Part shown: positions 1-27,933 of the stretch, piece by piece
Layout: each line of letters starts with the position of its first letter
Numbering within the stretch: the stretch's first letter is position 1
Notes under the pieces: generated by a model
The model's database searches: none
What the model was told of the DNA's origin: nothing
What the model saw: the letters and a program-made list of their open reading frames with translations, nothing else
Source: a virus
Strand: one strand, 5' to 3'
IMG/VR virus record: IMGVR_UViG_3300022693_002146
Span: 1-27,933 of that record
Length of the DNA: 27,933 nucleotides
Made by a program: the position numbers and the translations under genes

Positions 1-36
1 ATCAAAAAACTGGAATTTAAGCTTTACCGTTTCCAT
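1..36 (-). CDS. 5' end of next late gene, cut by window edge
   Basis: Only the first 12 codons are present (METVKLKFQFFD), so the product cannot be named. The ATG at 36 has a GGAG ribosome binding site 8 nt upstream (45-48), and it follows the cement protein gene on the same strand with only 12 nt between them. In BPP-1-like phages the genes after capsid and cement proteins are usually head-completion or tail genes, so a structural role is a reasonable inference from position alone. Confidence 0.55.
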   Translation of the reverse strand, partial: METVKLKFQFFD

Positions 37-48
37 CAACTAGTCTCC

Positions 49-498
49 TTAGTTCGAGGCGTCAGGATAGCTAGTCCAGTCTTGTGCATCCATTACGAGG
101 TATGAGCTGATCGAACCAGCTGTCGTTTCCGCTACCGCAGTAACGACGTGGATACCAAGGTAACGCTCCATCGACGGAGCCCCCGCCGGTATTGGCAAGA
201 TCAGCTTAAGGCCGACAACCAGTTCCGTCAGCGAGAATGCGCCAGTCTTAACGTGCACAGTTTCAGTACCGTTTACAGTTATAGCCGCAGCTTCATCTGA
301 CACAAGAGAAAACGCAACAGTCGAAGCGCCCCCCGAAAGGAAAGCAGTTGTAACTTCAATCACCCACTTCAGGTTAGCATTTGAGTACAGTTGCCGTCCA
401 TCAGTGTCCAGATCAATAACGTCACCTTCCAATACTGTGGCTATGCCATTATCAACAGCCAACGCAGAAGCAAAGACTAGATTTTTGTCCATTATCAT
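49..498 (-). CDS. Bbp16-like capsid cement (decoration) protein
   Basis: 149 residues, directly downstream of the major capsid gene. The start pattern (MIMDKNLVFASALAV) and the alternation of short hydrophobic beta-like strands with acidic loops resemble the Bbp16 family of cement proteins, which sit on the outside of BPP-1-type heads and lock capsomers together. The arrangement scaffold, capsid, cement matches BPP-1. The start is fixed by an exceptionally strong ribosome binding site overlapping the capsid stop codon. There are no cysteines, membrane segment or signal peptide. Family assignment rests on gene order and general pattern; another type of decoration protein is possible. Confidence 0.7.
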   Translation of the reverse strand: MIMDKNLVFASALAVDNGIATVLEGDVIDLDTDGRQLYSNANLKWVIEVTTAFLSGGASTVAFSLVSDEAAAITVNGTETVHVKTGAFSLTELVVGLKLILPIPAGAPSMERYLGIHVVTAVAETTAGSISSYLVMDAQDWTSYPDASN

Positions 499-501
499 AA
501 C

Positions 502-513
502 ATCACCTCCTTA
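502..513 (-). promoter_or_regulatory. full-length Shine-Dalgarno sequence for the cement gene
   Basis: Read on the minus strand, TAAGGAGGTGAT matches all 12 bases complementary to the usual 16S rRNA 3' end. Its first three bases are the TAA stop of the capsid gene (511-513), and the ATG at 498 follows at normal spacing. This should give strong, possibly coupled, translation of an abundant virion protein. Confidence 0.85.
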
Positions 514-1509
514 CGTGACTCTTACTTCATCAGCGGACAGTGCGTCCACTCGACGAAGTGGGATTTCGTTGAACACAACAGACTTATGCCCACCAACATT
601 GACATACTCCAGCGTTGAATGACTTGTCTCGGCTGCAAGTTGTTGGCGGAAGCGCTGGCGTATGAAGCGCGACATGTAGAAGGCAGGCCGACCAATACCC
701 ATAGGCGGTACCCGTTCCATTGCTTCAAACATCAGCTTAGGCAGGTTGGGACCTGAAGCCGCATCAGCCAACGTATCCGACTTGTCGATATTGCAAATGC
801 GGACTACGTAGCGCCAATCACGGACCGTAAGCCCTGCGTCCATACGGAAGTGCATACGATACGCCTCCATACGGCCACCAGAACCATCAGCATCCTCAAT
901 CGTCTGCTGACCCTTATCGGTCACCTGCATTCCGGCAGTTGAACCTTTCGGGATGATACCGTGTGCGGTATTTGGCCCCCAAACTACAAGCCAGATTGAG
1001 GCGTTATCAGAACCTGTTCCACTTGCATCAATGATATTATCTGCGTTTTCGGCAGACAGATCATTGTAGCGTGTGGAGAAGCCGTCAAAACGCTCAGGAT
1101 TGACATTGGTATCACCGTAGAACAACGTAGAGACAAGCTCCTGGCTTATCCCCTCAATTGTCGCAACCGCTTCAGAGAGACGGAACTCATTCGTATTTCC
1201 GTTCAAATCAGCAAGTGCTTTGTCGACCTCGTTGTAGGCCTCCAGCATCCCAACCGTATCCGTAACTTGGACACGTTGTGATTTGTTTGGCTGTACGCCG
1301 CCGTAGAGGCGCCGCCAGGTGGGGGTTGGCAGGCCGGAACGGATTACCGATCGGTGGCCTGTAGGAAGATTGCCTTCAACGAAAGTCCAGTCAGCCATGA
1401 CTTCGTTCGTCTCGTGCAAAATCTCCACGACTGTTGCCACGGAGCCATCGGGATCGAGGGCCTGAGCAAAGTCAAGGAGAGTCGGATTTGTAGCGGCTAA
1501 AGTTGCCAT
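511..1509 (-). CDS. major capsid protein (BPP-1/Bbp17-like, HK97 fold expected)
   Basis: 332 residues. The N-terminus (MATLAATNPTLLDFAQ, then EGNLPTGHRSVIRSGLPTP at about 44-62, VTDTVGMLEAYNEVDKALA and a FYGDTNVNPERFDGF segment) is the recognisable pattern of major capsid proteins of podoviruses with BPP-1-like heads, which are expected to adopt the HK97 fold. It forms the icosahedral shell. Length is normal for the group. The start has an AGGAG ribosome binding site 6 nt upstream, and the scaffold gene ends 9 nt before it. Downstream is the cement protein. No protease gene or obvious propeptide is visible nearby. Confidence 0.9.
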   Translation of the reverse strand: MATLAATNPTLLDFAQALDPDGSVATVVEILHETNEVMADWTFVEGNLPTGHRSVIRSGLPTPTWRRLYGGVQPNKSQRVQVTDTVGMLEAYNEVDKALADLNGNTNEFRLSEAVATIEGISQELVSTLFYGDTNVNPERFDGFSTRYNDLSAENADNIIDASGTGSDNASIWLVVWGPNTAHGIIPKGSTAGMQVTDKGQQTIEDADGSGGRMEAYRMHFRMDAGLTVRDWRYVVRICNIDKSDTLADAASGPNLPKLMFEAMERVPPMGIGRPAFYMSRFIRQRFRQQLAAETSHSTLEYVNVGGHKSVVFNEIPLRRVDALSADEVRVT

Positions 1510-1518
1510 TTTCTACTC

Positions 1519-2193
1519 CTAGATTACAGTTCCCCCAAACAGTTTATCTGCTCGGGACTTTGCTACCGGAGTTTGAGATCCTTGTACAGGTCTGCCTTCG
1601 CCCGGTACTGCATTCGCAATGTTGTTCAGGAACCGCACCATAGAAAGAGTATTGCCTGCGCCCGTAACTTTGAAAACTTCCTTAAGGGCTTCAGCTTCCT
1701 CGGTGCCTCCTGCGTACAAATCGACTACAGTTAGCGCTTTTGCTAGAGAGGCATCTTGGTTGTCGCCGCCATATGTTAGGTCAGCGGCAACCTCAGCCCT
1801 CCAAGCATCTTGTACTGCGTTCCATTCAGTCACAATGGCTTCTTCAGCCGAGGCCTGTTGGGCCGCAAGTAATTCCAATGAGCCTTTAATAATGTCTCCA
1901 CGATTACCGGCTCCGTTTATCATATCAACAAACTCAGTAAGGGAGTCTGTGTTTGGCTCAAATCCCTCGGGAATGAGGCCGTTTACCGTTTCTGCCGTAA
2001 TAGCTTCGGCACCGAATGTGGACGTAGGCGGAGTATCGCCGAGAAGCGACTTTGGCTCTGCCGGCTCTGCTGCCGTTGGCGGAGAATCAGCTGGCGTTGT
2101 GGCTGGCTCCGTCGTCGCCGGCGTAGGCTCCGGGTTCGGACTCGGCGTCGGATTGGGTTCGGCCGAAGGCTGTGGATCTGGATTTTCTGACAT
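1519..2193 (-). CDS. head scaffolding / capsid assembly protein
   Basis: 224 residues placed just upstream of the capsid gene, where scaffolds lie. Residues 1-45 are almost entirely P, T, S, E and A (repeated P-x-P units) and so disordered. The middle is helical and acidic, and the end (QTPVAKSRADKLFGGTVI) resembles the basic C-terminal tail by which such scaffolds hold capsid subunits. It would shape the procapsid and then leave. Its first 107 bases overlap, in another frame, the end of the Bbp19-like gene. The call rests on composition and position rather than a strict motif. Confidence 0.75.
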   Translation of the reverse strand: MSENPDPQPSAEPNPTPSPNPEPTPATTEPATTPADSPPTAAEPAEPKSLLGDTPPTSTFGAEAITAETVNGLIPEGFEPNTDSLTEFVDMINGAGNRGDIIKGSLELLAAQQASAEEAIVTEWNAVQDAWRAEVAADLTYGGDNQDASLAKALTVVDLYAGGTEEAEALKEVFKVTGAGNTLSMVRFLNNIANAVPGEGRPVQGSQTPVAKSRADKLFGGTVI

Positions 2194-2476
2194 TCTGGTT
2201 CTCCTTCATCATGACTAAAAAAGCGTCAGGGTCAATTTCGGTTATTTGAGCAAGCAGGCGTTGACCAGCACTCTGCACACCACAGTTGAAAGACATGTCG
2301 AGCGCGTTCCGCTCGAAGGGGTTTACGAAAGCTTTACACTCTTCGAGAAAGAGCCAAAGGAAGCGTCTGCCGTCTGCATTTCCTGTAAGCAGGGAAAGGC
2401 CGGCTTCGACTGCATTCTTGTCCTCTTTCGCATATTTCTTTTGTAGGTTTCGGACCTTACGTTCATTTGACGACAT
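2087..2476 (-). CDS. Bbp19-like head-module protein
   Basis: 129 residues. The core GNADGRRFLWLFLEECKAF, then NPFERNA, FNCGVQSAGQRLLAQITEIDP and FLVMMKE, matches the pattern of the Bbp19 structural domain found between portal and scaffold genes in BPP-1-like phages. The molecular function is not established. The first 25 residues are strongly charged. The last 35 residues are polar, low-complexity and encoded in the overlap with the scaffold gene, so their composition is partly dictated by the other frame. The portal gene ends 37 nt upstream. Confidence 0.75.
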   Translation of the reverse strand: MSSNERKVRNLQKKYAKEDKNAVEAGLSLLTGNADGRRFLWLFLEECKAFVNPFERNALDMSFNCGVQSAGQRLLAQITEIDPDAFLVMMKENQNVRKSRSTAFGRTQSDAESEPGAYAGDDGASHNAS

Positions 2477-2513
2477 TATATAGTGTACCCCGCGTTAAGA
2501 CAAGAGCCATATT

Positions 2514-4205
2514 TTAGCCTCCGATAAGCTCCTGCAAGGCGTTTCGCCCGCCGCCGACATCGGCCTGGGACAGGTTTCGCGCAGCATCGGTGAGATCTTT
2601 ACCGACCAGTGCAGCCTGTTGCGCCTCAATTTGTTCCTTCTCGGCCTCAAGTTCCGCCGCCACATCTGCCCGGCTCCGCAGGTTCTTCGCCGGAATGTTA
2701 AGGCGGCTGGCGTAGTCTCGGACAAGTTCATTAAAGTCAGGGATGCGCGCCACATTCGGTGCAATAGCGGAAAGCTCGCCAATAAGCTGCATAAAGCGTT
2801 CGATCGAGCCGGTGTTGGCCGCACGCTGGGCATCGGCAAGAACAGAGACGTACTGGATTTGAATGGTGTTGGTGTCTAGGCCTGGAGGCGGATCAGGGAA
2901 ATTGCCGCGCCGGAGCATTATATTAAACGTGCGGCGGATAACCAGATCAAGATCCTCGCTGTGAAAGCGCTCCAGTACGCCACCAAGAATAAGCATGTCC
3001 TCTGACTTGCGCTCATAGACCTCGGCGGCACTTCGAACAGTCTCCAGTTCCGAAATATTGCGGAATAGGTTGTTGTAGTATATCTCCTTTATTCGAAGCT
3101 GGAGCGCCCTCACACCTTGTGTCATTTCTCCGACTGGCGGATTGACTGTGTAAATTGCCTTCGCGCCGAAAGAGCTGCCGGGGACAAAACTCACACCGCC
3201 TGGAAGAAGGGCATCAGGCTGAGCACGAAGCATCACATCCGCAACAACAGGCGGCCGGATCATTTTATCCATGCTCTGAGCTTTTTGCAGCGTCTCCTTC
3301 TGGAGCTGCTTGATGTCGGGTAGGGCGTCCATAGTTGGCGATGTGCCGTAGGTGCTGTTGCCCTGCAGATCCCATCGCGGCGCTATGATAGGACTTTCAC
3401 GGTAGCCTTTAAGCTCAAGCAGTTCTCCGGGAGCAGCGTTGCCATCTTCCCAATAGAACTCACGGTGAGAGAAAATGTTTAAGATGCTTGAAGCATCACC
3501 CTGAGTGTTTGGCTCAATCAGGTGTGTGATTGAAACGGTTTCAAGAAGTCCACTGCCGCCGACGCTGTATTTCATCCGCGTTCGCTCTGAGACATTTTGG
3601 ATACCGAATTGTCCAACGACCTGCTGAACTTCCATCTGAAATTCGCGGGCCATGCCGACAATTATACGGCGGTCGTCCTGGAAAAGGCGATACTCGCCCA
3701 TAGGCGAATTGTAGAACCGAATGACATCCTCAAAGTCGTCGTAGAGGAGCATCGCGCCGGTTCCGAAGCTGCAAAGCTCGAGGTAGATTACGCCCTGAGA
3801 GCTATAGTAGTTTGACTCTGAGAGAATAATTTCCATCCGACGCTTGGCCTCCTCAAGCCAGACGATATACTCGCGCGGGTAGCTGTCGTTATCTTCAGGA
3901 AATTCGTACAGGCGGAGGCGGAACCAAGGCCGGGATGGAGAGGTAATGCCGTTCATCAGCCCGTGCGCAAGCGTCCGCGCCGCAATCGTCCCCGTAGCAT
4001 CAAGAATATACTTATTCGTCGGCGGCACTTTCATCGCAGGCTGAGTTATACTATTACCCTGCCGGACTAGCCACTCATACTTTCGCGGAAGGAGATATTT
4101 TGCAATCTCTTGAAAATGGGGCCGCCAAAGATCAAAGTCCTCACCCAGCTTCTTAACGAAAGCCTGTTTAAGTTTGAAGGTGGCGGGATCAAGTTTAACT
4201 GGCAT
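2514..4205 (-). CDS. portal protein (T7-type head-to-tail connector)
   Basis: 563 residues, typical for the head-to-tail connecting family (PF12236 type). Seen in order: an N-terminal charged region with RPHFQEIAKYLLPRKYEWL (about 25-43), ATGTIAARTLAHGLMNGITSPSRPWF (about 70-95), the ELCSFGTGAML segment, YRLFQDDRRIIVGMARE, TYGTSPTMDALPDIKQLQ, and EVYERKSEDMLILGGVLERFHSEDLDLVI. These blocks are the usual landmarks of podovirus portals. It forms the dodecameric ring through which DNA is packaged and to which the tail attaches. Its ATG overlaps the stop of the preceding 59-residue ORF by one base, suggesting coupled translation. Confidence 0.92.
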   Translation of the reverse strand: MPVKLDPATFKLKQAFVKKLGEDFDLWRPHFQEIAKYLLPRKYEWLVRQGNSITQPAMKVPPTNKYILDATGTIAARTLAHGLMNGITSPSRPWFRLRLYEFPEDNDSYPREYIVWLEEAKRRMEIILSESNYYSSQGVIYLELCSFGTGAMLLYDDFEDVIRFYNSPMGEYRLFQDDRRIIVGMAREFQMEVQQVVGQFGIQNVSERTRMKYSVGGSGLLETVSITHLIEPNTQGDASSILNIFSHREFYWEDGNAAPGELLELKGYRESPIIAPRWDLQGNSTYGTSPTMDALPDIKQLQKETLQKAQSMDKMIRPPVVADVMLRAQPDALLPGGVSFVPGSSFGAKAIYTVNPPVGEMTQGVRALQLRIKEIYYNNLFRNISELETVRSAAEVYERKSEDMLILGGVLERFHSEDLDLVIRRTFNIMLRRGNFPDPPPGLDTNTIQIQYVSVLADAQRAANTGSIERFMQLIGELSAIAPNVARIPDFNELVRDYASRLNIPAKNLRSRADVAAELEAEKEQIEAQQAALVGKDLTDAARNLSQADVGGGRNALQELIGG

Positions 4206-4384
4206 TAGTCTGTACCGCCGATCAGTGTCCGCTTCTGTATCCGCTCACGGCGCTTGAGGCCGACACTTGAAGTAAGGACGGAAGGCGGCAACAATAAGCT
4301 GGGTGAGAATCTTGATGCGATGCGGCCTGAAGCCAACGAGGGCGGCGTCGGCGGCAGCGGGGCTGGAGCTACTTTTCTATTCAT
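4205..4384 (-). CDS. small hypothetical protein between terminase and portal (59 aa)
   Basis: The ORF runs from an ATG overlapping the large terminase stop (ATGA) to a TAA overlapping the portal ATG (TAATG), so it fits the operon with no spare bases. The product is MNRKVAPAPLPPTPPSLASG..., proline-rich at the start, hydrophobic in the middle (FSPSLLLPPSV) and basic at the end (LKRRERIQKRTLIGGTD). Perfect overlap at both ends argues that it is translated. No function is recognised. Confidence 0.65.
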   Translation of the reverse strand: MNRKVAPAPLPPTPPSLASGRIASRFSPSLLLPPSVLTSSVGLKRRERIQKRTLIGGTD

Positions 4385-5883
4385 CCTTGCATATACTCCT
4401 CACTTAGGTGATCATAGGTAGTCAGAAACTTTGGTCGAAATGCGGTTGGGTGGATGACTATGGGAAAGGCAAAGGTGCAAGCAAGAGCGTCGGTGAAGTC
4501 GGGTGAAGGGAGACCCCGCGCTTTCATAAGGGATTTTGACTCAAGGGTGATTTGTTCTTTGGCGTTAAGGGTGTAAGTAGCGCCCGTCATCTCGTCAATC
4601 ATAAGGCGACCAGCTATCTGGGCCGGAATGGAGCCCGTTGCAAGAAACTCACGTAGGCCCCCATATATCTCAGCCCTCTTATTCATATACTTCACAGCCG
4701 GATCGTTATTTACACCGTCAGGGCGGGAACCAAAGTCTACCTCAAAGACATTTAGACCCAAGGCGCGGCAGCCGTCTACAACGCCTCCGCCCACTCCGCC
4801 GCCATCAATAAACACCATAGCAGCGTTGTGTGAGTTATAGGCAGCCACAACACGTTGGATGGTATAATCAATACCCATTTTCTGATAGAACTCGACCGGA
4901 AGGCTGGCGGCATCGCGGCCCTGTCGCGGCCAGATTACAGTTATATCATCCCCAAAGCGCGCAACATCGACCCCAAGAACGACTGGGGCATGATTTTGGT
5001 CAACGATTTCACGGTCGATTGCATCGGATACGAGCTGGCGCGGGATAAAGCTGCTGGCATCGGTGCGTGGAAACTTCCCGAGCACCCGGACGCGGACAAA
5101 ATCACTATCGAGGCCAAAGTCGTCAATCCACTTCTGGAGCTGTGTTTTGTTTGTCCTCTTAACCTCGCGGGAATCGACTTCGCGCGTCGTCCAGCGGTGG
5201 GCAAATCGGCCACTGTCGAAGCTGTCGCGGAAACGCCCGGTGTTCTTCGTAGGGTTGCCAAAGGTGAACCACATGATCTCAGTGTTGATGTCAGTAAGCG
5301 CGCCCTCAGTCGTCTCGAAGATAATATCCGGTATTGCGGAGGCCTCGTCGAATACGATAATAAGTCTCTTACCTGCGTTGTGCAGCCCGGCAAACGCCTC
5401 CGTATTCCGCTCCGACCACGTAACTATGTCGATGCGCCACTCGCGGGCGCTGGCCTCGTCCTTCGCAAAAAGCGCCGTCGCTGTGCATTTGAAAAGGTCG
5501 TGAGCGATGAAAAGTCTGTACCACTTCGCAATCTCAACCCAGGTCTTGGTCTTAAGCTGGTTTTCGGTATTTGCAGTGACTACGCCGCGCGTGCCCCGAA
5601 AGGTTGAAAAGGCCCACCAGATAAGCCACGCGACGAGGGCGGACTTGCCAACTCCGTGTCCAGAGGTGACTGCGATAAGAATTGCTTCGTTAGTGTTAAT
5701 TATCCTATCGCGGACAAGTTTAAGCATCCACTCCTGCCACTCATCCGGCCCGGTTTCTTTAACTAGCTCAGTCCCCTCCTCGCCCCACGGAAAGGCCCAC
5801 ATGACAAACGCATATGGGTCGTAGGCAAAGGTGCCTAACTCGTCAATCATCTCCTGTTCGATGGTGGTGGCGCTATCGAGCAT
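4381..5883 (-). CDS. terL: terminase large subunit
   Basis: 500 residues, the packaging motor and nuclease. The ATPase domain has Walker A AVTSGHGVGKSALV (about 71-84, K80) and Walker B RLIIVFDEAS (173-182, D179 and E180), followed by the coupling region FGNPTKNTGRF (208-218). The nuclease domain shows the three expected acidic positions: GVDVARFGDD (D306), MVFIDGGGVGGGV (D360) and SPDFTDALA (D465). The start at 5883 is the only in-frame ATG after an upstream stop and has no good ribosome binding site of its own; a 12-codon ORF ends across it. The downstream 59-residue ORF overlaps by 4 nt. Confidence 0.95.
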   Translation of the reverse strand: MLDSATTIEQEMIDELGTFAYDPYAFVMWAFPWGEEGTELVKETGPDEWQEWMLKLVRDRIINTNEAILIAVTSGHGVGKSALVAWLIWWAFSTFRGTRGVVTANTENQLKTKTWVEIAKWYRLFIAHDLFKCTATALFAKDEASAREWRIDIVTWSERNTEAFAGLHNAGKRLIIVFDEASAIPDIIFETTEGALTDINTEIMWFTFGNPTKNTGRFRDSFDSGRFAHRWTTREVDSREVKRTNKTQLQKWIDDFGLDSDFVRVRVLGKFPRTDASSFIPRQLVSDAIDREIVDQNHAPVVLGVDVARFGDDITVIWPRQGRDAASLPVEFYQKMGIDYTIQRVVAAYNSHNAAMVFIDGGGVGGGVVDGCRALGLNVFEVDFGSRPDGVNNDPAVKYMNKRAEIYGGLREFLATGSIPAQIAGRLMIDEMTGATYTLNAKEQITLESKSLMKARGLPSPDFTDALACTFAFPIVIHPTAFRPKFLTTYDHLSEEYMQG

Positions 5884-5911
5884 TATGATCTACATGCGGG
5901 TCAATTGCCAT
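5873..5911 (-). promoter_or_regulatory. possible 12-codon coupling ORF at the terL start
   Basis: An AGGAAG ribosome binding site precedes an ATG at 5911 that opens a 12-codon frame (MAIDPHVDHNAR) whose TAG lies 8 nt past the terL ATG. Because terL lacks its own ribosome binding site, ribosomes ending here could reinitiate at terL. This is inference from layout only. Confidence 0.3.
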
Positions 5912-5912
5912 A

Positions 5913-6014
5913 TCACTTCTTCCTTTTAAGTATCGGCTTACGCTTCTTCTGCGTCTTTCGAGTTGCCGCCGTTTTTTTGAACAGCTTTGCCGCTTTGTGT
6001 TGATGTAGTGCCAT
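5913..6014 (-). CDS. small lysine-rich hypothetical protein (33 aa)
   Basis: MALHQHKAAKLFKKTAAT... ending in PILKRKK; roughly two fifths of residues are K or R and none are acidic. The ATG directly abuts the lysozyme stop codon (TGA then ATG), and the frame ends just before the 12-codon ORF that leads into terL. It could be a nucleic-acid-binding peptide, or merely a coupling frame between lysozyme and terL. No family is recognised. Confidence 0.45.
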   Translation of the reverse strand: MALHQHKAAKLFKKTAATRKTQKKRKPILKRKK

Positions 6015-6677
6015 TCAGGTAAAAGTCCGGTACTTTGTGCTCTTAAAAAGGTTATCTGCGCGACTTTCTTTGCGTTCCACCGGAGTCCCAAACAGGACCC
6101 GCTCGGCTTCCCGGCGGCGGACCAGGCCCGGCACATGCTTGTCGCCCACGAGGTGCCATGACCGCATATTCTTGGAAGCGGAGGTGGTGTTACCCTTGTT
6201 GAATTCGCGCAGAACGGTCGAATTAGAAAAGCCCGACACATACTCTGGCTTGGCTTCTCCCTTCTTACCCTGGCCAATGCCGATGTTGTAGGTAAATACC
6301 ACGAAGGCCCCGAACTGGTTTTCGTTGATTGGCGCTTTGATTTTGGACCGGATTTGATCTGCAACTTTTTCCACGGTTCTTTGCAGATACATATCAGCGT
6401 CTTCTCTTGAGATCCTCATGCCTTCGACCGGAGTTATACCAACCCCCGCGCGCGCCGTGGTGCCCCAGCCAATTGTCCAGACGCCGCCAAGCTTATCCCA
6501 GTAAGCCAACGGGCTGAATTTCTCAAATTCCTTGATCAGATCAATTGCGGCTTTATTTACAGGCATACGCTCCAAACGCCGCTCCCATTCCTGGCGTGGC
6601 TTGGCCGGCGGTATAAGCGATTTGGTCGGCCTCCCTTCATTATCAAACATTCCGCGCATTGCCTTATTACGTTCCAT
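6015..6677 (-). CDS. GH24 (T4/lambdoid-type) lysozyme
   Basis: 220 residues. The catalytic block IKEFEKFSPLAYWDKLGG, then VWTIGWGTT, carries the GH24 triad at E52, D61 and T68 with normal spacing. NENQFGAFVVFTYNIGIG (about 118-135) and the final PGLVRRREAERVLF are also family landmarks. It cleaves peptidoglycan glycan strands. The first 40 residues are charged and lack a hydrophobic signal-arrest segment, so it would need a holin or act inside the virion. It lies between the two terminase genes, overlapping the small subunit by 11 nt, far from the holin and GH108 gene at 26.6-27.8 kb. Confidence 0.92.
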   Translation of the reverse strand: MERNKAMRGMFDNEGRPTKSLIPPAKPRQEWERRLERMPVNKAAIDLIKEFEKFSPLAYWDKLGGVWTIGWGTTARAGVGITPVEGMRISREDADMYLQRTVEKVADQIRSKIKAPINENQFGAFVVFTYNIGIGQGKKGEAKPEYVSGFSNSTVLREFNKGNTTSASKNMRSWHLVGDKHVPGLVRRREAERVLFGTPVERKESRADNLFKSTKYRTFT

Positions 6678-7266
6678 CTTCAGCCTCCGGTGTTATGTCT
6701 ATCGCCTCAACCATCCTCGCCTCGAGCGCCCGCTTCCGCGCCGCCTCCACCCGCTCGCCCAAATCATGAGTTACGTGGATGTCAGTCTTCGAACTTGGCC
6801 CCATGCCGGTTCGATCGAGGGCTACAACCATAAGCTCTCTCAGCTCCTTGTTCGTAAACTTGTCCGGCGCCAGCTCAAGTCTGTCCTCAATCTCGCGCGC
6901 GGCCTCGCGGCTTATCCCCGCGATCTGCTCATGGCGATTGAAATAGACCTCATCAGTCCGATCGCGGTAAAACCCTACCAGTTCGCGAAATGTGGGATCG
7001 CCCTGCAGGACGCTGACTCTCGAAGGCTCGTAGCCCATAATTATCCCCGCCTCGCCCGAAGCGGTTCCTGTAGCCAGTAGCCTTGCTAAGCCGTGATGTC
7101 GGTCGCTGAGGCGCTTAATCGGTATCGCCGCCGTCTCGCGCCCAACCGACAGTAGGGCGAGATCAGCCGCCTGCAGGGGTCGAACGACTTCGGCCTCGAG
7201 GTCAATCGCGCGCCGCCCCGGCCCAGCCAAGGCCGCAATGTCAAGCTCGAGACCCAAATCGCCCAT
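6667..7266 (-). CDS. terS: terminase small subunit (putative)
   Basis: 199 residues, first gene of the leftward operon. Residues 57-100 read HHGLARLLATGTASGEAGIIMGY followed by EPSRVSVLQGDPTFRELVGFY, a helix-turn-helix-like pattern in which a GYxxSRVSxLQxDPxFxELV block is typical of phage small terminases. These bind the packaging site and load the large subunit. The C-terminal half is helical and charged, suitable for oligomerisation. Position directly before lysozyme and terL supports the call. The start has no strong ribosome binding site. About 900 nt of repeat-rich DNA lies upstream and could include its recognition site. Confidence 0.75.
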   Translation of the reverse strand: MGDLGLELDIAALAGPGRRAIDLEAEVVRPLQAADLALLSVGRETAAIPIKRLSDRHHGLARLLATGTASGEAGIIMGYEPSRVSVLQGDPTFRELVGFYRDRTDEVYFNRHEQIAGISREAAREIEDRLELAPDKFTNKELRELMVVALDRTGMGPSSKTDIHVTHDLGERVEAARKRALEARMVEAIDITPEAEDGT

Positions 7267-7460
7267 ACTCGCACCTTACACGCGAGCGCGCGCGGGCGCA
7301 AGGAAAATCGCGCCCCGCCCATACTTTCGGCTCACCAAAGCAAAGAAAAAGGCAAAGCGAAGAAACATGAGTGAAAAGGCTGGGTAAGCTTAAAAATCGC
7401 ATTTATTTAGCGAGGTGGTCCCTCCCAACCGGGGAGGGGGTACACCAGCGAAAGGGCCTT

Positions 7461-7480
7461 GTCAAATCACGAATTGTTAC
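7461..7480 (+). repeat. 20-bp direct repeat, copy 1
   Basis: The 20 bases here recur exactly at 7692-7711, and a copy with 16 of 20 matches lies at 7867-7886. The shared pattern is GTCAAnTCACGnnnTGTTAC. A looser copy (GTCATCACACGTTGTTAC) is at 7971-7988. The left end overlaps a minus-strand TTGACA. Confidence 0.8.
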
Positions 7481-7501
7481 TGGGTGAAAGAATTTGTGAT
7501 T

Positions 7502-7522
7502 TTACCCACATATTGTGGGTAA
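7502..7522. repeat. palindrome 1 (TTACCCACA TAT TGTGGGTAA)
   Basis: Perfect 9-bp arms around a TAT centre, followed at once by a 21-bp sequence (7523-7543) repeated exactly after palindrome 2. It shares the core CACATATTGTG with palindrome 2, as expected for two operators of one dimeric DNA-binding protein. Confidence 0.85.
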
Positions 7523-7543
7523 GACTCGAAAGCCTACTAGATG
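7523..7543 (+). repeat. 21-bp direct repeat next to palindrome 1
   Basis: Begins GACTCGAAAGCC and is identical over 21 bp to 7665-7685. In both places it directly follows a palindrome, so palindrome plus repeat forms a 42-bp unit present twice, 142 bp apart. Confidence 0.85.
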
Positions 7544-7565
7544 TTGGTCAAGGCTCGGTCACAAG

Positions 7566-7583
7566 TGTTACAACACTGTAACA
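7566..7583. repeat. inverted repeat TGTTACA-ACAC-TGTAACA
   Basis: Perfect 7-bp arms with a 4-bp spacer, between the two palindrome units. The arm matches the TGTTAC end of the 20-bp repeats, so the same protein may recognise both. Confidence 0.7.
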
Positions 7584-7643
7584 AAGGTAACGAATAGGCT
7601 TGTCAAGTAATATAATGTTACAGAGGTGTAATGAATGTTGATT

Positions 7644-7664
7644 TGACACACATATTGTGTGTCA
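7644..7664. repeat. palindrome 2 (TGACACACA TAT TGTGTGTCA)
   Basis: Perfect 9-bp arms around TAT, sharing the inner CACATATTGTG with palindrome 1 but with different outer bases. The outer changes are matched in both arms, so symmetry is preserved. That is a mark of a selected binding site. Confidence 0.85.
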
Positions 7665-7685
7665 GACTCGAAAGCCTACTAGATG
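7665..7685 (+). repeat. 21-bp direct repeat next to palindrome 2
   Basis: Exact second copy of 7523-7543, directly after palindrome 2. Confidence 0.85.
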
Positions 7686-7691
7686 AGGTGT

Positions 7692-7711
7692 GTCAAATCA
7701 CGAATTGTTAC
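7692..7711 (+). repeat. 20-bp direct repeat, copy 2
   Basis: Exact copy of 7461-7480. Here it lies just after the palindrome unit, whereas copy 1 lies before one. Confidence 0.8.
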
Positions 7712-7866
7712 ACAAGGCTGTCACATACATCACGCGTTTGTTCACCTTATGTCTTGGGCGTGGAGGTGTCAAGCCGAAAGTTTATGACCGGACATACGTG
7801 GGCTTTTAGAGCCCGCCCACGGCGCGCATATGGCCAGTGTGCCATGTCAACGCCTTGTCACAATTT

Positions 7867-7886
7867 GTCAACTCACGGTATGTTAC
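7867..7886 (+). repeat. 20-bp direct repeat, degenerate copy 3
   Basis: GTCAACTCACGGTATGTTAC, 16 of 20 bases as in copies 1 and 2, with both ends conserved. Confidence 0.6.
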
Positions 7887-7994
7887 ACGTTGTAGCTATT
7901 GTTGATGTGGACATGGTTTATGGACTCGCACGTAAAAGTTGTACACATGGCTCGGGATGCGCGCACAAGGGTCATCACACGTTGTTACAGTGGG

Positions 7995-8023
7995 TTGTTT
8001 ATGTGGTCAAAAGGTTGTATACC
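7995..8023 (+). promoter_or_regulatory. candidate rightward promoter before the 174-aa orphan gene
   Basis: TTGTTT, 17 nt, TATACC: three and four matches to the sigma70 -35 and -10 consensus. Further -35-like words occur at 8081 (TTGACA) and 8101 (TTGACG) but with weak -10 partners. One of these should drive the gene at 8173; I cannot tell which. Confidence 0.35.
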
Positions 8024-8172
8024 ATATGAATGGAACCCGGACGGGGACGCGCCAAGGGCATGGGGCTCGCGGCTTGCTCTTTGACATTGTTGGGAATTGC
8101 TTGACGCGATAGGACTCTTGGTCCGATGATTGGCGCACATAATGTAATCCATGAATATATGGGAGCCATGTG

Positions 8173-8697
8173 ATGGCAAAACTTAACACGACCGAATTTG
8201 TAAAGAACCTTGAAGCCATGGCGATTGCGATGACCGCACAAGGTCACGAAACATCGGTCAAGCCGATTGATTATCCGGCGATAACAGTCACCGGGTGGTT
8301 AATTTATGGCGCGCGGCGTTGGTATCAAGATCACGTCAATTCGGTTGCCTTGGGCCACCGTACCAATAACGAAAAGTTTTCGGGAGTCGATTTGTTCAAT
8401 GCCCGGGACAAAATGGCAAAGGCCGGTGAATGGGGCTCGCGCGGTACGGGTTCCGGCCTTGATCCGCAAATTGTCCAAATGCTTAATGGCAAATTGTCCA
8501 AATCCGTTGACGGATGGTCGAAGTTAAAAATCGGCAAGCAAACCGAAGCAAGAGTTGACTTGTGGGCCACATTCGACGAGTCCAAGAAAGCGAAATGGAA
8601 CGCCAAGGCCACCGTGATTAAGGCAATCAAAGCGAAAGCAAGCGCGGAAATTAAGGCTTTGGACGATAAGGACGTTCCAGTCGACTTGGACGATTAA
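8173..8697 (+). CDS. hypothetical protein (174 aa)
   Basis: Not recognised. A soluble protein with an aromatic segment TVTGWLIYGARRWYQDHVNS near residue 40-60 and a lysine- and alanine-rich helical C-terminus (KKAKWNAKATVIKAIKAKASAEIKAL) ending in an acidic tail DDKDVPVDLDD. The ATG at 8173 is chosen over an adjoining GTG because GGGAG at 8161-8165 gives normal spacing. It stands almost alone between two large non-coding blocks, which suggests its own strong promoter and an early role such as host takeover or regulation. That role is inference. Confidence 0.8.
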   Translation: MAKLNTTEFVKNLEAMAIAMTAQGHETSVKPIDYPAITVTGWLIYGARRWYQDHVNSVALGHRTNNEKFSGVDLFNARDKMAKAGEWGSRGTGSGLDPQIVQMLNGKLSKSVDGWSKLKIGKQTEARVDLWATFDESKKAKWNAKATVIKAIKAKASAEIKALDDKDVPVDLDD

Positions 8698-8749
8698 GGA
8701 AATTGACGGGGCGGTAATAATGCCGCCCCGCACTCTCACAAGGGTAAAT

Positions 8750-8977
8750 ATGATGAATACCGATGAAGTTGATTTTCGCCTTGATAGCGAAACACGCCAC
8801 GCAATTCTTGCGGCTCTTGATGCCGGAATGCGATTACAAGAAAATCCGCGCAAGTTTCGAGTTATGGGATTTAGAAAAATCCAAGCGGCAATTCGAATCG
8901 TGACCACAAACATTGCAATTCAGCGAGCACACGAAAATTTCGAAAATGCAATGACCACATGGAGACACCAAATTTGA
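8750..8977 (+). CDS. hypothetical protein (75 aa)
   Basis: MMNTDEVDFRLDSETRHAILAALDAGM..., ending in MTTWRHQI. Mostly helical, with no membrane segment or known motif. AAGGG at 8740-8744 supports ATG 8750 or 8753 rather than a further upstream ATG at 8720. It follows the 174-aa gene by 52 nt and is followed 6 nt later by a strong terminator, so the two genes form a small transcription unit. Confidence 0.65.
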   Translation: MMNTDEVDFRLDSETRHAILAALDAGMRLQENPRKFRVMGFRKIQAAIRIVTTNIAIQRAHENFENAMTTWRHQI

Positions 8978-8983
8978 AAAATC

Positions 8984-9010
8984 GCCCCCAGCTTCGGTTG
9001 GGGGCTTTTT
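8984..9010 (+). terminator. intrinsic terminator with UUCG tetraloop
   Basis: The arms GCCCCCA and TGGGGGC enclose GC-TTCG-GT, giving the very stable C(UUCG)G loop, followed by TTTTT. It ends the 8173-8977 unit. Confidence 0.93.
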
Positions 9011-9019
9011 CATGTCTCC

Positions 9020-9037
9020 GGGATTTTTCCAAATCCC
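9020..9037. repeat. hairpin GGGATTT-TTCC-AAATCCC
   Basis: Perfect 7-bp stem with a 4-nt loop, followed by CATGACTCGAGT. A near copy lies 41 bp downstream at 9061, so hairpin plus following ACTCGAGT form a tandem pair. Confidence 0.75.
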
Positions 9038-9060
9038 ATGACTCGAGTTGGGTTAAGGCT

Positions 9061-9079
9061 GGGATTTCTTCCAAATCCC
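9061..9079. repeat. hairpin GGGATTT-CTTCC-AAATCCC
   Basis: Same 7-bp stem as 9020-9037 with one extra loop base, followed by CATAACTCGAGT. Confidence 0.75.
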
Positions 9080-9115
9080 ATAACTCGAGTACAAAAAGTG
9101 GCGCGACTCGTTATA

Positions 9116-9140
9116 TTTTAACCACTCGAGGTGGTTAAAA
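9116..9140. repeat. hairpin TTTTAACCAC-TCGAG-GTGGTTAAAA
   Basis: Perfect 10-bp stem around TCGAG. The ACTCGAG word seen after the two previous hairpins here forms the loop. There is no U tract after it, so a terminator is unlikely; an operator or origin structure fits better. Confidence 0.75.
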
Positions 9141-9195
9141 CCACACCAACAACTCGGGTTTGACCTGAGCCATACCGGGAATTTACATTGTTAAC

Positions 9196-9264
9196 CGCTA
9201 ATGTGCTATAATGACTCGCGCTAATTAACGCTAGTCCGGCTAAATTCCAAATTTTCCGACCGTA
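9196..9264 (+). repeat. left arm of 69-bp inverted repeat
   Basis: Starts CGCTAATGTGCTATA and ends TTCCGACCGTA. Aligned without gaps to the reverse complement of 9424-9492, 57 of 69 positions match. CGCTA occurs at arm positions 1, 24 and 34 in both arms, and most differences in the first half fall between these words. Confidence 0.9.
9204..9212 (+). promoter_or_regulatory. extended -10 promoter in left arm (TGC TATAAT)
   Basis: A consensus TATAAT with the TGn extension. The -35 is weak (TACATT at 17 nt, or TTTACA at 19 nt). Transcription would enter the 159-nt loop of the inverted repeat. Confidence 0.55.
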
Positions 9265-9423
9265 AGGGGTGGAGCCATACGCCATCTTCAAGATAGTACC
9301 CATACTTCCCCCTGTATCCCGTCCCACGTTCCGTCAGTCTTGTTGTTTTTTCTTTAGTAAGTAAATTTTTTTTTTTTACCAACTGGTCAAAGACTCCCCC
9401 ACCCCAGAACCTTCCCCGACACA

Positions 9424-9492
9424 TACGGTCGGAATTTTTCCGATTTAGCCGAACTAGCGTTATCTAGCGGGAGGCTATATAGCACATTAGCG
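9424..9492 (-). repeat. right arm of 69-bp inverted repeat
   Basis: Reverse complement of the left arm with 12 differences and no gaps. The element 9196-9492 spans 297 bp with a 159-nt central part holding a run of 12 T (9366-9377). I see no target-site duplication at the outer ends. Confidence 0.9.
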
Positions 9493-9504
9493 CTTCGGAT
9501 TCAA
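9476..9504 (-). promoter_or_regulatory. minus-strand promoter at right arm (TTGAAT-N17-TGC-TATATA)
   Basis: On the minus strand TTGAAT (9504-9499) lies 17 nt before TATATA (9481-9476), which has the TGC extension at the same arm position as in the left arm. It points leftward into the loop and so faces the left-arm promoter. Confidence 0.5.
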
Positions 9505-9556
9505 AGCAGGGCTTATGGTGTTGACGGCGTTGAGTGAAAAAAAAGCATTAATCGCC

Positions 9557-9585
9557 TTGACACCGTTGATTTTTTGTGCAAGAAT
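9557..9585 (+). promoter_or_regulatory. candidate early promoter TTGACA-N17-AAGAAT
   Basis: A perfect -35, a 17-nt spacer ending in the extended -10 TGC, and four of six matches in the -10. It lies 90 nt before the first gene of the long rightward series and after the last non-coding structure, so it is the best candidate for driving 9676 onward. Confidence 0.6.
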
Positions 9586-9659
9586 GTGGTGGGTGGGTGC
9601 GCCCGACGACGCGCGCACTCGCCGTTGGTTTTTATGGGCCAAACTGGCAACCGTGAAAC

Positions 9660-9680
9660 CGTAAGGGAGAGAAAAATGAA
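9660..9680 (+). repeat. duplicated translation-start context, copy 1
   Basis: The 21 nt beginning CGTAAGGGAGAG and running through ATGAA are identical to 9875-9895. Both are the ribosome binding sites and starts of consecutive small genes; in copy 2 the TAA is also the stop of the gene before. Confidence 0.9.
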
Positions 9681-9879
9681 ACCGAAACGCACGCTGTACG
9701 TCGAACAAATTGGTGACAGTCACCCCTTGTGGACTTTTGGTGATCTTACGTATCTGGTCGTCCGTGCCATCAACACTACTTATCCGCAGATTGGCGACGT
9801 ACTGACCGAATATATGGTCAACCATGAGATACAACAGGGCATGAGTGTCCATATCAAGGCGGCACATGACAAAACGTAA
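9676..9879 (+). CDS. hypothetical protein (67 aa)
   Basis: MKPKRTLYVEQIGDSHPLWTFG... A small soluble protein, mixed helix and strand, not recognised. ATG 9676 is chosen over an upstream in-frame ATG because GGGAG lies directly before it, and because the whole 21-nt ribosome binding site and start context recurs at the next gene. It is the first gene of the rightward early series. Confidence 0.7.
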   Translation: MKPKRTLYVEQIGDSHPLWTFGDLTYLVVRAINTTYPQIGDVLTEYMVNHEIQQGMSVHIKAAHDKT

Positions 9880-9895
9880 GGGAGAGAAAAATGAA
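9875..9895 (+). repeat. duplicated translation-start context, copy 2
   Basis: Exact copy of 9660-9680. It includes the stop codon of the 67-aa gene and the start of the next gene. Confidence 0.9.
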
Positions 9896-10100
9896 GACCA
9901 TAAAAGTGGAACAGGATGGGCCGGACTTTTACCTGATCGGCAACGACGGCGAAGTTGTTGAGTTCGTCACCGTCCCCGAAGAATACGAACTGCACGGCGA
10001 CTATGATATGGCTGGTGCCGAATTGGCGCGCGTCTGGTTTGAAGAAGTTGCCGCGCCACAACTAGGCATCGACCCACAATTTCAGGAGTCCCCAACATGA
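9891..10100 (+). CDS. hypothetical acidic protein (69 aa)
   Basis: MKTIKVEQDGPDFYLIGNDGEVVEFV... is acidic, with three predicted strands followed by a helix (MAGAELARVWFEEVAAPQLG). Not recognised. Its start context duplicates that of the previous gene, and its stop overlaps the next ATG by 4 nt, so the three genes are likely cotranslated. Confidence 0.7.
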   Translation: MKTIKVEQDGPDFYLIGNDGEVVEFVTVPEEYELHGDYDMAGAELARVWFEEVAAPQLGIDPQFQESPT

Positions 10101-10306
10101 CACTTATTGCCATATATCACTCAAAGAAAGAACTCAAAGCCGCAGTGGGAAAGCCGCTTCAATTCATTGAGACAAGCTTTTTCGGCCCCGAATATCAGAC
10201 CGATGGATTGTTGCATGTAGCCAACCGGCCACACATCACGCACATTGGCCGGGAATTTTTCGCGCAGGTTACTATGGCGGGCGGATTGATTAAGGAAGTA
10301 ACGTGA
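10097..10306 (+). CDS. conserved phage hypothetical protein (69 aa)
   Basis: MTLIAIYHSKKELKAAVGKPLQFIETSFFGPEY..., then a short strand-rich end (FFAQVTMAGGLIKEV). The pattern of a YHSKKELKAAVGKPL start, an ETSFFGPEY core and a final strand resembles small proteins I have seen in many phages of Proteobacteria; function unknown. ATGA overlap with the gene before and one-base TGATG overlap with the gene after. Confidence 0.72.
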   Translation: MTLIAIYHSKKELKAAVGKPLQFIETSFFGPEYQTDGLLHVANRPHITHIGREFFAQVTMAGGLIKEVT

Positions 10307-10479
10307 TGACCTACTGCCCACACCCTTACATCCCCGTAATTACGAGAAGTGTCGGCGAATTTCCGGTCCACAACTGGCCGGAACAAGACGACATTGAACT
10401 GCCCGACGAAGAAATTCTTTGGGCTCAAGCGCCGCGTGGAATTCGACTGGCGCGTTATGAAGTGAGGAATATACGATGA
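10306..10479 (+). CDS. small hypothetical protein (57 aa)
   Basis: MTYCPHPYIPVITRSVGEFPVHNWPEQDD..., ending in ARYEVRNIR. The ATG overlaps the previous stop (TGATG), and the stop overlaps the next start (ATGA), so the frame fits the operon exactly. Proline and aromatic residues are frequent; there is one cysteine near the start. No family recognised. Confidence 0.65.
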   Translation: MTYCPHPYIPVITRSVGEFPVHNWPEQDDIELPDEEILWAQAPRGIRLARYEVRNIR

Positions 10480-10877
10480 ATATCCAATCTATTTTTAATG
10501 CGGCTTATTGTGGGATCGTCGCTCAGGGCGGCCCGGCGTTCAGACTTGACCCAGACGGTGAAAGAAGGTGCCTTTACCGAGACAAGAAGCGCAACCGTAA
10601 GTGTGCGGCTGGTCACATCTTGCCCAACAGAAGCTACCGCAAGAAGTATGAAACCCAGTCGGCGGAACAGATTCGCTGGTTCAAGGACAATCTTACAGAA
10701 TTTGAAATGGCATTCTTAGGCGGGATTCAAGATGCGCATGATAATGCTGTTCATCGCGCAACCGATGGCAGAGTTCGGGCCGATGATGTTGACCAGGTGT
10801 TCCTTAAAATTTGGAAGGCAGATATGGTAAATTTTGCCGACGGTCACCAGATACTTATTCCTTGTTGCGAGACATAG
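10476..10877 (+). CDS. hypothetical protein (133 aa)
   Basis: Contains RRCLYRDKKRNRKCAAGHIL near residues 30-48, a C-x3-R...KCAAGH arrangement that could bind a metal or simply be a conserved core, then a helical middle. Similar CLYR...KCAAGH proteins are familiar from phage early regions but have no assigned role. The start overlaps the preceding stop by 4 nt. Confidence 0.7.
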   Translation: MNIQSIFNAAYCGIVAQGGPAFRLDPDGERRCLYRDKKRNRKCAAGHILPNRSYRKKYETQSAEQIRWFKDNLTEFEMAFLGGIQDAHDNAVHRATDGRVRADDVDQVFLKIWKADMVNFADGHQILIPCCET

Positions 10878-10882
10878 ACGAA

Positions 10883-10898
10883 ACAGGCTTCGGCCTGT
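10883..10898 (+). other. UUCG-capped hairpin (ACAGGC-TTCG-GCCTGT)
   Basis: A perfect 6-bp stem with a C(UUCG)G loop 5 nt after the stop of the 133-aa gene, but with no U tract. It may protect the upstream mRNA end or be a weak terminator. Confidence 0.5.
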
Positions 10899-10955
10899 CG
10901 CGCGGTGGTTGGTATCCCGCGCCTGATGAGTCATACCATACATGGAGTAAGTAAG

Positions 10956-11483
10956 ATGAAAAATATATATAAGGAAGCGTTGGAGTCAAGTCTTGACAAA
11001 GATATTAATGAAGCGTTGGAGTCAAGTCTTAACGCTGATGAAATGTCGGACGTTGTAAACACTGACCTTCAAAGGGCCATTGATGCTATTAAAAGTATCA
11101 TGGAACATCAGGCGGAACATATTCGTCCGTGGGAGGCCGCGCAAGTATCGGCTCTTGCATTTGAGTATGCCGCGCTGTCGGTTCAAGCGAATGGGCCGGA
11201 GATGATGCAAACGGAGGTTGCAAAGGTTTACGCTTCATACTGTGAAAATACCTACACTGATATATTACCGGGTCAGGGCTTTACAAGTGAATTTGTCGAA
11301 GGATTGCCGGATGTGGTGAAAGCAGACATTCTTTTGCAAATGCCGATCGTTGACTGTGTTGGTCACTCCGACCCCGGCGCGGCAGTCGAACGGCATTTTG
11401 CCCTTGATGTTGCGAAACATCTTGGCCCCGAATGGGCTCAAGCGTGGTATCATTTCACAGTCTTTATGACGAAGGTGGCATAA
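10956..11483 (+). CDS. hypothetical protein with N-terminal tandem repeat (175 aa)
   Basis: MKNIYKEALESSLDKDINEALESSL...: a 12-codon unit is duplicated, giving EALESSL twice. The rest is helical and acidic, with no membrane segment or catalytic motif that I recognise. ATG 10956 is chosen over an upstream ATG at 10905 because GGAG lies at 10944-10947. A clear terminator follows 14 nt after the stop. Confidence 0.7.
   Translation: MKNIYKEALESSLDKDINEALESSLNADEMSDVVNTDLQRAIDAIKSIMEHQAEHIRPWEAAQVSALAFEYAALSVQANGPEMMQTEVAKVYASYCENTYTDILPGQGFTSEFVEGLPDVVKADILLQMPIVDCVGHSDPGAAVERHFALDVAKHLGPEWAQAWYHFTVFMTKVA
10974..11030 (+). repeat. 36-bp offset in-frame tandem duplication
   Basis: 21 bases are identical at 10974-10994 and 11010-11030 inside the 175-aa gene. 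The 36-bp offset keeps frame, and the silent sites are identical, so the duplication is recent or maintained. Confidence 0.85.
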
Positions 11484-11497
11484 TACATCATGGAACA

Positions 11498-11538
11498 GGC
11501 CCGGTGCCAATATGTAATCAGGCATCGGGCCTTTTCTT
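11498..11538 (+). terminator. intrinsic terminator
   Basis: GGCCCGGTGCC and GGCATCGGGCC pair over 11 bp with one G-T, a 12-nt loop, then TTTTCTT. It closes the first rightward unit (9676-11483). Confidence 0.9.
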
Positions 11539-11586
11539 CCCCAGCCGGGGATTACAATAGAATCTCGAACTTGAGGAGGAAATAGT

Positions 11587-12051
11587 ATGACGGACAGACA
11601 TAACTCAAACCGGCAAAAGCTGTTGAGATGGCTCAAAGCCGGCGCTCCGCACGTCACCTTTAACATGCAGATAACCATAATGGACGCCGGCTCTGAAGAA
11701 TATCAGTCGGAAACGGGCGATGAAGAAGACCACTGCGGAACCGCCTGTTGCTTAGCCGGTGCTGCCGCGCTTATGTCTCGCAATCAGTTAGACATGGCTG
11801 GGGTGCGGTCGCCGACTAGCGGAAGCCGTCTGAGCTTAACACCGACTCTGCCTATTTGTCCTTTGAGCCTTTACGCTTGGCCGAATGTCAGAAACGCGGC
11901 GCTACGGTTCTTGGGCCTTTCGAACGACGGCTCGTGGATAGGACACGAACTCTTCGATTGCCGCCACCATGAAAAGGCTACCCCACAACAGGCGGCAGTC
12001 GCCTTACAGAATACTATCGACGGAGTATCGCCCTGTTGGAAATCGCTGTAA
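11587..12051 (+). CDS. hypothetical protein with CGTACC motif (154 aa)
   Basis: Residues 49-60 read HCGTACCLAGAA (C50, C54, C55). Later come FLGLSNDG, HELFDCRHHE and ATPQQAAVALQNTI. This order, CGTxxCxAG followed by LGL, LF and TPxQAAxAL, recurs in small phage and bacterial proteins of unknown function. The strong GAGGAGG ribosome binding site at about 11573-11579 fixes the start. It is the first gene after a terminator, so a promoter should lie in 11539-11570, but I see no clear one. Confidence 0.75.
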   Translation: MTDRHNSNRQKLLRWLKAGAPHVTFNMQITIMDAGSEEYQSETGDEEDHCGTACCLAGAAALMSRNQLDMAGVRSPTSGSRLSLTPTLPICPLSLYAWPNVRNAALRFLGLSNDGSWIGHELFDCRHHEKATPQQAAVALQNTIDGVSPCWKSL

Positions 12052-12071
12052 ATTTCCGCCCGGACAGGGCG
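12029..12071 (+). other. nested stem-loop across the end of the CGTACC gene
   Basis: The outer stem CGCCCTGT / ACAGGGCG (8 bp) encloses an inner stem GGAAAT / ATTTCC. It is followed by TTTAAAA, a poor U tract. It covers the last codons and stop of the gene, and could be a weak terminator, a mRNA end stabiliser or a protein-binding RNA site. Confidence 0.55.
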
Positions 12072-12100
12072 TTTAAAAACATACAAGGAAGGACTAAATT

Positions 12101-12541
12101 ATGGACATGATTGTAGAAGATAACTGGAAAGAGATAGTAGACACCTGTGACGAGTGGGTAAAGGAGGCAAATGTTTTTCTGGGGTATGATACCCTTACAT
12201 TTGAATATTGCCAAATGTCTAAGACAGGACCAATAGTTACCAGATTTTGGTGTGTCGATGACTTTCAGTCGGGTATCGCCTACTCGTGCAGGTGTCAGCA
12301 TGGGTTTTTGGAGCTTTCTTATCCTCCAACCCTTGACGATTTGAAGAACCGCGAACAGCGCGAACTCCACGTTTTGCTAGGTCAACAGGGCGAAAGCGTT
12401 GCCATTGCGGAAGAGCTGGTGTCTGCGTCAGGCCGCGCATTTGTAAAGAAGCTGATCGCGGAACGGGCTAAGTACGCACAGCTGGTTGATTTCGGGGGGA
12501 CTGAAATTGACCCCGACAAGGCAATCCCACACGACTCCTAG
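12101..12541 (+). CDS. hypothetical protein (146 aa)
   Basis: MDMIVEDNWKEIVDTCDEWVKEANVF..., with a strand-rich middle (VTRFWCVDDFQSGIAYSCRCQHGFLEL) and helical end. Five cysteines are spread through the first two thirds. No family recognised. GGAAGG ahead of ATG 12101 supports the start. Confidence 0.7.
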   Translation: MDMIVEDNWKEIVDTCDEWVKEANVFLGYDTLTFEYCQMSKTGPIVTRFWCVDDFQSGIAYSCRCQHGFLELSYPPTLDDLKNREQRELHVLLGQQGESVAIAEELVSASGRAFVKKLIAERAKYAQLVDFGGTEIDPDKAIPHDS

Positions 12542-12566
12542 AGGTATAACGCAGAAAGGCGAAACA

Positions 12567-12893
12567 ATGTCTATCACGAGAATTTCATTAAACTACAAAC
12601 AGAAAAGAACCGTCGAGGACTATATACTCACAGTGTTATCGGCATCCCAACTCGATGAGACGTTATTTATCTATGACCACGGATTCGATGATGCTGTGGT
12701 TGCGGATAAGGTAGATTTTCCTTGTACCAGTGCCAGTGTCAAACGAATACGGTTAGCCATGTTTGGCCCGCTGGTGTTGCCAGAGAAAGCGCCCCCTAAA
12801 AAGCCAATTCTAACTGAGCAAGTGCAGGCACTAGCTAAGAGGGTGACCGTTCTGGAAAAAGTTATGGCTGTTGATCCCCGAAATTGGTCATAA
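12567..12893 (+). CDS. hypothetical protein, possible HTH and coiled coil (108 aa)
   Basis: ATG 12567 follows AAAGGCG at good spacing; the longer frame from 12486 would overlap the previous gene. The N-terminus (KQKRTVEDYILTVLSASQLD) and SASVKRIRLAMFG could form a helix-turn-helix, and the end (LTEQVQALAKRVTVLEKVM) is a short coiled coil with heptad leucine and valine. Together this suggests a small dimeric DNA-binding protein, but no family is recognised. Confidence 0.65.
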   Translation: MSITRISLNYKQKRTVEDYILTVLSASQLDETLFIYDHGFDDAVVADKVDFPCTSASVKRIRLAMFGPLVLPEKAPPKKPILTEQVQALAKRVTVLEKVMAVDPRNWS

Positions 12894-12914
12894 CTCTGCT
12901 GGAGGATATGCCAG

Positions 12915-13013
12915 ATGAAACTACTATTAGACTTGCTAGGTGATGCTGTGGGAGTAGTGTGCATCGCACTTATGGTGTGGGTGATGCTGGTAGCAGCGCA
13001 CGCAGTCGGATAA
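12915..13013 (+). CDS. small single-pass membrane protein (32 aa)
   Basis: MKLLLDLLGDAVGVVCIALM... ending VAAHAVG is almost wholly hydrophobic from residue 11 on, long enough for one membrane helix. GGAGG at 12901-12905 precedes the ATG. A terminator follows. The product would sit in the host inner membrane; function unknown. Confidence 0.55.
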   Translation: MKLLLDLLGDAVGVVCIALMVWVMLVAAHAVG

Positions 13014-13039
13014 GTTGGGCGATGACGTCTAAGTAACTT

Positions 13040-13083
13040 GTGGGGAGGGCTGGCTGGCAAAAGCAAAACCCTCCCCGCTTTTT
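13040..13083 (+). terminator. intrinsic terminator
   Basis: GTGGGGAGGG pairs with CCCTCCCCGC (10 bp, one U-G), a 19-nt loop, then TTTTT. It closes the 11587-13013 unit. Confidence 0.88.
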
Positions 13084-13106
13084 CTAGCCAATCAGAAGGA
13101 AAGTGT

Positions 13107-13517
13107 ATGACTCAAAGACCAATCGCCTCTTTTGGCGACATTAAGCCAATTATGCAGAAGGCAGTAGAGACAGACGGACTCCGATACCGCGTTTCCTCGT
13201 GGGGAAAGGCTGTAAATTTCCGCCAGCGCTGTTACACATATCGGTCTCGTCTCCGCAGGCTGGCCGAAAAGAGGATGGGAGAGGTGCCCGGAATGGAGCC
13301 ATCCATCCCAGAGGACTCTATAACTATCCGTATCGAGGACATGGATGGATTTAATTGGTCCTCGAAGAGGCCGCCGCTCAGTAACCGGGCGGAAAACTAC
13401 GACGTTGTTCTGGCGCATCGCGCGATAGACGGCCAAACGCTTACTCTCTCCGGCGAGCCCGTTGAGGTAGGCGAAGCTGTGGTAAATAACAAGGAAGGGG
13501 AGCTAGAGCTTGAATAA
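13107..13517 (+). CDS. hypothetical protein (136 aa)
   Basis: MTQRPIASFGDIKPIMQKAVETDGLRYRVSSWGKAVNFRQRCYTYR..., basic first half and acidic second half. The basic stretch with repeated RxR (QRCYTYRSRLRRLAEKR) could contact nucleic acid. AAGGAAAG before ATG 13107 sets the start; an in-frame upstream ATG would lie within the terminator. Not recognised. Confidence 0.7.
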   Translation: MTQRPIASFGDIKPIMQKAVETDGLRYRVSSWGKAVNFRQRCYTYRSRLRRLAEKRMGEVPGMEPSIPEDSITIRIEDMDGFNWSSKRPPLSNRAENYDVVLAHRAIDGQTLTLSGEPVEVGEAVVNNKEGELELE

Positions 13518-13599
13518 TCTTTTATTAGCCCTACTAATGGCGGCTATAATAAGCGGAGTGTTTTACGGGGGATTGATCATTGTCGGAAGTATCTTCTAG
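13510..13599 (+). CDS. small membrane protein with TTG start (29 aa)
   Basis: Frame from TTG 13510 to TAG 13599: NNLLLALLMAAIISGVFYGG then LIIVGSIF. GGGGAG at 13497-13502 gives ideal spacing to the TTG. It overlaps the previous stop by 8 nt and the next gene by 20 nt. Nearly the whole chain is one membrane helix. A shorter form from ATG 13537 is possible. Expression is inferred only from the ribosome binding site and hydrophobicity. Confidence 0.5.
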   Translation: MNNLLLALLMAAIISGVFYGGLIIVGSIF

Positions 13600-13852
13600 C
13601 AATTCGGAAATGACCGAGGAGGAACAGCTTTTTGGCTCGCTAAAATACGTAGCCGAATCTTTCAGCTTCGTTCCATTCGGGGATATGATACTTATAGGCG
13701 CAGATAGAACATTTCTAATCTCAGTACCGATTGCAGAAGTCGGAGAGTGGGTTAGGAAGGCGTATGTGAAAGCGGAGGAGAGGCATTTTAACATACTAGC
13801 AGAGGAAGAAGAAAATATGAAGATTGCAGAGTTAGGAGGGTTTGAACTATGA
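13580..13852 (+). CDS. hypothetical acidic protein (90 aa, TTG start)
   Basis: MSEVSSSNSEMTEEEQLFGSLKYVAES... has an acidic N-terminus and a helical, glutamate-rich end. GGGGGA at about 13566-13571 supports the TTG at 13580; an ATG at 13610 is the alternative and would give 80 aa. It overlaps the small membrane ORF before it and the next ATG by 4 nt. No family recognised. Confidence 0.6.
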   Translation: MSEVSSSNSEMTEEEQLFGSLKYVAESFSFVPFGDMILIGADRTFLISVPIAEVGEWVRKAYVKAEERHFNILAEEEENMKIAELGGFEL

Positions 13853-14046
13853 TGACTCGAAAGGACTACGTATTTATCAGCGCCGTGATTAAGGAACAGG
13901 TTCGAATTGCGGATGGTAATGTTACCAGAAGGGGGGCGCTTTTCTTACTGACAGAGGCTTTTGCAGACAACCTTAGTAGGCAGAGTGCGAGATTTAAACG
14001 GCGCCTTTTTATGGAGGCCAGTGGCTTTCCAGAGGATAAAACATGA
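13849..14046 (+). CDS. conserved phage hypothetical protein (65 aa)
   Basis: MMTRKDYVFISAVIKEQVRIADG, a gap, then LLTEAFADNLSRQSARFKRRLFMEASGF. The pattern MTRKDYxxIAxxI, then LAxxFAxxNxxFxxxxFxxAcG is common in small phage proteins of unknown role. Either of two adjacent ATGs could be used. GGAGGG precedes, and the first ATG overlaps the previous stop. Confidence 0.72.
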   Translation: MMTRKDYVFISAVIKEQVRIADGNVTRRGALFLLTEAFADNLSRQSARFKRRLFMEASGFPEDKT

Positions 14047-14058
14047 GGGAGTAGAATA

Positions 14059-14265
14059 ATGCTGAACAAAGATACGTGTGTGAGCTGTAAGTTTTTTAAG
14101 TTGGGCGATATTAACACAACTGGCCTCTGCATTCGCTATCCGCCACAGATTTTGGCGGTGCCCGGAACCCTTGCCGGCCAGCTGCAAATAAAGCCCTTCT
14201 TTCCGCTGATGGATATATCTCAGTGGTGTGGAGAGTTTATAGTCAAACCAGAACAGATAAACTGA
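14059..14265 (+). CDS. small four-cysteine protein, likely zinc binding (68 aa)
   Basis: CVSCKFF (C7, C10), GLCIRYPPQ (C24) and QWCGEF (C57) give a C-x2-C ... C ... C set like the small rubredoxin-like or zinc-ribbon proteins often found in phage early operons. A partner or target is unknown. GGGAG before ATG 14059; the next gene is the helicase 14 nt later. Confidence 0.7.
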   Translation: MLNKDTCVSCKFFKLGDINTTGLCIRYPPQILAVPGTLAGQLQIKPFFPLMDISQWCGEFIVKPEQIN

Positions 14266-14279
14266 GGAGGATTAGCCTT

Positions 14280-15764
14280 ATGTCTTTTACTCTTACCGCT
14301 GAGCAAGAAGAAATTATCTCGCACGTTACAACAAGTACCGACAACCTCCTTATCAACGCCCGCGCGGGCTCGGCCAAAACTACGACGTTAATCCAGATTG
14401 CTGAGGCCCTTCCCGCCGACACAATTCTTTCTCTCGCCTTTAATAAGAAGATCAAGGAGGAGATGAAGCTGAGAATGCCATCAAATGTTACCTCAATGAC
14501 ACTAAATGGCATCGGCTACAACGCATGGAGACGCTTTCTCAAAAAGCCAGTTCGCTTCTTTGGCGGCAAGACCTACGTTGCCCTGAAGGCTGAGATCGAG
14601 AAGCTTGATAAGAGGGAGGCAGATGAAGCCTGGAGGCGCTTTTCAGAAACTATGAAGGGCGTTGCCAAAAGTAAGCAGGTTGGCTATATACCGGAGGCTA
14701 GTGCTATGGTCCGGCCGCTAGTCGATGAGGATGAATTTTACGACCACCAACTCGAGTATGAGGCGACTGAGCTTCAGCGAGCGTTGATAAATCGAATTGC
14801 CACAAAGAGCTGGCGGGAAATGATGAGCGGGACGCTGGATTTTGATGATATGCTCCTCGGTCCTGCGCTGGTCGGTGTCGCCTTCGACTACTATGATACT
14901 GTTCTTATTGATGAGGCTCAAGATTTATCCTACATCAATCACATTCTGCTGAAGAAAATTATACGAAAAAGGACTCGAGTTGTGGCAGTAGGTGATCGTC
15001 ACCAGGCTATATATGGCTTTCGCGGAGCTGAGACATCATCTATGCCAATGCTGAGGAAGATGTTTGATATGAAGCTGTTGACACTGACAATTAGCTTCCG
15101 ATGCTCAAAAGCGGTTACGGAAAATGCCCGCTGGCGCGCGCCCGACATGCGCTGGCCGGAGTGGGCGAAGGCCGGCCTTGTGCTTCACTCTGGCACTTGG
15201 GGCTCAGATGATATTCCTGACGGTACGGCTATAATTTGCCGCAACAACGCACCGCTTTTCTCCCTTGCCATAACGCTGCTCCGCGAGGGCCGCTACCCTG
15301 AGCTGGCCGGGCGCGACATTATCAAGACTGTTGTGAATAAGATGAAGAAGCTGGGGAAAAAGTCTATGTCAGCTGAGCATACGCTTATCGGCATCGACGC
15401 CTGGCTCTCTGCGGAGAAGCTCTACCACCGAGATCATAAGATGCTCGAGGACCAAGCAGCTTGTATGCGAATTTTTGTCCTTGAGACGGCAAATCTTGGT
15501 GAGGCAATGGTATTTGCTGAAGCCCTGACGCAGCAGACAGGTCGAATTTACCTAATGACAGGACACAAGGCGAAGGGGCTGGAGTTTGAAAAGGTACTAT
15601 TTCTTGACCCGCAGCTCTGCTCGAAGGAGGGCCAAGACCCAAATATAAAATATGTCATTGAAACACGGGCAATAGATACGCTAGTGTATGTGAAAAGTGA
15701 AGACTATAGGATGAAGGAGAAGGAAGAAAATAACGAGTTAAAAGTATGGGCACCATCCCCATGA
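14280..15764 (+). CDS. UvrD/Rep-type SF1 DNA helicase
   Basis: 494 residues. Seen in order: Q motif (LTAEQEEI, Q9), Walker A INARAGSAKTTTL (25-37, K33), motif Ia SLAFNKKIKEEM (51-62), Walker B VLIDEAQDLS (208-217), motif III VAVGDRHQAIYGFRGAE (235-251), motif IV LTISFRCSK, motif V MTGHKAKGLEFEKVLF (426-441), and motif VI YVIETRAIDTLVYV (458-471), where TRA fits the usual TRA(K). A 3'-5' DNA translocase for replication or recombination is expected. It is smaller than bacterial UvrD, so auxiliary domains are reduced. GAGGAGG precedes ATG 14280; a longer frame from 14223 would run into the gene before. Confidence 0.92.
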   Translation: MSFTLTAEQEEIISHVTTSTDNLLINARAGSAKTTTLIQIAEALPADTILSLAFNKKIKEEMKLRMPSNVTSMTLNGIGYNAWRRFLKKPVRFFGGKTYVALKAEIEKLDKREADEAWRRFSETMKGVAKSKQVGYIPEASAMVRPLVDEDEFYDHQLEYEATELQRALINRIATKSWREMMSGTLDFDDMLLGPALVGVAFDYYDTVLIDEAQDLSYINHILLKKIIRKRTRVVAVGDRHQAIYGFRGAETSSMPMLRKMFDMKLLTLTISFRCSKAVTENARWRAPDMRWPEWAKAGLVLHSGTWGSDDIPDGTAIICRNNAPLFSLAITLLREGRYPELAGRDIIKTVVNKMKKLGKKSMSAEHTLIGIDAWLSAEKLYHRDHKMLEDQAACMRIFVLETANLGEAMVFAEALTQQTGRIYLMTGHKAKGLEFEKVLFLDPQLCSKEGQDPNIKYVIETRAIDTLVYVKSEDYRMKEKEENNELKVWAPSP

Positions 15765-15783
15765 TGTCAGCCATATTGAGTTG

Positions 15784-15812
15784 TTGACAATCCCGCCGCG
15801 TTATGATACACA
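15784..15812 (+). promoter_or_regulatory. candidate promoter TTGACA-N17-TACACA with extended -10
   Basis: A perfect -35 and a TGA extension directly before a weak -10. The same layout (TTGACA, 14 nt, TGn, -10) is seen at 9557 and 21765. It lies in the 91-nt gap after the helicase and would drive 15856 onward. Confidence 0.45.
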
Positions 15813-15855
15813 AATATGACGTGAACACCAAACCCGCAACCAATAGGAACCCAAA

Positions 15856-16344
15856 ATGAGCAAACAAATTTCAATTCTTGGCGTAGACTTTGATGTAGCC
15901 ACGCCGTATGTAGAAGGGCATATTATTACTGCCCCGGAGGCAAAAGCGCTGAACCAAACCCGCGCCGAAAATATTGCCAACAACTGGCGGAAGAAAGTGA
16001 AGGAGGCCAACGGCGACGAAGCTGTGATCCGGGGGATTAAGAAATCTTTCGCTCAGTACGATCACGATTATGTCTTCACCCTTGCCTCTGCGGGCGGCTC
16101 CCGCTCCACCATGACTCCGCTTGAGAAAGAAAGCCGCAAGGTAGCTCGTTCTTGGCTGATCAACAAGCTGAAAGCTGCCAGTAAAACCCTCAAATCCTAC
16201 ACCGAGGAACATGATGCCGAATACGTGAAGGGCAAGATTGCTGAGGTTGCCGAGATTGACGCAATCCTGAAGATAGCCGCAGAAAATATTAAAGAGGCTG
16301 AGAAGCGCGCTACCAAGCAGCTTGATATTGACATTCCGGTCTAA
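15856..16344 (+). CDS. conserved phage hypothetical protein (162 aa)
   Basis: Begins MSKQISILGVDFDVATPYVEGH and continues IITAPEAKALNQTRAENIANNWRKKVKEA, FTLASAGGSR, then a helical end. The pattern VDYxVATPYxEGHxLTxxEAKxLNQxRxENIxNNxR is familiar from phage replication regions, with no proven function. It stands alone between a promoter and a strong terminator, so it is probably made in quantity; a DNA-binding accessory role is a guess. Confidence 0.75.
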   Translation: MSKQISILGVDFDVATPYVEGHIITAPEAKALNQTRAENIANNWRKKVKEANGDEAVIRGIKKSFAQYDHDYVFTLASAGGSRSTMTPLEKESRKVARSWLINKLKAASKTLKSYTEEHDAEYVKGKIAEVAEIDAILKIAAENIKEAEKRATKQLDIDIPV

Positions 16345-16358
16345 CCTCCCGGAATATT

Positions 16359-16411
16359 AGGCGTCGGATCTCGTTTACCTCCCAAGCTGACGATCCGACG
16401 CCTCTTTTCTT
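16359..16411 (+). terminator. intrinsic terminator with 12-bp stem
   Basis: AGGCGTCGGATC and GATCCGACGCCT pair perfectly around a 21-nt loop, followed by CTTTTCTT. Confidence 0.93.
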
Positions 16412-16426
16412 AAACTGGAGTTTAAA

Positions 16427-16777
16427 ATGTCAGATTATCACGAAATACAGGTCGTAGGTATGCACTTTCGCGGATCAGAGGCGAAGGAGCTTGCTGCAAC
16501 ACTTAATCCTGGAGATGAACTTTTTCTCGAGCGAGAGGATAATAATAAATACGACCAGAACGCGATTAAGGTGATGGCCGCCGATAAGAATGGCGAGCCT
16601 ACCTTCCACCTCGGCTACATAAACCGGGATAGCGCCGCTTGGATCTCCCCCGACCTTGACTCAGGGGCACGTTTCATAGCGACCGTTGAGGATGTTCGCT
16701 ACGCAAATAACAATCACTATCCTTATATAACACTCACTAAAAGTGAACCAGTAACAATACCACTTACTGTAGACTAA
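16427..16777 (+). CDS. HIRAN-domain protein
   Basis: 116 residues, essentially one HIRAN domain: IQVVGMHFRG (7-16), LNPGDELFLEREDNNKYDQNAI (26-47), and LGYINRDSAAWISP (62-75). In cellular proteins (HLTF, Rad5) this domain binds DNA 3' ends and is attached to helicases or nucleases. Here it is free-standing between the SF1 helicase and the Cas4-like nuclease, with which it might work. Its stop overlaps the next ATG by one base (TAATG). Confidence 0.85.
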   Translation: MSDYHEIQVVGMHFRGSEAKELAATLNPGDELFLEREDNNKYDQNAIKVMAADKNGEPTFHLGYINRDSAAWISPDLDSGARFIATVEDVRYANNNHYPYITLTKSEPVTIPLTVD

Positions 16778-17007
16778 TGCCGCCGCGCGCCCATCCACCA
16801 CTCATACGCTTTCTCTACGAAGCCCTCGGAACATCTGTCGGCCTTGTAGTGAAAACCGAGGACGCATCCCTTTTGCGGACGAAGCTTTATCCGCTGCGAA
16901 AAACTGACCCTGCTCTTATGTGTCTGGCTCTAGTCCTAAGTCCGACCGCACCAAAAACAGAGCTTTGGGTCGTATTGAAACCGGAGGTTGAAATTGCCGA
17001 AAGTTAA
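16777..17007 (+). CDS. conserved phage hypothetical protein (76 aa)
   Basis: MPPRAHPPLIRFLYEALGTSVGLVV, then LRTKLYPLRKTDPALMCLALVLSPTAPKTELWVV. This alternation of helix, strand, helix and a final strand with SPTAPxxELWI is a pattern I associate with small proteins of podovirus replication modules; function unknown. It overlaps the HIRAN gene by 1 nt and the next gene by 14 nt. Confidence 0.72.
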   Translation: MPPRAHPPLIRFLYEALGTSVGLVVKTEDASLLRTKLYPLRKTDPALMCLALVLSPTAPKTELWVVLKPEVEIAES

Positions 17008-17200
17008 ACTACAGAAACACACGATGTCTCTACGCGCAGGTGATTACCGACGCATCAGTGAGGTATTTGCGAATAAGGATCTGAAAGCGGCTAAGGTAAT
17101 TCGCCTTTTAGTCAGCCAGTTCGTCAACAATATTAATGCTAAGGCAGAGGAAGCCGACTTTGAGGCAGATGGAGAAATTGATAAAGAGGTTAAACTATGA
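16994..17200 (+). CDS. small basic protein, possible ribbon-helix-helix (68 aa, TTG start)
   Basis: MPKVKLQKHTMSLRAGDYRRISEVFANKDLKAAKVIRLLVSQFVNN...: a strand (HTMSLRAGD) then two helices, suggestive of a ribbon-helix-helix DNA-binding fold. TTG 16994 is chosen because GGAGG lies at 16983-16987; a TTG at 16988 would be too close. It overlaps the previous gene by 14 nt. Confidence 0.65.
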   Translation: MPKVKLQKHTMSLRAGDYRRISEVFANKDLKAAKVIRLLVSQFVNNINAKAEEADFEADGEIDKEVKL

Positions 17201-17227
17201 CTAAACTTATAATGCGAGGCTCGAATA

Positions 17228-17425
17228 ATGACCACTGACATATCCGAACTTTTCGCCCGCGACCCCCACACCCACACTGACGCCGATATTCGCCAGATCG
17301 TAGACACTCTACGCGAAGCTCGCTCAAAATTCATTGCTGATGGCGGTCGTCCGCGCGCATCGGCGAAGGAGCCCACAAAGACGCAGAAGGAGCTAACTCG
17401 GCTGGATTTGAATATTAAACTTTAG
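17228..17425 (+). CDS. conserved phage hypothetical protein (65 aa)
   Basis: MTTDISELFARDPHTHTDADIRQIVDTLREARSKFIADG, then a lysine- and threonine-rich tail. The first 38 residues follow a recurrent phage pattern (xDISxLFxRDPxxxTxxDIxxIIxxLRExRxxF). It usually lies next to the PD-(D/E)XK nuclease gene, as here. Function unknown. Confidence 0.72.
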   Translation: MTTDISELFARDPHTHTDADIRQIVDTLREARSKFIADGGRPRASAKEPTKTQKELTRLDLNIKL

Positions 17426-17442
17426 TAGGGAGAAAGTTTTCA

Positions 17443-18351
17443 ATGAAGAATACCTCGTTTAAAAATAACATTCAGTGGGCTTGGGACGCAACAAGTATCG
17501 AAACGGCTATGACTTGCCCCCGGAAATACTACTACGTTATGATTGAGGGTCGGAGGCCCATAAAGAAGTCAGTTCACTTATATTTCGGCGGGCTGTATGC
17601 AAAAGCCCTTGAACACTTTTACAAATACCGTGCCCGTGGGGCGTCCATTGATGCCGCCGTGTGTCGGGTTGTCCGCGAAGCCCTTATTGCCACATGGGAC
17701 GCAGATATGGGGCAACCCATGCCGTTTTCCCACGCCGCCAAAACCCGATTTTCGTTAATCCGGTCAATCGTTTGGTATTTGGCTGAATTTGCCGATGAGT
17801 CCAAGGGCGGTTTGCAAACATACATGCTGAAGAACGGAAAACCGGCTGTTGAACTCAGTTTCAGCTTCGAAATGTTAGAGGATATTGTCCTTTGCGGCCA
17901 CCTTGACCGCGTAGCGACTATGGGCGACGAGAAATACGTCATGGATCAAAAGACGACAGGAGCTACACTGACTTCCTACTATTTCGACCAGTTTAAGCCT
18001 CACAATCAATTCTCACTCTACACTCTGGCCGGAAAAATCGTCCTCGACACCCCGATTAAGGGTGTAATTATCGACGCCGCGCAGGTCGCCGTGAGCTTTA
18101 CCCGCTTCGAACGCAGCATAACCTACCGAACAGAAGAAGAGTTAAATGAATGGTGGGAAAGTGTCCTTACAACTATTCGACTTACACAAAGCTACACAGC
18201 GTTAGATAAATTTCCCATGAACCTGTCTGCGTGCGGGAATTATGGAGGCTGTCCGTTCCGCCATGTCTGTGCCGCCGCGCCAAAGATACGAGAGAAGATA
18301 CTGGCGCATGATTTTAAGATCAAAACCTGGGATCCGATTAAGAGGAGATAG
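17443..18351 (+). CDS. Cas4/RecB-like PD-(D/E)XK nuclease with Fe-S cysteines
   Basis: 302 residues. Nuclease elements in order: H58 in YAKALEHF, E137, D155 in LCGHLDRV, D168-x-K170 in VMDQKTT, then Q189 and Y193 in HNQFSLYTL. Four cysteines, C25 in TCPRKYY and C264, C270, C276 in CGNYGGCPFRHVC, match the iron-sulfur cluster arrangement of Cas4 and AddB-type exonucleases. Expected to be a DNA exonuclease used in replication or recombination. It precedes the Sak4-like and SSB genes. No Cas gene or CRISPR array is present, so the resemblance to Cas4 is of fold, not system. Confidence 0.9.
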   Translation: MKNTSFKNNIQWAWDATSIETAMTCPRKYYYVMIEGRRPIKKSVHLYFGGLYAKALEHFYKYRARGASIDAAVCRVVREALIATWDADMGQPMPFSHAAKTRFSLIRSIVWYLAEFADESKGGLQTYMLKNGKPAVELSFSFEMLEDIVLCGHLDRVATMGDEKYVMDQKTTGATLTSYYFDQFKPHNQFSLYTLAGKIVLDTPIKGVIIDAAQVAVSFTRFERSITYRTEEELNEWWESVLTTIRLTQSYTALDKFPMNLSACGNYGGCPFRHVCAAAPKIREKILAHDFKIKTWDPIKRR

Positions 18352-18354
18352 CGG

Positions 18355-18729
18355 ATGACGGATTTCACACGGGGGCCTTGGGTCAACGACAATGGTTTGG
18401 TTAATGGTTTGCACCCGGACGGTATTACTCCGTCATTTGATATTTATGATGCTGACAATTGGCCCGGCGATGATGTTGAGGCACACGCCAACGCCAACCT
18501 GATCGCCGCAGCGCCGAATTTGTATGCCGCGCTGCTGATGGCTCGACACATGGAACACGTCCAGAGTCGCAGCTGGGAAGCCGAATTTATAGACGTTGCC
18601 CTTGCCCGAGCTGAAGGCACCGAGCATATTCAAAAACGTGAATATAATGAAGAATTTGATTTTTCGCGGAGAAACCCTAATGAAGACAGGCTCGGTGGAC
18701 AGAAACACTCAACGATGGGGAAAAAATAA
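18355..18729 (+). CDS. conserved phage protein, GPW...ANANLIAAAP type (124 aa)
   Basis: FTRGPWVNDNG at the start, then AHANANLIAAAPNLYAALLMAR at about 44-65. This pair of motifs is widespread in phages and prophages; the role is unknown. The last 35 residues are charged and probably disordered. GGAG precedes the ATG 3 nt after the nuclease stop, and its stop overlaps the next ATG by 1 nt, so it is cotranslated with the recombination genes. Confidence 0.75.
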   Translation: MTDFTRGPWVNDNGLVNGLHPDGITPSFDIYDADNWPGDDVEAHANANLIAAAPNLYAALLMARHMEHVQSRSWEAEFIDVALARAEGTEHIQKREYNEEFDFSRRNPNEDRLGGQKHSTMGKK

Positions 18730-19514
18730 TGCCATCACTCGATAACCACGCCTCATCCGAGTTTGTAAAGATGCTTTTTATTGGCTCGAGTGGGACAGGT
18801 AAGACCGGCGCGCTAATTTCTCTTGTCGAGGCCGGCTACAAGCTCCGCATCATCGACCTCGATAATGGTCTCGCGGCACTGAAGAACTTTATCGCGGAAA
18901 AATTCCCAGAGAAGCTAAAAACTGTTCAATATGAAACTCGCCGCGACATATATAAGGCCGGGCCTATGGGAACCCGCGTAGTGCCGCCGCCACGCGCCTA
19001 TATTGAGTGTTGTAAGCTTATGGACAAGTGGACAGATGGGTCTAATCCTAGCGAGTGGGGAAAGGAATACGTTCTCGTGCTTGATAGCATGACACAGCTT
19101 GGCCGTGCCGCCTTCGAATGGGCTAAAGCACTCGACCCAATGAACAAACAACCACAGAATTGGTATCGAGAGGCCCAAAACGCAGTCTCAAACACCATCG
19201 CGGGCCTAACCTCTGAGGTTACAAAGACAAACGTAATCATAATCTCTCATGTAGATATTATAGAAGACAAGTCAGGGGTTATAAAAGGTTTCGCTTCAAC
19301 TATTGGCTCAGCTCTTGGGCCTAAAATTCCAACCTACTTTGATACCTTTCTTCTTATGGAGTCTATAGGCTCTGGCAGCAATGTTCGCCGAACAATAAAG
19401 ACGACTCCAACCGGCCTGATTGATGTAAAAAATCCGGCGCCCATGAGAATTGAAGCTACATACCCGCTTGAAACAGGGCTGGCTAAGATTTTTGAAAAAT
19501 TAAAAGGAGAGTGA
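18729..19514 (+). CDS. Sak4-like RecA-fold ATPase (putative single-strand annealing)
   Basis: 261 residues, about the size of the RecA core alone. Walker A IGSSGTGKTGA (18-28, K25, T26), an acidic segment RIIDLDNGLAAL (40-51), Walker B EYVLVLDSMTQ (113-123, D119) and a sensor-like NVIIISHVD (168-176). This set and the next gene fit phage Sak4-type recombinases, which anneal single strands with help from SSB. General phage nucleotide-binding proteins of the AAA_24 type look similar, so the recombinase role is a probable rather than certain call. Confidence 0.8.
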   Translation: MPSLDNHASSEFVKMLFIGSSGTGKTGALISLVEAGYKLRIIDLDNGLAALKNFIAEKFPEKLKTVQYETRRDIYKAGPMGTRVVPPPRAYIECCKLMDKWTDGSNPSEWGKEYVLVLDSMTQLGRAAFEWAKALDPMNKQPQNWYREAQNAVSNTIAGLTSEVTKTNVIIISHVDIIEDKSGVIKGFASTIGSALGPKIPTYFDTFLLMESIGSGSNVRRTIKTTPTGLIDVKNPAPMRIEATYPLETGLAKIFEKLKGE

Positions 19515-19586
19515 TAAGAACTCTAATTCCAGCCGATATGGCTTGGATCAACCGGGGCACTGTCCCCACTTTAAGGAGACTACCTA

Positions 19587-20051
19587 ATGGCATCACGATT
19601 TGCTGACATGCTTGACCGCAAGGCCGAAGATATTAAGGCACCGCCCGCCGTTCCACTTGGACACTACCTGTTTCAGGTGAAAAAACATCCAGACAAAGAA
19701 GAGATTAAAGCGCAAAGTGGCATTGTTTACGACCGCCTCCGCTTCCAAGCTGTAATCGTCTCGGCCCAGGAGGTTGATGAAGACGATCTTGAAGCCTTTG
19801 GTAAGGTTCAGGGCATTCCTATGCGCGTCGATTTTTGGTTCAACACCGAGGACGATAATAAGTTTGAGGGGTCAATGGACCGCCTGAAGCGCTTCCTCGT
19901 CGCCCTTGGCATTTTTGAGGACGGTATTGATCTGTCAGAGGCTCTTGCCGCGTCGCCGGGAGCGCAGTTTCTTGGCGAAGTAACGCACACCCCTGATCCG
20001 AAGGATAGTGAGCGTATCTACTCGGAGATCTCCCGCACATATGCCGTGTAA
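19587..20051 (+). CDS. probable phage single-stranded DNA-binding protein
   Basis: 154 residues: FADMLDRKAEDIKAPPAVPLGHY at the start, then strand-rich segments with an extended central pattern and the end FLGEVTHTPDPKDSERIYSEISRTYAV. This arrangement matches the SSB-like proteins commonly encoded after Sak4-type genes in phages. It would coat single strands during copying and annealing. It lacks the classic glycine- and acid-rich SSB tail. AAGGAG precedes ATG 19587. Confidence 0.7.
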   Translation: MASRFADMLDRKAEDIKAPPAVPLGHYLFQVKKHPDKEEIKAQSGIVYDRLRFQAVIVSAQEVDEDDLEAFGKVQGIPMRVDFWFNTEDDNKFEGSMDRLKRFLVALGIFEDGIDLSEALAASPGAQFLGEVTHTPDPKDSERIYSEISRTYAV

Positions 20052-20057
20052 CGAATA

Positions 20058-20124
20058 GAGCAGTTAATCTTCCCTCTAGCTGCTCTTAGGCCGAGAGTTG
20101 TTTTTCCAAGCTCAGCTCTCGGCC
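20058..20124 (+). terminator. tandem hairpins, possible weak terminator
   Basis: Hairpin one is GAGCAG / CTGCTC (20058-20085). Hairpin two is GGCCGAGAGTTG / CAGCTCTCGGCC (20089-20124, 12 bp with one U-G). The sequence after is GCCTTT, a poor U tract, so termination may be partial. It separates the SSB gene from the DUF4406 gene. Confidence 0.5.
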
Positions 20125-20141
20125 GCCTTTAGGATTAAACT

Positions 20142-20474
20142 ATGCACACATTTAACCGAATTGTCTACCTCTCCGGGCCAATGAAAGATATTCCACACTA
20201 CAACTACCCCCTCTTTGATTCTGTCTCAGAGCGGCTTCGAGATCACGGCCATCGAGTTTATAATCCCGCTGAGTTTCCACACGATGGCCCCCCTGAAAAT
20301 TTTCCTATTCGAACAGCCTTTGCCGCGTACAGCTCTTATATCTGTCTTGAGGCAGACACAATTGTCCTTCTACCAAAATGGCAAGAGTCTCTTGGTGTTC
20401 GGGCTGAATTTGCTCTTGCAAGCATCTGCAAGCTAGATATTTTTGAATGGAGTGATATCGTTGATCTCTGCTGA
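20142..20474 (+). CDS. DUF4406 protein (nucleoside deoxyribosyltransferase-like)
   Basis: 110 residues: IVYLSGPMKDIPHYNYPLFD (7-26), LRDHGHRVYNPAEFPHD (32-48), CLEADTIVLLPKWQESLGVRAEFALA (68-93). This matches the DUF4406 pattern, related in fold to nucleoside 2-deoxyribosyltransferases, with an expected nucleotide or nucleoside substrate. The usual SGPM and aD-tivlLp-W--S-G---E motifs are intact. Whether it is enzymatic is unproven. Confidence 0.88.
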   Translation: MHTFNRIVYLSGPMKDIPHYNYPLFDSVSERLRDHGHRVYNPAEFPHDGPPENFPIRTAFAAYSSYICLEADTIVLLPKWQESLGVRAEFALASICKLDIFEWSDIVDLC

Positions 20475-21741
20475 ATTTGAAGTTATCGACCCCGCTCGCA
20501 TTATCGTCGGCGAGCGCCAGCGGTCTGAGCTAACCGACATCCAAACTCTGGCTGATAGTATTAAGCGCATCGGCTTAATTCACCCAATTGTAGTTGATCG
20601 AGACTACGTTCTCATTTCCGGGGAACGCCGACTCACTGCTGTTCTGTCGATCGGCCTTAATCCTATAACTATTCAATTTGCCGACAGCCTTGATCCGTCT
20701 ACTCGCCACCTTATAGAGCTCGAGGAGAATGTTAAACGAAAGGATCTGTCGTGGAAGGATTATGTTAAGTCAGTAATTGACTATCACAATATCAGACTTG
20801 GAGCAGCTGAAGGTCAATGGGAGATTATTAACACCGCGACTGACCTTGGCATAAGTGCCCAACACACAGGAAAATGCCTACTTGTATCTTCTCTTATTGA
20901 ACATGAGATGGTTGCAGACTGTGATAAGTTTTCTACCGCCTATAATGTCGCTCAAAGGATAAAGGAAAGGAGAGCCGCAAGTGCAACAAAAGAGATTGGA
21001 GAAGAGATTGGCCGAACGCTTGATACAGCAGCGGAAGGATTTGAAAGACATGAAAAGGAAGGAGATGGAGATGGAAGCAGCCATATCAGCAACGAAGATT
21101 TTATTCCTTGGGCTCGGTCTTATTCTGGGGATCGCTTCAACCTTATTCACTGTGATTTTCCTTACGGGATAGGCGTCGGGGATAAATCGGGGCAGTCGGC
21201 ACGGAAGAAGACAGGTGGGTTTGAGGATACGCCAGAGGTTTATGAAAATCTGATCGAACAATTTACTGACAATTCTGAGAGGTTTATTGATCAATCAGCC
21301 CATTTAATCTTTTGGTTTCCTATGGACCGCTATCAATATACTCTTGAAACTTTGGAGGTAAATTGGCGTGTCAACCCCTATCCTCTCATCTGGCACAAAT
21401 CTGATAACACAGGAATACTCCCTGATCCTAACCGGGGGCCTCGACGAACATACGAAACTGCTTTCTTTGCTTCGCGAGGTGATCGCAAAATCGTCCGTGC
21501 AGTTGCTAACAGTATTGGTGCTGTATCAACACGTGAGTTCCATACAAGCGAAAAGCCCCGCCCGGTCCTGACCCACTTTATGAGGATGCTTGTCGATGAA
21601 ACAACCAGAATGTTTGATCCAACCGCCGGGAGCGGAAACGCAGTTAGAGTGGCCGCAGAACTTGGCGCAGCAACCTGTCTTGGGCTCGAGATTAACAGAG
21701 AGTTCGCGGAGGCTGCCTGTAAAAATATATTGCGGAAGTAA
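20461..21741 (+). CDS. ParB-like domain fused to DNA N4/N6 methyltransferase
   Basis: 426 residues from TTG 20461, favoured by GGAG at 20449-20452; TTG 20443 and GTG 20452 are alternatives. Residues 7-75 form a ParB/sulfiredoxin-type domain (TLADSIKRIGLIHPIVVD, then SGERRLTA with GERR at 54-57). A helical linker follows to about 210. The methyltransferase has the catalytic motif CDFPYG (231-236), HTSEKP (361-366) and the AdoMet motif FDPTAGSGN (385-393), in the order of beta-type amino-methyltransferases. It would methylate A or C in phage or host DNA. No cognate restriction gene is seen. Confidence 0.88.
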   Translation: MISAEFEVIDPARIIVGERQRSELTDIQTLADSIKRIGLIHPIVVDRDYVLISGERRLTAVLSIGLNPITIQFADSLDPSTRHLIELEENVKRKDLSWKDYVKSVIDYHNIRLGAAEGQWEIINTATDLGISAQHTGKCLLVSSLIEHEMVADCDKFSTAYNVAQRIKERRAASATKEIGEEIGRTLDTAAEGFERHEKEGDGDGSSHISNEDFIPWARSYSGDRFNLIHCDFPYGIGVGDKSGQSARKKTGGFEDTPEVYENLIEQFTDNSERFIDQSAHLIFWFPMDRYQYTLETLEVNWRVNPYPLIWHKSDNTGILPDPNRGPRRTYETAFFASRGDRKIVRAVANSIGAVSTREFHTSEKPRPVLTHFMRMLVDETTRMFDPTAGSGNAVRVAAELGAATCLGLEINREFAEAACKNILRK

Positions 21742-21764
21742 AACTGGCCGGATTTGATAAAAGC

Positions 21765-21793
21765 TTGACAGCATAAGAGCCATATGGTATCTT
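21765..21793 (+). promoter_or_regulatory. promoter TTGACA-N17-TATCTT with extended -10
   Basis: A perfect -35, 17-nt spacing and a TGG extension before the -10. It lies in the 125-nt gap after the methyltransferase and drives the proteasome-like gene and the DNA polymerase region. Confidence 0.7.
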
Positions 21794-21802
21794 CGTGATA
21801 CC
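21786..21802. promoter_or_regulatory. palindrome over the -10 (GGTATC-TTCGT-GATACC)
   Basis: Perfect 6-bp arms with a 5-bp spacer, covering the -10 and likely transcription start. The position suits a repressor operator; it would also form a hairpin in the 5' end of the RNA. Confidence 0.55.
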
Positions 21803-21866
21803 GCCCATACCGAGGTAGCCCGATGTTTTTTACGAAGCCCGTCTCTAGGCAAATGGAGCCCAGAAA

Positions 21867-22310
21867 ATGACCATCATCGCAATCAAAGACGGAGTGATCG
21901 TCGCCGACAGCTGGACACAAGATTACGGTGTGCTCTTAGGATCAGTACAAAAGATTGTTGCCGTACCCGAGGATCACGGCGGCGGCTTCATTGCCGGCGT
22001 TGGCACCGCCTCACACATCTACGCCGCTATCGACACGTTTCTGGAAACCGGCATAATGGAAACCGCCGAGAAGGACGGACCTGTCTTTCTGTGGTTGCGC
22101 AGCGGGGGCCAAGTGTTCCGATTTGAGGACGGCAAGGGCTGGTATTCAGTCGTAGCGGATTACCACGCCATCGGCGCAGGTTGGTCGCTGGCGATTGGCG
22201 CAATGGCATACGGCGCCAGCGCCTTTGATGCAGTTGGAATATGCTGCAAACTACACGCCAGTTGCGGCGGCAAAATTACTTATCGCAATCTATCAGGATC
22301 ATTAAAATGA
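21867..22310 (+). CDS. proteasome/HslV-like Ntn-hydrolase-fold protein
   Basis: 147 residues: MTIIAIKDGVIVADSWTQ at the start (T2 in place for an N-terminal nucleophile), KIVAVPEDHGGGFIAGVGTASHI, and AIGAGWSLAIGAMAYGASAFDAV at about 95-118. The pattern follows the small phage proteins resembling HslV or proteasome beta subunits. A protease role is not established, and no HslU-like partner is present. The stop overlaps the next ATG by 4 nt (ATGA). Confidence 0.75.
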   Translation: MTIIAIKDGVIVADSWTQDYGVLLGSVQKIVAVPEDHGGGFIAGVGTASHIYAAIDTFLETGIMETAEKDGPVFLWLRSGGQVFRFEDGKGWYSVVADYHAIGAGWSLAIGAMAYGASAFDAVGICCKLHASCGGKITYRNLSGSLK

Positions 22311-23314
22311 CACAGTATAACATAATGCTGGTAGGTGAGGCTTGGGGCCAGCAAGAAGAAGAAGTCGGGGAGCCGTTTGTCGGCCCGTCAGGACAGGTGC
22401 TTAATGGAATGCTCAGTACGGCCGGAATTGACCGCAAAGCCTGCTACCTCACAAACGTATTTAACTTTCATCCAGTCGGAAATAAGCTTGACGCACTTAA
22501 ATCTAATAAGGCTGAGGCTATCAAGGATTGGCCCAAGCTCGGATCTATTCATATCGACAGCAAATATCAAGTTGAGCTGGACCGCCTTCTAAGGGAGATT
22601 GAGACAATAGCCCCTAATATTATTATTGCTCTCGGTGCCACCGCGCTGTGGGCACTTTGTAAACGGTCAGGGATAAAGAAATATCGCGGCACGCCCCTTC
22701 TCACCTTTGACGGTAAGATTAAAGTTCTACCTACCTACCATCCCGCCGCCATTATGCGCCAGTGGAGCCAGCGCCCAATCGTAATCTCCGACCTCGGCAA
22801 GGCCCGCAACGAGGCCGCTTTCCCGGAACTCAGGCGGCCTGTTCGTCTCATACATTTGGAGCCAACCATAGATGACATTGCTAACTTTTACGAACGGTAC
22901 ATCGAGTCGGTTGACGTTGTGGTGTGCGATATTGAAACGAAACGGGGAACCATTACTGAAGTTGGATTTGCGCCAACAATCGACAGGGCTATTGTCATTC
23001 CTTTTTACTCCCGAAGGCGGCCAGGTGGCAATTATTGGCCTGACCAAAAGTCTGAGGTTGCAGCATGGAAATGGGTAGAGTATATCTGCCGGGAGAAGCG
23101 TCTCGTAGGCCAAAATTTTTCCTATGATATTCAGTGGCTCTGGTCAAAAAACCATATCGCCACACCACAGATAGAGGATGATACAATGATCCTACACCAC
23201 TCTATGTATATGGAAATGGAAAAGTCGCTTGGGTTTTTGGGGTCCATCTATACCAGTGAGCCAAGTTGGAAATTCATGCGAACAGATACTGATGATTTTA
23301 AGAAGGACGCCTAA
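22307..23314 (+). CDS. uracil-DNA glycosylase fused to N-terminal part of a 3'-5' exonuclease
   Basis: 335 residues. The first 170 form a family 4/5-like UDG: VGEAWGQQEEEVGEPFVGPS (9-28), TNVFNFHP (49-56), NIIIALGATALWAL (104-117), TYHPAAIMRQW (143-153). Only two cysteines (C46, C118) lie in this part, so the usual Fe-S cluster is probably missing. From about 200 a DnaQ-type exonuclease begins: Exo I VVCDIETK (D208, E210) and Exo II LVGQNFSYDIQWLW (N270, D274), ending at SEPSWKFMRTDTDDFKKDA. Exo III is absent here and appears at the start of the polymerase gene. ATG 22307 overlaps the previous stop. Confidence 0.87.
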   Translation: MTQYNIMLVGEAWGQQEEEVGEPFVGPSGQVLNGMLSTAGIDRKACYLTNVFNFHPVGNKLDALKSNKAEAIKDWPKLGSIHIDSKYQVELDRLLREIETIAPNIIIALGATALWALCKRSGIKKYRGTPLLTFDGKIKVLPTYHPAAIMRQWSQRPIVISDLGKARNEAAFPELRRPVRLIHLEPTIDDIANFYERYIESVDVVVCDIETKRGTITEVGFAPTIDRAIVIPFYSRRRPGGNYWPDQKSEVAAWKWVEYICREKRLVGQNFSYDIQWLWSKNHIATPQIEDDTMILHHSMYMEMEKSLGFLGSIYTSEPSWKFMRTDTDDFKKDA

Positions 23315-23448
23315 ATAGAATTGCGGCCATTACGGCCTAATCGGCGCAGGCTGTCTCCTGCATCCAGAAAGGAAAGTGCCCTAAACAATCCTTGACGTAC
23401 TTAGGGGAGGCTACCCAGAATTTGCCTCCCCTCTTTTAGGAGAACACC
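23315..23448 (+). other. structured spacer between exonuclease and polymerase genes
   Basis: 134 nt with hairpins GGCC-ATTAC-GGCC, GCAGG-CTGTCT-CCTGC and a terminator-like stem at 23403-23437. A TTGACG at 23392-23397 with CAGAAT 18 nt later is a weak promoter overlapping the last stem. No group I intron core sequence is recognised. Confidence 0.55.
23403..23437 (+). terminator. intrinsic terminator
   Basis: AGGGGAGGC pairs with GCCTCCCCT (9 bp, 12-nt loop), followed by CTTTT. It lies between the two parts of the DNA polymerase system, so polymerase expression needs read-through or a local promoter. Confidence 0.8.
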
Positions 23449-23610
23449 ATGTCAAACGAGCTGCAAAGATACCGACAAGCTATAGCCTTTATGGAAAGAA
23501 ACCAGAAGGAGGCTGAGGGGAAATTAAAGCAAATAGAGACTAAGATGGTAGAGCTAGACGCCAAACTTACCTCGGCCCAAGATAGGCTTGACAAACTTGA
23601 AAAAGAATGA
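23449..23610 (+). CDS. small coiled-coil protein (53 aa)
   Basis: MSNELQRYRQAIAFMERNQKEAEGKL, then heptad-spaced I, M, L, L, L residues (KLKQIETKMVELDAKLTSAQ, DRLDKLEKE) and no proline: one long amphipathic helix, likely a dimeric coiled coil. AGGAG precedes the ATG. The polymerase start lies 6 nt after its stop, so the two are coupled. It sits exactly where the exonuclease domain is interrupted and could bridge the two proteins; that is inference. Confidence 0.7.
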   Translation: MSNELQRYRQAIAFMERNQKEAEGKLKQIETKMVELDAKLTSAQDRLDKLEKE

Positions 23611-23616
23611 GGATGT

Positions 23617-25176
23617 ATGAAGATCTATAATACAATAAACCTCCAGCCTTCAACCTCACTCAACCCGGATGAGCGATCTTGGATTTACAACGGCCTTGAC
23701 TGTTGTGTGACGCTTGAAATTCAACAGCGGCTACGGGCCGATCTCGCTCTAGAGCCTGATAATGTTAAAGAAACCTACGCCACAGCTATGCGGAAGCTGG
23801 CTCCTGTTAATTATATGTGTCTTAAAGGGCTACGTATTGACGCCGCCGCCAGAAGCCGATCTGTGACAGAGTACAAAATCGAACTTGGCCGTCTGAACCA
23901 AAATTTTGACCGCATAATGAATGCTGCCGTAGACTACACTATAAACTGGCGTTCACACGTTCAGGTCAAGCGTCTATTTTATGAAACTTTTGAGCTGAAG
24001 AAAATTAGAAAGCGTGACTCAAAAGGCTTTTTCTCCCCCACCGCCAACAATGACGCCCTCGAGCGGCTATGTTTTTATCACTACCCACAGGTTTTTGCAC
24101 GCTACATACTGGCTATGAGAAACCTTGGTAAGAAGATAAGCTTTCTCGAAACAGCATTTGACCCAGACGGACGGATGCGGACCTCGCTTAATATAAGTGG
24201 GACAGATACAGGCCGGTTTTCTAGCCGCTTCTCTGCTTTCGGTACTGGAAACAATTTACAGAATGTAGAAGAGCGCCTACGTCGCGTTTTTGTCGCCGAC
24301 CCAGGCTACATCTTCGTAAACGTAGATCTTGCGCAGGCCGATGCTCGAAATGTTGGCGCACGAATTTGGGAGAGCTTCTACGACAGTCACGGCGCTGAGG
24401 TTGCCGGAAAATACCTCGACACATGTGAAAGCAGCGACCTGCATACTCGAGTTTGTTCCATGGCTTGGCAGGAGCTAGACTGGCCGGACCCGTGGGATGA
24501 TAAGAAAGCAAAAGAGGTTGCAGAGGCTCTGGCCTACCGCCACTACACCTACCGCTTTATGGCAAAGAAACTCGGTCACGGCACGAATTACTACGGCCAG
24601 CCTCCAACTATGTCTCTGCACACAAAAATTGATGAGCTTACAATTCAAAACTTCCAATCCCGCTACTTCAAAGCCTTCCCCCTCATCCCTAAATGGCACG
24701 CTTGGGTATTTGAGCAGCTTAAAACAACCGGCCAGATAACAACCCTCTTTGGCCGACGCCGCTTTTTCTTCGACAGGTATAAAGACCCCCGGACTCTTCG
24801 AAAAGCAATCGCCTATGAGCCTCAATCTATGACCGGAGAGTTCCTTGATCGAGGTTGGCTGCAGCTTTGGGACAGTATGCCCGAGGTACAGCTACTTCTT
24901 CCCGTTCATGACTCAATTCTATTTCAAGTACCTTATGAGGCGGTTAATGAACTTGTGCCAAAAGCTCTGGAGTTGCTTAAAGTAACCCTTACGCTAAAGG
25001 CAGGTCGTAAATACAGCATCCCTCTTGAGGCAAAAACGGGCTTTAATTGGGGAGACGCTAAGAAAAATGTAAAAACCGGTCTCTGGGAGAATGAAAATGG
25101 GCTCAAAGATTGGTCAGGTAAAGAAACTCGCAATGCCCCAAAAGTCAAAACAAGACTCGCACACTACCTATCCTAG
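23617..25176 (+). CDS. family A DNA polymerase (with exonuclease motif III at N-terminus)
   Basis: 519 residues. Residues 21-36, SWIYNGLDCCVTLEIQ, carry the Y-x3-D Exo III signature (Y24, D28) of a DnaQ exonuclease whose motifs I and II are in the preceding gene. The polymerase domain has TGRFSSR (198-204), motif A VNVDLAQADARN (234-245, D237; the usual glutamate is D242), motif B RFMAKKLGHGTNYYG (313-327, K317) and motif C PVHDSILFQVP (429-439, D432; the usual HDE reads HDS). It is the replicative polymerase candidate. Its end overlaps the next gene by about 80 nt. Confidence 0.93.
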   Translation: MKIYNTINLQPSTSLNPDERSWIYNGLDCCVTLEIQQRLRADLALEPDNVKETYATAMRKLAPVNYMCLKGLRIDAAARSRSVTEYKIELGRLNQNFDRIMNAAVDYTINWRSHVQVKRLFYETFELKKIRKRDSKGFFSPTANNDALERLCFYHYPQVFARYILAMRNLGKKISFLETAFDPDGRMRTSLNISGTDTGRFSSRFSAFGTGNNLQNVEERLRRVFVADPGYIFVNVDLAQADARNVGARIWESFYDSHGAEVAGKYLDTCESSDLHTRVCSMAWQELDWPDPWDDKKAKEVAEALAYRHYTYRFMAKKLGHGTNYYGQPPTMSLHTKIDELTIQNFQSRYFKAFPLIPKWHAWVFEQLKTTGQITTLFGRRRFFFDRYKDPRTLRKAIAYEPQSMTGEFLDRGWLQLWDSMPEVQLLLPVHDSILFQVPYEAVNELVPKALELLKVTLTLKAGRKYSIPLEAKTGFNWGDAKKNVKTGLWENENGLKDWSGKETRNAPKVKTRLAHYLS

Positions 25177-26356
25177 TTGGATAGAGGACTTTATTAAATT
25201 AACAGAAAACATAAACTCACCTAAAATCTTCCGCAGGTGGGCTGGCATTATGACAATCTCGGGCGCGCTTGAGCGTAAGGTCTGGGTAAGGACTAAGGGC
25301 AGCCGGCTGTTCCCAAACATGTACGTCTTTCTCGTTGCCAATCCCGGCGTCGGAAAGACCGATCTCACTTGGCGAGTCCGTGAAATGTGGGAGGAGCAGC
25401 TTAAGGATCACTATGTCGCCAGCACCTCAGTTACAAAAGCCGCCCTCATTGATGAACTAGCCGCAGCAGAAAGAAAAGTGGTACGAATGCTTGAGGTACC
25501 GCCTGTAGTAACTTTCAATTCTCTCCTTCTCTCAGTAGATGAGCTTGGCGTCCTTCTTCCGGCCTATGATACAGAATTCCTCAACACTTTAACACATCTA
25601 TACGATTGCCGCGTCTATACTGAAACAAGGAGGACGAGTATAGTAAAAGAGGTTAAGATTAAAGATCCTCATCTAACCTTTCTAGCCGCCTGTACCCCCG
25701 GCTTTTTACGTGAAACTTTGCCCCCAAGCGCCTGGGATCAGGGCTTCCTATCTCGCGTCATATTTATATACAGTGGTGAGGGCAAGCCAAAATCGCTATT
25801 CACAGAGATTAAGGAAAATGAGAAGCTCGAAAAAGTCCTGCTTAGCCGGCTTGAGGTTATAAGCAGGCTTTATGGCAAATTCACATTCACATCTGAGGCT
25901 AAAGAATTTATCGACTATTGGCATATGAATGGTCAATTACCTAAACCAGAACATCCTCGCCTCTCCCACTATAACATTCGGCGCACGGCCCATCTGCTTA
26001 AACTATCACAGATCATTTCAGTAAGCGTAAGCGACCGTCTCGTTATTGAAAAAGCCCACGCCCAGCAGGCTCTTGATTGGCTTGTAGATGCCGAATTTTA
26101 TATGGGCGACATATTTAAGGCTATGCGGACGGGCGGCGACAGCCAGATTATTGAAGAAACCTACCACCACATTTACACGCTCTATATGAAGGACAGGAAG
26201 CCTGTAGCCGAAAATCGCATAATTCTATTTCTCCAGATGCGAACACCTGCACATAATATAGTTAGGATTATTGAAATTATGGAACGGGCTAAGATGATAC
26301 GACAAAGCATTGAGAAGGGTGTCGGACTTAGCTATACACCTTTAAGCAGCGGCTAA
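25097..26356 (+). CDS. DUF3987-like replication ATPase (helicase/primase-associated)
   Basis: 419 residues from ATG 25097, chosen because GGGAG lies 7 nt upstream; ATG 25091 and 25133 are alternatives. Pattern: WIEDFIKLTENINSPKIFRRW (29-49), ISGALERKVWV (54-64), LFPNMYVFLVANPGVGKTDL (71-90, Walker A K87), LLLSVDELGVLL (143-154, D148, E149), LTFLAACTPGFL, and WDQGFLSRVIFIYSG. This order fits the DUF3987 group of phage ATPases, which often stand in for a replicative helicase loader or helicase. No zinc finger or primase domain is seen. Last gene of the rightward arm. Confidence 0.75.
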   Translation: MGSKIGQVKKLAMPQKSKQDSHTTYPSWIEDFIKLTENINSPKIFRRWAGIMTISGALERKVWVRTKGSRLFPNMYVFLVANPGVGKTDLTWRVREMWEEQLKDHYVASTSVTKAALIDELAAAERKVVRMLEVPPVVTFNSLLLSVDELGVLLPAYDTEFLNTLTHLYDCRVYTETRRTSIVKEVKIKDPHLTFLAACTPGFLRETLPPSAWDQGFLSRVIFIYSGEGKPKSLFTEIKENEKLEKVLLSRLEVISRLYGKFTFTSEAKEFIDYWHMNGQLPKPEHPRLSHYNIRRTAHLLKLSQIISVSVSDRLVIEKAHAQQALDWLVDAEFYMGDIFKAMRTGGDSQIIEETYHHIYTLYMKDRKPVAENRIILFLQMRTPAHNIVRIIEIMERAKMIRQSIEKGVGLSYTPLSSG

Positions 26357-26586
26357 TTTATAGACTCAGCCATACTTCCTTTCGGGGGCACAATCTGACA
26401 CCAAGCTTGATAATGAACTACCAATTCACCATCCATTCTCTTTAAAATTTTAGGTGCTTTATCTTTAAGCTCTGCGGCACATAGCATTAGAGGAGCTGAA
26501 GGTACATTGCTTACCCCAGTGATGCAACTTACCTCTAGGCCTAAGTTGTAACCACAGATAATAACCATGAATACATATAATTTCAT
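26353..26586 (-). CDS. small secreted-type protein in lysis cluster (77 aa)
   Basis: MKLYVFMVIICGYNLGLEVSCITG is a short, weakly charged hydrophobic N-terminus that could be a signal peptide. Four cysteines follow or lie within (IICG, VSCI, MLCA, AWCQ). The remainder is a small helical domain. AGGAG precedes the ATG, and the holin gene ends one base upstream. A periplasmic role or spanin-like role is possible from position, but no lipobox plus proline-rich spanin pattern is seen. Its stop overlaps the stop of the opposing ATPase gene by 4 nt. Confidence 0.65.
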   Translation of the reverse strand: MKLYVFMVIICGYNLGLEVSCITGVSNVPSAPLMLCAAELKDKAPKILKRMDGELVVHYQAWCQIVPPKGSMAESIN

Positions 26587-26955
26587 TTATTTTCTCCTAA
26601 AATATTTTTCCACTGGGCGGCCAAGGAAATAGAAGGTGATAATTGTCATTTCAACATACCACATATTATCGCTGAGTGGGTCCGTAACTCCCCAGCCAAG
26701 AACTGCATCCCAGACGACCAGCTTAAAATTGTAGATAACAAATGGCGCAGCAAAGAAGGGACGTATCCAGCGCGTTGCCTTATATTTTGTCTCCTCGAGG
26801 AGGATGTCGCGGCGGCCCTCAAGGACTATAAGCCGCTCGGCATGGATAAGCATGTCTTCTTCACTCTCTGAGGCAATTTTAGCCATCTTAACCTCAGCAA
26901 TCTGCTGCCCAATTTGCTCAAGAGGGTTGATTAAGCCGAGAAGAAGCTGTAGCAT
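26587..26955 (-). CDS. 3TM-type holin (gene-transfer-agent holin family-like)
   Basis: 122 residues from ATG 26955, whose first base is the last of the previous TAA stop (TAATG); a longer frame to 27036 would run into the gene before. MLQLLLGLINPLEQIGQ, a helical charged middle (EDMLIHAERLIVLEGRRDILLE), then WIRPFFAAPFVIYNFKLVVWDAVLGWG, TDPLS, and VEMTIITFYFLGRPVEKYFRRK. The R-P-x-F...WD...GWGxTDPL...GRxxEK order matches 3TM holins (PF11351 type). It would form the inner-membrane lesion for the neighbouring lysozyme. Confidence 0.82.
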   Translation of the reverse strand: MLQLLLGLINPLEQIGQQIAEVKMAKIASESEEDMLIHAERLIVLEGRRDILLEETKYKATRWIRPFFAAPFVIYNFKLVVWDAVLGWGVTDPLSDNMWYVEMTIITFYFLGRPVEKYFRRK

Positions 26956-27161
26956 TATAAATTCCACAGGAATGAGAATGTCTCTTGTGCAACCGCCCAC
27001 ATATAACCAACAAGGACGGCAGCAAGCCCAATCCAAAATTTCATGCTGAAGGGTTTGAACCTACCCCACTCAGTCTGCACGCCTTTCGACTTCAGAATAC
27101 GGCCGACGATGAAGATAGCGGCTACAGCGAAGATAATTGTGCCGATGATAGAATTTTCCAT
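26955..27161 (-). CDS. small two-helix membrane protein (68 aa)
   Basis: MENSIIGTIIFAVAAIFIVGRIL and FWIGLAAVLVGYMWAVAQETFSFLW are two membrane helices flanking a basic loop. ATG 27161 has GAGG at good spacing; ATG 27173, which overlaps the lysozyme stop, is the alternative (72 aa). It lies between lysozyme and holin and may be a second holin or antiholin. No family is recognised. Confidence 0.7.
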   Translation of the reverse strand: MENSIIGTIIFAVAAIFIVGRILKSKGVQTEWGRFKPFSMKFWIGLAAVLVGYMWAVAQETFSFLWNL

Positions 27162-27169
27162 TACAGTCC

Positions 27170-27826
27170 TCATAGTGTTACTCCAAAGATCAGTTTGATT
27201 AGGGTTAGTATCAGTTTCAGGATTGGATTGACTGCGTCCTCTGGCGCTCTGGCAATGTTGTCGCCGGAGTAGCCCTGCGTAAGCTCCTGGCCTCTAGCCA
27301 TTTCTGTACCCCGCTTGACAACACCGTTGACTCGAGAGGTCCAACCATTCTTAAACCGCTTCCAATGGCGGAGAGAGCGCATAAATTTCAGTCTGTTTGA
27401 GCAGATCGTCGTGATAAGAATTACAGTGTCGTCATCTTCCTTCAAAGCGGCCAGTGTATTATTACCCATAACACCATCAACAGTAAGACCGGCCTTACTT
27501 CGAGAATTGAGCACCCTCTGGAGTTCCTTAACCGCTCTTGCCGGGCCGGAATTTACGGAATAATCAGCCAAGCAATAGTCAAGACCGGGTGGTAGCCTAT
27601 TAAACCATACAGGATTAAAGTACTGCTCAACAAAAATCCTATCTGCCTCCTTTCTCGTAATTAACTTAATGGAGCTTTGCTCTCGCCCATTATTCTGTTG
27701 CCACGAGTGCCACACCCGCTCAGTAATACCCCTGTTTGTTGGCCCGCCGGGGTCTTTAGGATCATTAACATACCCACCTTCGGATAGGCTAAGCCATTTC
27801 AGTACTTGCGTAGAGTTATTTCTCAT
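27170..27826 (-). CDS. GH108 N-acetylmuramidase (endolysin) with C-terminal hydrophobic tail
   Basis: 218 residues. SLSEGGYVNDPKDPGGPTNRGIT (13-35) is the GH108 signature with the catalytic glutamate E16. YFNPVWFNRLPPGLDYCLADYSVNSGP and VDGVMGNNTLAAL fit the linked peptidoglycan-binding region. The last 20 residues (NPILKLILTLIKLIFGVTL) form a hydrophobic, basic helix that could anchor or release the enzyme at the membrane. It is the first gene of the lysis set after the tail-fibre-like gene. Confidence 0.92.
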   Translation of the reverse strand: MRNNSTQVLKWLSLSEGGYVNDPKDPGGPTNRGITERVWHSWQQNNGREQSSIKLITRKEADRIFVEQYFNPVWFNRLPPGLDYCLADYSVNSGPARAVKELQRVLNSRSKAGLTVDGVMGNNTLAALKEDDDTVILITTICSNRLKFMRSLRHWKRFKNGWTSRVNGVVKRGTEMARGQELTQGYSGDNIARAPEDAVNPILKLILTLIKLIFGVTL

Positions 27827-27862
27827 TGTACGCTTATCTTAGGTATTCGTTTTCGTTCATGG

Positions 27863-27933
27863 TCAGGCTTCTAAGGATTCTATTCTAGCCAGCGCCTCTT
27901 GCAGTGCCGCGACCAACAACGGGACGATTTTTG
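27863..27933 (-). CDS. C-terminus of a tail-fibre/tailspike-like protein (partial)
   Basis: Only the last 22 residues are present: KIVPLLVAALQEALARIESL then EA and stop. A final PLLVAAxQEL...IExLE coiled-coil helix is the usual end of phage fibre proteins with a C-terminal intramolecular chaperone (peptidase S74 type). The stretch is too short to prove this. It lies directly upstream of the lysis genes on the same strand, where fibre genes are often found. Confidence 0.5.
   Translation of the reverse strand, partial: KIVPLLVAALQEALARIESLEA

Follow-up and report, generated by a model that had tools for sequence, protein, structure and literature searches.

A symmetric non-coding element at the late/early gene divergence of a group of podophages, and its possible role as a genome-end junction

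Introduction

This study focused on the question of what a long, ungapped inverted repeat around a run of thymines might be doing in a gene-free stretch of phage DNA. The window analysed is the whole of the 27,933-bp IMG/VR contig IMGVR_UViG_3300022693_002146, and the element is the 297-bp inverted-repeat stretch at positions 9196-9492. Long non-coding elements that are conserved as symmetry only escape sequence searches, and a literature search, with most subscription papers outside its scope, returned no earlier description of an element of this type.

Results

The element and its surroundings

The late genes of the window, including those for the portal and large terminase, are directed leftward, the early/replication genes (helicase, Sak4-like, ParB_N-methylase and DUF3987) are directed rightward, and the element is placed between the two sets. 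The relevant features are as follows.

4381-5883, minus strand: terL, large terminase, used as a query to find relatives
6667-7266, minus strand: terS, putative small terminase, adjoining terL; conserved left neighbour of the element (14 genomes)
8170-8697, plus strand: gene A, a fast-diverging small-protein gene
9168-9175, plus strand: AGCCATAC box, immediately outside the left arm
9193-9264, plus strand: left arm, with CGCTA at 9196, 9219 and 9229, and GCTA at 9220, 9230 and 9240
9207-9212, reading inward: TATAAT, inside the left arm
9265-9423, no strand: inter-arm loop
9273-9280, plus strand: AGCCATAC box, inside the loop
9300-9305, plus strand: third box, CCATAC, inside the loop
9366-9377, plus strand: T12 run, on the early-gene strand as in almost all relatives
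9424-9495, minus strand: right arm, with TAGCG at 9455, 9465 and 9488
9557-9585, plus strand: predicted sigma-70-like promoter (consensus match only), right of the right arm and toward the early genes

Recomputation bore out the earlier note, made from the sequence alone, in its description of the locus: ungapped arms at 9196-9264 and 9424-9492 with 57 of 69 positions matching, a loop of 159 nt holding the T12 run, three CGCTA words that are the exact mirror of TAGCG at 9488, 9465 and 9455, a gene-free block, now put at about 0.7 kb (from 8978 up to the gene starting at 9676), and no visible target-site duplication. The arms can be extended without a gap to 9193-9264 and 9424-9495, with 59 of 72 positions complementary. 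The 10-bp spacing of the GCTA words had been overlooked, as had the two AGCCATAC boxes and the CCATAC in the left flank and loop. This is the top ungapped inverted repeat of the window, with a score of 46 (+1/-1) against 16 or less in 60 first-order Markov shuffles of the whole window, and it is present in one copy only within its own record.

The PHROG terminase match of the putative terS reached only E 0.16, and the gene-A product was detected among the window ORFs only with the HMMER filters off (hmmsearch --max, E 3.8e-8). A homologue of gene A, or a replacement gene, adjoins the element in most relatives. The AlphaFold model of the window protein was poor (pLDDT 65) and that of a 20-sequence family was good (pLDDT 91); neither the family model nor the profile matched the known folds and families searched, and no DNA-binding or initiator fold was recognisable. 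A second, weaker gene-A-like protein is specified at 15856-16344, midway through the early region (E 6.5e-5; hhalign unconvincing), and 20443-21741 encodes an N6/N4 DNA methylase domain fused to a ParB_N domain.

Recurrence among related phages

More than 100 relatives were gathered by terminase and DNA polymerase alignments. Exact arm-word scans of viral contigs gave chance matches only, the window showed no DNA similarity to named phages, and the arm pattern found no match in genome_contigs. Many of the relatives carry a single T10-T29 run per genome, upstream of the terminase genes at the late/early divergence, and long ungapped inverted repeats flank this run at the same syntenic place as in the window. 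Among T-run elements with usable flanks, 29 of 35 scored 17-46, against 16 or less at 382 random centres in the same DNA; the six scoring below 17 were those of Kuura, L331, L344, L354, L368 and L371, some of which lie at the edge of a contig. Across 458,721 bp, 26 of the inverted repeats scoring at least 20 span a T-run and 2 lie elsewhere. Arms of 94 nt were found in G058 and of 55 nt at the T-run of Desulfofustis phage LS06-2018-MD01, which together with Kuura gave the only positives when 16 named phage records were scanned for T10. Three genomes (L132, L332 and L333) lack a T-run of 8 but have strong arms (118, 72 and 37 nt). Neither a T-run nor an inverted repeat was present in the available sequence of L123, or in L378, where the contig may break near the element, and runs of at least 10 were present in 0 of the 16 terminase relatives scanned in genome_contigs. 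Contig L116 (IMGVR_UViG_3300023192_003783) is 99.5% identical to window positions 203-5886 and stops near window position 6855, short of the element.

A number of contigs end at the T-run. That these were physical genome ends was considered and rejected, as G034, G042 and G043 have the T-run at both contig ends; exact overlap of the ends was confirmed in G034 (127 nt) and G043, so that the stops look like homopolymer assembly breaks. With the ends of contigs broken within the element joined, scores rose to as much as 53 and arms to 209 nt.

The element is, then, one copy of a control site kept at the same place by dozens of related phages. Relatives without symmetry would, according to the earlier note, have spoken against a function; many of those found carry a symmetric element at the same position, and the reading of the window stretch as a functional cis-element is strongly supported.

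Anatomy of the T-run and the boxes

In the first 15 elements the symmetry centre lies 0-28 nt from the centre of the T-run, and the run is on the early-gene strand in all but L352 and W04. A box motif, RTATGGY (for example AGCCATAC), clusters around it: 128 RTATGG/CCATAY boxes were counted within 260 nt, against 13.9 expected, and 18 of 33 elements contained the octamer AGCCATAC, where 1.0 would be expected. Boxes outside the element concentrate at the terS start (26 of 47 within 200 nt). A test for words shared between the element and the terS start was significant in some genomes only; Kuura has no AGCCATAC octamer and no excess of words common to the two places.

Symmetry retained while sequence changes

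The arms of different phages can seldom be aligned, and their sequence is phage-specific. In the one alignable diverged pair, L368/L372, the check for covariation suggested earlier gave a positive result: in the block -38 to -26 there are 13 pairs in both genomes, of which 6 have changed on both sides with complementarity kept and 0 are broken. The 196 mismatches between arms comprise 91 transitions and 105 transversions, and since transitions exceed the 1:2 ratio expected of unrelated sequence, each arm looks like a copy of the other, as judged from their substitution pattern.

The structural and terminase proteins of L368 and L372 are mostly 92-100% identical, TerS being 95% identical with its differences outside the presumed HTH segment. 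The element and the next gene form the most diverged stretch of the pair, with nucleotide identity down to 74% from the 86-90% of most adjacent DNA, which argues that the element belongs with the early side. As TerS is nearly identical though 6 of 13 pairs differ in the arm core, the terminase probably does not read the arms.

Genome ends and GC skew

Caulobacter phage Kuura was found by PhageTerm to have 606-bp direct terminal repeats (PMC9959647). Both copies of the repeat are identical in its record, and the boundary at 43207/43208 lies 56 nt from a T12 run, between one arm and the run, in a copy of the element that is a weak and distant match. The other terminal-repeat boundary precedes terS by approximately 144 nt, in the part of the genome that holds the second box cluster in relatives. 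Kuura is distant from the window phage (polA 34%). Its arms reach a score of 16, which the best random centre matches and the best shuffle of Kuura itself, at 17, slightly exceeds. Because these arms are weak, homology to the element rests on position, the T-run, and GGGCAGT words phased at 9-10 bp.

When GC skew was first checked an origin was expected, and the sign came out opposite. Six near-complete genomes, Kuura included, showed GC skew rising along the genome as a gradient, with its sharpest jump, a drop from plus to minus along the early strand, at the element, and this jump was independent of the switch in gene orientation, which AT skew shows. In the averaged profile the step is largest in the 500-bp bin adjoining the T-run on its left, while the maxima of single genomes scatter by kilobases. 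No cumulative GC-skew minimum fell at the element in the genomes examined, the skew going from plus to minus. The leading strand is usually G-rich, and a plus-to-minus drop would thus mean that forks converge at the element or that a linear genome ends there. In all six genomes, in short, base composition switches strand at the element in the direction expected of an end or terminus. The argument is indirect, and suggests the opposite of a bidirectional origin.

Discussion

A terminal-repeat junction

The terminus of Kuura inside its element, together with the sign of the skew jump, favours a genome-end junction over an origin. The reading preferred here, to which we give a probability of about one half, is that the element is the terminal-repeat or concatemer junction and packaging cut site of a T7/LUZ24-like linear genome. 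On this proposal a conserved, fast-diverging and cis-acting DNA site at the late/early gene junction would recruit the terminase, perhaps via the putative RTATGGY boxes; the enzyme would cut in the loop, so that the T-run and one of the arms would lie on either side of a terminal-repeat boundary. The arms may be kept complementary by a need for the two halves to bind one protein symmetrically, or by fold-back of the DNA. What was computed here comprises the symmetric structure, its repeated occurrence at one genomic position, the boxes, the skew jump and the paired changes of L368/L372; the Kuura terminus is a published experiment, Kuura being the one relative with mapped ends. By extension, the ends of the window phage itself would also lie at the element. 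The divergence of the L368/L372 element and its neighbour gene, separate from the packaging genes, fits an origin or a regulator equally well.

Comparison with known phages is consistent with this proposal. In T7/T3 and the LUZ24-like podophages (PaP3, LUZ24, tf), two transcription units run toward each other, and the genome ends lie at their outer starts, as the element does; the late/early divergence where it is found is the position of the ends in terminal-repeat phages of the LUZ24 type. Terminal repeats and a pair of converging transcription units are described for such phages (PMC3517423). Direct terminal repeats like theirs are shared by the one mapped relative, Kuura (606 bp). No long symmetric T-run element was found at the T7/T3 or LUZ24-like junctions in the literature searched. 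A further analogy, and only that, is provided by SPP1, which packages by the headful mechanism. In the pac region of SPP1/SF6 (pacL-pacC-pacR), recognition regions of repeated boxes flank the cleavage region beside the small-terminase gene (PMC4737164). The likeness lies in boxes that flank a cleavage region, a proposed one in the element, near the small terminase; the SPP1 boxes are direct repeats, whereas the flanks of the element are long inverted repeats that vary in sequence between relatives.

Copying of one arm onto the other

If genome ends are formed at the element, one arm may repeatedly be copied onto the other in the process, by fold-back priming or template switching, so that the two arms change in concert while diverging between phages. 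The element would then be a new kind of viral DNA-end site, in which the information is the symmetry and not the sequence. This is a tentative claim, to which we assign a good deal less weight than to the junction itself. The hairpin-end model of T7 offers an analogy to the element and not a class to which it belongs.

A replication origin

Equally tentative is the reading of the element as a replication origin, which the earlier note had proposed. An initiator, perhaps the product of gene A or of its replacement in L368/L372, would bind phased words in the arms, the T-tract would melt, and bidirectional forks would depart. The words are phased both in the window (GCTA) and in Kuura (GGGCAGT, 9-10 bp), and the layout resembles initiator sites arranged as a dyad around an A/T tract. 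Inverted initiator sites of this type surround the A/T tract of HSV oriS and the SV40 ori, and the iterons of phage lambda can be grouped with such origins. Also shared are the symmetry and phasing of the words on both sides of an A/T tract, and the nearness of early genes. The arms of the element differ in being longer and phage-specific. Gene A or its replacement lies beside the element in most relatives, element and adjacent gene diverge together in L368/L372, and transcription of both gene sets leads away from the element, in the direction that departing forks would take. Against this, the skew jump carries the sign of a terminus, the mapped genome end of Kuura falls inside the element, no initiator was identified and gene A has no recognisable initiator fold, and L132, L332 and L333 lack the T-run despite their strong inverted repeats.

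Operator, RNA and mobile element

A symmetric operator or promoter is a rather improbable alternative, in which a phage regulator would bind the boxes of the element and those at the terS start, thereby controlling the divergent early and late units. The boxes do cluster at both places, a promoter-like sequence lies beyond the right arm, with similar sequences found by eye at the same place in several relatives, and a TATAAT reads inward from the left arm. However, an operator needs no 60-200 nt of ungapped symmetry, of changing sequence, around a T-run, and promoter-like matches around the window element scarcely exceed those in shuffled sequence.

The earlier idea of a regulatory RNA locus fares worse. 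A long stem in the early transcript, serving as a processing site, decoy or riboregulator, would agree with the folding z-scores of the two strands of the window element (-11.4 and -9.6) and with complementarity that is retained while the sequence changes. However, 105 of the 196 arm mismatches are transversions, mismatches compatible with G-U pairing number 34 of 196 in RNA of the early strand against 57 for the other strand, and both the mapped DNA end and the skew jump would be left unexplained. No Rfam family reached its gathering score, sub-threshold matches falling elsewhere only, and we regard an RNA hairpin as very improbable.

A MITE, transposon remnant or site-specific inversion segment, although a short segment bounded by long terminal inverted repeats has the right form for one, can be dismissed as scarcely credible: relatives have unrelated arms at the same syntenic place, the element is single-copy and without target-site duplication, dispersed copies with the same ends were found neither in its own record nor in phages or genome_contigs (where the arm pattern is also unmatched), and the constant orientation of the T-run, save in L352 and W04, means that inversion is not frequent.

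Significance

The podophages that share the element form a large and mostly uncultured group. As a terminal-repeat junction it would predict where these genomes start and end, which is invisible in assemblies, and would provide an accessible system for the poorly understood duplication of direct terminal repeats. As an origin it would supply many natural origin variants, each next to a fast-diverging candidate partner protein.

Other repeated sequences in the window

Several smaller repeats were seen near the element. The block 7460-7886, upstream of terS, holds a 61-nt repeat with copies at 7483 and 7625 (84% identical), each with a hairpin, ACCCACATATTGTGGGT in one form and ACACACATATTGTGTGT in the other, in which a change on one side is compensated on the other; the same block has three copies of TGTCAAATCACGAATTGTTAC or a variant. 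A GGGATTT hairpin followed by ACTCGA, which is also present in the 7483/7625 repeats, occurs at 8857-8882, 9024-9048 and 9066-9090, with two copies just left of the element and one, inverted, within ORF 8720-8977. To the right of the element, two successive small genes are preceded by a near-identical 25-nt ribosome-binding leader, AAACCGTAAGGGAGAGAAAAATGAA, at 9656-9680 and 9871-9895.

Follow-up and report, generated by a model that had tools for sequence, protein, structure and literature searches.

A phage family-A DNA polymerase with its proofreading exonuclease domain divided between two genes

In a virus contig of 27,933 nt (IMG/VR record IMGVR_UViG_3300022693_002146; this whole stretch is called the window below), the motifs of one proofreading exonuclease lie in two neighbouring genes. 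A sequence-only reading of this DNA had assigned Exo I and Exo II to a uracil-DNA glycosylase (UDG) fusion protein and Exo III to the polymerase, and had proposed that a functional two-chain enzyme is assembled, that proofreading is lost, or that an element entered the gene. The locus thus raises the question of which of these applies, and whether the split is an accident of one contig or a stable feature of a phage lineage.

The divided proofreading domain

Reading the codons directly confirmed the assignment of the motifs to the two genes. The features of the locus are the following:

22307..23314, + strand: UDG-Exo subunit gene (335 aa; stop codon 23312-23314), with a family-4-like uracil-DNA glycosylase at about residues 1-174 and a PolA-type 3'-5' exonuclease at about 178-332
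22928..22936, + strand: Exo I, with D208 (GAT, 22928-22930) and E210 (GAA, 22934-22936)
23126..23128, + strand: Exo II, D274 (GAT), inside QNFSYD
23315..23448, + strand: intergenic leader with hairpins
23403-23411 / 23424-23432: perfect 9-bp G+C-rich stem with a 12-nt loop, followed by CTTTTAG with only four Ts
23449..23610, + strand: coiled-coil-like ORF of 53 aa, with an AGGAG ribosome site at 23438-23442
23617..25176, + strand: polymerase subunit gene (519 aa; ATG at 23617), encoding in order an N-terminal segment (MKIYNT...W), the Exo III helix, and the thumb, palm and fingers of a family-A DNA polymerase
23686..23700, + strand: Exo III (YNGLD), with Y24 (TAC, 23686-23688) and D28 (GAC, 23698-23700)

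The two genes run in the same direction, 302 nt apart. All motifs of a DEDDy (DnaQ-like) exonuclease of the PolA type are present, namely DxE of Exo I, D of Exo II and YxxxD of Exo III, and they are spread over two polypeptides, with Exo I and II on the product of 22307-23314 and Exo III on that of 23617-25176. The first protein matches the Pfam family UDG (E = 1.3e-23), and its exonuclease part reaches the loop after Exo II. The second matches DNA_pol_A (E = 6.9e-28), and its two catalytic aspartates and its fold are likewise those of a family-A polymerase.

In PHROGs both proteins match the same family of one-chain phage DNA polymerases, phrog_17, the UDG-Exo protein at positions 481-788 and the polymerase at positions 801-1235, adjacent and without overlap. 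Only about a dozen family positions fall between the chains, which places the cut in the exonuclease domain after Exo II and before Exo III, with little missing. Together with the conservation of the five catalytic residues described below, these adjoining halves set the split beyond chance. Among the window ORFs that were scanned against PHROGs, two others gave nuclease-related matches, an exonuclease-family protein at 17443-18351 and an endolysin group, neither of them in polymerase families.

Conservation and single origin of the split

We collected loci carrying both genes by scanning viral and genome contigs with profiles, and added the annotated phage Kuura. A first set comprised 121 usable split loci; an enlarged set comprised 160 non-redundant loci with the split, plus 10 relatives with a single chain and one locus broken at a different place. 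Three loci were left out. In L238 (MW202554) the break comes after Exo III; in L006 (Vibrio phage ABTNL-3) it interrupts the polymerase domain, and an ORF of 555 nt separates the parts; and in L072 the exonuclease and polymerase ORFs overlap on opposite strands. No split relative had a polymerase with a complete exonuclease of its own.

The catalytic residues are almost perfectly kept on both chains. D208 and E210 of Exo I and Y24 and D28 of Exo III are each present in 160/160 split loci, the residues around Exo III being variable, and the Exo II aspartate D274 is present in 159/160. The exception, L249, carries Glu in its place (QNGLYE), the sole catalytic-residue substitution seen. The polymerase aspartates are equally constant (D237 in 160/160, D432 in 155/156). 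Loci fetched with the exonuclease as query had an intact Exo III Tyr and Asp in 70/70 cases, and complete loci fetched with the polymerase as query had intact Exo I and II in 47/47, so that the fetching did not itself select for the residues. Such conservation is evidence of selection on these residues, not proof that they meet in one molecule.

The position of the break is also constant. Throughout the first set, the end of the exonuclease chain lies 9-20 residues past an invariant Trp; the polymerase chain begins 20-30 codons (mostly 22-26) ahead of the Exo III Tyr, with a conserved start codon and a common N-terminus, M(K/R)IIxT. A Shine-Dalgarno-like site precedes the polymerase start in 66 of the 121 loci; at random positions the figure is 11%, and the count is biased upwards because starts with such a site were preferred. 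In a FastTree tree of both halves, the split loci fall, apart from the single-chain relatives, on one side of a single branch (support 100 with 110 rows, 99 with 160 rows); the outgroup branches are long, and the side on which the root lies is an assumption. The distance matrices of the two halves correlate with r = 0.81, and no re-fused gene was found among the 160 loci of the split clade. Judged from these sequences, the split is ancient, fixed and of single origin rather than an accident of this contig.

One position of the polymerase itself is unusual. H321 (about 24577-24579) is, by the GHGTN motif, equivalent to F762 in the O-helix of E. coli Pol I, a position usually occupied by Phe, Tyr or Leu. 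It is His in 157/159 split loci and in 8/9 single-chain relatives.

The sequence between the two genes

The earlier description of the gap in the window, as about 300 bp with hairpins, a terminator and a gene for 53 amino acids, stands except for the terminator: the 9-bp stem was absent from the output of a terminator scan, and only four Ts follow it. The 136-nt leader folds moderately more stably than its shuffles (z = -2.3), and the gap as a whole folds no better than shuffles (z = -0.46). Rfam models matched nothing in the gap, whether at gathering thresholds or at relaxed ones; the gap showed no group I or group II intron core and contained no endonuclease gene. The 53-aa ORF matched no family above a Pfam cut-off. 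It is specific to the gap of this phage and lies outside the conserved system, since the genes in the gap vary among relatives.

The gap differs widely in length among the split loci: at one extreme the genes overlap by 4 nt, at the other about 5 kb lies between them, and the median is about 470-490 nt. In each set there are about 20 loci in which the genes are adjacent or overlap by 1-4 nt. In six of these (L027, L043, L048, L067, L068 and L069) the UDG-Exo stop and the polymerase start share 4 nt, placing the ribosome site (AAGAGGGA) inside the C-terminal codons of the exonuclease chain. The gaps of different loci hold differing, unrelated small genes, or none. The 121 loci include 41 with a gene of the DUF1937 cluster, 14 with DUF7768, 8 with a KTSC-domain protein and 3 with an HNH-type ORF. 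Examples of DUF1937 or DUF7768 at the junction are L009, L010, L013, L014, L015 and L001. We take both families to have folds like that of nucleoside deoxyribosyltransferase, as would suit a cargo site for nucleotide metabolism beside the UDG; the junction also acts as a docking site for small genes that look like those of nucleotide metabolism.

These observations bear on two explanations in which an insert is responsible for the split. The two coding parts could be joined into one normal chain by splicing, whether of a self-splicing intron or of another insert; group I introns are frequent in phage polymerase genes, such as SPO1 gene 31, and an intron has been proposed for the split PolA of MEP401 (PMC10580990). 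We nevertheless find this hardly credible here, given the Rfam and folding results, the conserved start codon and N-terminus of the polymerase, the unrelated gap contents, and the roughly 20 loci with no room for an intron, of which those with overlapping genes make splicing impossible. It is also quite unlikely that a mobile element was recently inserted, as the homing endonuclease mobE was in nrdA, and that the gap content is what is left of it. Phages do have genes broken into pieces by homing endonucleases (PMC2988022), and the three HNH-type ORFs would suit such an event; against it stand the single origin of the split over a deep clade and the fact that the gaps are mostly either empty or occupied by DUF1937, DUF7768 or other genes. 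Because the gaps are variable or empty, no present-day element accounts for the split, and the proposal that an element entered the gene finds no support as a present-day cause; an insertion is possible as the original, very old trigger.

Predicted folds and assembly of the enzyme

We compared AF2 models of the two chains, built from alignments without the Kuura row (L004), with known structures. The UDG-Exo model (pLDDT 93.4, with a disordered C-terminal tail at 330-335) resembles family-4 UDGs over residues 1-174 (Z about 20; Z = 20.3 to 1ui0 over 2-174), and its residues 178-332 align to residues 325-482 of the Klenow fragment (Z = 14.1, 149 aligned). The polymerase model (pLDDT 94.4), in which a helix at 17-44 bears Exo III, aligns over residues 15-497 to Klenow 488-928 (Z = 31.4, 408 aligned). 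The two Klenow ranges abut without overlapping, which puts the break in the loop that leads into the Exo III helix. If the first aligned stretch is ungapped, Y24 and D28 of the model would correspond to Klenow Y497 and D501, and D208 and E210 to D355 and E357, all four being catalytic residues of Klenow. Both models together cover the exonuclease and polymerase domains of Klenow, which differs in being a single chain without a UDG domain.

Covariation between the chains was scored by mutual information over 110 paired loci (Neff 95). It did not clearly favour the Exo III segment, which took part in 10 of the 100 highest-scoring pairs between chains, as against 3-10 in shuffles, and the scores of the real pairings exceeded those of shuffles, as relatedness alone would give.

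The suggestion of a functional two-chain enzyme is supported by the five residues kept in 160 split loci and by the two models tiling one Klenow exonuclease domain. From these sequences and models we consider it very probable that the locus encodes a two-chain family-A polymerase with an ancient, fixed split, in which the polymerase subunit completes the DEDDy site in trans. The first chain would supply the UDG and the exonuclease domain with Exo I and II, and the second the Exo III helix with the thumb, palm and fingers. The two would be translated separately, and the proofreading site would be complete once the Exo III helix at the N-terminus of the polymerase had docked on the exonuclease domain of the first chain. 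We infer in this way that the chains physically assemble, that the complex has exonuclease activity, and that it is used for proofreading in vivo, all of these being predicted roles. A part of the UDG-Exo protein might still serve some other function.

Loss of proofreading, with the exonuclease half left as a relic or as a carrier of the UDG, appears decidedly improbable. Splitting a domain could inactivate it, and phage PolAs with a dead exonuclease do exist; but in one of these, divPolA1, all three catalytic aspartates are replaced (PMC11348598), whereas here the five residues persist in 160 diverged loci with a single D-to-E change, which contradicts the loss. It might also be argued that the UDG-exonuclease chain works by itself as nuclease and glycosylase, that the polymerase does no proofreading, and that Exo III serves only in folding. 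The separate encoding of the chains and the continuation of the Exo III helix into the long helix 17-44 of the polymerase model would agree with this, yet the Exo III Tyr and Asp are kept in 160/160 loci, beyond what a helix needs, while nearby residues vary. We regard such independence as very improbable. A different reading, which seems to us unlikely, makes proofreading detachable: the polymerase alone would be proofreading-deficient, and the UDG-Exo protein a removable subunit whose supply tunes the error rate and the response to uracil. That supply may be set by gap genes, hairpins or translational coupling.

In the preferred two-chain reading, one nuclease active site would be made from two separately encoded chains, an arrangement fixed across a large phage clade. 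Such a clade is a natural test of the uncoupling of a polymerase from its proofreader, and lets one ask whether the supply of a subunit adjusts proofreading.

Split phage polymerases are already known, and a search of open-licence papers found no description of a split inside the exonuclease domain. The PolA of MEP401-type marine phages is a family-A enzyme whose two ORFs flank a small third one, but its break lies inside the polymerase domain and leaves the exonuclease domain whole on the first chain (PMC10580990). The split family-B polymerase gp43A/gp43B of T4-related phages, whose products co-purify and are active, and the Aeh1 NrdA, a ribonucleotide reductase, resemble our proposed enzyme in that an essential replication enzyme is made of two assembling chains with variable sequence between the halves (PMC2988022). 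Those splits occur in few phages and implicate a mobile endonuclease or an untranslated insert (PMC2988022), whereas the present one spans a large clade whose members carry cargo genes between the halves or have no gap at all.

A cultured member is available in Caulobacter phage Kuura (OQ067476), where Kuura_029 and Kuura_026 show the same split and are annotated as a hypothetical protein and a DNA polymerase; the paper on this phage names only a DNA polymerase (PMC9959647). The split accounts for the annotation of the exonuclease half as hypothetical. Single-chain members of phrog_17, such as that of Microcystis phage Mel-JY34 (MW202489), have the same domain order and the same Exo I-III residues, but on one polypeptide with a continuous loop between Exo II and Exo III. 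The neighbours in Mel-JY34 are also alike, with a ParB/methyltransferase gene upstream and a DUF3987 primase downstream.

In the window, a gene at 20443-21741, upstream of the polymerase genes, encodes a ParB N-terminal domain and an N6/N4 DNA methylase domain in one protein, and a ParB-methylase protein is likewise found upstream in L002 and L003. Between it and the UDG-Exo gene is an HslV-family peptidase gene (21867-22310, phrog_1040), whose stop overlaps the UDG-Exo start in ATGA at 22307-22310; this overlap suggests that the two genes are translationally coupled.
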